64,000 nucleotides of DNA. Origin: Kalmanozyma brasiliensis GHG001 (lineage: Eukaryota > Basidiomycota > Ustilaginomycetes > Ustilaginales). Positions 1-64,000 of the stretch are shown here, piece after piece; the stretch's first letter is position 1, and each line of letters begins with the position of its first letter. The stretch spans positions 1,426,802-1,490,801 of the forward strand of contig NW_015961970.1 in assembly GCF_000497045.1 (NCBI RefSeq). Direction: 5' to 3'. Below the pieces are notes generated by a model. The model saw nothing but the letters and a program-made list of their open reading frames with translations, had not been told where the DNA came from and did not search any database. The position numbers and the translations under genes are program-made.

Positions 1-87
1 GGCATGACTCCCAGCGGAAGTGAAGTGTGTGTGTGACAAGCATGTGTGCATTGAGGACTCCTCCAAGAAAGACCCGGTTGGGCGAAC

Positions 88-3030
88 CTAGGACGACGCC
101 TCGGCATCCTCAGCAACCAGCCCGACGCGCGCACGCCACAACTCCTCCTTGAGCTTGGTCACCTCGGTCCACATGCGATCCTCCCATTCGAGGCTGTCGA
201 GCTTGTGCAGGTAGATGGCGGTGGGTGGGGGCGGGGCGAGGGTGTACGTCGGTTTGCGGGCGGGGAGCGCCGGGGTGAGGTGGCGACGGGGTGGGATGAC
301 GGGTGGGATGGGGTTGGCGGCGCGGGCGACCGAGCGGGGCGGGAGGGGTGGAGCGATGATACCGGTGGTCGATTCGGAGGGTTTGAGATCGGTGGCTGCG
401 TCGGTGGGCGGTTCGGTTTCAGCAGGTCTTTCTGTTTCGGCAGCCTTTTCGGTTTCGGCCGGCGTGTCGTCGGGCTGGAGGTCGACGTCTTTGGTGACGG
501 GTGAGGATTCGGCGTCGGCAAAGTCGTCGTGGTCCCCCGCGTGGTCCTTGTCGCCGTCGTGGTCGTCGTGAGACGAAGTGTCCGGCGTGTCGTTCTGCCC
601 GTCTGACTTCTCGTTGCTGGACTCCGCCTCGGCGGTGGTCTCGGTCTTGACTTCCTCCTCAACGCTCTCCTTAATCTTTTCTGCCTCTGTCTTGTCGTCT
701 TGTGTCTCCCCATCTGCACCTTTCTCCGCCGTTTCTGCGTTTTCGCCCTTCTCTGCGGTCGCTTCCTCTGCTTGCTCTTCCGGCTTCACTGCTTCCGAGT
801 CGTTGGAGTCAGTCAGCTCCCCATTCTCCGCAGCTACAGCCTTCTCCAGTGTCTCCACCTGCGCACTCTTGGCTGGCTGCACAGCGGCGATCTCCTTGGG
901 CAGATCGAGCGACGACATGCTCCCGCCGACAATCTGCTGCTCCTCGTTGGCAAACTTGCCTTCAATGACCACGGTCCTTTCGAGATGACGGATGAAGCCC
1001 CAGTACTGACAGGCAGCGCGCAAACGCCAGAGGCAGTGCTGCGGGCACAGCAGATAGCGCGTGGAAGAGCTGTCGCCGAGGCGGAAAATGTGTGTGGGGA
1101 CGGGGAGGTGGGCGACCACAATCGCCTCGCTTGCCACGCTCCCTGATGCGTCGGTATCGGGGAATGCCGATGCCGCGTCCCCATCTGCCGCTTTGACGTT
1201 GGTTGAAGATTTCCTGAACGAGCTGAAGAGTCCACCTCGCGAGGGCTTTGGTGTGACGGTGCCAGAATTGGTACCGCTGCTGGACCCGGTGAAGGAGCCG
1301 AGCGCGCCCGCAATGCCACTAGGCACAACAGACGTTCGAGCGCCTGCCTCAGTAGACGAGGCGGTAGCAGCGTTCGCACCGGGCAGAGGAACATTGACGA
1401 TGGAAACGCCACACATGGCACAGCCCGCAGGCGGCAAGTGCGCGTTCTCTCGACGAATTTGATCCTCGTCGATGGTTTGGCTGCCCGAGAAGAGGGGCTC
1501 GATGAGGAGGTTGCCATCGAGAATAGCTGTGTTGACGGAACGCCTGCTGAGCCAGTTGAGCCCAGGAGCAAAGTCGAGTCGCAGACACGGCTCGATATCT
1601 TCTTCTTGTGATCGCTTGATGAACGGTAGCGACAGCTGGTTCGGCAGGGAGACGAGATTCTCGACGTTCGCGGGAAGTGTCGGATGGTCACGGTGTCGGC
1701 CGACGCCGGCGATGGCGAAAGGCGAGCTTGTTGCTATCGCACCGCCAAGCCCTTGACTGTACGACGAAGCCACAGCTGTTGTCGCTGAGCTATTCGCCGG
1801 TTGCTGAATCGCTGGCGAAGCGGTCCGTGGCGTCGGCGTGCCATTCAGCGACTCACGGCCAGCGTGAGGGGTGAGCGGATAGCTCCAGAATGGCGTGAGC
1901 TGCTTGCGAATCTTGCGAAGATGGGCGATGAAGGCACGGAATTCTTGGTAGGGCACAATGTTGATGATAAGGCGAGCTTCCGCGGCGAGATCAACGGTGG
2001 GTTTGTGTCTGCGCTCCTGCGTTGCTGTTCGCTGAGAGATGGATCGAGCCAGCGATGATGATTTGAGACGGTGGAAGCTGGCTGCTTCGCTCTCCACAGA
2101 GACGATGGATGCGCTGTCGTCGCCGCTCTTCTTTGAGGCTGCACTACCCTGCTGCAGCTTCTCCACTTGGCGTTGCAAATCGGTGAGCACCTTTTGCTGC
2201 TCGAGCATGATGCCTTCGGTGTCCTTGAGGCGCTCCTCCATGTTGACACTCTTCTCTTCAGCCCTGGCACGAGAAAGTCGCTCGACGGCCACCATCTTGT
2301 TGGCCTCGCTGAACAAGCTCGAGCTGAGTTCGTCCAGCTCGGCTTCGATCTTGCTCTTGTCGCTCTCGGCTTGACCTCGCTGTGCGGTCTCTTCGATGAC
2401 TCGATCCATCATCCTCTGCATTTCGCTGCTGACGTGCGCCTTTTCGACCAGCAGGCCGGTGTCTAGGGCAGCAAGATGCTCGGCACGCTCCTTTTCGAGC
2501 TCCTTGATCTTGGTCGACATGCTGGCCAGGCGCTCTTGTGCCTCGGAATAGTCATCCTCGAGGTCAGCGATGCGGTTGAAGGACTTGACGAGCTTGTCAT
2601 TTAAGCCAGCAACCTGATTGCCCAAGTCCTTGACTTGAGCTTGGAGCTCTTCGACCGACATCTCCTGCGATGGCGCGGCGTCTGATGCGTCTGTTGTAGC
2701 CGGAGCAGAGTCCGTATTTGACTCTGCCGATGGCGGGAGCTGAGACTGCGGACGAGATTCGCTTTGGCTGAAGATGGCTGAGGCGGCAGAAGCACGCTTC
2801 AGTGCCGCAGACTCTTCGCCCTCCTTCGCATCACCGCTACTGGCCGTGCTCTTTGCAGCAGCATCGCTTGAAGACTCTTCCCCGAGCACTTTGTCAGGGT
2901 CGGCCTCGTCCGCCAAGATCGAGTCGGGATCCGTCCGTTGCAGCTGTGATTCGGGAATGGCGCCGTCGTCGGATGCCTCCGTCTTGCTGTCGTCTTGACG
3001 CTCTGGCTCCGCACCGGATGCTGCCGACAT
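88..3030 (-). CDS. sec2: Sec2-type Rab guanine nucleotide exchange factor
   Basis: The 980-residue protein has a long coiled coil at about residues 125-295 containing SLFSEANKMV (238-247). That motif is typical of the Sec2/Rabin8 exchange domain, which activates the exocytic Rab (Sec4/Rab8) on secretory vesicles during polarised growth. The first 120 residues are acidic and disordered. A downstream region has a CAMC pair near residue 536 and CPQHC near 661, so it may bind zinc; it is followed by a Glu/Lys-rich stretch and a proline-rich tail with PPLPPR and PPRRH, possible SH3 ligands. The ATG at 3028-3030 opens the frame and no intron is needed. It is divergent from the unknown gene at 4055. 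Family assignment rests on the coiled-coil motif; the exact Rab partner is inferred. Confidence 0.85.
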   Translation of the reverse strand: MSAASGAEPERQDDSKTEASDDGAIPESQLQRTDPDSILADEADPDKVLGEESSSDAAAKSTASSGDAKEGEESAALKRASAASAIFSQSESRPQSQLPPSAESNTDSAPATTDASDAAPSQEMSVEELQAQVKDLGNQVAGLNDKLVKSFNRIADLEDDYSEAQERLASMSTKIKELEKERAEHLAALDTGLLVEKAHVSSEMQRMMDRVIEETAQRGQAESDKSKIEAELDELSSSLFSEANKMVAVERLSRARAEEKSVNMEERLKDTEGIMLEQQKVLTDLQRQVEKLQQGSAASKKSGDDSASIVSVESEAASFHRLKSSSLARSISQRTATQERRHKPTVDLAAEARLIINIVPYQEFRAFIAHLRKIRKQLTPFWSYPLTPHAGRESLNGTPTPRTASPAIQQPANSSATTAVASSYSQGLGGAIATSSPFAIAGVGRHRDHPTLPANVENLVSLPNQLSLPFIKRSQEEDIEPCLRLDFAPGLNWLSRRSVNTAILDGNLLIEPLFSGSQTIDEDQIRRENAHLPPAGCAMCGVSIVNVPLPGANAATASSTEAGARTSVVPSGIAGALGSFTGSSSGTNSGTVTPKPSRGGLFSSFRKSSTNVKAADGDAASAFPDTDASGSVASEAIVVAHLPVPTHIFRLGDSSSTRYLLCPQHCLWRLRAACQYWGFIRHLERTVVIEGKFANEEQQIVGGSMSSLDLPKEIAAVQPAKSAQVETLEKAVAAENGELTDSNDSEAVKPEEQAEEATAEKGENAETAEKGADGETQDDKTEAEKIKESVEEEVKTETTAEAESSNEKSDGQNDTPDTSSHDDHDGDKDHAGDHDDFADAESSPVTKDVDLQPDDTPAETEKAAETERPAETEPPTDAATDLKPSESTTGIIAPPLPPRSVARAANPIPPVIPPRRHLTPALPARKPTYTLAPPPPTAIYLHKLDSLEWEDRMWTEVTKLKEELWRARVGLVAEDAEASS

Positions 3031-4054
3031 GATGGGAGAAGGGTCGTCTGGACCTCACAGCTGAGTCGGAAAGAGCGATGGTGAAGCCCACTTTGCTGCG
3101 CCAACAGGACTCTGTCGGAAGGGAAGCGCTCAAAGCAGCGTGTGATGTCACGAAGGGAGGGATGGTGATGTGACCACTCCAAGGTGGTGTGACACAAACG
3201 AGTGAGAAAGGTCAACCTTCTCACGCGCCTCGTGATCCAGCGATTTGGCTTTGCCGGTATTCCTTCCGCTACCTGAACCCTTTCGGAAGAGCCGAAAGCG
3301 AGCACAGCTTTCCCGGTGTGGCTTTCCGGTCAGTTCGTCCTTCGTTCCGTCGTCTTGCTGAGTTGCTGAAAGTCACTTCCTCGCTCAGGCCGAATCGGAC
3401 CTGCTGGTTGCTGAAGTTGTCTTGACGCACGTATGCATGAGAATGGTGTGAAAGGCGCAAAAGAGACTCGTGACCTGTGCTTCCGTTTTGCTGAGAATTC
3501 GCACACGCACGCATACACGCAGCCGGTGCAGCTTCCGAGCACGCGCCAACACTCAGAGGGCGTAGCGGAAGTGACACTTTTAGCGATCTTTCGAGCTCGA
3601 CCCGACCCTTCTCACTCTACTGCACTGTCAAGACAGCTGACCCCGCACTTTCGATCTTGCCTTCTTCCTAGAGCTATCAGCGCATCGTTCAGCGGCTCGA
3701 GAGCTGGTCCTTCTACCGTCCCTCGCCCTCTCTTCGCGTCGCACATCGTCCATCTCGCCGGACGCTTCATCTCGGTGCAAGCCCAGGAGTGTTAGTCTCA
3801 GCCGAAAACCAATCGCCTTCAGCGATTGAGCCGACGATCAGCAAGCTTCGCCCCACATCAAACAGCTCCTCGCTGGGCAGTGGCTCGATCGTCCTCAACC
3901 TCAGGAAGGCAACCTCAGTAAACCTTGCTGTTGACGACGTCCGGACCGCACAAAAGATCTCGACGCCAAGCGCAGCGCTGATCAGCTCAACGAGATCCAG
4001 AGGATCCTCACAACGCGGTCTGCGCAACGACCACGCCGAATAGCCGTCTCCGTC
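3031..4054. promoter_or_regulatory. Divergent promoter region, sec2 / unknown gene
   Basis: This 1 kb lies between two genes transcribed away from each other and must hold both promoters. The right half (about 3580-3790) is pyrimidine-rich, as expected of a transcript leader for the gene at 4055. The frame of that gene stays open upstream of its ATG from 3935, after a TGA at 3932-3934, but contains no ATG. No clear TATA box or known operator was seen. Confidence 0.4.
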
Positions 4055-5677
4055 ATGTCGAGCGACAGGGCCGTGCCAGTGCCCAAGGCAGGTGCTAGCC
4101 TGTCGGAACGAATCGCTGCCTTACAGAGAAAGACATCGAATACAGCGCGGACCAACAACCTCTCGCCACCAGCTACATCAGCCTCATCCGGGTCAGGCAG
4201 GCTCAGCCCTGGCGATAGTCCATCGCGATCGCCATCGGGAGGATCCGGCATCAACGCCGTGCGCGATCGAATCGCCAAGTTCCAGTCGAGCGATGAGAAG
4301 CCCGTCATGCCCAGGAGCTCTTTTGGTTCACCTGCACCCAACCCGGATCTACGCAACGCGCGGAGTCAATTTCCTGGCGCGAGCGCCGTCAAGGGGACGG
4401 GAGCATGGGGAGAAGGCGTATTGCGACCACAGATGACGGGCGGCGTGTGGCTTGGCGCGGGTGCTGGTGGAGGATGGGGCGATCCCGGATCGGCGTCACT
4501 TCGTCCTCAAATGACTGGCGGCGCTTTCCTTGGCAATGGTGCGCCTCGTGCATCGAGCTTTGGCGCATCGCGTCGAGGAGTTTCGGAGAACATCATGCAC
4601 GGCTCAGGACGCGATGCCTTTGCTGATCTCGACGATGACCTCGTCCTGACCGGCCGAAATCGCCCGCACACACCAGAAGGATCTACGAAAGAGCAACTTG
4701 CCAGCGGCGCCGCTGCAAGCAATGCTGCCGACGTGCTGCCCACCTTGCCGGATACTCCAACGGCAGAGATCGACCTTGAAAAGATCCACGCGAGCTCCGG
4801 TCTTCCTGAAGCAGCGCCTCCAGCTACGATGCCTGAGTTTCCAGAAACACCCTCCTCAGCGCCGAAGGACGCCACCAAGATCAACAACGCATTCGACAAC
4901 GCCGATGCTACCCCCGACACCTCGATCGAGATTGGCATTCATGGACGATCGGCCGATGAGGTCGAACGCATCCGTCAACGAGCGCACGACCTGCAGATCT
5001 CCGAGGAATCGGAGACAGCCGTTGACGACGACGAGCCCTGGATCGCGCCACCACCGGCAGACTTGGCCGGACAGATCCCGAAACCCATCGACACCAGCGA
5101 GCTTCTGGCTGCTCAGAAAGGAGCGCCGAAAGATGACGATCAGGAGCCATGGGTTCAAGGGTATGGCAAGCCGGCCGTCGACCGCGACCTCGAGTCGTCT
5201 ACACTGTCGGCGAGCTCACAGAGCACGCTTCCACCCGCCGACTACTCGGCTACCGGGTCGCTACCAGAGCGTGCCCAAGTCGAGCGAACAGATTCGGGTC
5301 GCGTCGATCCCTTGGACCCAGCAGCGCACGTTGTTCGCGGGCCAGGATTGCTCGTACCTCGTGACGAGATTGCGGAAGCGCGAGATCTCGGCCCTGATGC
5401 TGTCAAGGCACCCCTGGCACTGTCTCCTCCTTCTCCGCCGAAGGCAAGCGACCCGGTCTCCCCGCTTTCGAGCACGAATGGTAACACAACGGCGACCTCA
5501 GCAGCAGAGAAGGCGCGACAAGCCGTCGCTATGGGCCGTACCAAGTCTCAGTCGCAACGTTTGCGACGTCCACCGCCGGGCACCATGCTGTCGGCTGCAG
5601 ATCTGGACGCCAGCGACGACGAGTACGAGCCGGGCTGGGCGAGCGTCACCAGTGTCATGTCTTCATCGCGCTCATAG
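4055..5677 (+). CDS. Unknown disordered proline/serine-rich protein
   Basis: I do not recognise this 540-residue protein. It is low-complexity and rich in Ser, Pro, Ala and Asp, with no membrane segment. Two short helical motifs occur near the N-terminus (SLSERIAALQRK and VRDRIAKFQ), the kind of short peptide often used for protein binding. An internal duplication, LRPQMTGG, occurs twice about 25 residues apart, each copy followed by a Gly-rich stretch. Acidic DDDEPW-type and DDQEPW-type patches sit in the middle. The ATG at 4055 is the first in frame, but upstream codons back to 3935 also read like coding sequence, so an unseen 5' exon is possible. A role as a scaffold is only a guess. Confidence 0.7.
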   Translation: MSSDRAVPVPKAGASLSERIAALQRKTSNTARTNNLSPPATSASSGSGRLSPGDSPSRSPSGGSGINAVRDRIAKFQSSDEKPVMPRSSFGSPAPNPDLRNARSQFPGASAVKGTGAWGEGVLRPQMTGGVWLGAGAGGGWGDPGSASLRPQMTGGAFLGNGAPRASSFGASRRGVSENIMHGSGRDAFADLDDDLVLTGRNRPHTPEGSTKEQLASGAAASNAADVLPTLPDTPTAEIDLEKIHASSGLPEAAPPATMPEFPETPSSAPKDATKINNAFDNADATPDTSIEIGIHGRSADEVERIRQRAHDLQISEESETAVDDDEPWIAPPPADLAGQIPKPIDTSELLAAQKGAPKDDDQEPWVQGYGKPAVDRDLESSTLSASSQSTLPPADYSATGSLPERAQVERTDSGRVDPLDPAAHVVRGPGLLVPRDEIAEARDLGPDAVKAPLALSPPSPPKASDPVSPLSSTNGNTTATSAAEKARQAVAMGRTKSQSQRLRRPPPGTMLSAADLDASDDEYEPGWASVTSVMSSSRS

Positions 5678-5839
5678 TCGATCTGCAATCGGACACTTGA
5701 TCAATCTCATGCCTGTGCGACTGTTAACCCATCAACCATGCCATTGTCTGACGAAGCAGCGGAGCGAGTCTGTATCGTACATCGGTACGGCCGTGTCGAT
5801 CGTGAATTTGAGCTTATCCCTTACCACCATCCCACCGAA

Positions 5840-6913
5840 TTACAACCGACTGGTCAAATCATGAGCATCGATCCCCTCATACGCAATTGAATACACCGCC
5901 TTGAAGAGCGGATAATCATCCACCTTGCCCCTAGCCGCCAACAACTCGTGTACTTCCCTCGCCGTCTCGGTTCCCTGCAACTTCTGCCCGTTCAACAGCT
6001 CTTTTTCCAGTTGATCAAACGGTTTGCCCGTCTTCACGAATGCTTCGGCGCACTTCCTGTTCCTGCCACCCAGACACGTGGTGATGAGATCCGCCACGCC
6101 GGCGCTCGTCTCTGTGAACGTCTCGGGTTTTACACCGTCGAAGAACTCCTCGCTGAACCTCTTCATCTCCATGAGCCCAATGCGCATCACTGCGGCTTTC
6201 GCATTATCTCCCCAGCCCAACCCGTCCGTAAAACCAGCTGCGATGGCAACCACGTTCTTGAGAGCACCACACAGGCTGACACCAGCAACATCCTCGATGA
6301 TCCCCACTTTGAACGTAGGCGTGTCGAAGAGTTTGAAGAACAGCTCGGCGTTTTCCCTCCCCTTTGCATCCGCGCGGTGACCGATTGTAGTCTCGCTAAA
6401 CTTGTCCTGTGCAACCTCGTTGGCGATGTTCGCTCCGCTCAGAGCGGAACAACTGATACCTAGCGCTTCTTGGATGACGTCAGCAAAGATGCTGATCTTT
6501 CCATTTTTCACTTCGACACCTTTGATCATCGAGATGGCGTGTGCGTTGGGATCGACCTTCCCCGCAAGCTGCTTGCAGACCGAATGGATGAACTGATGCG
6601 GTAGGACAAAGACTAGCATCGTAGCCCCCTTGACTGCGTCCACCGGGTCTGGGTTCGCAACGACATTTTCCGGCAGCGCACACCCAGGTAGGTATTTGGG
6701 ATTCTCGTGCGTCTCGTTGATCACCTTCGACAGCGGTGTGCCTTTGTAGTCCTCTTCGAAGACGTACATCTGCACCTCGGGGTGGAAGACGTCCGAATGG
6801 CGCTGGGTGTTCTGACCGGCAATGCGCGCGATAGCGGACCCCCAGTTGCCCGAGCCTACAATGGCCACTTTGTGCTTCTTGCCCGAAGACGAGCTGGAGG
6901 AGGAAGACGACAT
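5840..6913 (-). CDS. gpd1: NAD-dependent glycerol-3-phosphate dehydrogenase
   Basis: The 357-residue enzyme reduces dihydroxyacetone phosphate to glycerol-3-phosphate with NADH, feeding glycerol and lipid synthesis and osmotic adaptation. The Rossmann motif GSGNWGSAIA lies near residues 16-25. The catalytic and substrate-binding half is clear (GALKNVVAIAAGF, GLGWGDNAKAA, CLGGRNRK). The length is normal for the cytosolic fungal enzyme. The N-terminus is a run of serines instead of a mitochondrial presequence. The last three residues are SRL, a recognised variant of the type 1 peroxisomal targeting signal, so part of the pool may be imported into peroxisomes. The ATG at 6911-6913 is the first in frame. 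Confidence 0.95.
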   Translation of the reverse strand: MSSSSSSSSSGKKHKVAIVGSGNWGSAIARIAGQNTQRHSDVFHPEVQMYVFEEDYKGTPLSKVINETHENPKYLPGCALPENVVANPDPVDAVKGATMLVFVLPHQFIHSVCKQLAGKVDPNAHAISMIKGVEVKNGKISIFADVIQEALGISCSALSGANIANEVAQDKFSETTIGHRADAKGRENAELFFKLFDTPTFKVGIIEDVAGVSLCGALKNVVAIAAGFTDGLGWGDNAKAAVMRIGLMEMKRFSEEFFDGVKPETFTETSAGVADLITTCLGGRNRKCAEAFVKTGKPFDQLEKELLNGQKLQGTETAREVHELLAARGKVDDYPLFKAVYSIAYEGIDAHDLTSRL

Positions 6914-8040
6914 TGCTGCGGTTTGAACGGTGGTGAGACGGGGTAGCGTGAGACGCTGGTAGTGAGACCTTGTTAAAGCGGTGAGGTAGGAGCGTGACCC
7001 TGCAAGTCGAGCCTGACGCAGGAAGAACGTGCCGAGTGTCGACAGAATGGTGGACGTCGTGCAGGTGTTGCAAGCTTGCCCGTTGCAGATGGTGCCAATA
7101 GTGAAGCGCCTCGGAAGATGCTTCTGCTGCAGAAGTGCTTGGCGATCCCAACGGCTATGCGGAGCGAATGTGTGTGTAGAGCTTAAACCACTGGTGATGT
7201 CGTCGGTGATGATGGTGAGAGAGCAGAATCGATGAAATCAATCAATCAGCTTGCTCAGATGCAGTTAGGCCGGAGAACTGCCGCTGCTGCTCTGTCCCAA
7301 ATTTTCGATGCAGGGCTCGCGAGCGGACCGCTTTTCGAAGAGAGAGGGTCGCCGCAAGGGGAAAGTCGTTGCTGCTGGTCAGGTGGAGGGAAAAATTAGA
7401 GCTTGCCCCGTGCTCGCCTGGCTGGGCGCCAAAAATCGATTTGGGAGAAATTTGGCTCTCGCCAGACCAGATTTGGCACAGCACAGCGCGATGCGATTTG
7501 ATGGCAACGAAACAGATCTGAAGCTTGATCTATGATACAAGATCGTGTTCCTGAGCCCCCAAAAGTGGTTTCGAGCGCCTGTCGATGGTCGTGCTTCACC
7601 ATTGCGTCCCCACGTCGCCTTCGGGCGCGAGGCGATGTCGAAGGATCTCAAACCTGCTCGCCCGGATGCCAGACCACGCACCGCCGGTGAAATCAACGTT
7701 GAAAGGTCGCGGTGAAACTTTTCAAGACCCTTCTTGCCCTGAAACTCGCACATGGCGATACGCGCTCTCACGTCGCTTAGCTGTCAAACGAATCTGTTCG
7801 GGCTAGTCCGGGGCCCGTCTGACAGCTCACACATGGCAGTTGCATCCGCTCCGGCCTTTTCTATCGCCGGCGAGAAGACTTCGCATCAGGCAAGAAACAA
7901 GGCTCGATGCTGGAAAGCGTGCTCATGCATTCAGATCATTGGTCAACTACACACCCGGCCTGACGCCTTGTCGGTAAAAGGCCCTGACTGACACGGACGA
8001 TCGGCATGCATTACTACGAATCAGCTACAAGAATGGACGT
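6914..8040. other. Intergenic region upstream of gpd1
   Basis: This 1.1 kb contains the gpd1 promoter on its left side and the region beyond the rcc1 stop codon on its right. I found no convincing gene, RNA or repeat. The short open frames on both strands lack homology or good start contexts. Confidence 0.4.
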
Positions 8041-10021
8041 TCAGTCGTCCTGAGGAGGCTTGACAGCAATGGCCAGCGAGTGCTGACCTGCCGTCGCAGC
8101 GGCCATGATGCGCCAAGCACCGGGCTGACCGGGCATGGCAATCGCTGTGGGCGTGTCCTTGCTCTGGTTGCCTCCAACATCCTCTGCCGGGTGTCCGAGT
8201 GCATCATCCGAAGTCGTACCCCACGAGTAGAGCGTGCCGTCGGCTGCCAGAGCAAGGGTGAAGCGCATACCAGCGCTGAGGGCGACGATCTTGGTCTTGC
8301 CATCCGTAGTCTTGGCCGACTCAGGTGCCCACGAAGGCGGCGCCGGGAACGGCACGAGTGTCGGCTCGCGAACGACAATCGGGCTGGCTGCGGTAGCGCC
8401 TTTCAGTGCTGGGTGGCCGGCTGGGAGACCGAGCTTGCCCTCGTCGCTGTCACCGCAGATGTAGACCTCGCCGTTGGCCAGCAAGAATGCCGTGTGGAAG
8501 TTGCCGCCGACGATCTGCACGACCTCAGCGCCATTGTGACGCACAGGACTGAGCGCGGCAATTCCGTGGGGAGTAGCGATCTTCGATGCTTTCAATCCGG
8601 TTCCCGTCTGTCCCTTGGTGTTCAATCCCCAACCGACCACCTTGCCGCTCTTCTCGACCGCAAAGCCGTTGGTCAAACCGCAAAAGATGCGCTTGCACTC
8701 TCCGAGCCCCACCATGGGCGTAGGTGTGAGATCGCACTCCTTCGGTGCCTCACCTGTGAAGTTCTGAGATACCCTGCGCGGGTTCGAGCTTCGTCCGAGC
8801 TGGTAGCACGTGTTGGTGCCCCACGAGTAGACCTTGCCCTTGAGCGTGAGAGCAAGGAAGTGGTTCTCACCTGCTGCCACTGCCGCGAACGTCTCGTTCT
8901 CAATGCCTGGCAATGCGATGGGGTACCACTGCTCCCTGTTGCGGCCTGGAGCATCCGAATCAGCAAAGCAAACGCGTCCCTCGCCATCCTTAAAGTAGCC
9001 CCACGAGCGCAGTCGTCCATGATCGTCGAGAACAGCACCTGCGGCGTCCGCCGATGCAGCTCGCGTCGCGCGGTACTTTTCGACGGTGCCCTCCTTGCCG
9101 TCGATGGGGTTGATGCCTTTTCCAGAGGGTGAGAGACCCTCGACAGGAGCAAAGTTGAAGTACGACTCTTCTGCGTCACCAGCCGGTCCGCGGTGCTTGC
9201 GACCGAGTGTGCCGTAGTCCTCCGCACCCGAAGTCAAGATACGACCGAGGCTGTCAATCATGACCGAGTGCATACCACCACCGACAATGATCTCGATACC
9301 TCCTTCGCCAAAGTCGCCGTCATCAATCTGCAACGAGATTTCCTTGTTGCCGAAAGGCTTTGGCTTGTTGAGCTTGTTCGGCTTGTCATCCTCGGGAGGC
9401 CCAACACCGAATTGACCAGCGTCACCTGACCCCCAGACGAAGAGTTTACGGGGCAGCACATCGCCTTTGCCACTCGTGGTCTGAGTACCGACGGTGACTT
9501 CGACAGCGATGCCTTCCGCTACGTCGTCGGCGTGAACCGGCTGAATCGGTCTCGGAACGGAGTTGATGGGGCCGGCCGGAGTAGGCGCACGTCGACTGCG
9601 CTTGATGGGGCGAGACGTGCCGTCGGCCATCTCGATATCGCTCTGGGATTCATTGAGAGATGCGCGTCCTTTTGTGCTTCGCTTTTTGACATCGGGGAGG
9701 GGAGCGGCAGCGTCCTTTGCCTCGTCGTCGTCGTCCTGAAGCTCGTCTTGCTCCTCTTCGACCTCCTTGGCTCGTTTGGTTCCTCGCTTGGCAGCTGAAG
9801 CGCTCGATGCTGCTTGAGGCTTTGCGACGCCGTTTGCTGCTGGCTTCTTGGTCTTGTCTGAGGAGGTGGCCAAGGAGGTCCGCCTGCTCGCCGGCTTTGA
9901 AGCCCTGGATTGAGCTAGCATCCCAATGTCGGTGCAGAGCAGAGTGAGGAAGAGGTCAGCAATGGCGGACGAAGATAGTCTACAGCATGGGACATGCCGT
10001 TCACTTACGTTTTGGTGCCAT
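8041..10021 (-). CDS. rcc1: RCC1, Ran guanine nucleotide exchange factor (two exons)
   Basis: RCC1/Pim1/Srm1 loads Ran with GTP on chromatin and so drives nuclear transport and spindle assembly. The protein (628 residues) has a basic, disordered N-terminus, then the seven-bladed propeller with repeated glycine-rich blades (FVWGSGDAGQFG, VYSWGTNTCYQLG, VVGWGLNTKGQTG, LYSWGTTSDDALG). Exon 1 is only 13 nt (10021-10009), encoding MAPK plus one base. A GTAAGT donor at 10008 and a TAG acceptor at 9917-9915 define an intron of 94 nt, and exon 2 runs 9914-8041. Splicing gives MAPKPQSRASKPASRR, which explains the lack of a good ATG in the longer open frame. The propeller carries inserted loops, so it is longer than animal RCC1. 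Confidence 0.9.
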
Positions 10022-10496
10022 CTCGGGTTGCCAGTATGGATGCGAGAGATGCTTTGGTGGACAGGAAGAAAGAGGCGCGGTGACAGGTTAGTTGGTGTGT
10101 GCGTCGGAACGTGACCCAACTTGTTTCTTCCAAAGAAGCACAGCGCATCAAAAATTAGCGGACATGTTCGATTTTTGGCCAAGCGGCCTCCACACGTGAC
10201 GCCCGACGCGCAGCGCTACAGGCTGAGACCCTGAGTGTGTTGGTTTCTGGTGCTGGGCGTAGCGGAACTTGAGTGACGAAGCTGAGATCTAGACCCTTGC
10301 CTTGATGGTGTCGCAGCCATCTGTCGGCAAATGAGCCTTCGCTTAGGCGCTCTTGCAGCCCGCGGTAGAGTCTGAGCTGATCACCGCTTCAGCCTTCGTG
10401 ATGACCGCCTCGAAAGTACTTAAAGGGAAGCGATGCGTTTCGCCAGTGCTTCTCTCTTAAAACTTGTCTTCGTCAATCAGCCACAGCATCGCTAAC
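10022..10496. promoter_or_regulatory. Divergent promoter, rcc1 / con-6-like gene
   Basis: About 475 bp separates the RCC1 start from the small CON-6-like gene. It should contain both promoters. I saw no unambiguous TATA box or repeat. Confidence 0.35.
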
Positions 10497-10963
10497 ATGA
10501 CATATCGTCCACACAAGCATATCCCCGACAAGGAGCGAGTCATCGCTGGCTACGTCGTAAGTAGCAGCTTACAGAAATCACGCGCCAGCTAAGCAATCGG
10601 ACGATGCTGACCTCTTTGAGCCTCTTTCGGAACATGTCCACATCTCTCCTGCTGCAAAATTGTACAGTCTGCGCTCAATAACCCAGCCACCACGAGCGAG
10701 GGCAGAGCGCATGCTCGCAAGCAGCTTCTCATGGTATGTTTGTCCTGGCTAGGCCCTTTCGATATCGTAGCGCGAGTTACAGTATTTGGGCCGCTTTTTG
10801 ACGCCTCGCTTTCTGTGTTCTGTTTTTTTTTGAACGTCCTTTTGGACCGCGCTGACCTCGTCCTCTACATCAGAAAGGACATGTCAAAGATGCCTTCTTC
10901 TCAACAAGCATCGATACCCGCATTCGACGAGTGCTTGGTCTAAGGGCCAAGCGCAGACATTGA
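10497..10963 (+). CDS. CON-6-type conidiation/stress small protein (three exons)
   Basis: This short gene is visible only after splicing. Exons are 10497-10556, 10668-10733 and 10874-10963, all joined in phase 0, with donors GTAAGT and GTATGT and acceptors ACAG and TCAG. The 71-residue product contains ERVIAGYVSALNNP followed by a Ser/Glu stretch and HARKQLL. This resembles the conidiation-protein-6 family pattern, in which a GYKA-ISNPNVS block is followed by a helix ending in A-x-x-x-L. Such proteins accumulate in spores or stressed cells, and their molecular role is not known. The tail is basic (RAKRRH). The coherent frame over two introns supports a real gene; the family call is from pattern resemblance. 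Confidence 0.75.
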
Positions 10964-11556
10964 TCGCGAACGCCTCCTTGGCTCGCCCTCCTTCAGCACT
11001 ATCCGAGTCCCACACGTTATCAGATACCCCAATTGCATACTGTACTCGTTAAGCCACCGATTCCCCATCCCTGTGGTTACTACACAGATCGCGTGTATTG
11101 AGCCTTGAGTACCCTTGATACTCTCTCGCCCACCACTGATCCGAGCGACGCTGAGGGTGGCCCCCTAAGGTGAGCAAGTCGAGATCTGCATGACCTTCCC
11201 ACTTCAGAAACGGTCTAACAAGATTCCAAAAATTGGCAGGGTGGAGAGAGAACGGCCAACTGCACGTTCATGCACAGAGTTGCCGAAAAGGGCCTGTTCA
11301 GGGTCCGTGCGGATGGCTCTCAGCGCTGCAACCCCGCACACCCTCTCAAGCGGGGTCACACACGCTTCGGCAGGGTCCTGAGCTGAGGGGATCGACGCTC
11401 GGTCCAGACGATCTTCTTAGGCAGAACGTGTGTCTTGAGGTCTGGCTTTACAAGCCGTGTCCCTTCCGCACCCCCTCTTCCACGGCCATCTTTACTGCAC
11501 CTGCCTGTCTTGCACCGTCTTCTTGACAGCATTACGACACTGCAAGCTGCGCAGCT
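10964..11556. promoter_or_regulatory. Upstream region of alpha-mannosidase gene
   Basis: This 590 bp must contain the terminator of the CON-6-like gene and the promoter and leader of the mannosidase gene. The last 100 bases are pyrimidine-rich. No other gene is supported. Confidence 0.35.
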
Positions 11557-14500
11557 ATGTGTCAACACGGCAGGCCGCAAGCCTCTTCCAAGTCGCCCGA
11601 CTATCCTACGCACTCCAGTTCGGAGCCTCGTCCTGTTCGAGCCGGTCTCATCCGCTCCGTTCATGAGCGTCGACTCGACGAGTTCGTCGGAGGCCAGTTC
11701 GGCGACTACAACCTCGCCTCGGTCCTTTTTGAGGCTCGCACCGATGACCCCAAGTACGTCTCGATCCAGAGCTGGACCCCCAAGGCTGGCGCTAAGCCCA
11801 CCTTTGACGAAGCCAAGCGCCAGACCTATGTCAAGGCAGACAAGAGCATCAAGTTCGGTCCTTCGTGGACCAACCACTGGCTCAAGCTCAAGCTGACAGT
11901 GCCCAAGGAGTGGATCAAGAAGGAATGGGTTCAGCTCGAGTTCGATCCCGGCTGCGAGGCTCTGATCTACTCTGAGGATGGACTGCCCCTTCAGGGCATC
12001 ACCGGCGGTGACGACAAGCGACGAGTCGATTTCCCGCTCAAGTCCGAGTATCGCCACGGCATCACCTTCTACATCGAAGTCACCGCCAACGGCATGTTCG
12101 GTATGCCAGCCGACGGCACAGGCGATCCCGATCCCAACCGCTACTTCAACCTCGACTCCTGCGATATCGTCGTCAAGCGTCCTGAAGCATTCAAGCTCAT
12201 GTGGGACTTTGAACACCTTGTCGGCTGCGTCAAGAATCTGCCCAAGGACACTGAGCTGCAGAATCGCGCCCTATGGGTGGCCAACCAGATCCAGAACACC
12301 TTCCGCAAAGGTGACCTTGACAGCATCACAAAGTGCCGAAAGCTCGCCCAAGAGATCCTCGGCAAGGACTGGGACGACAACACCGACGACATCTACGACC
12401 GTGATGTAGTCGAAGGCAGGGAAGACGTTCGAATCTGGAGTCTCGGACACAGTCACATTGACAGTGCTTGGCTTTGGCCCTACTCGGCGACGCAGCAGAA
12501 GGTCGCTCGTTCGTGGGCCACCCAGATCGACCTCATGGACCGCTTTCCCGAACACCGCTTCACTGCCTCCACTGCACAGCAATACCAATGGCTCGAGACG
12601 CTCTACCCAAAGCTGTTCGACAAGCTCAAGGGATACGTCAAGGACGGCCGCTTCCAGCCCATCGGTGGTTCCTGGGTCGAGTGCGATGCCAACATGCCTT
12701 CAGGTGAGGCCTTCGCCCGTCAGTTCCTCTACGGTCAGCGCTACTTCCTCTCTCGCTTCGGCAAGCGATGCGACATCTTCTGGCTCCCGGACACGTTTGG
12801 CTACAATGCTCAGATCCCTCAACTCGCCCGTCAGTCCGGTTGCGATTACTTCTTCACACAGAAGCTCAGCTGGAATAACATCAACCGCTTCCCGCACAAC
12901 ACGCTCATGTGGGGCGGCCTGGACGGCACTCAGATAATCGTCCACATGACCCCAGTCAACAACTACGATTCCCGAGGCTACGTCGAGGAGATCGTCCGCG
13001 GTGTCAAGAACAATGCCGACCTCTGGGTGCAGCCCCACGCTCTCATGCTGTACGGCTTCGGCGACGGTGGAGGTGGTCCCTCGGAGGAGATGATCGAGCG
13101 TATGCGACGTGCTCGCGCTGTCAACAACAATGGCTTCAAGGACATGCCGCGTGTTCACAACGGACGTTCCGCCAAGGACTTTTTCGACCATGTACGCAAG
13201 GTCACCGACAATGGCAACCGCTTGTCGACGTGGCAGGGAGAAATCTACCTTGAGTTCCACCGCGGTGTCTACACATCGCACGGGTCAATCAAGCAATGGA
13301 ACCGTCGCTTCGAGGCCTTCATGCAGAAGCTCGAGTGGCTCGCCACGCTCGCCTCGATCAAGGCTACCAAGTACAAGTACCCCAAGGAGGAGCTCGACGC
13401 CATCTGGGAGCCTCTGCTGCTCAACCAGTTCCACGATTGCTTGCCAGGTAGTTCCATCCGCAAGGTCTACGACGACCTCGAGGAGATGTACGCCGACATG
13501 GCCATCAAGGGCAAGAAGCTTTGGCGCCAGGCACTGAACGCACTCGGCGTCGGCGAGGAGGTCGTCGCATCCAGCAAGAGCGCCATCACCGCCATCAACA
13601 CCTTGGACGTTCCTCGCAAAGAGCTTGTCGAAGTCGAGCTGTCCAGCAAGATGCCACGAGCCGAGGCCATCGCCCTTTCGCACCAATCCATGCAGCTGTG
13701 CAAGGCTGGCCAAAGTGCCCTTTTGCTGCTCGAGGATGCCACCGGTCGCGGCCACGCTACTGTCGTCGATAGCCAGACATCTGCTCTCGCCGATTCGCAG
13801 GGCGTCAAGGCAGAGCAGCTCGAACACAACAGCTTCCTCCTCCAGAGCCCCGCCATCGCTGTCAAGGTCTCCAAGGGTCGCATCACCTCCATCTACGACC
13901 GTCTCGCCGATCGTGAGCTTATCGAAGGCGGTCGCACCGCCGGTCTTGCCATCTCCGAAGACTATCCTCCTCAGTTCGACAACTGGGAGACCGAGCTCTA
14001 CTCGCTCGACACGGAAGAGGAGATCCCCTTCACCAACGTGCGCATTGCCGAGGCGGGTCCATGGCGTGCCAGTCTCGCGCTTGAAGCCAAGTTCGGTCAG
14101 AGCACCGTCCAGGTTAGCATTGTCCTCGATGCCGTTCCCGCCACGCCTCTGGTCGACAGCAAAGACGCACGACCTTTGCTCCGATTCGACACGCAGATCG
14201 ACTGGTGGGAGAAGCACCGCTTCCTCCGCTTCAATGTGCCTACTCGTCTCCGCTCGGACATTGCCAGCTTCGAGACGCAGTTTGGTATCACCAAACGTCC
14301 TACCACGCGCAACAACAGCTGGGAGGCGGCCAAGTTCGAGGTGTGCGGGCACAGATTCGCCGACTTGTCCGAGGAGGACTACGGTCTGAGTATCCTGACC
14401 GAGTCCAAGTACGGCTACAGCGTCGAGGGTGGCTTGATGCGATTGTCGCTGCTCAAGGCCGGTACCTATCCCGATGCGCACGAGGACGAAGGCCTGCACC

Positions 14501-15000
14501 AATTTGCCTTTGCGCTCTACCCCCACGTTGGCGGCGTCGGCAAAGGCAAGGTCGTACAGGTGGCTCGCGTGTTCAACGCCCGCTTCGACGTCGACTACGG
14601 TCGTGAATCGCGCATCGACATTGCGACGCTCGAGCGAAGCCACCCGGCCAACTCGGACCTCAGCATGCCCATCGAGATCGTCGACTCGACCCGCGCCGGC
14701 GTCGTCATCGACACCATCAAGCGCGCCGAAGAGGACTTCCCCTACCACAACACCAAGGCCAAGGCGGACTCGTTCGGCATCATCGTGCGTCTGTACGAGA
14801 GCTTGGGCGCCCACGCCAAGCCGACCATCAAGATTAAGCTGCCCGTCAAGGAGACCAATTTGACAAACTTGCTCGAGGACGTCGACGAGAGCAAGAAGGA
14901 GGAGCTTTTCTTCGGGACGTATGTGGACGAAGAGGACAGCACGTACGTTCAGCTGGAGCTCAAGCCGTATGAGATCAAGACGATCAAGATCTCGCTGTAG
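11557..15000 (+). CDS. ams1: Alpha-mannosidase, glycoside hydrolase family 38 (Ams1-like)
   Basis: The 1147-residue enzyme removes terminal alpha-mannose from oligosaccharides and glycoproteins, in fungi mainly in the vacuole after delivery by the Cvt/autophagy route. The zinc-site motif HSHIDSAWLWPY lies near residues 297-308, and the nucleophile Asp is in WLPDTFGYNA near residue 410. A further zinc-ligand His is in NQFHDCLPGS near residue 629. These are the hallmark GH38 residues, all intact. There is no signal peptide, as expected for Ams1, which enters the vacuole from the cytosol. The length is close to fungal Ams1, with a slightly extended N-terminus; the ATG at 11557 is the only one that includes the conserved N-terminal domain. 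It is a single exon and convergent with the tannase gene. Confidence 0.93.
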   Translation: MCQHGRPQASSKSPDYPTHSSSEPRPVRAGLIRSVHERRLDEFVGGQFGDYNLASVLFEARTDDPKYVSIQSWTPKAGAKPTFDEAKRQTYVKADKSIKFGPSWTNHWLKLKLTVPKEWIKKEWVQLEFDPGCEALIYSEDGLPLQGITGGDDKRRVDFPLKSEYRHGITFYIEVTANGMFGMPADGTGDPDPNRYFNLDSCDIVVKRPEAFKLMWDFEHLVGCVKNLPKDTELQNRALWVANQIQNTFRKGDLDSITKCRKLAQEILGKDWDDNTDDIYDRDVVEGREDVRIWSLGHSHIDSAWLWPYSATQQKVARSWATQIDLMDRFPEHRFTASTAQQYQWLETLYPKLFDKLKGYVKDGRFQPIGGSWVECDANMPSGEAFARQFLYGQRYFLSRFGKRCDIFWLPDTFGYNAQIPQLARQSGCDYFFTQKLSWNNINRFPHNTLMWGGLDGTQIIVHMTPVNNYDSRGYVEEIVRGVKNNADLWVQPHALMLYGFGDGGGGPSEEMIERMRRARAVNNNGFKDMPRVHNGRSAKDFFDHVRKVTDNGNRLSTWQGEIYLEFHRGVYTSHGSIKQWNRRFEAFMQKLEWLATLASIKATKYKYPKEELDAIWEPLLLNQFHDCLPGSSIRKVYDDLEEMYADMAIKGKKLWRQALNALGVGEEVVASSKSAITAINTLDVPRKELVEVELSSKMPRAEAIALSHQSMQLCKAGQSALLLLEDATGRGHATVVDSQTSALADSQGVKAEQLEHNSFLLQSPAIAVKVSKGRITSIYDRLADRELIEGGRTAGLAISEDYPPQFDNWETELYSLDTEEEIPFTNVRIAEAGPWRASLALEAKFGQSTVQVSIVLDAVPATPLVDSKDARPLLRFDTQIDWWEKHRFLRFNVPTRLRSDIASFETQFGITKRPTTRNNSWEAAKFEVCGHRFADLSEEDYGLSILTESKYGYSVEGGLMRLSLLKAGTYPDAHEDEGLHQFAFALYPHVGGVGKGKVVQVARVFNARFDVDYGRESRIDIATLERSHPANSDLSMPIEIVDSTRAGVVIDTIKRAEEDFPYHNTKAKADSFGIIVRLYESLGAHAKPTIKIKLPVKETNLTNLLEDVDESKKEELFFGTYVDEEDSTYVQLELKPYEIKTIKISL

Positions 15001-15178
15001 ACCGTATTTGGTTTAGAAGCTCCGTTCGCAATGTCTAAAGTTCTGTGTTTTACGCATGTCTCGTGGTGTGTCGTGGCAGTCGATCGAAACGAATGGTGGT
15101 GTGAGCCATCAAGGGAGTGCGTTGACGGTTGACAGAACAGAAGACGAAGGATGACGAGCTTGACACCTAGGCTCACGT

Positions 15179-17377
15179 TCAAGAGCACTCGAAGGCGCTT
15201 GCATCACTCGTATCCCTCCTCCCGCCCCTCCTCAACCTCGCCTGCATGGGATACGCGCACAGCGGCCTAGTCAACCTGACCCCGTTCCCAAACGGCGTCT
15301 TGTCATCGCTCCTCTTCGGCGCGCCACCATCCTCACTCCTATATGCCGTTCCAACCATCTCATTCGGTACCCTTCCCTTCTCAACCCACTCCATGAGCGC
15401 CAACAACATATCGTGCTTCGCATCCGCCCTGAGAGGCCTTGCACCCGGCTCGATCTGACCTGCGCCGCCGAAGTTCCAGCACCCTGCTCCACCTCTGCAG
15501 TGCAGCATGCCAGGGATCATGTACAGCTTATAACTCTCGCTCGCCTTTTCGCCCACCACAGCGTGGACCCGCTCGAAGTAGCGTGGCGAAACGAGGGGTG
15601 GTACAAGGGGATCTGCCAGTCCGTGGTAGTGCATGAGCTTTCCACCTGCGTCGAAGAAGCGGCTGAGGTCAGGGATGAACGTGATTGTTTGGCCTGCATC
15701 GAGACGTTCGCCGGCGTCGATGATGGTGGGTGTGATAGCCGTGCCAGCGTCGAAGATGAAGAGGTCGGAAGTGGAGTTGAGGACTTGATAGTGGAACCAG
15801 GCTGAGGGAGAGGCACCAATTTTGCCCACGATCGCGTTGGAGATGGTCCAACCCATCTCGCTGCCGGGAAGAACGGCTTCCCGTATGAGACGGGTGGAGA
15901 TCGTGTAGTCCGTGTAGATGGATGAGAGCGTTTGCAGTTGCGGGTCGGTCAGACAGGTGGGCGCGGAGGGATTCGGTGGTGCGCTGTCTTTTGAGCTGCT
16001 TGCGCCTCCGCCAGGAACCTCCAGAGGTGCCGAAGGGTCCGAAGCGGGCTGCGGCGACACCTGTCTAGGCAGCATGATGTGCTTGAACCGCTTAGCATGC
16101 TTGATCAGAGACTCGGGCGCGGTCTCCACGCTGTCGCTGCTCGGCGCGGTGCCTTTGCCGGTGCAGCCGATCAGCTTCGCAAAGTCAGGCTTGCACGACC
16201 GAGGATCCGAGACGATTCCGTCGACGACACCGTCGCTCGCATCACATGCCTGTAGTACCGCCTTGTGGATCATAGGGTAGGCGCTAGGCGGGAAATGCCC
16301 TTCGCTCTTGTTGTTAGCCAAAAAGGTGTTGACGTGCACCTGGTACGCCTTGAGCTTGTTGAACTCGATTGCGGGGCTGCCAGCTAGGACACCGTCGCAG
16401 TCGAGCGGATATCGTTGCGCTTCTGCCATGGCCGCTCTACCTCCGGTGCTGCACCCTTTGATGTAGCTATAGAAGACGTGCAATTTGCTCTCTGGAACGA
16501 CATTGTTTTTACCCTTCGTACTGGGCGGAACACCGTAGAAGAAGATGCTTACGGCAAGCTTTGCGACCATGGTAGAAAGATGGATTGCTCGGTGGAGCCA
16601 GCCCTCTGGATTGTCGGGCAGCCATTTAGTGCCAGCGAACGCGCTGAAGTGGCCACCATTGGTGCTGGCCACGGCGACGCGGTATCGCGCCATCGTCTGC
16701 TTCATCTCTGAAAAGGCACTGGCGCCACTCAGACCACCGCCGACCACAAAGACGAGCCGTTTGGTCCAGCCGGACGTGGGCGCGCGTTTGAAGTTGGCTT
16801 TGAGGGCCTGAGCCTCACTCTGCTGGTCGGACGAGTAGGATTCGGCCTGCACAGTGTCGTCCGTGGTCTCGTCTTCTTCGTTCGTGTCGGGTAGAGGCAG
16901 CCACACCTCAAAGTGGGCCCGACTATGCTCGCTCGTGCTGACCATACCTCCAATTCGGCAGAAGGACGGCAGACCACCGCTCTGGCTGTAGGGAGCACGT
17001 GATTCTTCTCCGTACCCATCATCCGCGATGACAGCCTTCTTGCCGAATCCAGCAGAGACAGACATGGCACCCGCCTTGTCGTCCTTCGGACCGAAAGAGG
17101 TCTCGGGGATGACAGAGTAGAGTTTCTCAGCGGTAGGATTGGACCCAGCGGGGTAGTGGAAAGCGTACGTATCGCTTATCTCGAGCGGCACACCATCGCT
17201 TCCGAGGCCCTCTAGGAGAAGCTCTTCGAGACTATCAGGAAGGTCGCTGCAGCTTTGAGCGATGCCGGGTACATCTTGGCGGGCTCGAGAGGATGCTCTG
17301 TGGACCAGAGTAGCTCTGGCTTGAGTGACAATGGCCACGGCGACCGCAATCATAGGAACACGCCCGAGCACGAGCAT
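15179..17377 (-). CDS. Secreted tannase / feruloyl esterase
   Basis: The 732-residue enzyme hydrolyses ester bonds in tannins or feruloylated plant wall polysaccharides. It shows the CS-D-HC arrangement that defines the family: catalytic Ser in GCSTGGRAAM (about residue 312), Asp in HGLADPLVPP (about 584) and His in MLHCRGG (about 622), with Cys residues next to Ser and His that form a disulfide. The start chosen is the ATG at 17375-17377, which begins a hydrophobic signal peptide (MLVLGRVPMIAVAVAIV). The open frame continues about 119 codons further upstream, but a TATAAAAG box sits only about 72 bp upstream of this ATG, supporting the shorter start. A plant-associated fungus would secrete it for cell-wall or polyphenol degradation. 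Confidence 0.88.
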   Translation of the reverse strand: MLVLGRVPMIAVAVAIVTQARATLVHRASSRARQDVPGIAQSCSDLPDSLEELLLEGLGSDGVPLEISDTYAFHYPAGSNPTAEKLYSVIPETSFGPKDDKAGAMSVSAGFGKKAVIADDGYGEESRAPYSQSGGLPSFCRIGGMVSTSEHSRAHFEVWLPLPDTNEEDETTDDTVQAESYSSDQQSEAQALKANFKRAPTSGWTKRLVFVVGGGLSGASAFSEMKQTMARYRVAVASTNGGHFSAFAGTKWLPDNPEGWLHRAIHLSTMVAKLAVSIFFYGVPPSTKGKNNVVPESKLHVFYSYIKGCSTGGRAAMAEAQRYPLDCDGVLAGSPAIEFNKLKAYQVHVNTFLANNKSEGHFPPSAYPMIHKAVLQACDASDGVVDGIVSDPRSCKPDFAKLIGCTGKGTAPSSDSVETAPESLIKHAKRFKHIMLPRQVSPQPASDPSAPLEVPGGGASSSKDSAPPNPSAPTCLTDPQLQTLSSIYTDYTISTRLIREAVLPGSEMGWTISNAIVGKIGASPSAWFHYQVLNSTSDLFIFDAGTAITPTIIDAGERLDAGQTITFIPDLSRFFDAGGKLMHYHGLADPLVPPLVSPRYFERVHAVVGEKASESYKLYMIPGMLHCRGGAGCWNFGGAGQIEPGARPLRADAKHDMLLALMEWVEKGRVPNEMVGTAYRSEDGGAPKRSDDKTPFGNGVRLTRPLCAYPMQARLRRGGRRDTSDASAFECS

Positions 17378-17448
17378 CTTGTGGGCCTCAAAAGGGGAGA
17401 TGAGAAGGGCTTGTGTTTCAGTAGTGCTACGGGACGAGTCCAAGGAGG

Positions 17449-17456
17449 CTTTTATA
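17449..17456 (-). promoter_or_regulatory. TATA box of the tannase gene
   Basis: The minus strand reads TATAAAAG about 72 bases upstream of the tannase ATG at 17377. A close, near-consensus TATA box is more typical of inducible secreted-enzyme genes than of the housekeeping genes around it, and it favours the signal-peptide start over longer frames. Confidence 0.55.
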
Positions 17457-19375
17457 CGTTCCGGTGAAGATCCTTTGTTTGCTGGACCTGCATTGACGTG
17501 CTTCCACGCATCAATGTCGAGGTCAGAGGCACCCACACCCACGAGCTGAGCTAAGATGAGATTTGTCTGGTAAGTAACAGCGAAACGGTACATACGCTCC
17601 ATATCTCGCGGTGGGTAGAAACTCGATCGACTCAGCCTGGGACGAAAGCATGTTGATTCATACGCTGTGGGATGGCAGTTGAGCGGGTGGCGATGATGAC
17701 GACGTAGATGAGCTGGCGGTCCGTTCAGCACCAATCTTCATCACAGACTCCAACCGAAATGGAGTCATGAGGACCGTAACGACCCTGGCCGATCTTCCAG
17801 TCCCATCTGCTTCGCGAAAGACCAAGCTGGCCAGGTTCACTCGTTGATAACTATCGAAGAGCCGATCATAGCTGGGAAGGTTGGCGGTATTGGACAGTGT
17901 CGAGAGGCGCTCTAACAGGGAACTGGCGAGCCAAAATTTGGTTAACAGGGAGACCCAAGTTTCGCTCCTCTCAGCCATCAGTTGCATGGTCACGAGGGAA
18001 GGTAAGCCCAAAAACGGGGCCGCACACGGACCACCTCGTTCGACATCTCGAAGAGACCAACACACGCACACACTCACACAAGGCTCCTTGTCCTGCCCTT
18101 GTCTATAGAAGAGACAGGAATGGCATCGTCCTCTGCTACGTCGATGCACCGCACTTTGACTGGACAAAGGTCTGCATCGACGTCAAAGCGGCTCATAGTC
18201 TCGTACTGGACAGAAAGGAGCACGGTCGAGATGGGTGGGAATGGCTTCAGACGGGGTCAGGTGAACTCAGCCTCTCGGCTTTGCGGAGAATTCTGGTGCT
18301 GACAGTCGGTGGCTCGTGATCAAAGAGCATGTTATGGCAAGCGAGCGAACTCCCTCCTCGTCGAGTCGAGTCTTGTTTGAGCCATCATTGTCTGAAGGGG
18401 GCGTCTCTGCAGATTTGTTGAGATGCGGAACAGCGAAAAAGTGGTGGCTGCGCCCTGGGACAAATACAATCGAGTTGAAATCAGCTGCAGCGCCAGTCTA
18501 TGCGGTTTGTATTGGGTCACCAATTTGCACTGTATTCAGGTCCGCTGCCAGGTTCGCTCTGCAGCTCAAGTGCCCGGGTAAGCTAGCGCAGGAAATCAGA
18601 AAAAAAGAAAAGAGGACTCAGACCCGCGTTCGGTCTGGCCCCTCCGCTAGAAACCAGCGGCCTCGCTTTCGCTTTGGTTGTGTGTGTTGGTGTGTTTGGG
18701 CGAGCAGGTGAGGAACCGAGCGAGCACGGACAGTCAGTCACCCAGCCAATTAGAGAGCCATTTTCGAAAATTGGCAGGGCTCGTCTGCCCTCTGTCTGTC
18801 TGCAATTGGCCTCGCAGCAGCGAATGCTGTTTGACTCCACTTTGCAGCTCTGTCTCTCCACGCTCCACGCCACGGTCCGCGTCTCTCTCTCTCCCTTTTT
18901 GGCTTTTGCATTGCTGGCTGCTCATCACCTCGCTTCTCTTTTAGCTCCATCATCTCGACACTCGAACACGGCCAAAACACGCATCGACGCTAGCCTACTG
19001 CGCCGCCATCTGTCTTCGTTGCACCTACACCGCCTCTGCAGGCATCGCGTTCCGTTTACCGTCTCCGTCGCCGTCGTTGCCGCACCAGCATCAGCCTGAC
19101 CGCAGCAACCATCGCACGACACTCGAGCAGTCTGCTTGACACGGATTTCCTCGTTCATTCCCGCAACTCGCTGCCAAGCATACCCGCACTCTGCCGCCCT
19201 TCGCACGTCTCGACCGCTCCATCGTCTGCCTTCTTCGGATCTCCCGAGTCGACTCACGGTGTCAACAGTCACAGCACCCTTTACGCCCCCACCTCCACTC
19301 AGCAGCATTCCAGTCAGACAAGCGACCACCACGTCCTGCTGACAAGTCACGTTCTGCAGCTGTCCACGCTTGAAC
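17457..19375. other. Long intergenic region, tannase / gsk3 promoters
   Basis: About 1.9 kb separates the divergent tannase and gsk3 genes. The right third (about 18680-19375) is a pyrimidine-rich stretch that looks like the gsk3 leader. An open frame on the minus strand (17658-17987) is listed separately. No RNA gene, repeat or mobile element was recognised. Confidence 0.4.
17658..17987 (-). CDS. Possible small unknown protein upstream of tannase
   Basis: This open frame of 109 codons starts at an ATG (17985-17987) and encodes a helical N-terminal half (ETWVSLLTKFWLASSLLERL) and a Ser/Pro-rich tail. I recognise no family. It is on the same strand as tannase and ends about 200 bp upstream of the tannase TATA box. 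The protein-like composition could be chance, because the region lacks intron signals or an obvious promoter. Treat as a weak candidate. Confidence 0.22.
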   Translation of the reverse strand: MQLMAERSETWVSLLTKFWLASSLLERLSTLSNTANLPSYDRLFDSYQRVNLASLVFREADGTGRSARVVTVLMTPFRLESVMKIGAERTASSSTSSSSPPAQLPSHSV

Positions 19376-20882
19376 ATGTCCAACGCGCCAACCAACGGCG
19401 TCAAAATGAATCGTAGGTATCTCTCCGCTGATGCTGAGCTCATAGGCCTTGGTCTAGCCTCAAGCGTTCCAGTCGGACTGCGAATGATCCTGCCTGCGAC
19501 GCATCAGCCTCTCTACCCGCACATCTTTGCGTAGTTTGGGAAAGCGGCCATGACGTCGAGGAGCCCGCAGGCACTAATTAAACGCAAAGACCAGGCCGAC
19601 TCAGCATCAGAAACCTCGTACTTCAAAGACCGCAGCTTACTGACTCTTCGACCTTCTTTCTCTCCGTCTTTCCGTTCTTCTATGATCCTCGCATTCCGAT
19701 AACCCAGCCCTCGATGATCCCAACAAAGTGATCAAGGTGCTCGCCTCGGACGGCAAGACTGCCGAACAGCGAGAGATCGCCTACACCAACTGCAAGGTCA
19801 TTGGAAACGGAAGCTTCGGTGTCGTCTTCCAGGCAAAACTCGTATCGTCGCAAGGCTCAGAACCCGCCGAGGGTTCCAGCAAGGACAGCGATGAGGTGGC
19901 CATCAAGAAGGTGTTGCAGGACAAGCGCTTCAAAAACCGTGAATTGCAGATCATGAGGATCGTCAAGCACCCTAACGTCGTCGACCTCAAGGCATTCTTC
20001 TACTCGAACGGCGACAAGAAGGACGAGGTCTTCCTCAACCTTGTGCTCGAATACGTGCCAGAGACGGTCTACCGCGCATCGCGCCATTACGCCAAGCTCA
20101 AGCAGACCATGCCTATGCTGCTCATCAAGCTCTACATGTACCAGGTTCTGCGCAGTCTCGCCTACATCCACTCGATCGGCATCTGTCATCGAGACATCAA
20201 GCCCCAAAATCTGCTGCTCGACCCCTCCACCGGCATCCTCAAGCTCTGCGATTTCGGTTCGGCGAAGATCTTGATCGCAGGCGAGCCCAACGTCAGCTAC
20301 ATCTGCTCGAGGTACTACCGAGCTCCCGAGCTCATCTTTGGTGCTACCAACTACACCACCAACATCGACATCTGGTCCACAGGATGTGTCATGGCCGAGC
20401 TCATGCAAGGGCAACCGCTCTTCCCCGGTGAGAGCGGTATCGACCAGCTCGTAGAGATCATCAAGGTGCTCGGAACGCCATCTCGAGAGCAGATCAAGAC
20501 CATGAACCCCAACTACATGGAGCACAAGTTCCCTCAGATCCGACCGCACCCCTTCAGCAAGGTCTTCCGCCCGCGCACGCCTCCCGATGCGATCGACCTT
20601 ATCTCGCGACTGCTCGAGTACACGCCCAGCGCACGTCTCACGGCTGTTGAGGCGCTCTGCCACCCCTTCTTTGACGAGCTGCGAACGGGCGAGGCCCGCA
20701 TGCCCAACGGACGCGAGTTGCCGCCCCTTTTCAACTGGACCAAGGAGGAGCTTTCTGTCCGACCGGACCTCATCTCGCGACTGGTGCCTCAGCACGCCGA
20801 GGCGGAGCTCCTCTCGCGGGGCATCGACGTCCACAACTTCCAACCCATCCCGCTCGAGTCGATGAAGGTCACGCTCGACTAA
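19376..20882 (+). CDS. gsk3: Glycogen synthase kinase 3 (two exons)
   Basis: GSK3 (shaggy-type) phosphorylates primed Ser/Thr substrates in growth, stress and developmental signalling. Exon 1 is 37 nt (19376-19412) with a GTAGGT donor; the CAG acceptor ends at 19707 and exon 2 runs 19708-20882, giving 403 residues. The full kinase core is present: glycine loop [29 protein letters not shown], catalytic [16 protein letters not shown], and the activation-loop tyrosine in [13 protein letters not shown]. The RYYR context and the length match GSK3 instead of other CMGC kinases. The long pyrimidine-rich leader upstream suggests an extended 5' UTR. Confidence 0.94.
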
Positions 20883-21460
20883 GCGGTGGCACGACGGTGC
20901 GGTGGTGGCAGCAGGGCGGAGGAAGGTCGTTTCTGTCGCACGGCTCGGCGTCGCGAGGTATCACAGGATTCGCTTGGGTCGGCGAGGTGCCTGAAGGAGT
21001 CAACACCAATGCTGGGCGTGGCTCCGATTCGGGGCGATACTGTCGAAGCAACTCCCGACGACGCGACGCTATCGTCGACGCTGCATTCTGCCCACACCGT
21101 CAATCGCATGGGAAAGCAGGACGGCGCGCTTGCTCATGAACCTCTGAACGGGATCATGCACCTTCGAACATCAAAATCGCACCCCAGACCGCCTCGAGCA
21201 TCCTCACTTGCAATCTGTACATACCACGCCTCGATGCATCCCCCCCTCTTCTTCTCAAGCCAGGCGCGACAAAACCTTCTCTCCCTCCTCACCCTCAGTC
21301 GTTTCCTCGGTCACTCCCCCGTTTTCAACTGTCAAAGAACCTCTCTCGTGTGCTAGTAGCTCTCTCATTTTTGCACCTTTATGTCAATCGTGTGTCAACA
21401 ACTCCTGTGTGGTGTGATGAGATGTCCTTTACAAGCGTGTGATGTGGGTATATGTGTGAA
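20883..21460. other. Convergent 3' region, gsk3 / bub2
   Basis: This 580 bp lies between two stop codons facing each other and should hold both 3' ends. The right half is T- and C-rich. Nothing else is supported. Confidence 0.4.
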
Positions 21461-22713
21461 CTAAGTGAAGCCGACCACGCTATCCGGATGGTAGGGATGT
21501 CTTACGAGCTCCTCGAAGAGGTCTCTCGGTACGTCTCTGGCTAAGGTGACAGTGACGCCGATGATCTTCCTCGCATCTAACGGCGGAAGATGCCTGAGCA
21601 GCTTCATGGGGCTGGAACTGTCCAGCAGGCTTTCGCGCATGATATGCAGCTGGGCCACGATGCAGAGGACGTTAAAGTGGACGCCGAAGGCGAGTAGGAA
21701 GTCCCACAGCTGAAGGACTTCTGGTAGGGGCGGGGTGCAGGCGCAGAGCGTCATGACCGAGGGAAAAGCGTAGATTTCGGCGGAGAGGTTCTTGCTCCGT
21801 AGATGGGTGAAGAGTGGTTCGTCGAGGATCTCGAGGCATCGATCGAGCAGCTGTTCACGAAACACAACGGGTCAGCACTTCAACTCTTCAAATTGTGAGT
21901 TCGGATGCGGTCAATACGTACCTGCAATCCGCGGTGGACGCCAGCCAGCGTCGGTTGAACATACAACGGACAACATCGCTCAATGAAAGCGCTGAAACAG
22001 CGGAACGCCTCGACCTCGCTCCCGCACGCATACAGAAACGGCGCCGCCAACACATTCATCCCTTGCACATAGCCGAATTCGTACACGGCCTCCTCGCCAG
22101 AATGCTTCCAAACAAACGCATCCAGCAGCCTGATCAGTTTGCCTTCGGCAACGCGCTCTTTGAAACCCTGGTCCGTGGCGAGCGTGCGGAAGGTGTCATT
22201 GCGGATCTTGTCGTGCGCTGAGGATGGGCCGCGGGCGACGAGCGAGAGGTATGAGGCGATGTCGAGCGTGGGTAGCGAGAGCAGGAGCTTCCAGACAATC
22301 GAGCGGTAGGTCGAGGATGTGGGTGAGAGGGTGTGATCGGGTGGCAGGGGGGTGGTCAGGATCTTGTGCCTGATCTGCGAGAGTGGGTCCGAGGATGGCG
22401 CGGGGAGCGAGGAGAGTGTCGTATTGGGCGAATCGACGAGGCGGCTGGGTGGATTGCGAGGGTGTGGGGAGCCTCGAGTGCTTCCGCGAGAGGAAGTGCC
22501 GCCTCGACCGCGTCGACTGGTGCCAGTGGCAGATGCATCAGCTCTGGTGGTCCGCGAAGGGGTCGTCGAGGACTGCATCTGAGCGAACAGTCGCTTCCAC
22601 TCTCGAGCACTGCTGCCCGCCGCATCTTCGCCACCGCTGCTGCCCGTGTTGCGGCTCAAGATGCTGTCGACCGTGCTGGGTCCCGGCGAGGGAGATGAGA
22701 TCATTGCGTCCAT
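21461..22713 (-). CDS. bub2: BUB2/Cdc16-type TBC GTPase-activating protein (two exons)
   Basis: With Bfa1, Bub2 is the GAP that holds the Tem1/Spg1 GTPase off until the spindle is positioned, controlling mitotic exit and septation. Exon 1 is 22713-21922 (GTACGT donor), exon 2 is 21850-21461 (ACAG acceptor), phase 0, giving 393 residues. The TBC domain retains both catalytic fingers: IRNDTFRT (Arg in IxxDxxR) and YVQGM (Gln). The block EIYAFPSVMTLCACTPPL and the C-terminal part match BUB2 better than Gyp-type TBC proteins. The N-terminal 90 residues are disordered and Ser/Arg-rich. The start at 22713 sits in a strong ACCATGG context; the frame upstream has no ATG. Confidence 0.9.
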
Positions 22714-23184
22714 GGTTGCGCCTTGCTTGTCGCTGTTGTGGGATGGTGTTCGAGAATCGAGAAGCAAGATTCACACAGGAGATGGTGTTGGACCCTGAAA
22801 CCGCAGCGCGCGCCCCTAACCAACACTTCCCACCAAAAATTCATCACGCGTCACGGCACAGCAAGCTGATCGTCTCAACCTTGGAGTAGGATTGCAGCGC
22901 TCATGAGCACACACTGCTTATTAGGCTTCTGTTCGCCGCGGATCATAGCATCTATAGGAGGACGTAGCGCTAGAGCGGCTGTATTGGAGAATGCGTAAAA
23001 GTACAGATGTTGAAACAAGAGATGCTAGACATGCGAGAGGAAAGTTGCGACAGCCTGTATCGTCAAGTGCGGCTGATGCTGAAGGAGATGGGTATGATGT
23101 GATGCTGAGAAGACAGACGGATTGGATCCATTGCGGGAACCCATGCGATTCAACGTCCGAGAATGAGATCGAGAAAAGATGGGG
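22714..23184. other. Intergenic region upstream of bub2
   Basis: This 470 bp holds the bub2 promoter and the 3' end of the RING-like gene. No other feature is seen. Confidence 0.35.
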
Positions 23185-24447
23185 TCAGACAAAGACCTCC
23201 CAAGCTGAGTACTTGCTGTTTGGTTCCTTGGTGCACTTCTGCTTGCAGCCCTCGACGGGGCATTCGAAGCGTTTCGGTTTCTTCAGATTCTTGGGAGTGG
23301 CATCGGTCGGAGCTGCGAGTGATGCTGCAGCTCGAGTGCGCGCTGAGGTTTTGGTTACCTTTGCGGGTGGCTCATCTTCCGTAGCCTCGATGGCTTTCGC
23401 TTTGCCTTTGGCTTTGCTCGATGTACCGGTAGCAGCGGTTTCCGGTGATGGCACAGGAGCTAGACCGCTCAAACGATCCACACAGCGCCCGTCGATGACG
23501 TGTCCGCAGGGCAGCGCCCAGATCCTCTCATCGCCGTTCGCACCTGTCACCAACGCGAAGCGACAGCATGCACAGATGGGTGTAGTGTCGGGTAACGGAC
23601 CTGTGACGACGGCCTTGTCGTCAAAGTACGTATCGAGGTCGACTGGGGGCTCGATGATGGAATGCGTGAACCCAGGCTGCGGCTCGTACGGGTGCGTCCA
23701 CTTTGGATCAAACTTCTGCGGCACCTTGCGTTCCGCGTTCTGCTGAGGGCTTCCGTGACCATTCGGATGCCAGCCACGCAGCAAGCTACCTATCAGCTCC
23801 ATGCCGTATGTAGGCCCGAAACCAAAATTGCCAAACGAGAAGTCTCCACCTAGACGCGAGGCGAGGTTGGCATCCGAAGTGGCGGTGGCGGTGGTGGTGG
23901 TGCTTCCCCCACTGCGTCTGGCTGTGGTTGTGCTGGCAGATGGTAACGCTGCGCGTCGTTGCGGATGCAGAGGATGTCGTGGTGACGAAGAGGAGCCAAG
24001 CACGCCAATGCTCTGCGGGATGCGAGATCCCGCGCCGTGCGGCCCGCGTCCAATATCATCATGGAAGCGCAGTGACGACGCCAATGTAGACGGATCGTAT
24101 GGGAACATCCGTGTTGCTGATGCCGTTCCCGAGGAGAAGGACCTTTGCAGGGAACGAGACCTCCGGACGGGTTCGGACCCTCCGGTGATGGTGAAGCTGT
24201 TGTCATCGTCTTCGTCATCGCTACCAACGACGATGGGCGCGTGAACAGCCGGAGAACGATTTGGTGGAGCTGCTGGGTTGGGCGTGGTGCCGTGTGAGGA
24301 GGGACCGGCCGCATGGGGAGCATTTGACGACCAATCGAGGATATGCGTCCCGCTTCTTAGCGCCGGCGGCGGTGGTGGCCTAGGCCTGCCATGAGCTGGC
24401 GGCGACTCCTCGGTGAGATCGATGACAGCGCTGTGTGATCGACTCAT
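23185..24447 (-). CDS. RING-like zinc protein with SUMO-interaction motifs
   Basis: The 420-residue protein starts with VIDLTEE (residues 8-14), a classical SUMO-interaction motif, and has a second candidate IVVGSDDEDDD (72-82) in which hydrophobic residues are followed by acids. The middle is disordered. The C-terminal 130 residues carry a Cys/His pattern: CACC near 292, PCGHVIDGRC near 314, a lysine/alanine-rich insertion, then FECPVEGCKQKC near 394. This looks like a RING or RING-like fold split by a long loop. SIMs plus a C-terminal RING is the layout of SUMO-targeted ubiquitin ligases (Slx8/Rfp/RNF4), so that role is inferred. Zinc ligation is suggested but not proven, because the spacing is unusual. 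The ATG at 24445-24447 opens the frame. Confidence 0.72.
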   Translation of the reverse strand: MSRSHSAVIDLTEESPPAHGRPRPPPPPALRSGTHILDWSSNAPHAAGPSSHGTTPNPAAPPNRSPAVHAPIVVGSDDEDDDNSFTITGGSEPVRRSRSLQRSFSSGTASATRMFPYDPSTLASSLRFHDDIGRGPHGAGSRIPQSIGVLGSSSSPRHPLHPQRRAALPSASTTTARRSGGSTTTTATATSDANLASRLGGDFSFGNFGFGPTYGMELIGSLLRGWHPNGHGSPQQNAERKVPQKFDPKWTHPYEPQPGFTHSIIEPPVDLDTYFDDKAVVTGPLPDTTPICACCRFALVTGANGDERIWALPCGHVIDGRCVDRLSGLAPVPSPETAATGTSSKAKGKAKAIEATEDEPPAKVTKTSARTRAAASLAAPTDATPKNLKKPKRFECPVEGCKQKCTKEPNSKYSAWEVFV

Positions 24448-26604
24448 GGTGCGGAAACACAGCGGAGATCCAAGCCTTGAGATGGAGCGTGGTGGTAGTA
24501 GGAGCGATCTTCGGAAAGATTCGGCCTCCTAGGTAATCGTTTGGGCAGTCGAAGCTGCAGCTAGATTCCTGTCGCTGAGTTAAGGTTTACGTCGACAAGG
24601 ACGCTTTGGCAGCTCGCCGGTCACGAGATTGATCGTGAGCGAAGCTCGACAGCACGCTAATGGTGGGTGCAAGGCGGCTGCCTCGAGACAGCAAGCAACC
24701 TTCAGTGGGCAACCTTTGGTGTCAGCCGAGACACCGCCTGGAAGGACTGAACTGGCAGGATAGGGCTGTAACGGCCAGCGCCCGCCGGGAAAAGGCAGAT
24801 CGTGCCAGCGTCAAACGCGCAGAATCGGCTGCGCAGCAGAGATCGCTGATGTGGAAGGGGCTATTGCGTTGACATGCAGCGACTTCATTTCGAGGTTGAC
24901 AAGCGACGGTCAACAGCACGGGTCTTGTAGTTCCGCACAAAAGCTGAGCTAGCCTTGGCAAGGACCTGGAGTAAGCCTTGTTCTCGGACTTGCGGGCCGC
25001 AAAACTTGATGATGGGACGGGTACGGTGGGGTGTTCAATCGTGCGAGGCAGCCTGACGGCAGTGGCTAGTGTGATATACGTGAAGTTGGCCAAGGTTGAG
25101 CCGTGGTTTTGTAATTGCTTTGTGGCGAAGGCGCAGCCCAAATGCAGGCGAGCCGGGATTTGTGTGTGTGATTTCGCATGCGTGACCCTTCAGGTGTTGC
25201 TTCGAGAGTGGGCGTAGTCGCTTGCGAGATGACGTGAGGCAGAAGACAGAGGCAAAACAAAAATCTGTTAGGCCGACGTCCTTTTTTCATTTTCAAGCTT
25301 CAATTTCGACCATACGTGCGAGACCGGTTCGCGACCCTGGCTGGAGGAATTTTCCAGACTGCGGCTTGAAGGGAAAAAGGCGAAGTTTTTCGCTGGAGCA
25401 TCCAACCACACTTTCTTCGCGAAGCAGACAAAAAGTCGCGAGGGTCAACCCCTCCCTTCTTCCCGCTCTTCTCACCATCCATCCCTCCTCCCTCCCATTG
25501 TCGACCACTTGTATCCTCGGTGCAAGTGCGTCGATTGCAGTGCAGAGCGTAAGTGTCTCCTCGACTTCAGCGATGGCCAACGAGCTAGGTGTTGCTCCAC
25601 CCCAATTCAACCCCCCCTTTTCTAGTGATGACTTTTGACTCCTTTCCCCGGCCTATACGACCATGCCGAGACGATAAGGAAGCTCGTGTCGCAGCGAGCT
25701 CTACTATTCTTTTGTGCATGCCAGCACACTTCTGTCTGATTCACGTTCCTGCTCGTTGCTGTTGTCGCTTCACGCGATAGCCGCAGCGGGTCAGCGGCAC
25801 CTGGCTCACCACCTGCGCAATCGCGGTACATCCATATGGAAGAACGGCAGCTGATCAATTCGCCGTTTGCTCTCGTATCGTTCATCGCTCGTAGTCATAC
25901 CGCTTTTGGTCGAACTGTCACGTCCTCCCCCGAGCCGCACACTCCCACTGTCAGCGTAAGTATTCACAGCAGTCAACATCTCGACAGACACAACCACCCT
26001 CCGAAGCACAACGCAAGGCGTCAGTAACCCAAGTCTCCGACGATGATAAATCTGGTATCCAACCAAATTCGCAGTTTCCACTCTAGGACCCTTGCATCCC
26101 CCCTGGGGGATGGGGCATCTTGGCTCTCCTTGCGAGAGATTCATATGGGATGTTGCAGCCATCTTTTTCGGAAGAGGTCCACGGCACGAACCCTCCTCTG
26201 TTTACAGAGGAGAGCCGGTGTGGCCAGCGCCGCCTTCTCGAATCGCTTGTATCGTCTGGATCGCAGCCGGCTTTGGTCCGATGAGGGTTTGCAGACCTTC
26301 CTTGGAAGTCTGAGGGGCATCTCTACCCTTTTGGGTTCTCTGCTGTCGCCGATGCGCGTGCTATTAACGGGTGCTTGTGTTTGGCGTCGTCCGCAGTCTG
26401 CAGTCTTCCAAGACATCTTGCTGACTTGCTCCTTGCTTCCACACCACCTCTTCGTACACCTTCTCGCACGGCCTCGCTCGATCCTGAACCGATCTTCGCG
26501 GTGAACAGTCCTCCATTGTACAATAGATTCACTTCAAGGCGCACTGTTCTGGACCCCACCTCCTGCACGGTGCGTATCGCAATTCTCAGCTCCCATGTCG
26601 ATTG
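24448..26604. other. Gene-poor intergenic stretch
   Basis: This 2.2 kb has no gene I can support. The left end is the promoter of the RING-like gene. Around 25790-25955 the plus strand reads as plausible protein ending at a GTAAGT, and 25970-26088 reads as a Ser/Gln-rich stretch ending in TAG, but the only in-frame intron would be too short, so no gene model holds. Several overlapping frames on both strands make the region ambiguous. Confidence 0.3.
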
Positions 26605-26727
26605 ATGACACCTTTGATCCGCTCCGCCTTTTTCGGTTTGCTGCTGGCAAGTGCAGCTGCTGCTTCTGCCCTCCGTCCCGATGCCATGCCACCTCGAAGG
26701 AGACAACGTTGCCGACTAGCAAGATGA
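26605..26727 (+). CDS. Possible tiny secreted peptide
   Basis: A 40-codon frame encodes a textbook signal-peptide-like start, MTPLIRSAFFGLLLASAAAA, followed by about 20 mostly basic residues and a stop. It might be a very small secreted peptide or the first exon or remnant of an effector gene. There is no intron signal that extends it convincingly, and it overlaps another open frame. Chance is a real alternative. Confidence 0.2.
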   Translation: MTPLIRSAFFGLLLASAAAASALRPDAMPPRRRQRCRLAR

Positions 26728-26753
26728 GCTACTCAAGTAAAAACCGATGTGCA

Positions 26754-27213
26754 TTAGGAAGAGCCGTCGTGAGCGGGCGGTCTGCGTGCTCCTTTGCGTC
26801 TCGCATGGGCATAGCGAACGGAGACGATATTTCCGGCTCGACGCAGCTTCGTGCTGGAATTCTTTCTGGTGCTTGAGGCAGCTCGGGCGGGTTGTCGATC
26901 GCTGGTGCTTGTCTTCAGAGGTCTCGTCTGGCGTCGAGCGAATCCTATGTTCATCCCTTGCCAGAGCGTCTCCGTGGTCGACGGGTCCCATTCGGGACTC
27001 TCCTGCGTTGCAGACGCTCCGAGGTTGATTCGAGCTTGGACTCCCACGTCTGGACGAGATAGTAAAGTTTGGGTGCCGCGTTTCGCAAGGTCGAAAGTCT
27101 GGTTTCCTGAAAAGTCGGCGACGTTGTTCTTCAGGCGAGGCATAGCATACGGGGCAGTCGCAGAAGGTGCAAGCAGGGCAGATCAGCGCAAGGAAGATCC
27201 GGCACTTCGACAT
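26754..27213 (-). pseudogene. Possible frameshifted secreted-protein gene
   Basis: An ATG at 27211-27213 begins a hydrophobic segment (MSKCRIFLAL), but in that frame the sequence becomes Cys-rich and unlike a cleavage region. Skipping one base near 27183 moves into a second frame that reads SALLAPSATAPYA and then a protein of about 129 residues starting at MPRLKNN (ATG 27141-27143), ending with a TAA at 26754. Together they would form a normal signal peptide plus a basic mature region containing PEWDPSTTETLWQG. The simplest reading is a secreted protein gene broken by a one-base indel. Alternatively only the second frame is used, or neither is. It is divergent from the uL30m gene, with 84 bp between them. 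Confidence 0.33.
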
Positions 27214-27297
27214 CGTTGATGATGACGCTCAGCCGACTAACTTCTTCCTCGGTCTCCTTTCGTGACATCTTTCTGCCGCCAACAGATCAAAGCCAAG

Positions 27298-27813
27298 ATG
27301 TCTTTCCTCGCACGCAACTTTCTCGGTCAGACAAGATCGAGGCTGTCTCGCCAGGCTCTTTCCACCTCAGCATGGGGTATCCGTCACGAGTCGTCTTCTT
27401 CTGCTGCCCAAGCCACGGTGGCATCCAGCTCCACATCCAGCGAAGCAGCACCAGCGACGCACTATCGCATCACGCTCCGACGATCGGGGATCGGCATGCC
27501 CGAGAAGATCAACCGAACTCTGCAAGGTCTTGGTCTCAAGAAGCGCCTTCAATCGGTGTACCGCCCCATTGGTGCCGACATGGCGGGTGCCATCCTGGCC
27601 GTCAAGGAGCTCGTCCACGTCGAGAACGTCCGTCGGCTGCAGGAGGCGGATCAGATGCTGCTGAGCGACGAGGAGGCCATCTGGGTCAACGAGACTGGCG
27701 AGATTGTCGACCCTGGCAAAGCCGCAAAGAAGGCGCCCCGCGGCTACAAAATTGTCGGCAACGTTGTGAGCGAGGTGCGTGACCAGCAGATCAAGAGCGG
27801 CTCTTCTGCATAG
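27298..27813 (+). CDS. mrpl33: Mitochondrial large-subunit ribosomal protein uL30m
   Basis: The 171-residue protein has a basic, Ser/Arg-rich mitochondrial presequence (MSFLARNFLGQTRSRLSRQA) of roughly 45 residues. The L30 fold follows: YRITLRRSGIGMPEKINRTL, then LGLKKRLQSVYRP and GAILAVKELVHVENV. It belongs in the mitochondrial 54S subunit (yeast Mrpl33). The C-terminal extension beyond the L30 core is longer than in yeast. The ATG at 27298 was chosen because the frame upstream has only non-ATG codons. Confidence 0.9.
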   Translation: MSFLARNFLGQTRSRLSRQALSTSAWGIRHESSSSAAQATVASSSTSSEAAPATHYRITLRRSGIGMPEKINRTLQGLGLKKRLQSVYRPIGADMAGAILAVKELVHVENVRRLQEADQMLLSDEEAIWVNETGEIVDPGKAAKKAPRGYKIVGNVVSEVRDQQIKSGSSA

Positions 27814-30145
27814 GCCTCTCCGCTTCACGCTCGCTGTCTCTCAATACCCATTTGTTTCCCATGGACACGGTTCCGAATGCTGCCGGCTTGACCCCTCATT
27901 GACTTCAGGCTAGCACAGTGATTACGTTCGAGGGCTAAAGGGACACGAATGCTGAGAGACGTGGGTGACTCGCCATCGGAAGGGCCGGAATAGTCTCACG
28001 GCTGCACCCGATGGCTGATTTCAGAGGGTGACGAGAGCGTTGACCACCGTGGCTTGGCAGGTGGACCCTGAATTCGTGGCTCGAACTTGGCTTGAGTCAG
28101 ATGCGTGATTCGAGCTGTGGCCGTCTGGATCGACGCCGGGCATGACTCATGACAGGATCATCTTAGGCCATCAGATTGCTCTTGGTGCCTCGACCGTTCC
28201 TCGCATCTGTCGTTGCGCTCGCTCCTCTCATTCAGCCTCTTGGAGACGAAGCTTCGCTCGGGGCTTGCCAAGATGATGCGAGGGCAACACAGCTCGGATT
28301 TTCCGCTCGAACCGCCGCCGCTCGCTTTGGAGGACCGCGGTTGTGGAAGCGAGGCGAGTCCATGCGTGATCAGGCGGGCAACGAGCAACAGACGAGCACC
28401 ACTCATCCAGTCGGGATCGTCGATTCAGGCGGGGGCTACTGTCAACACGGGTTTGCGAGGCGGGTTCCGCCGTTGCGCAAAGATGAGGCGATCGAGCGTC
28501 ACAAGCAACTCAAATTTGCCAGATTTGCGGGGTTGAGAAGCTAGCAATGCAAAGCGGACCGCATCTAGGCCCTCTGTCTCGTGACGCAAGTGGGACAGAT
28601 CACTCGCCATCGGAAAGTTACGCGTGCTTGCGCGTCGATGATGGCCAGTTTCACGAGCCGGTCCTCGCCATCGTCAATAGAGTTTGGCTTGTAATGTACC
28701 TGGTCGCAGTCACACAGCTGACCACTGACCCTTCGCTTTATCACACCAGATGAGGTGGGATCAGATGGCGAGAGACAGGGTCGAACCTTGTTGTGGGTGG
28801 GGCGACTCAGCCTCCCGCTCGATGGCGTCTTTTTCTTGCTGACGGAAATGCAGGTGCAGCTGATGCAGCTGCCACGCAATTTTCTCCACATTTTTCAAGA
28901 TTAATTCGACCCTAAAAGCTTGATGCCAGTTTCCTACGCTCTGCAACGCCTATTTTTTCTGTTGTCCTTCTTCAAGGAAAAAAAAAAAAAGAAAGTCAGG
29001 CGCTCCGGTCTGTTTGACTCCGCTGCTGGCGAAGGCCGGGCTGGCAGCTTATCGCGCAGGAGGGCCGAGTCACCTCGAGAGGGCGGAGAGTCGTATCACA
29101 CCAGACCGGCTGTCGGCACCTGATTGAGCGCTTCTTCAGCTCCAGATCGGCGTCGAGGCCGCCTCAACTTCGGCAGCTGTGGAGCCGTGGTCTGGCTTAT
29201 CGTTGTCTTGCGCGGAAGCACGCGCCCATCTGACGTGGCACGAAGGGACCAAAGGGAGGGCACGGTCAAAAGCGAACCCACTGAGATTGCTAGCTGTTCA
29301 CGCCGGCGAGGGACGGAGCGTGGCTTAGCTGACCTAGTCGATCATATGAGGGCGAGCCAACGTGTGATTGCGAATGGATTGCGACTGGTCGACTTATGGT
29401 GTGACTGTGCCGTGTCTCGCCTCAGCAAACTCGTCAGAGTCATGCAAGAGAGTGGTGCAGTGAGCCAAAATAAATGTCAACTGGACCCTGACTCGTCTTA
29501 TCAGGATCGCCTCAGCCTCGCCCTCGCCCTCGTCCTCATCCCTGGCCCCCTCATTGACTCCTGGCGATCCAGCATCTCCTCCTTCTAGACGATCATTGAC
29601 CTTTCACTCCTACTCCCACTCCCACCACCATCCCATCTATAACCTACTTCATCGACATCGCTGCGCCTTCAATAATTCCCTTGCGTGCCGAATCCCACCA
29701 GCCTTCGCCGAGCCAGTGAACGCAGCCTCCTGATACTCAAGATCATGCTTGCCTAACACCAACGCTCTAGCTTGTTGCTGCGTCCGTTGCAGCGAATCTA
29801 GTCGTACGCTTCGTAGCTGCCGTAACTCCTTATCATCGCTCCTCCGCTTCAGCCTCTCCGCTGAGCCCTTCTCGACATAGTCCGCTTCCCCATCATGGAT
29901 GTCGGTCACCTTCTCCACCTTAGGGCAGTCTAATCGCCGCCCTTCATCAAGGCTTTGTGCCTGAATCCACTTGTAGTTCGGACTTCATTTCGCGACGACA
30001 GCATTCGCTACTGTCACACCTGCACCCTGCATACATCTTTCTTTAATCACCGGCAGGGTTCCCGCCACTCAGTAGCCCTTTCGACTCAGCCGTAACTTTC
30101 TCGCCTGTCCACTGGCCGCTTGCCCATCGCAAGACGAGCTTCGAC
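27814..30145. other. Gene-poor intergenic region
   Basis: This 2.3 kb lies between uL30m and an acidic unknown protein, both on the plus strand. I see no supported gene. It has a run of 13 A at 28978-28990, and a pyrimidine-rich stretch from about 29500 that probably includes the leader of the gene at 30146. Two short ATG frames occur in that presumed leader (29745-29756 and 29894-29932). A purine-rich antisense frame at 29649-29918 was rejected. Confidence 0.35.
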
Positions 30146-31738
30146 ATGGTCTCTCTACCACGCCTATTTCAGGCCGCCACAGCACACGAAGGTGCCCCGG
30201 TCCCTCCTTCCCCATCAATACGATCCGCCGATCCTAACAAGACGGTGACCAACATGACTGCGCAGGGCGGCAGCTCGCCGACGGCCCTCGGCATTCCCGG
30301 CAGCCTCAAAGCAATCTTCGGTGCTTCCGATGCCCACAACCCGACGGCAACTGACGAGTACGTTGACGAGATTCTTCCGGAGTATCTTCCGGGCTCCTTG
30401 CTCAGTTCCAACGCTACCATCAGCCGTCGATCTCGCCTCGACGATTCCGCCGGCGAGGGTCTTCGCAGGAACGTGCTTGTCCGTAACGCAATGCTGTCAA
30501 GCCTGGAGCGCGAGCGTCGACAGATGTCTCAGGAGATCCTGGATTACTATACTGTGCCATCTAGCCCTACCGAGGGTGCGAGCAGTACGGCCGTCGCCTT
30601 GGACGAAGAGGCTCAGTTCTTCGAAGACCTGCTCTCGGAGCTGAGCGGTGGGGATGGCTTCAATGCCGCAAGCAGCGAGCTTCCACCGACGGGCCCAAGT
30701 CCCCTCGGACTGTGCCCGATCAAAGACGACGCAAAGCTTCCTACCGACGAGGAAGACTTTGTCAAGCTCGACTCGGACCTTCCATCGGAGCCAGTGCTGG
30801 CGCAGCTGGTATCTTCTTCATACCAAGCAGCCCCACGCGAGGCAGCCCCTGAGGGCTCGCAGCTGCGCGCCAAAGTCGTCGACAGGAGCGCACTTACACT
30901 GGTCGACTCCTGTGTAGCATCCTGCTCGGAAACCCCTGGCAGCGACGAGTCAAGCTTCGCAGAAGCAACTTCTCGCCTAATCCCTGCTTCCAGCTGCTGC
31001 TCTGGCTACCCGAACGTCTGCCCATATCCTGCCACAAGCAGCTCTGTGGGAGGCTCATCCGAGGAACTTCCAGCTCTGGTGGATGACAACGACAGCGACC
31101 TCGACGAGGATGAGGACGAGGACGAAGTCGAAGATCAGGTTCAAGATCGCCATGAAGGAGAGGTAGTGCGCGCGACGGAGAACATTGCTGCCGGCTCAGA
31201 AGGCTGCGCGATGCTGAATGCAAACGGCGACGGCACGCTGTCTCGCCCGCTCTCACCGCTTCTTTCACCTGTCCATTCCGTGTACGCCGACTACAATGCC
31301 TTCCGTGATCCGCTCTCGCCGGAGCCTTCGCGTCCAACCTCGCCCATGTCCAGTGCCTCTTCAAAGGGCGACGGGGATGCGACCAGTCCTCTACTCCTGC
31401 CGTCAGACATCGGCCCGCTGCCGTCGCTGGCTGAGTTGTCGCTGCAGCTACCTGCAGCTGCAGGGGTCGACTTGCTCGCTCGCCCTCGCGCATTGGCTGG
31501 TGCATGGTTCGACAACAAGCTCGATACACCCGCTGCCAGCTCTAGCGCAGACCGCATGCGCTGGACCACCTCTCCCGCCACATACTTCCGCTCCACAGCG
31601 GTAGCGTCGTCATCGTCATCGACGCTGGCCAGTCACCATCCTCCTAGATTCGGTATCGACTATACTCGCAGCAACTATCCTTCTACGACGGCAGAAGACT
31701 CTACCGAACACTCCGTTGTCGTTCACTGGTCACGTTGA
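30146..31738 (+). CDS. Unknown acidic, disordered protein
   Basis: I do not recognise this 530-residue protein. A short helical block lies near residues 105-130 (NVLVRNAMLSSLERERRQMS). It is followed by Ser/Pro-rich disordered sequence, an acidic run (DNDSDLDEDEDEDEVED) near the middle and several SP/TP sites (PLSPLLSP, DPLSPEPSRPTSPMS) typical of proline-directed kinase targets. There are no membrane segments and no signal peptide. The ATG at 30146 is the first in frame. The acidic and SP-rich character would suit a nuclear regulator, but that is only a guess. Confidence 0.68.
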   Translation: MVSLPRLFQAATAHEGAPVPPSPSIRSADPNKTVTNMTAQGGSSPTALGIPGSLKAIFGASDAHNPTATDEYVDEILPEYLPGSLLSSNATISRRSRLDDSAGEGLRRNVLVRNAMLSSLERERRQMSQEILDYYTVPSSPTEGASSTAVALDEEAQFFEDLLSELSGGDGFNAASSELPPTGPSPLGLCPIKDDAKLPTDEEDFVKLDSDLPSEPVLAQLVSSSYQAAPREAAPEGSQLRAKVVDRSALTLVDSCVASCSETPGSDESSFAEATSRLIPASSCCSGYPNVCPYPATSSSVGGSSEELPALVDDNDSDLDEDEDEDEVEDQVQDRHEGEVVRATENIAAGSEGCAMLNANGDGTLSRPLSPLLSPVHSVYADYNAFRDPLSPEPSRPTSPMSSASSKGDGDATSPLLLPSDIGPLPSLAELSLQLPAAAGVDLLARPRALAGAWFDNKLDTPAASSSADRMRWTTSPATYFRSTAVASSSSSTLASHHPPRFGIDYTRSNYPSTTAEDSTEHSVVVHWSR

Positions 31739-32078
31739 ACGTTTCCTCACGTTCTCGAAAGATGGCCTTTCCATCAACCATTTCTCGCTCTCTCAGTTCC
31801 GCGTCCTGCATCCTCAAAAGCCTTCGCATCTCGTCCCCGCATCCGCATTTGTTCTGTCTCCTAGCTTTCACCTTTCCGCTGATCACAGCGTTGTACTCTT
31901 GCCCGATACCGTCTCACTTGTACCATGCCTTCTCCTCCTCAGTACGCTCCATACCCGTAGGCCTTTCTCTTCGTAATGTCACGCATGCCCACAATCACGA
32001 TCTTAAGAGACACGGTGTCAGAAGCCTGGAATGTGAAAGAGTGTGGTTGCGATCAAAGAATGTAAAGACAGTGTGTGC
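31739..32078. other. Convergent 3' region
   Basis: This 340 bp lies between the stop codons of the acidic unknown gene and sld2. It is T- and C-rich and should hold both 3' ends; nothing else is visible. A GTAAGC just at the sld2 stop and a CATTCCAG about 60 bases further would allow an alternative sld2 C-terminus. Confidence 0.35.
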
Positions 32079-34016
32079 TTACGCGACATCTTGCAGCTCG
32101 ATCTCGGAGTCGAGGAAGGTGAAGTCCTCCTCGACCTCCTGTTGCCAATCGTCGTCGTCATCATCGTCTGCTGGAGGTGCACCGCCATCTCCTTCTTCTG
32201 AAGCATGGCCATCGATCTCGCCATCGCTGTGTGTCGCGGACGGCTGTAGCGTGCCGAACCTAGCTTCGGGATTGAACGTCTTTGGGATCCTCCTCTTCCT
32301 GCTTGCCGCGGTGGGGTCGAAGATGCCGTTCAACAGCCGATCCTTTTGCTGACGTTCGCGTTTGGCGCTGGGCGCATGTCGTACGGGCGAGAGCTGCAGA
32401 CCTGCAAGCCCATTGGCTGAGAAATCCTCGGCGTCGCTCTTGGGTGAGGCGAGAAGGTCGACTGCATACATTCCCGATTTGACGGATGTCGGAAGCGAGT
32501 AGTCTTGTTCGCCGTCGGAGAGCGGAGAGGAGGCGCGTTGCGGGTACAGTTGATAGGGAGTGATGGAGATGGTTCGCGGCTCGTCTTCGTCCGACAGCTC
32601 GACTCGGTGCACTTTGCGCCACGTTTCCACACCAGTTCTGTTCTCCACTGCTTTTGCATCTTTGTTGTTGTGGTTCGAGCTGAGGGCTCGAGTGGGACTG
32701 TTGTTGGGATCGAATTTGGAAGCGGTGCAGGGGCGGACGGTGCTGCTCGGCACGGTGAGCTCTGTGTGCGGCGACGAAGCGCGGTAGCGTGCGGGACTGC
32801 TCGATGCCAACCCCGCCTCCTCATCGTCACTGCTCTGGGGCAGCTGTGTCGCTGCGCGAATCTTATGCTTCTTCCCCAGCCCTTCCTCGTCCACGGTCGA
32901 TCCGGCCTCGCGCGCACGTCGCCTCGCCACATGCGCCGCAAACAGCCCGCCCACAGCCGTGCTCGGCGCATCGTCCATGATCTCATCGTCCGAGGAGGGA
33001 AGGCTGCCACGCGCGGCAAACGACGCCCCGAGCCGATCGGCGCGTGCAGGCGACGCGAAAAGCGGTCGGAACTTCGAGGCTGATCTCGTCGCTTTGTGTG
33101 GGGACTGCATTTCCTCTTCTTCTTCTCTGGAGTGTTTCTCGTTGTTTCGCGTTGCACCGCGGGCTCGACCGAAGATACCGGAGGAGGGGGCAGGATCGCT
33201 TGCCCTCCCTTTGACCTTGCGATTAGAGGCGAAGCCGAATGCACTCAAGCCCTTTTGCACCGCTCGCGGCTCTGTTTGCGCCCCCACGCCTGGGCCGGAT
33301 ACGACCCGCCGGTTTGGAGTGGGTGGTACGTCCTCGCCCCGCAGTCGCTTGCGCGCTTTCGTGCGCGGCGTGTACACTGCCAGGGCCGCGTTCAGCGCTG
33401 CGTCGCTCGGTGTACGGCGGGAAGGCGACTTTGTCGGTGTGCGAGTCTGGAGAGTGCTCCGCAGTTTTGAGGGAGAAGAAGTAATGTACTGCGCTGCGGA
33501 GGGTGATTTGGTCGGTGTAAAGCTGTTGCGTTGGAGAAAGGGCTTGGTGGGCGTGAGGTCGACTTCGATAAGCGAGCGCGCTGGGCTGGCGGGAGAAGGC
33601 TTGGAGGGTGAGGCGAAGGGGTTGCGACTCTTGCCCGGTGTTGCCGAGGGCTTTGTTGGTGTGCGAAATGGATTCCGCGACGGCGTACCTGCGTCCTTCA
33701 CTGAGGGTCGTTTGGATGGCGTCCCTGCGTCCTTTAGCACCTTTCGTTTGGATGGTGTTCTAATCACCTCGTCCAGGCGCTGCTTCGAGCTCGACGGCAC
33801 CGCCTCCTCGTTCAATCGCCGCTTTGAGCTCGATGGTGCATCGCTACGTCTCGGTTTCGGCTTGGCAGCAGCGTCGCCACCAACAGCTTGCCATGTGTCG
33901 TAGGTGCCCGCGATGCCCGGGTCCGCGAGGATGTCTCGCTTGGTTGGGTCTCGCCCGTGTTGCGCCTTGAAGGCTTTCTGCCATGTTTTGAGCTCTCGCC
34001 GGAGGAGCTGCTCCAT
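32079..34016 (-). CDS. sld2: DNA replication initiation protein Sld2/Drc1
   Basis: Sld2, once phosphorylated by S-phase CDK, binds Dpb11/Cut5 and helps load the CMG helicase at origins. The conserved N-terminus is clear: LRRELKTWQKAFKAQHGRDP, then KRDILADPGIAGTYDTW (residues 4-42). The remaining 600 residues are disordered and packed with SP/TP sites (TPSKR, TPTKP, SPSKP repeats), the expected CDK substrate pattern. The acidic end contains WQQEVEEDFTFLDSEIEL. The start at 34014-34016 is the first ATG that immediately precedes the conserved helix; the frame upstream reads as a hydrophobic stretch that does not fit. It is 645 residues, longer than the yeast protein mainly through the linker. 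Confidence 0.87.
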   Translation of the reverse strand: MEQLLRRELKTWQKAFKAQHGRDPTKRDILADPGIAGTYDTWQAVGGDAAAKPKPRRSDAPSSSKRRLNEEAVPSSSKQRLDEVIRTPSKRKVLKDAGTPSKRPSVKDAGTPSRNPFRTPTKPSATPGKSRNPFASPSKPSPASPARSLIEVDLTPTKPFLQRNSFTPTKSPSAAQYITSSPSKLRSTLQTRTPTKSPSRRTPSDAALNAALAVYTPRTKARKRLRGEDVPPTPNRRVVSGPGVGAQTEPRAVQKGLSAFGFASNRKVKGRASDPAPSSGIFGRARGATRNNEKHSREEEEEMQSPHKATRSASKFRPLFASPARADRLGASFAARGSLPSSDDEIMDDAPSTAVGGLFAAHVARRRAREAGSTVDEEGLGKKHKIRAATQLPQSSDDEEAGLASSSPARYRASSPHTELTVPSSTVRPCTASKFDPNNSPTRALSSNHNNKDAKAVENRTGVETWRKVHRVELSDEDEPRTISITPYQLYPQRASSPLSDGEQDYSLPTSVKSGMYAVDLLASPKSDAEDFSANGLAGLQLSPVRHAPSAKRERQQKDRLLNGIFDPTAASRKRRIPKTFNPEARFGTLQPSATHSDGEIDGHASEEGDGGAPPADDDDDDDWQQEVEEDFTFLDSEIELQDVA

Positions 34017-34354
34017 CTTCTTCGCTCCTGCAGCGCTGGCGCTGATGAACAGGATGAAAGAACAAGGTGCTGAAAGGCAAGAGAGGGTATGATGGTGAAA
34101 CGAGAAGATTTGCAAGAATCGTGTGGAGTGCGCCTTACACTTTACGCGTCGCGCGTGTTTAGGGGCGTTTTTTACGATGTTACATCCGCGGAGCTGAGGC
34201 GCTAAGGCTGCAGCTGGCCGCCTGTCAAGGACTGAGACCCTGCAGTGATACTCTTAACCCCGCACGTGCAGCTGCTCTCGAACGTGGTCCATGGTGATGT
34301 CAAGTCCCTTCTCGCTGTCCACTTCCATCCCCACTCATCTCGACTTCGCCCAAC
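34017..34354. promoter_or_regulatory. Divergent promoter, sld2 / flavoreductase
   Basis: About 340 bp separates the two start codons and must carry both promoters. No clear TATA box or known site was seen. Confidence 0.4.
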
Positions 34355-36328
34355 ATGAACGCCTCGCACGAATGGCACGCCGGCGAGCTAGCCATCCAGA
34401 CCGCACTGGGCCACAAAGACGCCGTTGCTGGAGCGCACTCGATCTTCCGCCCGCAACTCACCGCGCAGCACCAGCAGTTCTTTCCCGCGCTCAACATCTT
34501 GCCGGTATGCACGCTTGACGCGCAGGGTCGACCGTGGGGATCCTTTCTCGCCGCTTCTGACGGTGAGGCTGGATTCGTGAAGTGTCCTTCTTTCTCGTCG
34601 CTCATCGCGACCGGCATGCGGCTGCACGAGGACCATCCTGTCGAAATGGCCCTGAAGGAAGGCGCGAAGTTCGGTATGACTTCGCTGGTCATGGGTGATG
34701 ATGCGAGCTACCAAGGGCCGGGATTGAAGCTCATTGCTGGTGTAGGGGTTATGTTTGACAACAGGCGGAGGAATAAGGTTGCTGGATTCATCAACGAGCG
34801 CAACACCGGCAGTGCAGAGGAGCGATCGATCCAGGTCGAGGTGCTGGAGAGCCTCGGCAACTGTCCGAAGTACATCAACACGAGAAGGCTTGTCACAAAC
34901 CCGCAGCACAGCTCAAAGATGCTACTCAAGTCGCTGGAGATTAATTTGGGCGAGGGGCTGCCGAAGGAGACGCTGGAGCATGTTGCCCAGGCAGACGCAG
35001 TGTTTTTGGCCACGAGGTACACAAGTCCAGTGCAGACCATCTTCAAGTCTCGGCTCGGAATCAATATTCGCGGTGGCAAGCCGGGCTTCGTGCGAATCAC
35101 CACCGAGGAGGGACGGACGGTGGCCTATCTGCCGGACTACTCGGGAAACCGCTTCATGTCCTCCCTCGGCAACATCCACAACGATCGAGTCGCAGGGCTG
35201 ACCATCCCGCTGATGCAAAAAGGACGGCCGATCGACGTGGTCTACCTCACAGGAACGGCGGTGGTGCTGCTGGGCAAGGAGTCGAGCAGCATCTTCCCTG
35301 GTGTGTCCACATGCGTGCGGATCGAGGTGACAGGGTTTATGCATGTACAAGACGCAGTGCCGCTCATGGCGGATGACTTCGATCCGAGCGACGGCGTGGA
35401 AGACTTTGAGGAGAAGGGGGAGGACGGTGTGGGGTGGAGCCCGTATAACCCACCAGTGCGGCGGTTGCGCTCTGAGCTCGGCGATCCGTCTTTCGATCAG
35501 GGGACAGCTAACGAGGCGACGCTGATCAAGTTCCAGGCGCATACGCAGACCCTCGCCACATTCACATTCCGACTCGCGGAGCCGGTGAGGTATAGGGCAG
35601 GCCAACACGTCATCCTCGACTGCAGCTCGCTGCTAGATTCAGAGGTGAAGGAGTATAAGCACATGTCGGACAGAAGGGGTGGCGAGCAGGAACTCAACGA
35701 CAGCGGCGTGCGGACGTGGACGATCAGCTCGGGGCCAGGAAGCGCAGATGAGCTGCAGGTGACAATGCGCAGGGTGGATGCTGGGAGGGTCACACCGAGG
35801 ATGTTTGAGTTGGGGGCAAAGGGGGAGGAGGTGAAGCTGCCGGTGCTTGGTGTGGGAGGAGAGTTTGTGCTGCCCAAAGAGAAAAGAAGGATGGTGTGGG
35901 TGGCTGCTGGGGTGGGTTTCACGCCTTTCCTGAGCTTCTTGAGCCACCTAGCGAAGGGGACGGAGCAGATGGATGTGACGATGGTGCTGGCGGCGAGCAG
36001 GGCGGAAGTGGGGACGCTGCTGCGGCTCATACGTACTGCCACCGCTGGTGCAGCCACGACAGGCAAGCTGGTGATCCACGTCGTCTCTGCAGGACTCGAC
36101 TCGCAAACTCTTACCGCATCGCAGCCCGATTCAAGCGCCCTGGATGTCACCATTACACATCACGACACACGACTCAACCCGCAGCTGCTGTTGGACGTAT
36201 GTCGAGGGGTTGAGAAGGCAGAGACGTGGGTATGCGGCCCGCCGGTGTTCGAAACGATGGTGATGCAGACGCTGGAGGAAGCGGGCTGGTCGGGCGAAAG
36301 CGTGCATCGGGAGTCGTTTGCTTTCTAG
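34355..36328 (+). CDS. Fusion: PNPOx-like flavin barrel + ferredoxin-reductase domain
   Basis: The 657-residue protein joins two redox modules. Residues about 40-330 look like a pyridoxamine-phosphate-oxidase-like split barrel (ILPVCTLDAQGRPWGSFLA, LGNIHNDRVAGLTIPLM), a flavin-binding fold. Residues about 370-655 are a ferredoxin-NADP reductase-type unit: FRLAEPVRYRAGQHVILDC and RTWTISSGPG bind FAD, VWVAAGVGFTPFLSFLSHL is the pyridine-nucleotide motif, and WVCGPPVFETMV is the typical C-terminal reductase motif. There is no 2Fe-2S cysteine cluster at the end, unlike many bacterial phthalate-dioxygenase-type relatives. The likely job is NAD(P)H-driven electron transfer to an unknown acceptor. 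It is a single exon beginning at the ATG at 34355. Confidence 0.82.
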   Translation: MNASHEWHAGELAIQTALGHKDAVAGAHSIFRPQLTAQHQQFFPALNILPVCTLDAQGRPWGSFLAASDGEAGFVKCPSFSSLIATGMRLHEDHPVEMALKEGAKFGMTSLVMGDDASYQGPGLKLIAGVGVMFDNRRRNKVAGFINERNTGSAEERSIQVEVLESLGNCPKYINTRRLVTNPQHSSKMLLKSLEINLGEGLPKETLEHVAQADAVFLATRYTSPVQTIFKSRLGINIRGGKPGFVRITTEEGRTVAYLPDYSGNRFMSSLGNIHNDRVAGLTIPLMQKGRPIDVVYLTGTAVVLLGKESSSIFPGVSTCVRIEVTGFMHVQDAVPLMADDFDPSDGVEDFEEKGEDGVGWSPYNPPVRRLRSELGDPSFDQGTANEATLIKFQAHTQTLATFTFRLAEPVRYRAGQHVILDCSSLLDSEVKEYKHMSDRRGGEQELNDSGVRTWTISSGPGSADELQVTMRRVDAGRVTPRMFELGAKGEEVKLPVLGVGGEFVLPKEKRRMVWVAAGVGFTPFLSFLSHLAKGTEQMDVTMVLAASRAEVGTLLRLIRTATAGAATTGKLVIHVVSAGLDSQTLTASQPDSSALDVTITHHDTRLNPQLLLDVCRGVEKAETWVCGPPVFETMVMQTLEEAGWSGESVHRESFAF

Positions 36329-36331
36329 CTT

Positions 36332-36530
36332 TGTCACACTTGCTATCCCAGAAGTCACATCTTGGCGCGATTCATCGACGTGTCACCACATGCGCCTTCT
36401 GAGAAGTCACATCTCTGCGCAGCTGTTCACAGTATCTCGGATGTGCCTTCCGAAAAGTCACCTCTCGGCGCAGGTATTCTAACTTACGTCCCGTCACATT
36501 GACCATCCGAGAAGTCACGTCTTGGCGCGG
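36332..36530. repeat. Four-copy imperfect tandem repeat, about 52 bp unit
   Basis: Four related copies of a core reading GAAGTCACATCTTGGCGCG or close variants start at 36351, 36403, 36454 and 36511, so spacing is 52, 51 and 57 bp. Each core is preceded by a TGTCAC- or TTCAC-like block and a short CCNTCCGA-like lead-in. The array begins just after the flavoreductase stop codon and could be part of its 3' UTR, a minisatellite, or a set of protein-binding sites. Confidence 0.75.
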
Positions 36531-38238
36531 CGAAGACCGCTTTGCCCACGCGCTAGATCACCTGCGCGAGACTATCGCGGGTGCGTCGGACCACTTCGAT
36601 CTGTCCGCGCTTTGTTCACGATATCAGATTTGGCTCCACTGTAGATTCGGCTCAAGATCAAGGTTGGTGCGGCGTGTGACAATAGAGAGAAGGCGCAGTG
36701 ACGAAAGGTCCCCACCACAACGTTACGGGCCGGCAAATTGTGCAGAAGCCAGGAGGTGCAGGAACAAATCTCGGCGTCTATAAGCCCACCATATGCGAAG
36801 GGTAGTATCACGTTCAGCTGCTTGCTGGCAGGGGCCCGAGCTGACCGACTGCCATCGGTGGATGGTCCGTCGATCGACCCGACGGTCTCGATGCAAAATC
36901 GAAGCTCGTGCTCCCATCGGACTGGAGTTCGAAGGACGGAAAGAACAGGGTAGGGCGCGGGCACAGATCGGTTCGACAGGTGACAAGCTCGCTTAAAATA
37001 GGCCCCCAGACACTCCCGCCTGAAACACCCGTGGAAGAACCAAGGCCGGGTGCACTCACGGCGCACTTTCAAGAACGCGAGCGTAGAAAGCGCTACGGCT
37101 GCGTCCGAGCGGTCGGCGTCGAATGCACCCGTATGGAAGGCGAGTCTGCGACCGCGACCTGTTAGCTAGTCTCTCGAGATAGAGTGATGGCCGGTTGCGG
37201 CCAAGATCGTCCTGATGGGCGGGGCTTAGCGCTCTTGATTTGGGCGTAAGTGCCTTTAGACAGCAGCACGGAGATAGTCACTGCGAAGCCGGGTAATTCG
37301 AAATTGGGTCGATCACGGATTTGGAATTGAGAAGCGTCAAGCCCCTTGCTGGCTGCTTCAGGGGGTATCCAAGCTTGAGCTTGATTTTGTAGTCGCGCGA
37401 GGGTCAGAGCGTTCGAACAAGCACCCCACAGCACAGCGCGGTATCGATTTTTCCCCTTTTTCTCGGATTATTTTTGGTGAATTTCGACATTTTCGAGCGA
37501 CAGCAGGGGCAGAGCGAGTGGCTTGGGGATAGGCTGGAGTGGTGACTGCGCTGTGCTGTGCTGTGCAATCCAATTCAGGTTGGTTCGGATGCAGCTGTGG
37601 TTGGTTCGTTTCGGTGCGCCCGTCTGTCAGCCGTGCGAACAAATTGGCCAGCCGGTCTGGCCAAGGAAATTAGGAGGCAGCAGCCAGCAGTCACGCAAGC
37701 CCGGCTCCGTCAGCCTCGGATTCTATGGCACTCACGCATTTGCCCTGTTTCCTCTCCGCCCGCCCACACATGCACAAACAGAGACACTCACTCTTCGCTG
37801 GCTCTTTTCATCCGACTTTGCTTCACACCACATCTCCATCTCATCTCCATCATTGCTCGTTGCTCCTTCCTTCAGAACGAGTCAGCGGCTGAGTTGAGAT
37901 CCTTTACCTATACAGCGCACCTCCTCCCACTCTTCCGCGTCCAACAACATCGGTCCTTTAACCGACTTGCATCGGCCAAATCACCCCTTTTTGCTAGGAT
38001 CGCACCTTGCTTCCGCACCACACAGCTGAGCAGCTCATGGCAACCGCCTTCATTGCCGCCACCACAATCACCTCCTGATCAGCATCGCCCGCTCTTTGCT
38101 GCTCGTCGTCACCCTCACTCACTCACCAACTTAGCTCGGTCCCACCAGTCTCGACGCCAAGTAGCAAGCTGAGGCGTGCGCTTCGTCCCAACCATCATCT
38201 CCGCATCTCATCCTCTTCCGCAGTAACCAGCAGCAGTC
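36531..38238. promoter_or_regulatory. Long upstream region and leader of casein kinase I
   Basis: This 1.7 kb contains no gene I can support. It includes a small CTGTG run at about 37546-37566 and a pyrimidine-rich stretch from about 37740 to 38238 that should be the CK1 leader. No TATA box stands out. Confidence 0.35.
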
Positions 38239-39535
38239 ATGGATCTTCGCGTAGGAGGAAAGTACCGAATCGGTAAGAAGATTGGATCCGGCTCCTTCGG
38301 TGACATCTACCTTGGCATCAACATCATCTCGGGTGAAGAGGTTGCCATCAAGCTCGAGTCGATCAAGGCGAAGCACCCTCAGCTCGAATACGAGGCCAAG
38401 GTCTACAAGACCCTCGCCGGTGGTGTCGGTGTTCCTTTCGTACGATGGTACGGCCAGGAATGCGACTACAATGCCATGGTCATCGACCTCCTCGGCCCTT
38501 CGCTCGAGGACCTCTTCAACTTTTGCAACCGAAAGTTCTCCCTCAAGACTGTCTTGCTTCTCGCTGACCAGATGGTATGTATCATGTTTCGAGCCGCTCC
38601 TCGACTCGTTGCGGTGTTTGGTGCTTCGCCGCCGACCACAACGCGAAGGCTCCGGCGCAGCAGCAACGGTCCCACAGATAATCAAATGACGTTCAGCAGA
38701 CTGACTCAACTTTTCTCTATTGCTGCGCTTTTGCACATTACAGATCTCTCGCATCGAGTACATCCACTCCCGCAACTTCATCCACCGTGACATCAAGCCC
38801 GACAACTTCCTCATGGGCATCGGCAAGCGAGGCAACCAGGTCAACGTTATCGACTTTGGTCTCGCCAAAAAGTACCGCGACCCCAAGACTCACCTGCACA
38901 TTCCCTACAGAGAGAACAAGAACCTCACTGGTACCGCTCGCTACACCTCCATCAACACCCATCTCGGCGTGGAGCAGTCTCGACGAGACGACCTCGAGTC
39001 CCTGGGCTACGTGCTCATGTACTTCCTCCGTGGCTCGCTTCCGTGGCAAGGACTCAAGGCGGCCACCAAGAAGCAAAAGTACGACCGCATCATGGAGAAG
39101 AAGATGACCACCCCCACCGAGCTCCTCTGCCGAGGCTTCCCCTCCGAGATGGCCATCTACCTCAACTGCTGCCGATCGCTTCGCTTTGACGACAAGCCCG
39201 ACTACTCGTACCTCCGCAAGCTCTTCCGCGACCTGTTCGTGCGTGAGGGTTTCCAGTACGATTACGTGTTCGACTGGTCTATCCAGCAACGCAGCGAAGA
39301 CGCCAAGGCCGAGCCCGTCGTCAAGCAGCAGCAGGTGCCCCAGCAGCAGGCCGCACAGCTCCCGCGCCGCAAGGTGCTGCCTCAGGAGGGTGACGAGGCT
39401 GTCAACAACGGCATGGATACCACCCGTGCCGCTTACGGCACTGCTCGACCCGCCGACAAGGCCTACCTCACCTCGCAGAACATGCCCAGCTCCTCTCGTC
39501 CTCTCAAGCGCGACGACCAGCCTGGCTACTACTAA
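38239..39535 (+). CDS. Casein kinase I, delta/epsilon type (two exons)
   Basis: CK1 of the HHP1/Hrr25 type phosphorylates acidic or primed sites and acts in DNA repair, vesicle traffic and meiosis. Exon 1 is 38239-38574 with a GTATGT donor; exon 2 starts after the ACAG at 38743 and runs 38744-39535, phase 0, giving 375 residues. Kinase motifs are complete: [40 protein letters not shown] and the CK1-specific [20 protein letters not shown]. The C-terminal tail is Gln/Ser-rich and short, without the prenylation cysteines of the membrane-bound Yck group, so it is probably nuclear and cytosolic. Confidence 0.94.
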
Positions 39536-40781
39536 GGTGATGCAATGGGCGGCAGTGCAATGAGTTCGCGAGGCATCTGCACTGGCTTGTCATCCCTTGT
39601 CGGAGTCGGTACTCGATTGGCAGGACGGAGGATGGATCGAAGACCTGGCCTCGCCCATCGCTTCCGATGAACGCCACAGCAGCAGGAGACCGGATACAGG
39701 GCCTCTCTTCAACGCTTCCATCTCCGGTCTCGATTCTGCATTCTCACCAACCTCCATCCACACGCTCTTGGCAACTTTCGTATCTTTTGGCATTCTTACG
39801 GCATAGACGGTCGGGCGACCGCTTGGTTTTGATCACGAACTTTTCATCTTCTTCACATTGGGCGTAGAACCGGTCTCACGCTCAGTCTTCCTCGCGGATA
39901 TGCGAGAGGGCTTCGGAGGAATCAAAGGGACAGGTGTCCTCGTATCGTGATCATCAACCACAAACCGAGCAGCAAGGAAGTTACGTGCTGCTGCTTGCTC
40001 TCTCGACACGGCAGCAGCACGAACAGCTGGCTTTCCATCTTCCTTGTCAAGGCCCGACGTCTCATCGCCACCTTTCCATGCCACCAGATCTCGCCAAGAT
40101 CGTTCTTCTCTTCTTCAGTCTCCTAGCAAAAGTCGACACCCCCCTCTCTCGCCCCCTTCTCTCCAACGCGACGCATCCATCGCAATGTGCAGCGTGTCGC
40201 TTCACGCGCATCATCGGTCCCGCCAAATGCGAGTGCAAGTGACGCTTCGCCGTACCGGGTTGCTTGCTCCGGATGCAGCCTGCATGGGCCCGTCGCTTCC
40301 CCAGCCCCTCTCAACAACGCCAACTGTCTACGGTCTTTACTCGTCAATGCATTTTCAACCGCTTCCCACCCCCAACTTCACCGCTTCAACTCGATGTTTG
40401 AACCTTTCACTCTGTTCCCCCCATCCCCACTGCTGTCGTCCAGTCCCCACGTTTGTTCATCACGACGTCACTCGCTTCCTCTGCACTCTCACGTCTTGAA
40501 TCCCAATCATGCGTTTTTTTACCTTTCGTCGTGGCTTGATATTGAGGGTCCGAGTGCTGAGAATCTTGGTTGTGTGGTGCCAGTCTGTGACACTCCAATG
40601 CATGCAGCGATCTTGTTGCGAATCTGAGGTGCTTTGTCTCCGCCGAGCCTTCCATCACGATCACGCAGCGAAAGCACTCCCAACTCATTCTCGAGAAGTC
40701 TCTTCATCATCCCTCATCGCACACTCGCAGACCTCCGCGCACACGATCAAAGTTCTTGAATCAAATCATTGCATTACCTCT
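39536..40781. other. Convergent 3' region, CK1 / rpn5
   Basis: This 1.25 kb lies beyond the CK1 stop and the rpn5 stop, which face each other. It is unusually long for a convergent gap and contains a coding-like frame on the minus strand (listed next). The rest is pyrimidine-rich and featureless. Confidence 0.35.
39833..40211 (-). other. Possible unannotated small gene, structure unresolved
   Basis: On the minus strand 40093-39833 reads as a charged protein tail (DLVAWKGGDETSGLDKEDG, later PVPLIPPKPSRISARKTER) ending with TGA. There is no in-frame ATG. A neighbouring frame starting at ATG 40211 reads MRVKRHAAHCDGCVALE and continues basic until past 40050. Joining the two needs an intron or a one-base shift that I cannot place. 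I do not recognise a family; it may be a real gene inside the long convergent gap, or a chance pair of frames. Confidence 0.25.
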
Positions 40782-42428
40782 CTACTGCCCTCGAATGCCC
40801 GCACGGTGAATAGCCCACTCCTTCTCCACCAGGTGCGTAACCTTCTCGACGGTGCTCATCAACCTGTTCATGTCGCCGGACCAATCGTTGAGCACGTCGG
40901 CGTTGCTTTTGCGCTTTTCGAAGTTGACCACCCCCGCAGGGCGGTCCATCTTGGCGTAGATGGTTCCGCTCGAGACGAGGTCTGCGAGGCTAGACTCGGA
41001 CTCTTTGGGGCTGAGGTCGAGCAGTTGGGCGAGACGGGGGAGGGTGATTCGAGTGTAATAGGATGAGATGACGCGAATGTTGTGTTCGACCACCCGTTTG
41101 TGCAGTTGGTCCCATCTGTGGGCGCCGTCTTTGGGCGACTTGCCTTCTTGAGCGGGAGCGGCGTTTTCGGTGGACGAAAAGGTGGGGGATTGTCGAAGGA
41201 GCGGACCGTACAACTCCTCGATCCCGGGCCACCGCATCAGCTCGGGCGTCGTAAAGCATTTCAACAAGTTGCGGTGCTCGGGAACCTCCTCCAACCCTGG
41301 ACCGGCTTCGACGCGAGCCATGAGATCCGATTGCTCGTTATCAAACTTGCTCAAGGCCAAAAACACCACCACGTTCCGCAAAACCTCCCTCCTCTTCCCA
41401 TCATCCTTCTTGACAGAGTCAGTTTCGAGGATCTCGCGATAAAACTTGCAGATGTCCAAAAACTTATCTTCCGCCAGCGCATACTTGACCATCAGATCGT
41501 AATACCGCAATTTAAGATCGTGATGCTTAGGGTTGTCAAAGATCTTGGTGTTGATCTTTTTGCTGACGATGGCCATTTTGGCCAGGTCGTGACGTTCGTA
41601 GTTGAGACGCATCTGTTCGAGGATGAACTCGACTTTCTCGCGACGATCCATGCTGCCGAACGTTTCGACGGCGAGGTCCTGGAGTGCGTCGGCGGCCTCG
41701 GTGATTTTGCCGTCGGAGTAGAGCATGCGACTGAGCAAAAGCGTGACACGGGCTCGTTCGACTTCCACGAAGATCTTGCCCTCCGTCACCGTGCGCAACA
41801 GCTCGACGAGTTTCATCCGCACCTCGGGGGTCACACCAGCATCACCGATGCGTCTACCAGCATCCATGAGTTCGAGCACCTTGGCGTTCTGTTGGCCGAC
41901 TTTTTCGCGTTCTCGCTCCTCAGCGTCTTCCTGTCGTCGTCGTGCATCCTGCGCCTCTTTCGACTCTTTCTTGCCTTCGGTCGCTTCCTTTTTGGCGGCG
42001 AGTCGAGCTTCCTTCTCCCGTTGCTCCGCGGCGAGCTCGCGCGCCTCCTCGTCTTTCACCGCCGCCTCCCTCGCCCGCTCCTCCTCGGGATCCACCGCGT
42101 GGTGCAAGAAGCACATCACCAACTGCACCATTCGCGTCGTAGCCATCTTGAGCTGACCATGACGCTTGCTGAGACTCGTCACCGTGTCAGAGAGGAGCTG
42201 CCAGTTGGTCGACTCCGGCGAGGGAGTGTTGCGCACCAGCAGGATGGCTAGCAACAGGAGGCGGGTGGTCGAGGTCAAGTCGGCCGCATTGCGCGATTTC
42301 TTTTCCAAGGCAAAGACCTTTTCGAGTGCAGAGCTGAGGTTGGAGGATGCGAGGCTGCGAGCTTCGGGGATGAGCGCGTCTACTTCGGTGGTGTAGTCCG
42401 CTTCCTGCTTCTTTTCGGGTGCCGACAT
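40782..42428 (-). CDS. rpn5: 26S proteasome lid subunit Rpn5 (PSMD12)
   Basis: Rpn5 is a PCI-domain scaffold of the proteasome lid. The 548-residue protein has the expected helical N-terminus, the KINTKIFDNPKHHDLKLRYY block, the PCI region (RWPGIEELYGPLL, ITLPRLAQLLDLSPKESE) and the C-terminal helix ending AIHRAGIRGQ. It is about 100 residues longer than typical Rpn5. The surplus is mainly a highly charged insertion at about residues 113-180, rich in Glu, Ala, Arg and Lys and predicted to form a long single helix or disordered arm. The start at 42426-42428 (MSAPEKK) was chosen because it begins the conserved region; the open frame upstream has no matching sequence. Confidence 0.92.
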   Translation of the reverse strand: MSAPEKKQEADYTTEVDALIPEARSLASSNLSSALEKVFALEKKSRNAADLTSTTRLLLLAILLVRNTPSPESTNWQLLSDTVTSLSKRHGQLKMATTRMVQLVMCFLHHAVDPEEERAREAAVKDEEARELAAEQREKEARLAAKKEATEGKKESKEAQDARRRQEDAEEREREKVGQQNAKVLELMDAGRRIGDAGVTPEVRMKLVELLRTVTEGKIFVEVERARVTLLLSRMLYSDGKITEAADALQDLAVETFGSMDRREKVEFILEQMRLNYERHDLAKMAIVSKKINTKIFDNPKHHDLKLRYYDLMVKYALAEDKFLDICKFYREILETDSVKKDDGKRREVLRNVVVFLALSKFDNEQSDLMARVEAGPGLEEVPEHRNLLKCFTTPELMRWPGIEELYGPLLRQSPTFSSTENAAPAQEGKSPKDGAHRWDQLHKRVVEHNIRVISSYYTRITLPRLAQLLDLSPKESESSLADLVSSGTIYAKMDRPAGVVNFEKRKSNADVLNDWSGDMNRLMSTVEKVTHLVEKEWAIHRAGIRGQ

Positions 42429-42861
42429 TGTGTAAGGCGGCCGGAGAGGCGGTCTGTGAAGTGATGTAGATGCTGCTAGGACGTTGCGTACCAGTCTTTG
42501 CGAGGTTCGAAGAGGTGTCTGGCGTATGAGTGGGAGGATGTCGTGGTTAATAGCGTTGGATGTAGAAACGAAGGAAGAACGAGGGCACAAGTGTTGGTTG
42601 CAGCAGGCTTGTGCGGGCGTAGGAAAGTGGAGCAGGCGGCGTGGCCTTCGATCACAGGCGGAATTTCCAGCTTGCCCTGCCTGTATGAATCTCGAGACGC
42701 GTCTCGGCTTGGAAAAGCAATTAGTAAGCGCTCGTCAGCAGCATCGACTTTGCCAGCCTCTCAGTCTTCACTGGCTTTGCAACGCTCAAAGACACGCAGG
42801 CAGCACGTCCAGCTGGAATCAGTGTCATCGAAATAGCATTGAGTGAAACCCAAAGTGCGAC
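42429..42861. promoter_or_regulatory. rpn5 promoter and sla2 3' region
   Basis: This 433 bp lies between rpn5 (start) and sla2 (stop), both on the minus strand. I looked for the proteasome-associated control element GGTGGCAAA and did not find it. Nothing else is seen. Confidence 0.35.
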
Positions 42862-45800
42862 CTAATCCTCCTCCGTAGCATGATATCCAGCCCGGCGCAT
42901 CGCACCGAGCACCCTCCTCGCCTGCGTCAGCTCCTTCTCCAACTTCAGCACCTCGACCTGCTGTTCCATCTCCTTGACCTTGAACTCGTGTGCGGCCATT
43001 CGACTGTAATCCGCATCGCCAGCACCATTGCTCTGCCTGTCCGTGATGGTCTTGACCTGCTTGACCAGCGCTCTGCACGCTTCGGTGACCGCTTTGGCCG
43101 CCCGCTCCAGTCGATCCTGGGTCTTGGACATGAACTCGGCCTTGACGCGCGAGGCGGCGACCACTTGGGCCGTCGCCGCGCTCACCTCGTTCGAGGCGAC
43201 GATGAGCTGCTCCAGCGAGTGCGTGCCCATGATCACGCCGTCGGCGGCTTCGATGAGCATGGTGGTGGCGAACGCGACGGCGCGTGCGGCAGAGATGAGA
43301 CCTTCCGTCCATCGGTTGTTCTTCTTGTAGAATTGCTGGTTGGTCGATGACCCACGACCCTTGGCGACGATCTCCTGTTGGGATTCGGTGGCTGCCTTGA
43401 TCAGCCCAGCGATGGCACGCGTGATGGCAAGCGACGCCTCCAAGATCGCATCGTGCACCTGTAGGTCGACAGCTGAGTACTTGTTGTGGTCCCTGGGTCT
43501 CGAGAGCAGGGCTTGAAGCTTGGCGGTAGCGGCGTCGATGGCGGAGGCAGCGTTCATCATCTCGCGCTCGACAATGTCGCCGATATCACCATTGGCGTTG
43601 GCAAGCATCGTATTGCCCGCCTTGACCATCGTTTCGACGACGCTGTTGAGGTTGGAGAAAGCGGAACGGGCTTCCAGATTTTGACGTGCGACGACATCGC
43701 GACGCTGAGCTGGGGCAACACCGGCCAGGCGGTAGGACTGGAGGTTGCTGAAGAAGCGAAGGAGGACATTTCCTGTCTCACGGCCAGTGTTGATGAGCTT
43801 GTCGGCAGCATCGTCGCTCTGCGCCAGACGTGTGATGCCCTTGGTGCTGGTGAGCGTGTCGCTGATGGTCTGAGCCAGCTGGTTGGCACGCTTGATCACC
43901 TCTACGTGCTCACCACCGACGTCGCCGGACAGGTAGAGCGAGAAGACGGTGGCAAACTCGTTGGTCGAGGTGGTGCCCTTCTCGATCATCGACAGCACGT
44001 ACTCGGGGGTGGCGGTGGTGTTGCCGGTGCCCGAGGGCGACTCGAGCTCGTAGAGCGCATCGTCCACCTTGTCGACGCACGCCTGCAGGATCGAATCGAT
44101 GATGGCGTTGAGCTTTTTGGTGTTGTCGAGAATCAAGGTGTCGATCTGAGCATTGACTGCCTGATCGTTCTCGCCCTGGTTGAGCTGCATGTCGGTGAGC
44201 TGCTTGATGGTGGCATCCATGCCCTCCTGCATGATGGCCAGCTCGGCGTCCTTCTCGTCTCGAATGCGTGCCAGCTCTGCATCGCGCGCATCCAACTCCA
44301 TGCGCTTCTCTCGCAACGCATCTTCGAGCTCGGCCAGCTGTCGGTTGAGAGTGCCCATCATGCCAGACAGCTCGGAGCTCTTGGCACGCGTCGCATCCTC
44401 GGCCCGCTCGTTGGCAAACATGAGATCCCGTTTGAGACGGTCAAACTCCTCCTTCTGACTCGCCTTGATCCTGTCGAGATCGAAGCGGGCACGGTCTCGC
44501 TCGCGGATCATATCGGCAAGCTCGAGATTCTTGGCCTTGACATCGCGCTCCATGCGCTCCATCTTGTCGACCGCCTCCTGCGCGCTACCCGCCTTGATCT
44601 GCATCTGCTTGTACTTGCCGAGCATCTCGAGGTGCTCGGATCGGAGCTGCGAGTAGAGCTTGGCGAGCGCCTCGTACTTGTTGCGCCAGAGCGTAACCTG
44701 ATCCTGGAGCTGCTTGATGATATCGTCCTTGCCCTGCATCTGCGCGCCAAAGTTCTGACCAATGTTGGCGAGCTCGGTCTCGAGTGCCTTGACACGTCGG
44801 TCGTACTGCTCGAGCATGAGCTGATCGCGCTCGTACTGACCGCGCATGGCGAGGATCTCGCGTTGGAGCTCTGCGAGCTGACCGCCTTGCATCTGGTTCA
44901 TCTGATCGCGCATGAGCTGTTCCTGGGCGAGTCGCTGCTGTTCGGCTTGCAGGCGCTGCTGCTCTTCAAAGTCGCGCTGCTGCTTGGCGGCGAGGTCGGC
45001 TTGCCTTTGCCTCTCTGCTTCCTCTGCTGCTTTGAGGGCAGCCTGCTTGTCTTCGTACCCCTTGAGCAAGCGGGCCTGCTCATCAATCTCGGCCTGCGAC
45101 GGACCCGGCTCCGGTGTAGGAGCTTTGGGTGCCGGTGCTGAGCGAGGTGGGAGGTAGGGTCCCTCTTCTGGCAGCTCGAAGAGGTTAGGAGGATCGTGGT
45201 TGAGTTTGGGAACGTTGATAAGGGAGGTGAGGAACTTGAGGTTGGCGCATTCGTAGTAGAATTTGCGGAGGTGGTGGTGCTGCGAGTCGTAACGCTCTCG
45301 CAATGGCTCGAGAGCGTCACTCGCGTCTGTACGTCGGTGCATGGCGCGAAGCATGGAGGTGAGGAACTTGTAGATACCGTAACTCTCCTTGACCAATGGC
45401 ACAAGGGCAGAGATGCGGCATTCGTTGTTGGCGGACCCGCGGAAGTGCGCAAAGACGAGCTTCTGGAACTGCTCGATCTGGTCCTGGAGGTTCATGAGGT
45501 CCATGATGGTCTCATAGCCCTCGTCGGGGTTGTCGATGTTCTTGAGCGAGATGTACTCTTCGTATTCGAAAAGACCGTTGAACTCCTTGTGGTGACGGTG
45601 GAAGCGGAGCTTGGCGAGGATGAAGTTGACGTAGGCGCGGATGATGGAGCCGTAGCCTCGCATGCTATCCGCACCTACGGTACGAGCGCAGGTCTCGAAC
45701 CATCCAACCTGAGCCTGTGCCTCTTTCAGCACGATCTGGTGACCCTCCTGGAGCACCTTGTGGACGAGGATGAGCGCTTTAAAGGTCTGCACTTCATCGC

Positions 45801-46008
45801 TGAGGATGGGCTGGACACGCAGACCGGTCCAGATGGATTGAGATGTGCGGTAGTCCCATGTGTAAACGATACACTTGCGGACGTGCTTTTGCTTGGGAGC
45901 GGTTTCGTCGTTGGTGGTGGCCTTTTTGATGTGGATGGAGAGCTCGGATTCGGCCTTGTCGCGGTCGACGGGCCGCGTGGGCATGTGCGAATCATCAAAG
46001 CGAGGCAT
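42862..46008 (-). CDS. sla2: Sla2/End4 (HIP1R-type) endocytic adaptor
   Basis: Sla2 links clathrin-coated pits and membrane phosphoinositide to actin. The 1048 residues are in the expected order: ANTH domain at about 1-280 (KKATTNDETAPKQKHVRKC, LRVQPILSDEVQTFKALIL), a Pro-rich linker (PAPKAPTPEPGPSQ), a Gln/Glu-rich coiled coil at about 300-600, and a C-terminal talin-type actin-binding (THATCH) domain ending near GAMRRAGYHATEED. No intron is needed and the length is normal for the fungal protein. It is divergent from palI over about 930 bp. Confidence 0.94.
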   Translation of the reverse strand: MPRFDDSHMPTRPVDRDKAESELSIHIKKATTNDETAPKQKHVRKCIVYTWDYRTSQSIWTGLRVQPILSDEVQTFKALILVHKVLQEGHQIVLKEAQAQVGWFETCARTVGADSMRGYGSIIRAYVNFILAKLRFHRHHKEFNGLFEYEEYISLKNIDNPDEGYETIMDLMNLQDQIEQFQKLVFAHFRGSANNECRISALVPLVKESYGIYKFLTSMLRAMHRRTDASDALEPLRERYDSQHHHLRKFYYECANLKFLTSLINVPKLNHDPPNLFELPEEGPYLPPRSAPAPKAPTPEPGPSQAEIDEQARLLKGYEDKQAALKAAEEAERQRQADLAAKQQRDFEEQQRLQAEQQRLAQEQLMRDQMNQMQGGQLAELQREILAMRGQYERDQLMLEQYDRRVKALETELANIGQNFGAQMQGKDDIIKQLQDQVTLWRNKYEALAKLYSQLRSEHLEMLGKYKQMQIKAGSAQEAVDKMERMERDVKAKNLELADMIRERDRARFDLDRIKASQKEEFDRLKRDLMFANERAEDATRAKSSELSGMMGTLNRQLAELEDALREKRMELDARDAELARIRDEKDAELAIMQEGMDATIKQLTDMQLNQGENDQAVNAQIDTLILDNTKKLNAIIDSILQACVDKVDDALYELESPSGTGNTTATPEYVLSMIEKGTTSTNEFATVFSLYLSGDVGGEHVEVIKRANQLAQTISDTLTSTKGITRLAQSDDAADKLINTGRETGNVLLRFFSNLQSYRLAGVAPAQRRDVVARQNLEARSAFSNLNSVVETMVKAGNTMLANANGDIGDIVEREMMNAASAIDAATAKLQALLSRPRDHNKYSAVDLQVHDAILEASLAITRAIAGLIKAATESQQEIVAKGRGSSTNQQFYKKNNRWTEGLISAARAVAFATTMLIEAADGVIMGTHSLEQLIVASNEVSAATAQVVAASRVKAEFMSKTQDRLERAAKAVTEACRALVKQVKTITDRQSNGAGDADYSRMAAHEFKVKEMEQQVEVLKLEKELTQARRVLGAMRRAGYHATEED

Positions 46009-46936
46009 CTTTGATATTCGGCGATGTCAAGGTCGTGCCTGCCTACTTGAAGCTGGATGGACGACGTTGATGGAGGGATGAAGAGAATGGAGCAATCGGC
46101 GTAAAGGAAGTCGAGGGTCGAGTAAGCGGCAAGGCGGTGTGTGACGGCCAGGTGCAGTGAGAACGATGGAGAGGGACCTGCACACGCCTGAGACAGCGCA
46201 ATCGCACGGAGCAGCTATCCTTTGGCACTTGCAGCTCGGGTGCAGTTCGGTGGGTCCACGAAGAAAGGGTCGTTCGGGTCCATTTTGACCGTCGACCTTC
46301 GTCCCTCATCGAGCCTCGACGCGGAGTCCAAAATTCAAGAGGCCTTGAGTGGGGCTGTGCTTGTGTGCCTGTCTCTTCGGTCGAGCCAGGCTTCAAAGTG
46401 GAGTTTCGAGATGTGATTTCTCTGACATTGTTAGAGCTGCCCTCGCCGTAGGATCCTTATGAATAATTCGAGATGTTGAATGGCGGTGTCAGAGGGCGCT
46501 ACACAGCCGAGAGCGGAGAAGCGCGTAGAGAGAGAGAGATGGGAGCTGTCTCACTGTGTCTCGATGACATCGCCGTCCTGACCCCTAAGTTGCTCTCTGC
46601 GCTTCTCAGCCCACAGCACATGGTCAATTTCCTCGGCAGCTCGACGCCAAGACTCCTTGCTCGCCTTTCATCACCGCCCTTTCGGCCAGCCCACGTCTCT
46701 CTCCTTCTTCCAGCTGACCGAAGCTGACCGCATTCCATCACTTCCATTGATCACGGGAAAAGGAGTAGACACAGCTAGGCGCCGCATATATACTAAGCTG
46801 GAAGCGTCCTCGACACACCACTAGACCCTGCATCTCACCCGAACGCTCGGACCCACAGACCATCTCGCTGCATCCGCTCCGGGATCGGCATTCCGAATAG
46901 ACTCACCTCGGAGTCGAGGTCGTCATCGCCGCCGTC
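46009..46936. promoter_or_regulatory. Divergent promoter, sla2 / palI
   Basis: About 930 bp separates the two start codons. The palI side has a TATA box (listed separately) and a pyrimidine-rich leader. Two GCCARG-type hexamers, the short PacC consensus, occur at 46385-46390 and 46646-46651, but six-base matches are expected by chance in this length. Confidence 0.4.
46785..46793 (+). promoter_or_regulatory. TATA box of palI
   Basis: CATATATAC lies about 145 bp upstream of the palI ATG at 46937, a plausible distance for a fungal TATA element. Confidence 0.45.
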
Positions 46937-48679
46937 ATGATTCGCCCGGCTACCCCAGGAACGCTCCTGACGTTCGTAGCTGCGATTCTGCTCGGCCTCG
47001 TCACCATCTCGACCCCCATCATCAAATCCATCTACTTCTTGGAAGCAACCATCGGCGGCAATGGTCCTCAAGCCGGTCAAAGCGCTCGCTTCGGTGCGCT
47101 GGGCTACTGCCTTGGCGGCACCTGCAGCGATCCCGCTCTCGGCTACTCGTTCGACCCCAACCAGCTTCTCGGTATCCAGGTCGTCGGCAGCAGGTACACC
47201 TCTGCTGTCATCAAGGGTCTGACCTACACGCTCATTCTTCATCCCATCGCACTCGGCTTTGCAGTCGTTGCCTGTCTACTTGGCCTGATCTCGCACTGTC
47301 GCGAGTTCTCCACCAACTGCTTCGGCAGCTTCGTAACGGGTATCGGCGCTCTCATCTCCGCCGTCGCTTTCGGCCTCGACCTGGCCCTCTTCATCGTCGC
47401 CCGGCAGCGCATCAACTCGATTCAAGGCGCTTCTGCTTCCCTCGGCATGGCCATCTGGATGACGCTGGCAGCGTGGATCCTCATGTTCCTTGCAGGCTGC
47501 GCATTCACTTGCGGCATCTGCGGCAGGAGGAGGCGCAACCGCGTCAAGGATTCGCACGTCGACGAGGCCTATGGATCGCGACCCGCTAAGCAACGAGATG
47601 ACTACGGCCAGCAGATGCGCATGGAGGCGCTCGACGCGGAAGCAGACAGGAAGCGCAGGCAGGCCACGCTCGACAGGAACACCCAACGCAGCGATCTGCC
47701 CAAGTTCGCCGAGTACGAAACCGAACACACGGTGCCGCTGAAGAACGACTACGACGAAGGTGCCTATGCGAACGGAGCCAGTCAGCATCAGCCAGGCCTG
47801 GCCTACTCGACCAACAGCAACATTGCTCGTGCCGGCGCTGTTGGTGCCGGTGCCGTCGCAGGTGGGTCCGTCATCAACGGTGTCGGTCAGGGCTACGGCA
47901 GGAGGCAAGCACAGGGTAGCCACGCCGAAGACTTCTCCACCGCATCGCCCATGCTCAACAACACGGCCGGTCACGGAGCGCACAATGTCAGCAACATCCG
48001 TCAAAACACCATGTCGCCCAGTCAGAGCGATTCGACCTACATCCCCGGTGTCGGACCTCAGCCGTTCCGCGAAGACTCGCTCACACCAGCACCACGACCC
48101 TATCCTCAAGTTTCGTCGCCACCGCCCATGCCGGACCACAACCAGTATGCCTCGCAGCAACAGCCGCAGTACGATGTGTATGGTAACCTTATTCCGTCTG
48201 CCACTGGCAGCAGCCACTACAGCCAGCCAGCAGGGCGTCGTCAGGCGACCAACGAGTATGGTCATCCTGCCGAGTACTCGGGTGCTACATTTGGTGGTGC
48301 TGGTTCTGGGTTTGTGGGTTCTTCGGCCGGCGGTTCACGCATGATGCCGTCCATCCCCCATGACTCGGAACCACGGGAGATCGTCTACGGCGGCACAACC
48401 GGTCTGCCAGAGCGACGCCAAGGGACGGTGGATGACGGCTTCGGCCTCGCCTCCTCCTCGCATGCGCACGAACCTCTGCACGAACAACACACCTCGTCCG
48501 CTCAGCAGCACCAGACCTATCCGTCGGCAGGCGAGGCCAGCGGATCCGCCCTCCAGCGACAGTACGGTTCGGAAAGCCACTTTGACGAGGATCACAGTGG
48601 ACCCGCCCCGCCTGGGTACGAGAGTGTTTCGGGTGGAACGGGGTATGCGCACAACCACTATCCGGTTGAGAAGTCTTAG
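46937..48679 (+). CDS. palI: PalI/Rim9 pH-response membrane protein
   Basis: PalI/Rim9 assists the PalH/Rim21 sensor in the ambient-pH pathway that activates PacC/Rim101. The 580-residue protein has four membrane segments: TFVAAILLGLVTISTPI (about 11-28), LTYTLILHPIALGFAVVACL (near 96-118), GIGALISAVAFGLDLALFIV (near 137-157) and the segment ending AGCAFTCGICGRRRRNR (near 175-200). Between segments 1 and 2 is an extracellular loop with GYCLGGTCSDPALGY. The rest is a long cytosolic tail rich in Gln, Ser, Gly and Tyr. This layout separates PalI from the shorter SUR7 proteins. Confidence 0.88.
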   Translation: MIRPATPGTLLTFVAAILLGLVTISTPIIKSIYFLEATIGGNGPQAGQSARFGALGYCLGGTCSDPALGYSFDPNQLLGIQVVGSRYTSAVIKGLTYTLILHPIALGFAVVACLLGLISHCREFSTNCFGSFVTGIGALISAVAFGLDLALFIVARQRINSIQGASASLGMAIWMTLAAWILMFLAGCAFTCGICGRRRRNRVKDSHVDEAYGSRPAKQRDDYGQQMRMEALDAEADRKRRQATLDRNTQRSDLPKFAEYETEHTVPLKNDYDEGAYANGASQHQPGLAYSTNSNIARAGAVGAGAVAGGSVINGVGQGYGRRQAQGSHAEDFSTASPMLNNTAGHGAHNVSNIRQNTMSPSQSDSTYIPGVGPQPFREDSLTPAPRPYPQVSSPPPMPDHNQYASQQQPQYDVYGNLIPSATGSSHYSQPAGRRQATNEYGHPAEYSGATFGGAGSGFVGSSAGGSRMMPSIPHDSEPREIVYGGTTGLPERRQGTVDDGFGLASSSHAHEPLHEQHTSSAQQHQTYPSAGEASGSALQRQYGSESHFDEDHSGPAPPGYESVSGGTGYAHNHYPVEKS

Positions 48680-48856
48680 ACTGAACCCTTGTAATACAAT
48701 CTCAGCTCACTTGTAACGAACATTGATGTGCCTAATGTGATGACGCTGAATGCGAGCGATATGGGAGACAGCCAGAGTGGTTAACGCACACGGCACGGTC
48801 ACACATGTTGCTACTGAATGCCTTCGTTTTACGATTGAAATTGATCCGTTGTCGAT

Positions 48857-49627
48857 TCAAAGCTCATCCTCCTCCGCATCGAAGAGGGGCGCCCTCTCCT
48901 CCTCACCTATCCTGATCCTGTCCCTTGCCATCGCACCTTCATCCTCGAGATCCAGATCTAGCGAGTATGGTCTGTTCCCAATCTCAATTCTGCTCGGTCT
49001 GCTCGTGACGTTGCTTCCTGACCTCCTTACGATCGAGACCAGCCTAAGCGCCTGAACGACGTTCCTCCCGATCAGCAGGATGGAATCCAACAGCTCCTCT
49101 CCTTTCCCCGATCTCCCCGGTTCGCCGTCCTCCGAGGGTCGGCGGAAGGGCGAGCATTCATGATGAAAAAAGATGACCAGCAACGTCACCGCGCATAGCA
49201 GGACGAGGAAGAGGTCGACCACGTTGTATGTGGACTTCCAGAATTGCTTGCCGAAAGCTACGAGGCGGATGCCTACTTCAGCGATGAGTAGGAGGTTGAT
49301 CGCTAGCTCGAGACCGTAGAACAGCGATCCGGGACAGTCGGATGTGAGACTGATGATCACTGTGAGGAGCGAAGCGAGGGCCATGGAGGCGTAGAAGTAG
49401 AGATAGGCGGACGAGTGAACGAAGCGGTTCGCTACGCCTTTCAGGATCTCATTGCGCGAGAGAAAGTAGTGCGATCGGAGAGGGGGGTGCGAGTCGTCTG
49501 GTCGGGTGTAGCCATTTGAAGAAAAGGCAGTTTGGTCATAGACCGTGCCGACGCCGATGGACACTTCGCGTGGCGCATCTACACGGGGACCGTCGCCATT
49601 GGCTGTGGAGGGATAGGGAGACGCCAT
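48857..49627 (-). CDS. Voltage-sensor-only membrane protein
   Basis: The 256-residue protein has four membrane segments matching a voltage-sensor domain and no pore: S1 at about 72-94, S2 at 103-125 with acidic E107 and E117 (LELAIN, AEVGIRLVAFG), S3 at 133-155 with D138 (YNVVDLFLV), and S4 at 180-202 (LIGRNVVQALRLVSIVRR). Charges in S4 are R188, R195, R201 and R202, so the usual every-third spacing is partly lost. This resembles Hv1-type proton channels or orphan fungal voltage sensors. The tail is acidic (EEERAPLFDAEEDEL). The start is the ATG at 49627; the same frame stays open about 180 codons upstream with no ATG, so an unseen 5' exon may add an N-terminal cytosolic region. Confidence 0.75.
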   Translation of the reverse strand: MASPYPSTANGDGPRVDAPREVSIGVGTVYDQTAFSSNGYTRPDDSHPPLRSHYFLSRNEILKGVANRFVHSSAYLYFYASMALASLLTVIISLTSDCPGSLFYGLELAINLLLIAEVGIRLVAFGKQFWKSTYNVVDLFLVLLCAVTLLVIFFHHECSPFRRPSEDGEPGRSGKGEELLDSILLIGRNVVQALRLVSIVRRSGSNVTSRPSRIEIGNRPYSLDLDLEDEGAMARDRIRIGEEERAPLFDAEEDEL

Positions 49628-50467
49628 GTCTGCTAGCCGCTTCGCCCAGCGCTGTGTTGAGATGGAAAAGACGTTCTTGGTGTGCGAGGCTGCTGCTGCT
49701 GTTCGTCGAGTCGGTCCGGCGGGTAGGGAGCTCGAGTGTGCGTAAGATGCTGCGCCCGAAGCTACCGGATCAGCAATGTGATGCCTCTGCTTGCTCCTGC
49801 CACCAGCGTTGGTCGAAGCCTGCAGAACGGTTGCAGGAGGATCGTTGTACTGCGGATAGGACGACGGCGTAGCAGCTTGCACAGCTGCAGCCGGGTTGTG
49901 GTCGCCTATCTTGAATACGTGCCTATCAGGGGAGATGTGTTCGGCGCCCCTCGAGCCGTAGTCAGCGATGTTTGAGAGGAAGCGCGATGAGTGGGAGGTG
50001 GTGTTGGTGGTGAGGAGCAAGCCACCGGATTGGGGCTCGGCAAAGTTGATGAGCTGGGAGCTGCAGCCCCGTCTATCCCGCGTGGAGGTAGGTTTTTCGG
50101 ACAAAATTGTGGGCCGCGACGACCTCACATTGATCAGCGGTGCGAAGGATCCGACTCGGCGAAGGGCAAGCAAGGGCGATCACCACTCGACACTGCGCTC
50201 TGCTGCCTCGAAATCTGATTTCTTCTTAGGACCGAAAATCGGCAAGAAGATCCTTGCCAAGGGGAAGCCAAGATGCACGGATAAACGGCCGCCTTTTCTT
50301 CTTGTGTCAATCTTACCTCTTCACATCATACACCATTTGCTTCTTCAAGCACATTCGCTCCGACTCGCAGCTCGACACCCCAGCAGAAAGGAAGCCCACG
50401 GCACGCGTTTGACCGCCGAGCTCTGACCCCTCGACACCCGGTCCGACCCACCACACGCCCGTCCGCC
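49628..50467. promoter_or_regulatory. Divergent region, voltage-sensor gene / nat1
   Basis: This 840 bp holds the promoters of the voltage-sensor gene and nat1. The left 545 bp keep the reading frame of the voltage-sensor gene open, so part of it may be coding. The right end is a pyrimidine-rich nat1 leader. Confidence 0.35.
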
Positions 50468-53140
50468 ATGCCGCCGAAGCGTGCCGCGCTCCCCACCAAG
50501 GAGCGCACGCTCTTCCAGCGGCTCATCCAGGAATACGAGACCAAAAAGTACAAGCTCGGCCTCAAGACCGCCGACACCATCCTCAAGAAGTTCCCGGACC
50601 ATGGCGAGACGGTGGCCATGAAGGGTCTTCTGCTCGGCTCGACCAACCGGCGCGAGGAGGGCATCGAGCTGGCGAAACGAGGTGTCCGCCTCGACCTCAC
50701 CTCATTCATCTGCTGGCACGCGCTGGGCATATTGCATCGACAGGATCGGAATTTTGAGGAGGCGATAAAGTGCTACACTCAAGCACTGAGGATTGAAGGT
50801 GGGGGGAATGTGAACTTGCTCAGAGAGTCGGCGTTCTTGCAGCTGCAGTTGCGGAACTACCCGCCGATGGTGGAGAACAGGCTGACGCTGTTGCGCATGC
50901 AACCGCATCTCAGGATGAACTGGATCGGCCTGGCCGTCGCGCACCATTTGGCAGGGTCGTTGGATGCAGCGGTGAGGGTGCTCGAGGGGTACGAGAACGT
51001 GATGCGCGACATCCCGGATCGCAACTACGAGCACAGCGAGGTGTTGCTCTACCACGCGAGCATCTTGGAGGAGCAGTCGAGGTTTCAGGATGCGCTAGAT
51101 GAGATCGAGAACGGTAACGAGCGGATCGTGGACCTGCGCGGCAAGCAGGAGGCGCAAGCAAGATGTCTCGCCGGGCTGGGCAAGAAGGACGAGGCGGAAG
51201 CAATCTGGAGACAGCTGATCAAGTCGAACCCGGAAAACAAGCGATACTTTGCCGGCCTGCTGAGTCTGCTCGGCATCACAGAGGGCTCGTCGACCGACAG
51301 CAAGGCAGTTGAGATCTTCAAAGGTTTGCAAGCGGACCACCCCAAATCGACTGCTGCCAAGCGTCTCGCGCTCATTCACACCACAGGCGACGACTTCAAG
51401 ACCCAGGCTACCGCCTACGCCAAGTCTGCACTCATCAAAGGCGTCCCCTCGCTCTTCTCCGATCTCAAAAGTCTCTATTCCGACGCCGCCAAGCTCGCCG
51501 CGCTGGAAGAAATTGTCGAAACCCTCCGTCTAGAATGGGCACCCGCCACCTCCGCACCGACCGACGGCACCGACCCACCCACATCCTACCTCTGGTCGCT
51601 CTACTACCTCTCTCAGCACTACTCGCTCACAGGCTCCTCCGAAAAGGCGCTGCACTACATCGACTCGGCCATCTCGCACTCGTCCACCCTGCCGGAGCTG
51701 CACATGGTTCGCGCACGAATCCTCAAACGAGCGGGCGACACCCTCTCCGCCTCCTCGGCCATGTCCGATGCCCGCCTCCTCGACGGCCAAGACCGCTTCC
51801 TGAACAGCAAATCGGCCAAATACCTGCTGCGCTCCAACGACACAGTTGAAGCAGAACGCATCGTAGGGCTCTTCACCAAGCCAGACGCGCCATCACCCAC
51901 GTACGATCTGAACGAGATGCAAGCCCTGTGGTACCTCGTGGAGGAAGCAGAGGCCCACCTGCGCACGTCGAACTGGGCCATGGCGCTGAAACGCGTCGAG
52001 CAGCTCCAAAAGGTCTTCCAAGAATTCTGGGACGATCAATTGGACTTCCACTCGTACTGCATGAGGAAGATGACTCTCCGCAGCTATGTTGGGATGGTGC
52101 GGTTCGAGGATGGGTTGCGGTCGCATCCGGCCTACGTTCGAGCGGCAAAGGCGGCGGTGGCTATCTACACCAAGTTGCACGACGAGCCGAGTACCGCACC
52201 GTTCGTGGCGAAGGAGGAGGAGGAGGATCCGGCGTTGGCTGGGTTGAGCGAGAGCGAGAAGAAGAAGCTGCTGAAGAAACAGAGGCAGGCAGAAGCCAAG
52301 CGGTTGGCGAAAGCGGAGAGTGAGGCAGCAGAGAAGAAGAAGAAGGCGGAGGAGGCGGCTGCCAATGGGGACGCTGTGGAGGACGAAGGGCCCAAGCCGG
52401 ATCTCGATCCCCAGGGACTGGAGATTTTCAAGACCACCCTAGAGAACGGACCGCTGAAGGCAGCGGAAAAGTGGTTGCGCTTCCTCCAGGCTAACGCCGC
52501 AGACCGCACAGAAACGTGGGAGGCGACATTCGAAGTGGCCATCCGACAGAAGAACTGGTTGTTGGCGACACGGGCGGTGGTGGCGCTGCACAAGCTGGGC
52601 GGGGAGGTGACGGAGGAGGTCGTGAGGTTGAAGACGAGGTTGCCGGATCTCAAGGCTGCACCGAAGCCTATTGGGAGTGTCATCTCGGCTGCTCTGGGGC
52701 AGGTGATCCCCGCCGACAAGCCCGTTGCGACATTCTTCGCGGAGGCGCTGCAGAGGTCGGCAGCTTCGACGCCGAAGGGCATGCTGGGCAACGCAAAAGC
52801 GGCTCTGGCGCTCGATCGGAAGGACGAGGCGGTGGGGCTGCTGCTCAACCTTCCCGCCACTGTCGAGGCTTTTACTGGGCCGCGGGCCAAGAACGTCGCG
52901 CTCAAAACGACCGTCGAAGCGCGGGCCCTGCTGGCCAAGCTGGACGCATCAAGTGTCGCTGAGTTCGACGAGAAGGCGAGAGCAGTCTTCCCGCTCGCCA
53001 ACGCGTTCAAGTCGGAAGCGACGCTGGAGGAGGAGAGGAAGGCGAGAGACGAGAAGCGGGAGAAGTGGGCGAAGGGCGTCGAGCAGAAGAGCGAAGAAGG
53101 CGCCGCGAACGGAGAGGCGGCGAAAGAGCCGCTCATGTAG
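50468..53140 (+). CDS. nat1: NatA auxiliary subunit Nat1/NAA15
   Basis: Nat1 anchors the Ard1 catalytic subunit to the ribosome for N-terminal acetylation of nascent proteins. The 890-residue protein is a TPR superhelix from the N-terminus (KERTLFQRLIQEYETKKYKL, ILKKFPDHGETVAMKGLLL, CWHALGILHRQDRNFEEAIK) with a highly charged Lys/Glu segment (about 595-640, SEKKKLLKKQRQAEAKRL) typical of NAA15. It is full length and single exon. In smut fungi nat1 flanks the b mating-type locus, and here it lies directly next to bW, tail to tail, with about 250 bp between the stops. Confidence 0.94.
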   Translation: MPPKRAALPTKERTLFQRLIQEYETKKYKLGLKTADTILKKFPDHGETVAMKGLLLGSTNRREEGIELAKRGVRLDLTSFICWHALGILHRQDRNFEEAIKCYTQALRIEGGGNVNLLRESAFLQLQLRNYPPMVENRLTLLRMQPHLRMNWIGLAVAHHLAGSLDAAVRVLEGYENVMRDIPDRNYEHSEVLLYHASILEEQSRFQDALDEIENGNERIVDLRGKQEAQARCLAGLGKKDEAEAIWRQLIKSNPENKRYFAGLLSLLGITEGSSTDSKAVEIFKGLQADHPKSTAAKRLALIHTTGDDFKTQATAYAKSALIKGVPSLFSDLKSLYSDAAKLAALEEIVETLRLEWAPATSAPTDGTDPPTSYLWSLYYLSQHYSLTGSSEKALHYIDSAISHSSTLPELHMVRARILKRAGDTLSASSAMSDARLLDGQDRFLNSKSAKYLLRSNDTVEAERIVGLFTKPDAPSPTYDLNEMQALWYLVEEAEAHLRTSNWAMALKRVEQLQKVFQEFWDDQLDFHSYCMRKMTLRSYVGMVRFEDGLRSHPAYVRAAKAAVAIYTKLHDEPSTAPFVAKEEEEDPALAGLSESEKKKLLKKQRQAEAKRLAKAESEAAEKKKKAEEAAANGDAVEDEGPKPDLDPQGLEIFKTTLENGPLKAAEKWLRFLQANAADRTETWEATFEVAIRQKNWLLATRAVVALHKLGGEVTEEVVRLKTRLPDLKAAPKPIGSVISAALGQVIPADKPVATFFAEALQRSAASTPKGMLGNAKAALALDRKDEAVGLLLNLPATVEAFTGPRAKNVALKTTVEARALLAKLDASSVAEFDEKARAVFPLANAFKSEATLEEERKARDEKREKWAKGVEQKSEEGAANGEAAKEPLM

Positions 53141-53392
53141 AGCTGTCACACCTTGCATCCCGCACTCAATCACATTCACAATCTAGACAGTCTACAAACG
53201 GCGGGCAGTGTGAGATGGTGTGGACAAAGCGTTGAGATTGAGAACAGAGAAGACGAAACATAGCGAGATACGAAGCGGCGACAAACGGGACAAATTTGAG
53301 CATAGAAAGCGATGCGGATGTGAGCATGGCCTGGTATAGAGACGAGGAAGAAGTATAATGGGATGTACAGGGACGGCGTAGCCAGACGCCGA

Positions 53393-55582
53393 TCAAACCT
53401 GCATGAAAGCTTGAGAAGAGAGGTCGAAGTTCATCCAGAATTGCGCCTCGCCAGTGTTTGCCCCTTGCATGGCGCTGGCATGGTCTGACGCAAAAGTACT
53501 GGCGCCCTGGCTGGACTGCTGAGAGCTAGGCAAGGAGGACGCGAGGATGTCGGTGTCGAGGAATTCCTGGATGTCGCTCATCTCGATGTCCACGTTGAAG
53601 TTAGGCGTGTCCGTGTTCGCGCCGTGCAGAGCGAAAGAGGTGACGGGAGGGTCCTGCTGCTGATGAAGCGCGATGGGGCTGGACGACGGGATATGAGTGG
53701 AAGCAGCGGGGTCAAAGAGCTGGGCGAGGCCGAAGAACTGGTCGTTCGTGTCAGCTGGGTAGGCGAAGACATCGTGTGTGTTTGTAGCGCTGGCTCGGGA
53801 GTCAGCTGCGGCGTGAGAGCCCATGACCTGGCCTTGCTGGGACGAGACCACAGACGGGCTAGACGAAACAGCAAAATGCACGTTCTGGGACGAAGCCTGC
53901 GAAGAAGGTGCCTGCGCTGTCAACGGTCCATCGACATGCGTGCTTTGACGACCAGCAGGCGACGCGGCGAAGTCTTCCTCATCGACCCATTCATCGTCAT
54001 CCGTCGTCGGTTGCGTGCCCCACGAGCTCGATGACACTTCTCGTCTAAAACCTTGATCGGAAGTGTGCGTTGCGAGCGCCTCTTGAATGCTTCGCATCAG
54101 ACTATCATCCTCAAGGACGTCCGGAATCTGAAGGCTGCTGAAGCACATTCCCGCTGCTTTGACCTCGAAGGAGTTCTGGTTGTCGCCGGCGAAGGGAGAC
54201 CTTTGACCCTGCGCCACACCCTGTTGTACGAATAGCTGCTGGGTCGAAAGCGTCAAGTCGGGCATGACCGCTTTCGCCGTGCCATCGTATCGACGGGGGT
54301 TGACGTACCTGAATATGTTGTGTGACTTGGTCGGTGTGTCGAAGCAGTCGCTGGCGCCACTGGATGCAGACGATGAGCTGGTGGATCGCGAAGAGGGACT
54401 GCTCCACGGAATGAAGGCATTGTGATACTCGTCAGATGTGGCAGCGGCGTCGCTCGAGCCTGGGGATGCGCTCGGCAGACGAGGCTTCTTGATTTGGGAT
54501 GAGGGCGTGTCGGATCTCAGCTCCGTGTCGTCGTGACCAGATCGGCCGAGCGCGCCATACGATTTGCGTTTCCTCTCGGACAGGGTGAAGTCTCGTGTCG
54601 GTGAGGCGGGAGGAGTTGAAGCCAGCTTGACAGGTGAGAGCTCGGATGATGGATTGATCTGGAGCTCACAACTGCTTGGCTTCCTCCCTTTTCGATTGCG
54701 ACGATTCTGGAACTGTCAGGATCGGAGAAGTATGAAGCAGAGGAAGACGGTCAGTGATCAGCCTCGATAACCGCAAGCATGTTGAAGCGGCTTCCGGCTA
54801 GGGCAGTGGCTCAGAATAAAATGGCATTGAGTATCATTTGTGACGGAAATGCACCGAAGGGAGGCAACCCCTTTGTGCGTGTCACATCTTGTCATGAAAT
54901 CGCGTCATCGCCATGACTCTTCGATGCGTCGACACCGAGTCGAGGCCCAAAGCGCGTTGCAGAACAGATTGGCACTCACCCAGATGGTCACTTGCTTTGG
55001 CTTGAGTCCGGTCACCTCGGCGAGTCGATATTTCTCGGCCTGCGTGATGTTGGGCGTGTGAGCGAAGGCTTGCTCTAAAATGCGAATCGCGTCGGAGTGG
55101 TGTCCTCGGCCAGATTTAGCAACTGCTTCACTGTGCAGCTGTGAAGTGTGGACCTCTTCGACGGCATGACACTTTGACAACTGAACCCCCTTAAGTTCTG
55201 CGAGAAACCTCTTCCAAGCGCTTTGAGCATTGGCGTAGAATAGCTCTGAAAGAGACTTGCGGAAGCGCGTCTCGAAAGCCTCGTCGAGGTTTCCCCTCAC
55301 AAATAGCTCCCTGAGAGCATCTTTGAGGGCTTGATCGTAGTGCTGATGTATGCTTGAAAGTCTTTCTTCGAAGTTGACGATGATGTCTGCCTGCTCGGAT
55401 GGTCCGATCTGAAGCTCGGTCAAGTCTGCGACGAGGCGGTCACGATGTGGAATGACGACGTCCAATCGGACGAATTGGACTCCGGTACAACCCTCCACAG
55501 GAGGAACGGATGAGACCGAGAAAAGATCCGTGATCTGCGCGGCCGTTTCCAGCACCCTCCTGAGGCGATTGATAGTCGCCAT
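53393..55582 (-). CDS. bW: bW mating-type homeodomain protein (two exons)
   Basis: bW is the HD2-type half of the bE/bW transcription factor that controls dikaryon formation and pathogenic growth in smuts. Exon 1 is 55582-54980, exon 2 is 54712-53393, giving 640 residues. The intron has a GTGAGT donor and CCTGACAG acceptor and splits the homeodomain in phase 0: VTIW joins FQNRRNRKGRK, rebuilding the WFQNRR recognition helix. The first 150 residues are the variable, partner-choice region. Behind the homeodomain are a basic patch (SERKRKS, KKPRLPS) that may be the nuclear signal, and a Ser/Gln-rich activation-like region. The frame is intact. Its promoter holds two pheromone-response elements. 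Confidence 0.92.
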
Positions 55583-55773
55583 CGCGAGTCTGACGCAGAA
55601 TCACGAGTTGTTGTCGTCGGAACGAAAGAAGGCGAGTTGGAGGGAGTTGGAAGAGAGGAAAGAAGGATGAGGCTCAAATCCACGATGGATTTCCCCTTCC
55701 CTGTTCGTCTCTTTTTGTGGGAAATCAAAGGGTTTCTTGCGCCCACCTCGCTCATCTCTGCACTTTTCCTACT

Positions 55774-55782
55774 TCCCTTTGT
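55774..55782 (-). promoter_or_regulatory. Pheromone-response element 1 upstream of bW
   Basis: The minus strand reads ACAAAGGGA, the consensus bound by the HMG-box factor Prf1 in smut fungi, about 192 bp upstream of the bW ATG. Confidence 0.7.
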
Positions 55783-55887
55783 CTTCCGAGTCTGGGCCGC
55801 GCGGAAGAGCTCTCTGCCTGCACGTCCGGCTTGGCATCTGAAATGGGGTCCGAGCTCAATGGCGCGTTGGTCAGTCACTCGGCCGCT

Positions 55888-55896
55888 TCCCTTTGT
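55888..55896 (-). promoter_or_regulatory. Pheromone-response element 2 upstream of bW
   Basis: A second exact ACAAAGGGA on the minus strand, 114 bp from the first. Two perfect copies in 475 bp are unlikely by chance and support pheromone-induced expression of bW. Confidence 0.7.
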
Positions 55897-56057
55897 TCGG
55901 TCATTCCTCACGCGCAGCACAATCGCAGCCCACAAACTGAGTCAGAAGTTACAAGAGTGGTGTAAATTGCCACGACAAACAAAGCAGTGAGAGTACAAAA
56001 GGGCCGATTTCGCTCAGCGAAACGCAGCAGAGAGACATTGTAGCTAAAAAGACTAAG

Positions 56058-57401
56058 TCAAGACGATGGCACCGGAGCCGGTCCGAGCACGTCGAAGGGA
56101 GGGCAGGCGGATTGCTTGGGCTGAGTCGGGACGCAGAAAGTGGCCTGAGCGTTGATGACCTGCGGGTGCACTGAACGAGGTCCAGCCTCGTCAGGCATGA
56201 GGAAGCGCGTGCCAGTGGCCGAAGAAGTCCCTGGATCGTTCGTGTAGAGTGATTCGGGAAGAGTCGGTAGCTGAGCGCGCTCGGGCAACGCTTTGACTTT
56301 TCTGCCCGCCTGAGCGTTGACAGTCGGGCTTCGTAGAAGATCGTCTGTATGAGGGAAGGGGTCGAAGTGCGGCATCGAGAGGTTGCTGCCGAGAGAGTTG
56401 AAGCTCGTGTCTGCGGTCGAGCACATGCTGAGCTCCGGTGTCGATCCGAAGCATGGTATTTTGAAAGTGTTGTCGACTCGAAGCGTCATCTTTGCCTGGG
56501 GGATGGCCGCTTTTGAATTGCGCTGTGTCGCGGTGAAAGGCTTGCGGGCAGGGGAGCAGATGGCAGCAGTGAAAACTGTAGGCGGCTGACCAGACCTGTT
56601 CGGCTCTTTGTGCGCAGCAACGAGATCGTAGAGCCAGTCGACGACCTTGTCTTTGACACCGTAAGTAAGCCAGTTGATCATGCCTGTCCAGTCGTCTTCA
56701 ATTTTTTTGTTGTCTGCTGCAGTGAGAGGGGGACCAAGGTTGTCGCGAGGAAAGTCGTCGAAAGCGGAAGTGACTGTCGCGGAATGAGTGGAGGGGCTCG
56801 AAGTGAGAATCTTGGGGTGAACGAGTTGCTTCATGCGTGAGATATCGTTGCTCGAGTACTTTTGGCGGATGTGAGATCAGCCCGAGCGGCGGCGTGTGTT
56901 GATGAACCAGAGGTTTAGTTGAATGACACTGAAAGGATTTTGAGGAACCAGAACTTTTGGGACGCTGACAGCAGAACCGTTTGTGGTCGCTATCAGTGCG
57001 TTCGTTCTTCTCGGAAGGGAAAAGAGTGATCAAGAGCTGCGAGGAAGTGCTTCTGCATATGATATGACGGAAGTGTTAGGAGAAACGCGATTGTGCACTT
57101 GAACCTAGTCCTCGCGTCGGAGCACTTCAGCCACTTCTCTTCGCAAGTTTTCGCTGACTTCTTGGCTGGCAGCTTCGAGATTGGCGAGGGTCGAGGCCAG
57201 GATTGAAATTCGGTGAGCGACCTGACGCACCTCGTTCACCACTTCGGGATCGTGATCGCCGTCTTTGTCGATGGAAGCCGCGGCCGTATTGACCTCCGAA
57301 AGAGTCTCGAGGATCTCGGAATAGGGCTTTCGTTCAAGGAGGAAGTCTTGTTCAATCTCCTTGAGAGAGTCGAGAATGTCGTTGTACGTAAGGGAGGACA
57401 T
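56058..57401 (-). pseudogene. bE: bE-like mating-type homeodomain gene, broken
   Basis: This is the HD1-type partner of bW in decayed form. An N-terminal frame begins at ATG 57401 (MSSLTYNDILDSLKEIEQDF) and stops at a TAG (57105-57107). A likely intron (GTTCAAGT donor, CTAAC branch, TATGCAG acceptor, 52 nt) would join it in phase to KHFLAALDHSFPFREERT, but the TAG would still be the last codon of exon 1. That frame then stops at 56993-56995, while the homeodomain continues in another frame from about 56999 (ALIATTNGS, later VIQLNLWFINTRRRSG), showing a one-base loss near 57000. The homeodomain frame hits a TGA at 56877-56879, just after the recognition helix, where a Trp codon would be expected. 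The C-terminal frame (56834-56058, 258 residues, NWLTYGVKDKVVDWLYDLV) is open. The gene is on the same strand as bW. Confidence 0.85.
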
Positions 57402-57601
57402 GATGCGATGGAACTGTCGTGGTGCAAGGGATGGCTGCCATCAACTGGACAGAGGGGGGCTTTAAATGGCACGCACGAACTTTGCGCAGTCGCAATCTTA
57501 TCGCTTCGAAGATTGAGCAGCTTGCCGACTCCTGTGGCGGTGCTTATTGATTCCCTTGCTCTCTTTCTCTCGAAGGTGCCAGTAAAAACTACCAACGAAG
57601 A

Positions 57602-57610
57602 ACAAAGGGG
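57602..57610 (+). promoter_or_regulatory. PRE-like element upstream of bE-like gene
   Basis: ACAAAGGGG differs from the Prf1 site ACAAAGGGA at the last base only. It lies about 200 bp upstream of the bE-like start and shares the 10-base string GAACAAAGGG, in inverted orientation, with PRE 2 of bW. Confidence 0.4.
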
Positions 57611-57818
57611 GAACCTGACCTGCGCAAGGCACGTGTAAACATGAAGAGTGGGCGCCTTGGCTGCTTTTCTGCCCAAGTTCCGAGCAATCATCCGTTGTTC
57701 TCTTCTTTCAACTTTGCGGTAGCACGTTGCCTTCGTTGAACGTGCGCCTCGTTCCCTTGCTGCGCTCATCCGAAACGGAGGGAACAAAGCGTGACGCTCA
57801 ACTGTGGGGACCTTTAGA

Positions 57819-57827
57819 ACAAAGGTA
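57819..57827 (+). promoter_or_regulatory. Second PRE-like element
   Basis: ACAAAGGTA, two mismatches to the consensus, about 420 bp upstream of the bE-like start. Weak on its own. Confidence 0.2.
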
Positions 57828-58085
57828 ACCATATTCGGCGGTGCGCTCTTTGATTAGGGTGTGACAGCTCTCGGCTGCAGGTCGGTCGGGGTTTCCGCGG
57901 ATTTCCTTTTTCCTCCCTTTTCGCCCGAAACCTTCTTTCCTCTCTCGGCAGACGGAACTCCCCACTCTCGTAGGTACAGTAACCTTAAGGTTTTCCCTGC
58001 GCGAAAACCTTCTTCTTCAACAACCGTTCCCATTCCTTTGTTCTGCACCTCACAAAGCATTCAACACCACACTGCTCAGAGAAAG

Positions 58086-58793
58086 ATGTCGTCGTTACGT
58101 CAGAGCCCACTACCGACGCTTTCGGCGCTATCGGGGGCGTTCACCGAACTCAACAGCACCCTTGCGCCGTTGCTCGCGCAGAACTACGAGGCGCTCAATG
58201 CGGCGCTGCAGGCCAATAGCGCAGCCAAAGACGGGGAAGATGAACTGCACGGCCGTCTCGACGCAGCGCGCATGCAGGTGTCCGTCGCTTACGTACTCAT
58301 GGACCTCGTATGGATTCTGCTCAAGGTCAAAGGTGTGGATCCCACAGGACATCCCGTGATGATGGAGCTCGAACGGGTTAAGGGGTACTTTGGCAAGATC
58401 AAGGGGGTTCAGGAGGGACAGAAGGAGGATAGTAAGACCAGGGTGGATAAGAGTGCGGCGGGAAGGTTCATCCGGGCGGCTCTCGCGGGTGATGGGTCGC
58501 CAGCGGGAGGAAAGCATACAAAGTTCGACGAGGAGACGCCCAAGAAGGCGGCTGCAAAGGAGACGGAGGCCAAAGCAGCGACAGAGGAAAAGAGCCCAGA
58601 GAAGGCGACAGCGACCCCAACATCGGCGAATAAGAAGAAGCGACCCGCCATGGATCCTTTCGAAGGATACGACAAGCCAAAGACACCCAAGACAGCTCCT
58701 GCGACACCCACAGCGGCAAAGCAGACCGACAGCGCATCAAGTTCACCCACGAAGAAGCAGAAGAAGAACAAGAAGGCGTCCGCTTCCAAGTGA
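58086..58793 (+). CDS. c1d1: C1D/Lrp1 exosome cofactor
   Basis: C1D (yeast Lrp1/Rrp47) helps the nuclear exosome, with Rrp6, to process rRNA and snoRNA and is also linked to DNA repair. The 235-residue protein has the Sas10/C1D helical domain at about residues 14-130 (LSALSGAFTELNSTLAPLLA, VSVAYVLMDLVWILLKVKGV) and a Lys/Ala-rich basic tail (KKQKKNKKASASK) for RNA binding. The start at 58086 (MSSLRQSPLP) was chosen because it directly precedes the domain; the frame upstream is leader. In smuts c1d1 is the flank of the b locus opposite nat1, and its presence here confirms the locus. Confidence 0.9.
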   Translation: MSSLRQSPLPTLSALSGAFTELNSTLAPLLAQNYEALNAALQANSAAKDGEDELHGRLDAARMQVSVAYVLMDLVWILLKVKGVDPTGHPVMMELERVKGYFGKIKGVQEGQKEDSKTRVDKSAAGRFIRAALAGDGSPAGGKHTKFDEETPKKAAAKETEAKAATEEKSPEKATATPTSANKKKRPAMDPFEGYDKPKTPKTAPATPTAAKQTDSASSSPTKKQKKNKKASASK

Positions 58794-58946
58794 TCCAATT
58801 CCCCGCATCTGTCTCTCAACAGTCGACATCCTCATTTGTAGTTGTATTATCTCATCGCATTGACACGAAGCATCATCCACACAGCATGACCAAGACCGAC
58901 TGTGACGTGAGGAGAACCCTTTGCGTTCGACGGCCTCGCAACGCTC

Positions 58947-61484
58947 TCAAGCGCGCACAGGGGTGTACCCGTTCCTACCGCCCACGCTCTGCCTCCTCGA
59001 CTCGTCTCCGCCCAGCAGCGCCTCCTCGAGATCATCCACATCCTCACCCCTCCCCCTCTCCTCCTGGTCGTACACCCCACCCGTCCTGCCAGCAACCGGC
59101 GTACTGCTCTCATACAGCTCCACCCTACTCCTCTCCCCGCTTCCCCTCCGATACGCATCCCCAGACTCCCTCCTCTCCCCACCATACCCCTCCTCATACG
59201 CCCCATACTTGACCCGCACCGCATGATTGTCCCTCTCAAACACCTCGTGTCGCACAACACCCTGCAACCCGGTCAAAATACGGCATACCTCAGCCCTGCT
59301 CCTCTCCGGCTCGAGCGCCTCGGCTTCGGCAAACTCGTCTTCGTCGCTCTCGTAGCATGCGTCTCCCACTCCGCGTTGGGCGCGCTCCAAGATGCGGGCC
59401 CAGGCGATCTGCGCTAGCGACTGCTGCGGTGCGCGAGGGATGGAGAGGTCTAGCTCCCACAGCGGCCGACGAATGCGGTCGGAGATGGCGATGGATGGAT
59501 TGGTGTACGGGTCGGTTGTCAGGGGGTTGCGCGTGGAGGCGGGAAGTGCAAGTGGTGAATCCGAAGAAGAGGACGAGGAGGAGTCGTCAAAGTCGATCGG
59601 ACTGGCCATGCGGGAGCGTTTGGAGATGTCGCCTGCCGCGGTGCCAGGGTGACGTCGTTTCGCCCGTGACGCGTCGGCTTCCGAGGGAGAACCACGGTCG
59701 GTGTTAGGCACGGGTCGTCGACCTTTGCCACCCGCAGTGCCGGTGGAGGGCGCAGGAGAGCCAGTCGAGGTCGCGTTCTTCGCAGCATCCTCTTCTTGGA
59801 ATTTGGCAAGGAAGGCGGCCCGTTCGGCTTGCATCTGCTTGCCCCATCGGAGTTCTTCTTCCGTATCGGCGTTTTCGAGGGCCGCATCTTCGGGTGAGAT
59901 CGTCTGGAGTGTAGGCATGAGCAGACGGTGGAGGTAGTGAGGCGGCTCCTTGGTGTCCTGTTTGACGGCGGCGGCGCTGTCCTCCATGGACACGTCGCCG
60001 TCGGTGTCGGTCTCCTTCTTGAGGTCCTCGCTTGAGCCTCGCTTTGCGACAGTGTCTGCGGCGCCACTTTCTTGCGCCTGCTTCCACTTCTGCCATTCGG
60101 GGTTGTCGAGGCCTTTCCAGGGCGCATTGACACGCTTCTTCTTTTCCTCATCCGTGAGAGCGGCATAGGCTGCTGCGGCCTCCTTGACGGCGTTGAGAGA
60201 CGTCTCATCGTCGAAGGGGTTTGGTAGCTCGCCAGGAGGTCTCGTAGCAGGACCTTCGAGATAGTGGTAGAGAATCCACATGAAGGCGTTCGCACGTTGC
60301 TGCGAGGGCAGAGGATGGTCCGCGTGCGGATAGAAGATCGAATGCGAGTCGTGAGGGATCGGTAAGTGCATATCGGTGACCTCGGTGGCGTGAAGCGAGA
60401 GTAGGAAGATGAGTGTTACGATACTAGTCGGCGGCACGGTGCCTGCACGATAGCGCTTGATGACCTCTCGGAAGTCAGAAGGCGCCTCTTCGCTGAGCGC
60501 GTTGGGCTTCTGAGCCTTGATCGGCTGACCTGCTGATGGTCCTGCGGTAGGGGGAGCAGGTCGCTCGGTGTCGATGAGAACGCCTTTGAGAAGCGACTTC
60601 ATGCGAGGCGCATCTTGCATGTTGCGTCTGGTGTTTTCATTGTTCTGCAAAGAGGGGATAGGGTGGTACGAGCGCAATACCGTCTTCATCTCCGGGTAGA
60701 AGGCGAGCGTGGTGTTGATGCGGCCGACGTTGACCAGGAGACAGACTTTAGCGAAGTCTTCCGCGTACTCTTCGTCAGCAAGGATCTTGTCGCGCATCGA
60801 CTTTGTGCACTTGCCGCTGTTGAGAAGCGACTCGATGTAGAGCTCTTTGAAGGTGAGCTTGGCCGCGCCAGCTTTCGGATATTCGTCTTCGTCCAGTGGC
60901 TCGCCTTCGTCGCCAAGATCCTCGTCGTCCTCCTCTTCTTCCTCGGCTTGGGCTGTAGCAGTTCCGTCCTCGTTGTTGCCTTCAGCTAGCTCGTCCCTCT
61001 CCTCGTTCGCGTTGGCGGCATCTTCCGAGGAGCCGGCAGCCGCAGCGGCAGCCTTGCGCTCGAGCTTCTCCTTGCGAGCGATTCGCTTCTTCCACCGCAT
61101 GTAGCGATCTCTCCTCTGCTTCCACTCTTCGTACTCCTCTTGAGTTTCTCCGCAGCGCCTGATACAGCCCGCTGACATGCCGAAAGGAAAGACGGGTGCA
61201 GGCACGGCGTTCGGACTCGCAGCAACAGAGCCGCTCGCTGACGGTTGAGATGGATCGCCGGGCCTCGGGTTGGTGAAGACCCTTCGTGTGTCGGAGAAGA
61301 GCCAGCAGAGAAGAGCATGTTGAACGTCGACGCGTCCGAGCGGGTCGCCATCGTACCTCTTGACTGGCAGATTGCGTGGGAGGTTGGAAGCGTTCGACCT
61401 GACGATGGCAAGGACCGGGGGTTGAGATGGCTGGTCCTTGGACTTGGTAGCGCCGTCCTCTGGCGGTGGTGATGTGGACGCCAT
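58947..61484 (-). CDS. ies1: INO80 chromatin-remodelling subunit Ies1-like
   Basis: The 845-residue protein contains the conserved Ies1 core: LPVKRYDGDPLGRVDVQHAL (about 40-59), an insert, then FKELYIESLLNSGKCTKSMR, LLVNVGRINTTLAFYPEMKT and RSYHPIPSLQ, and DAPRMKSLLKG. Ies1 is a fungus-specific INO80 subunit attached to the N-terminal module of the remodeller. Acidic stretches (EEEEEDDEDLGDEGEPLDED) and Ser-rich insertions make it longer than the yeast protein. The ATG at 61482-61484 (MASTSPPPED) was chosen; the frame upstream has no ATG. The C-terminal 150 residues are Arg/Glu-rich. Confidence 0.8.
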   Translation of the reverse strand: MASTSPPPEDGATKSKDQPSQPPVLAIVRSNASNLPRNLPVKRYDGDPLGRVDVQHALLCWLFSDTRRVFTNPRPGDPSQPSASGSVAASPNAVPAPVFPFGMSAGCIRRCGETQEEYEEWKQRRDRYMRWKKRIARKEKLERKAAAAAAGSSEDAANANEERDELAEGNNEDGTATAQAEEEEEDDEDLGDEGEPLDEDEYPKAGAAKLTFKELYIESLLNSGKCTKSMRDKILADEEYAEDFAKVCLLVNVGRINTTLAFYPEMKTVLRSYHPIPSLQNNENTRRNMQDAPRMKSLLKGVLIDTERPAPPTAGPSAGQPIKAQKPNALSEEAPSDFREVIKRYRAGTVPPTSIVTLIFLLSLHATEVTDMHLPIPHDSHSIFYPHADHPLPSQQRANAFMWILYHYLEGPATRPPGELPNPFDDETSLNAVKEAAAAYAALTDEEKKKRVNAPWKGLDNPEWQKWKQAQESGAADTVAKRGSSEDLKKETDTDGDVSMEDSAAAVKQDTKEPPHYLHRLLMPTLQTISPEDAALENADTEEELRWGKQMQAERAAFLAKFQEEDAAKNATSTGSPAPSTGTAGGKGRRPVPNTDRGSPSEADASRAKRRHPGTAAGDISKRSRMASPIDFDDSSSSSSSDSPLALPASTRNPLTTDPYTNPSIAISDRIRRPLWELDLSIPRAPQQSLAQIAWARILERAQRGVGDACYESDEDEFAEAEALEPERSRAEVCRILTGLQGVVRHEVFERDNHAVRVKYGAYEEGYGGERRESGDAYRRGSGERSRVELYESSTPVAGRTGGVYDQEERGRGEDVDDLEEALLGGDESRRQSVGGRNGYTPVRA

Positions 61485-61877
61485 GGTAATGTTGACCAGA
61501 CCGCCCAGCGTCAATGACTAGAAGAAAGCTGATGTGATGGGAAGAACAAGAAGATGGAGGGACCCTTGAAGGACGCGGTTGGGCGCAGCTTGCTCGAGCC
61601 ATGCTGCGAGAAGAAAGCTAAATCGACTCGGATGTCGGCTCAAAGTGGCACGCGCCGCATCGATGTAACATGTTTCGGAAATGCGAAAGTGGAGCTGCTG
61701 TGCCAAAATTTCTGTGACGTTTCAAGAAGAAAGCTGTGAGCTTACACGGCTGCAACTCAGCTTTCCTGCTCGTGCATGCAAACAAGGTGGTGGCCTGTTC
61801 GTGTGACCTTGCTGCTGTTGCTCCCATCACTTCCATCACACAGCGTTCCTCGAGTCCCTTTGTCGGCGAGCATCAAG
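61485..61877. promoter_or_regulatory. Divergent promoter, ies1 / helicase gene
   Basis: About 390 bp between the two start codons. No clear TATA box or known site is visible. Confidence 0.35.
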
Positions 61878-64000
61878 ATGGGCAAGAAGAGGCCCACGCT
61901 TAAGGGCACCGTCCAGCGCGGCTATGCCACCACCTCCACTCCAAAGAAGGTCCAGGACCCACCGCCGGCTGCAGCAGCACCGGCCAAAAAGCCTGCTTCA
62001 AGCACCACTAACGCTTCCTCCGCAGCAGCTGTCGACTACGACAAGATCAACAACGAGAGCCTCGCAGACAATCTGTCGGCCTCCAAATCGATATCTGCCG
62101 ATGGCAAAGGTAGAAATGACCACTTTGACCCGGAGAAGGAGGAAGAGCAAGCACTGCAAAACCTCGTGGACAAGCTGCAAGACAGAGTCGAGAAGGAAGT
62201 CTCAAGGCAGCACAAGGCCATCGAATATGACCGCAGATTCGCAAAGACCCTCCCCAACTTTGAGATGGAGCCCGAGTTGCGCGATCAAGTGCTGGAGGTA
62301 GCTGCCGAGCTCAACAAACAGTCGAGTGCCACCACCACGACCAACACCACCGCTCCGCTGACCGACAAGACAGATGCAACACCTTCTTCTGCCACACCCG
62401 CCACGACCGTTTCGGGCAGCACAGCGGTCTCTGGCAGCGTAACGCCGGTCAGCATCGGCTCATCGCATACCTCACTCGCCATGGCCACCTTGACAAAGGA
62501 CCTTCACAAGCTCTCCGTCAACCAGCCCGGATCGTCAACGTCAGCTTCTGCTTCAGCTTCGTCTTCATCAGCGTACGCCGAGTCGGAAGACAAGATCATG
62601 GCAAGAGCGTTGACGACCTACCGGATCCTCCTCAAGCTCGGCTTCTCATCATCACAAATCGAGGACGCACTCTTGCAGTCCCCGTCACCCGATGTGGAAG
62701 ACTGCCTGTCTTATCTCTACCTCGCACTCGATGAGGAGTCACTCGAAGATGCTGTTCGAGCCGGAGAAGGCAAAGCTGCCAAGAAGCGCCGCGGAAAAGA
62801 GGCAACCAAGAACGCCTTCCCTCCTCTGAATGGTACCGCCGGGGACAAGGAGGACGGCGACGACGATGACGATGATGACTACGACGAGAGTAGACCACCA
62901 ATATACGAGGGCTACGAGTTCAATCGCGCTGAGTTGCTAGGCAAGACCGACTTCGCTCGCACCGATCATGGCCTGAACGGGAGACATGTCCCAGGCGCGG
63001 CTCCCCCAGAGAGTGCCCTCAAGACGGCCGCCAGCTCGGCATCCGTGAATGCTACTACGGCAGCAAAGGCGAAAAGCGATCCCGGAAAGGTGCAAGCACT
63101 TCAGAAAGCATGCTCCCGCCTCATCCTCCAACTGAGTGACGACCTCGAGTCTAAGCAGATCGACACGCTCGAAAAGCCAACAGCGACGTGGTCGATCCTG
63201 CGCGCCATGCAGATTCGCATCGACCAAGAAAAGTCAAAATGGAAGAAGGAGCTCGGCAAAGAGGGCGAGTCGCACATGAAGCAAGAGGATGCCAGGCTCG
63301 AGCGCGTCCTTGGCCGGACTAAGGACTTCATGCGCGAATGTGAGCGTGGCGCCTACTTTGACCAGAAGACAGCGACCGATGGTTTCCGCCAGGTACTCCG
63401 TCAGCGCGAAGAGATTGAGAACCAGCTCAAAGCAGCCGAGGAAGAGGAAGAGAAGAAGCGTCAGCAACGGCGACGCGAGATTGATGCGGCAGCCGGCATC
63501 GACACTCCTGCTCCGACAGCAGCAAGCTCTTCAGACGCCGGGCCGGACAACAAGGCTTTGCCTGCCGCGAACGTGAGCGATGCTCAGAAGACGGAGGACG
63601 AGGCAGGAGCTCCGGCAGAGGTCAATGGACACGACAAGAAACCCGACGTTGACTCCGACGACGAAGGCGGCTTCTTCGGCGATCTCCTCAACGAGGGTCC
63701 GGTCGAGGACAAGGATGTCGAGACGGGCGCCGTCATCACCATGCGCAACTTGCCCGCACGAGCCAAGAGCGGTGGCGGAGGTAAGACCCCTCGCGTCATG
63801 CTTTCGGATGCTCTCAAGCGTGCCGATGCGTATTCGACCTACAAATTCTCCGTCATTGCCTCCGGCGGACGAGTACATCGCAGCAAGCTCACCATTCGCT
63901 GGAATGGAGGCAAGGTGGTACCCAACAAGAATCCCATTACCGCCGGTGCCCCCACGTACATCGACGAGTACACTCTCACAAATGTCGGTTGCTCCACGCA
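61878..64000 (+). CDS. DEAH-type RNA helicase, N-terminal part (runs off window)
   Basis: The open frame starts at ATG 61878 (MGKKRPTLKGTVQRGYATTS) and continues without a stop for 707 codons to the window end. The start resembles the MGKK...RGFATTS opening of fungal DHX29/DHX57-like helicases (S. pombe Ucp12 group). A UBA-like segment (YRILLKLGFSSSQIEDALLQ) follows at about residue 240, then acidic runs (GDDDDDDDYDES) and a region resembling the double-stranded RNA-binding part of these proteins (SVIASGGRVHRSKLTIRW). The ATPase motifs lie beyond the window, so the helicase call rests on the N-terminal features only. It is a single exon so far. Confidence 0.75.
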   Translation, partial: MGKKRPTLKGTVQRGYATTSTPKKVQDPPPAAAAPAKKPASSTTNASSAAAVDYDKINNESLADNLSASKSISADGKGRNDHFDPEKEEEQALQNLVDKLQDRVEKEVSRQHKAIEYDRRFAKTLPNFEMEPELRDQVLEVAAELNKQSSATTTTNTTAPLTDKTDATPSSATPATTVSGSTAVSGSVTPVSIGSSHTSLAMATLTKDLHKLSVNQPGSSTSASASASSSSAYAESEDKIMARALTTYRILLKLGFSSSQIEDALLQSPSPDVEDCLSYLYLALDEESLEDAVRAGEGKAAKKRRGKEATKNAFPPLNGTAGDKEDGDDDDDDDYDESRPPIYEGYEFNRAELLGKTDFARTDHGLNGRHVPGAAPPESALKTAASSASVNATTAAKAKSDPGKVQALQKACSRLILQLSDDLESKQIDTLEKPTATWSILRAMQIRIDQEKSKWKKELGKEGESHMKQEDARLERVLGRTKDFMRECERGAYFDQKTATDGFRQVLRQREEIENQLKAAEEEEEKKRQQRRREIDAAAGIDTPAPTAASSSDAGPDNKALPAANVSDAQKTEDEAGAPAEVNGHDKKPDVDSDDEGGFFGDLLNEGPVEDKDVETGAVITMRNLPARAKSGGGGKTPRVMLSDALKRADAYSTYKFSVIASGGRVHRSKLTIRWNGGKVVPNKNPITAGAPTYIDEYTLTNVGCST

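What the first reader, a model, noticed from the sequence alone, without database searches (positions are those of the whole stretch)
56058..57401. bE homeodomain gene at the b locus is a pseudogene
Three independent lesions are visible: a TAG at 57105-57107, a one-base frame change near 57000 inside the homeodomain, and an in-frame TGA at 56877-56879 directly after WFINTRRRSG. The last two lie inside the homeodomain and cannot be removed by an intron without deleting the recognition helix. bW next to it is intact. In sexual smuts both genes are needed as a pair, so this strain may be asexual, or bE may be dispensable.
Basis: partly seen in the sequence, partly recalled or inferred. Interest (0 to 1): 0.85.

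Follow-up and report, generated by a model that had tools for sequence, protein, structure and literature searches.

The report
Broken mating-type gene in smut yeast
In the yeast Kalmanozyma brasiliensis, a relative of the smut fungi, one of the paired mating-type control genes (bE) is broken and turned around while its partner (bW) looks healthy, although a 2023 study described both genes as potentially functional.

Summary
The window is Kalmanozyma brasiliensis GHG001 (bW exon 2 matches that strain's named protein at 100%). The TAG (57105-57107), the frame change near 57000 (placed at 57002/56999) and the TGA (56877-56879) are there. A second frame change lies at or near the TAG, so the TAG may be only its consequence. 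The C-terminal tail of 9 of 13 relatives is missing, and bE lies on the same strand as bW instead of facing it. No consensus-like intron skips the homeodomain, and no second bE was found in the 17.27-Mb assembly. bE has changed 19 of 59 columns invariant in 12 relatives (sister species 5 of 59); the bW homeodomain has changed 0 of 34. So bE is most likely a real, fairly young pseudogene, not a base-call accident. 'Asexual' does not follow: a partner could supply bE to this strain's bW, as in fungi that keep one such gene per mating type. Steins et al. 2023 reported the same-strand layout but called both genes potentially functional; the held assembly contradicts that for bE.

The parts
57105..57401 (-). 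bE N-terminal fragment (variable/dimerisation region), ATG 57401-57399, 98 codons, ends in TAG 57107-57105
   Evidence: aligned to relatives; Pfam Mating_N only 15.9 bits, below its cut-off of 21.4 and one of eight sub-cut-off matches
57079..57107 (-). interval of the first frame change with the TAG at its upstream edge (8 of 13 relatives place the change upstream of the TAG, as far as 57157)
57002..57076 (-). homeodomain N-terminal half, in the other reading frame
   Evidence: best frame for 13 of 13 relatives; 27 of 27 tiles
56999..57002 (-). second frame change
56880..56999 (-). homeodomain second half with recognition helix WFINTRRRSG
   Evidence: PF05920 19.8 bits, below its cut-off of 24; 2 of 13 invariant columns changed
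56877..56879 (-). in-frame TGA at a position that is a sense codon, invariant in 13 of 13 relatives
56058..56876 (-). bE C-terminal region, 272 open codons, lacking the conserved C-terminal tail of relatives
   Evidence: PF05722 229 bits, E 7.9e-68
54980..55582 (-). bW exon 1
   Evidence: exact match to P0017 residues 1-201
54713..54979 (-). bW intron, GTGAGT...CAG, inside the homeodomain codons
53393..54712 (-). bW exon 2
   Evidence: P0017, 640 aa, 100% over the query
55774..55782 (-). perfect pheromone response element upstream of bW
   Evidence: motif named in PMC3248468
55888..55896 (-). perfect pheromone response element upstream of bW
57602..57610 (+). one-mismatch pheromone response element in the bE/c1d1 gap
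57819..57827 (+). one-mismatch pheromone response element in the bE/c1d1 gap
58033..58041 (-). one-mismatch pheromone response element in the bE/c1d1 gap
55652..55666 (-). left arm of a perfect 15-nt inverted repeat flanking bE; the 15-mer occurs exactly twice in the genome
57931..57945 (+). right arm of that inverted repeat
58086..58793 (+). c1d1 (Sas10/Utp3/C1D family), flanking gene
   Evidence: PF04000 51.8 bits; gene name recalled
50285..53140 (+). nat1 (NatA auxiliary subunit), flanking gene
   Evidence: PF12569 532.8 bits; gene name recalled

Best explanation
bE of K. brasiliensis GHG001 is a genuine pseudogene of the HD1-class mating-type gene. Shown on the held assembly: the gene lies between bW and c1d1 (the place expected from U. 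maydis, recalled) but on the same strand as bW; its frame is broken twice and stopped once across the linker and homeodomain; its conserved C-terminal tail is missing; and its C-terminal protein sequence has evolved faster than the sister species', while bW mostly has not. Inferred: a local rearrangement turned bE round and took it out of the shared, pheromone-controlled promoter; bE then lost its function and is decaying, while bW kept its promoter elements and its constraint. The product would be at most a dimerisation fragment without DNA binding. By itself the strain can contribute only bW to a b heterodimer, so any remaining sexual function depends on a partner that supplies bE.
For: Frames and stops: (bW control 159 of 159 tiles in frame). 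Missing tail and homology of the pieces. No second bE: PF05722 gives one place in the genome and a full-length relative gives one place; PF05920 gives one strong hit at another homeobox gene on C20, not examined further, plus sub-cut-off hits at bE and bW. Relaxed constraint: 19 of 59 otherwise invariant columns changed in the bE C-terminal part against 5 of 59 in P. pruni; the 12 others, each left out in turn, 0-6 of 54-60. Tajima relative-rate chi-square 6.9-19.7 with 12 of 12 outgroups for bE, and below 3.84 with 11 of 12 for bW. bW homeodomain 0 of 34 changed. Splicing out the homeodomain: 1 of 11 GT sites before the TAG is consensus-like, and 0 of 12 YAG sites within 500 nt after the TGA have a CTRAY branch site. 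Read depth: Illumina, estimated 585x, about 100x used for the primary assembly (PMC3868848); no N in the window.
Against: No reads, transcripts or second strain were available, and the held assembly (26 contigs) is not shown to be identical to the published one (45 scaffolds). The lesions are clustered (three in 231 of 1344 nt, 0.005 by chance, a post hoc count), the recognition helix is still well conserved (2 of 13 invariant columns changed), and 272 C-terminal codons stay open; this fits uniform neutral decay only if the loss is recent (simulated chance of no nonsense change after 30 missense changes is 0.32, indels not modelled). Codon-position GC of the N- and C-terminal pieces is like that of bW; only the 40-codon helix piece is lower at third positions (0.525). 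Steins et al. 2023 annotated both genes 'with full functional domains'. bW also changes more conserved columns than its sister (8 of 88 against 2 of 88 with 12 chosen relatives; 5 of 67 against 1 of 67 with all 22), and 1 of 12 outgroups gives a significant bW test.
Confidence: 0.83

Rival explanations
1. A reading within the pseudogene explanation: the lineage is still sexual and is moving to one HD gene per mating type, as in Cryptococcus. This allele keeps HD2 (bW), and a partner allele would carry a working HD1 (bE).
For: bW homeodomain unchanged at 34 of 34 columns and bW not significantly accelerated with 11 of 12 outgroups. Two perfect pheromone response elements upstream of bW; 0.47 expected and 3 seen in the whole 64 kb. 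Pheromone receptor matches without stops and a perfect element upstream of it. A Spo11-type domain is present. Meiosis genes reported kept across the group (PMC10262431 abstract). Precedents: Cryptococcus, Trichosporonales, and Microbotryum violaceum caroliniana, which lost HD1 in one mating type.
Against: Only one strain is known here; no partner allele seen. The one-gene systems in those passages have linked MAT loci, whereas here receptor and HD genes are on different contigs (C21 and C20).
Confidence: 0.3
2. A reading within the pseudogene explanation: loss of sex. The species or this strain no longer mates, and bE is simply the first b gene to go.
For: The species is one of the former Pseudozyma species with no described parasitic stage. 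One pheromone copy is reported to lack its stop codon. In red yeasts rapid HD evolution in asexual strains was put down to relaxed selection (abstract of PMC3236058).
Against: bW, receptor and response elements are kept; the same pheromone feature occurs in sexual species.
Confidence: 0.45
3. Sequencing or assembly error in an intact gene.
For: Draft Velvet assembly scaffolded from short reads; no independent reads seen here; the lesions are clustered.
Against: Two frame changes plus a stop within 231 nt despite deep Illumina coverage; excess change at invariant columns and the missing tail lie outside the disputed bases.
Confidence: 0.08
4. bE is expressed without its homeodomain, the broken stretch being spliced out, so that dimerisation and C-terminal parts are kept. 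HD1 homeodomains can be dispensable (C. cinerea, as reviewed in PMC4915694).
For: Lesions confined to the linker and homeodomain; N- and C-terminal parts share one frame.
Against: No consensus splice pair: one consensus-like donor, far inside the N-terminal region, and 0 of 12 YAG sites with a branch site. The C-terminal part also evolves fast.
Confidence: 0.06
5. The gene was replaced by an inverted, cDNA-derived copy rather than flipped in place.
For: 4 relatives' open frames run into what looks like an intron after SLYT or its equivalent (P0012, P0013, P0014, P0016) where K. brasiliensis reads straight on.
Against: Intron inferred from translations only; the copy sits between bW and c1d1, the expected place; it is 3' truncated, unlike usual retrocopies (recalled); intron status of the sister species unknown.
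Confidence: 0.07

Closest known systems
bE (HD1) of Pseudozyma pruni and other Ustilaginaceae
   Same: PF05722 C-terminal region 55% identical to P. pruni, homeodomain pieces recognisable, place next to bW
   Different: frame broken twice, stop in the homeodomain, tail lost, same strand as bW
Single-HD-gene MAT alleles of Cryptococcus and Trichosporonales
   Same: one HD gene lost from an allele while the other stays
   Different: here the lost gene is still visible, and receptor and HD loci lie on different contigs
HD1 loss in the A2 mating type of Microbotryum violaceum caroliniana
   Same: specific loss of HD1 with HD2 kept
   Different: that species has linked MAT loci and known mating types; here one strain only. 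Seen only in passages of PMC6730849
K. brasiliensis HD locus as described by Steins et al. 2023
   Same: same species and strain, same-strand layout
   Different: they list both genes as potentially functional; the frames here do not agree for bE

Membership tests
functional bE (HD1) mating-type gene | Ustilago_mating C-terminal region | tested here: met
   PF05722, 229 bits
functional bE (HD1) mating-type gene | one open frame from start codon through the homeodomain | tested here: not met
   two frame changes, TAG and TGA
functional bE (HD1) mating-type gene | conserved C-terminal tail | tested here: not met
   present in 9 of 13 relatives; the other 4 are open frames that appear to run into an intron before it; absent here
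functional bE (HD1) mating-type gene | adjacent to bW and transcribed divergently | tested here: not met
   adjacent but same strand; divergent in all other species of PMC10262431
single-HD-gene MAT allele | one HD gene broken, the other constrained | tested here: met
single-HD-gene MAT allele | opposite allele keeps the missing partner | not testable with these tools
   no second strain held
single-HD-gene MAT allele | receptor and HD loci linked | tested here: inconclusive
   STE3 on contig C21, HD genes on C20; PMC10262431 calls the species tetrapolar
processed (cDNA-derived) copy | introns absent that the parent gene has | tested here: inconclusive
   apparent intron in 4 relatives only from translations

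The most novel reading that the evidence does not exclude
A smut-lineage yeast with unlinked mating loci is turning into a one-HD-gene-per-mating-type system: a local rearrangement took HD1 (bE) out of the pheromone-controlled promoter, it decayed, and HD2 (bW) alone is kept under selection, with the complementary loss predicted in the opposite b allele.
Probability: 0.22. Interest if true: 0.75.

Novelty: new member of a known kind. Interest (0 to 1): 0.5.

Why it matters
The b locus couples sex to parasitism in smuts. A bE pseudogene next to a constrained bW contradicts a published statement that all genomes of a set including the former Pseudozyma species contain putatively functional genes for both b subunits. 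It gives a natural test of whether such yeasts have lost sex or are reducing the locus to one gene per mating type, a step seen in other basidiomycetes. I did not find it reported in Ustilaginales in my searches, and PMC6730849 states that the linked loci it names in Ustilago and Sporisorium keep two HD genes.

Tried and rejected
An intron that removes only the TAG: rejected by reasoning, not by a scan. The linker is about as long as in relatives, and the CTAAC...CAG-like stretch at about 57080-57054 codes for conserved residues in frame 1.

Splicing out the whole homeodomain: no consensus pair.

A second bE elsewhere: none found. Other homeobox hits away from the b locus (C4, C15, C1 and C20:1244058) were not examined.

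Finding the lost bE tail: a tail-like stretch (minus 55678-55628) is reached by 2 of 300 shuffles (tblastn E about 7) and overlaps the inverted-repeat arm. Not accepted as the tail; nothing better than 25 (shuffle mean 23.7 for the bW side) was found on the c1d1 side.

Using the inverted repeat to fix the inversion ends: flipping back at those arms would put the two perfect response elements on the far side of bE, which I find unlikely, so the ends are left open. The bW upstream stretch occurs once in the genome.

DMC1 model: best hit below its cut-off, most likely Rad51 (recalled reasoning); not used. PDB search of the helix piece: Meis, PKNOX and TGIF type homeodomains only, E 0.09 or worse; not used.

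The f2 row was out of frame and is discarded (it read 2 of 6 against 1 of 10); one search replaces it.

PMC7918651 (abstract and one passage) reports roles of bE and bW in haploid U. maydis; it shows that losing bE could also have haploid effects, which I could not test.

Full report
What and where. The window is part of contig C20 (2,209,810 bases) of a 17,269,742-base, 26-contig assembly. The bW exon 2 query returns a 640-aa protein named Homeobox domain protein of Kalmanozyma brasiliensis GHG001, 100% identical, on a contig of the same length, so the source is that strain. It was isolated from the gut of a chrysomelid larva on sugarcane roots and sequenced by Illumina at an estimated 585x, about 100x of which went into the primary assembly (PMC3868848, whole text). 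The published assembly has 45 scaffolds and 17,323,620 bases; that the held one is the same was not shown.

Anatomy. Going down the coordinates: c1d1 (+, 58086-58793), bE (-, 57401-56058), bW (-, 55582-53393, one intron 54979-54713), nat1 (+, 50285-53140) (the names c1d1 and nat1 are recalled). bE and bW are thus in tandem. Steins et al. 2023 (PMC10262431; I read the outline and abstract, part 1 of 2 of Results, the Mating discussion, the annotation methods and passages) report the same: K. brasiliensis is the only species in their study whose HD genes lie on one strand. They add that both genes have full functional domains and are potentially functional. Supplementary files could not be read here.

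The breaks. Each piece was translated and searched apart. N-terminal fragment: 98 codons then TAG. Homeodomain first half: only in another frame, 57076-57002, best frame for 13 of 13 relatives. From 56999 the original frame returns and runs through the recognition helix to the TGA at 56877-56879. After it 272 codons are open and match PF05722 with 229 bits. Tiles of relatives that passed the score cut agree in 232 of 232 cases with this scheme, and the intact bW gives 159 of 159 in its annotated frame; tiles below the cut were not counted. So there are two frame changes and one certain stop. The TAG lies at the first frame change and may follow from it: in a frame-tolerant alignment 5 of 13 relatives read through it and 8 of 13 change frame upstream. 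In addition the C-terminal tail seen in 9 of 13 relatives is absent.

Is it more than error? Independent of the disputed bases, bE carries the mark of lost constraint. Of 59 C-terminal columns invariant in 12 relatives, K. brasiliensis has changed 19 and its sister P. pruni 5; each of the 12, left out in turn, changes 0-6 of 54-60. Relative-rate tests against P. pruni give chi-square 6.9-19.7 for 12 of 12 outgroups. For bW the values are below 3.84 for 11 of the 12 outgroups that I chose from 22 full-length relatives (the twelfth 12.4). K. brasiliensis bW changes 8 of 88 against 2 of 88 columns with those 12, and 5 of 67 against 1 of 67 with all 22; its homeodomain has 0 of 34 changed. Against heavy decay, the bE recognition-helix piece has only 2 of 13 invariant columns changed, and codon-position GC of the N- and C-terminal pieces is like that of bW, with only the 40-codon helix piece lower at third positions. 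This suggests that the loss is not old. The three solid lesions fall in 231 of 1344 nt (0.005 by chance, chosen after the fact). The open C-terminal region is not in itself surprising: about 30 missense changes would leave no nonsense change in 0.32 of simulations, indels not modelled.

Escapes tested. Introns: of 11 GT sites before the TAG one is consensus-like, and of 12 YAG sites within 500 nt after the TGA none has a CTRAY branch site. Second copy: none found by PF05722 or by a full-length relative; PF05920 finds another homeobox gene and weak hits at bE and bW only. Intact bE genes exist in relatives.

Surroundings. Upstream of bW are two perfect pheromone response elements (ACAAAGGGA, 55774 and 55888, minus); the whole window holds 3 where 0.47 are expected. 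The element is described for smut mating genes in PMC3248468 (passages). Between bE and c1d1 there are three one-mismatch elements and no perfect one; the window as a whole holds 20 sites with at most one mismatch where 10.6 are expected. A perfect 15-nt inverted repeat (55652-55666 and 57931-57945) flanks bE; 0 of 120 shuffles reach 15 nt, and the 15-mer occurs exactly twice in the genome, the backward-read control 0 times. It may be a trace of the rearrangement, but flipping at these arms would misplace the response elements, so the ends stay unresolved.

What it means. The active smut regulator is bE of one partner with bW of the other, and one compatible HD1/HD2 pair is enough (passages of PMC6730849; abstract of PMC13059729). 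A strain with bW alone can therefore in principle still mate with a partner that has bE. Cryptococcus neoformans and Trichosporonales keep one HD gene per allele, and Microbotryum violaceum caroliniana lost HD1 in one mating type (passages). In red yeasts, rapid HD evolution in asexual strains was put down to relaxed selection (abstract of PMC3236058). The receptor gene here has no stops in its two STE3 matches and a perfect response element upstream. I rank recent loss of sex and the one-gene-per-type reading as the two live options; one strain cannot separate them.

Verdict. The result, if reads confirm it, corrects a published annotation in a narrow but testable way.

Noticed in passing
55652-55666 and 57931-57945: Perfect 15-nt inverted repeat flanking bE; the 15-mer occurs only these two times in the genome.
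   Followed up: partly
56058-56834: The protein database holds a 258-aa protein (P0003) that is just the bE C-terminal piece started at an internal ATG, likely a gene-caller product of the break.
   Followed up: no
P0018 (P. pruni bW in nr): Carries one extra residue in the homeodomain (WQFQNRR against WFQNRR here), which looks like an acceptor site modelled three bases too early.
   Followed up: no
about 56238-56243: Four relatives' open frames seem to run into an intron after SLYT or its equivalent (P0012, P0013, P0014, P0016), whereas K. brasiliensis reads straight on: an apparent intron absence.
   Followed up: partly
55628-55678 (minus): Tail-like stretch LSSNSLQLAF just upstream of bW; 2 of 300 shuffles score as high. 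Chance or a displaced bE tail.
   Followed up: partly
L009 1181-1189: Perfect pheromone response element about 290 bases upstream of the apparent pheromone receptor start.
   Followed up: no
window 15179-17737: Large tannase/feruloyl esterase family gene (PF07519) in the same window.
   Followed up: no
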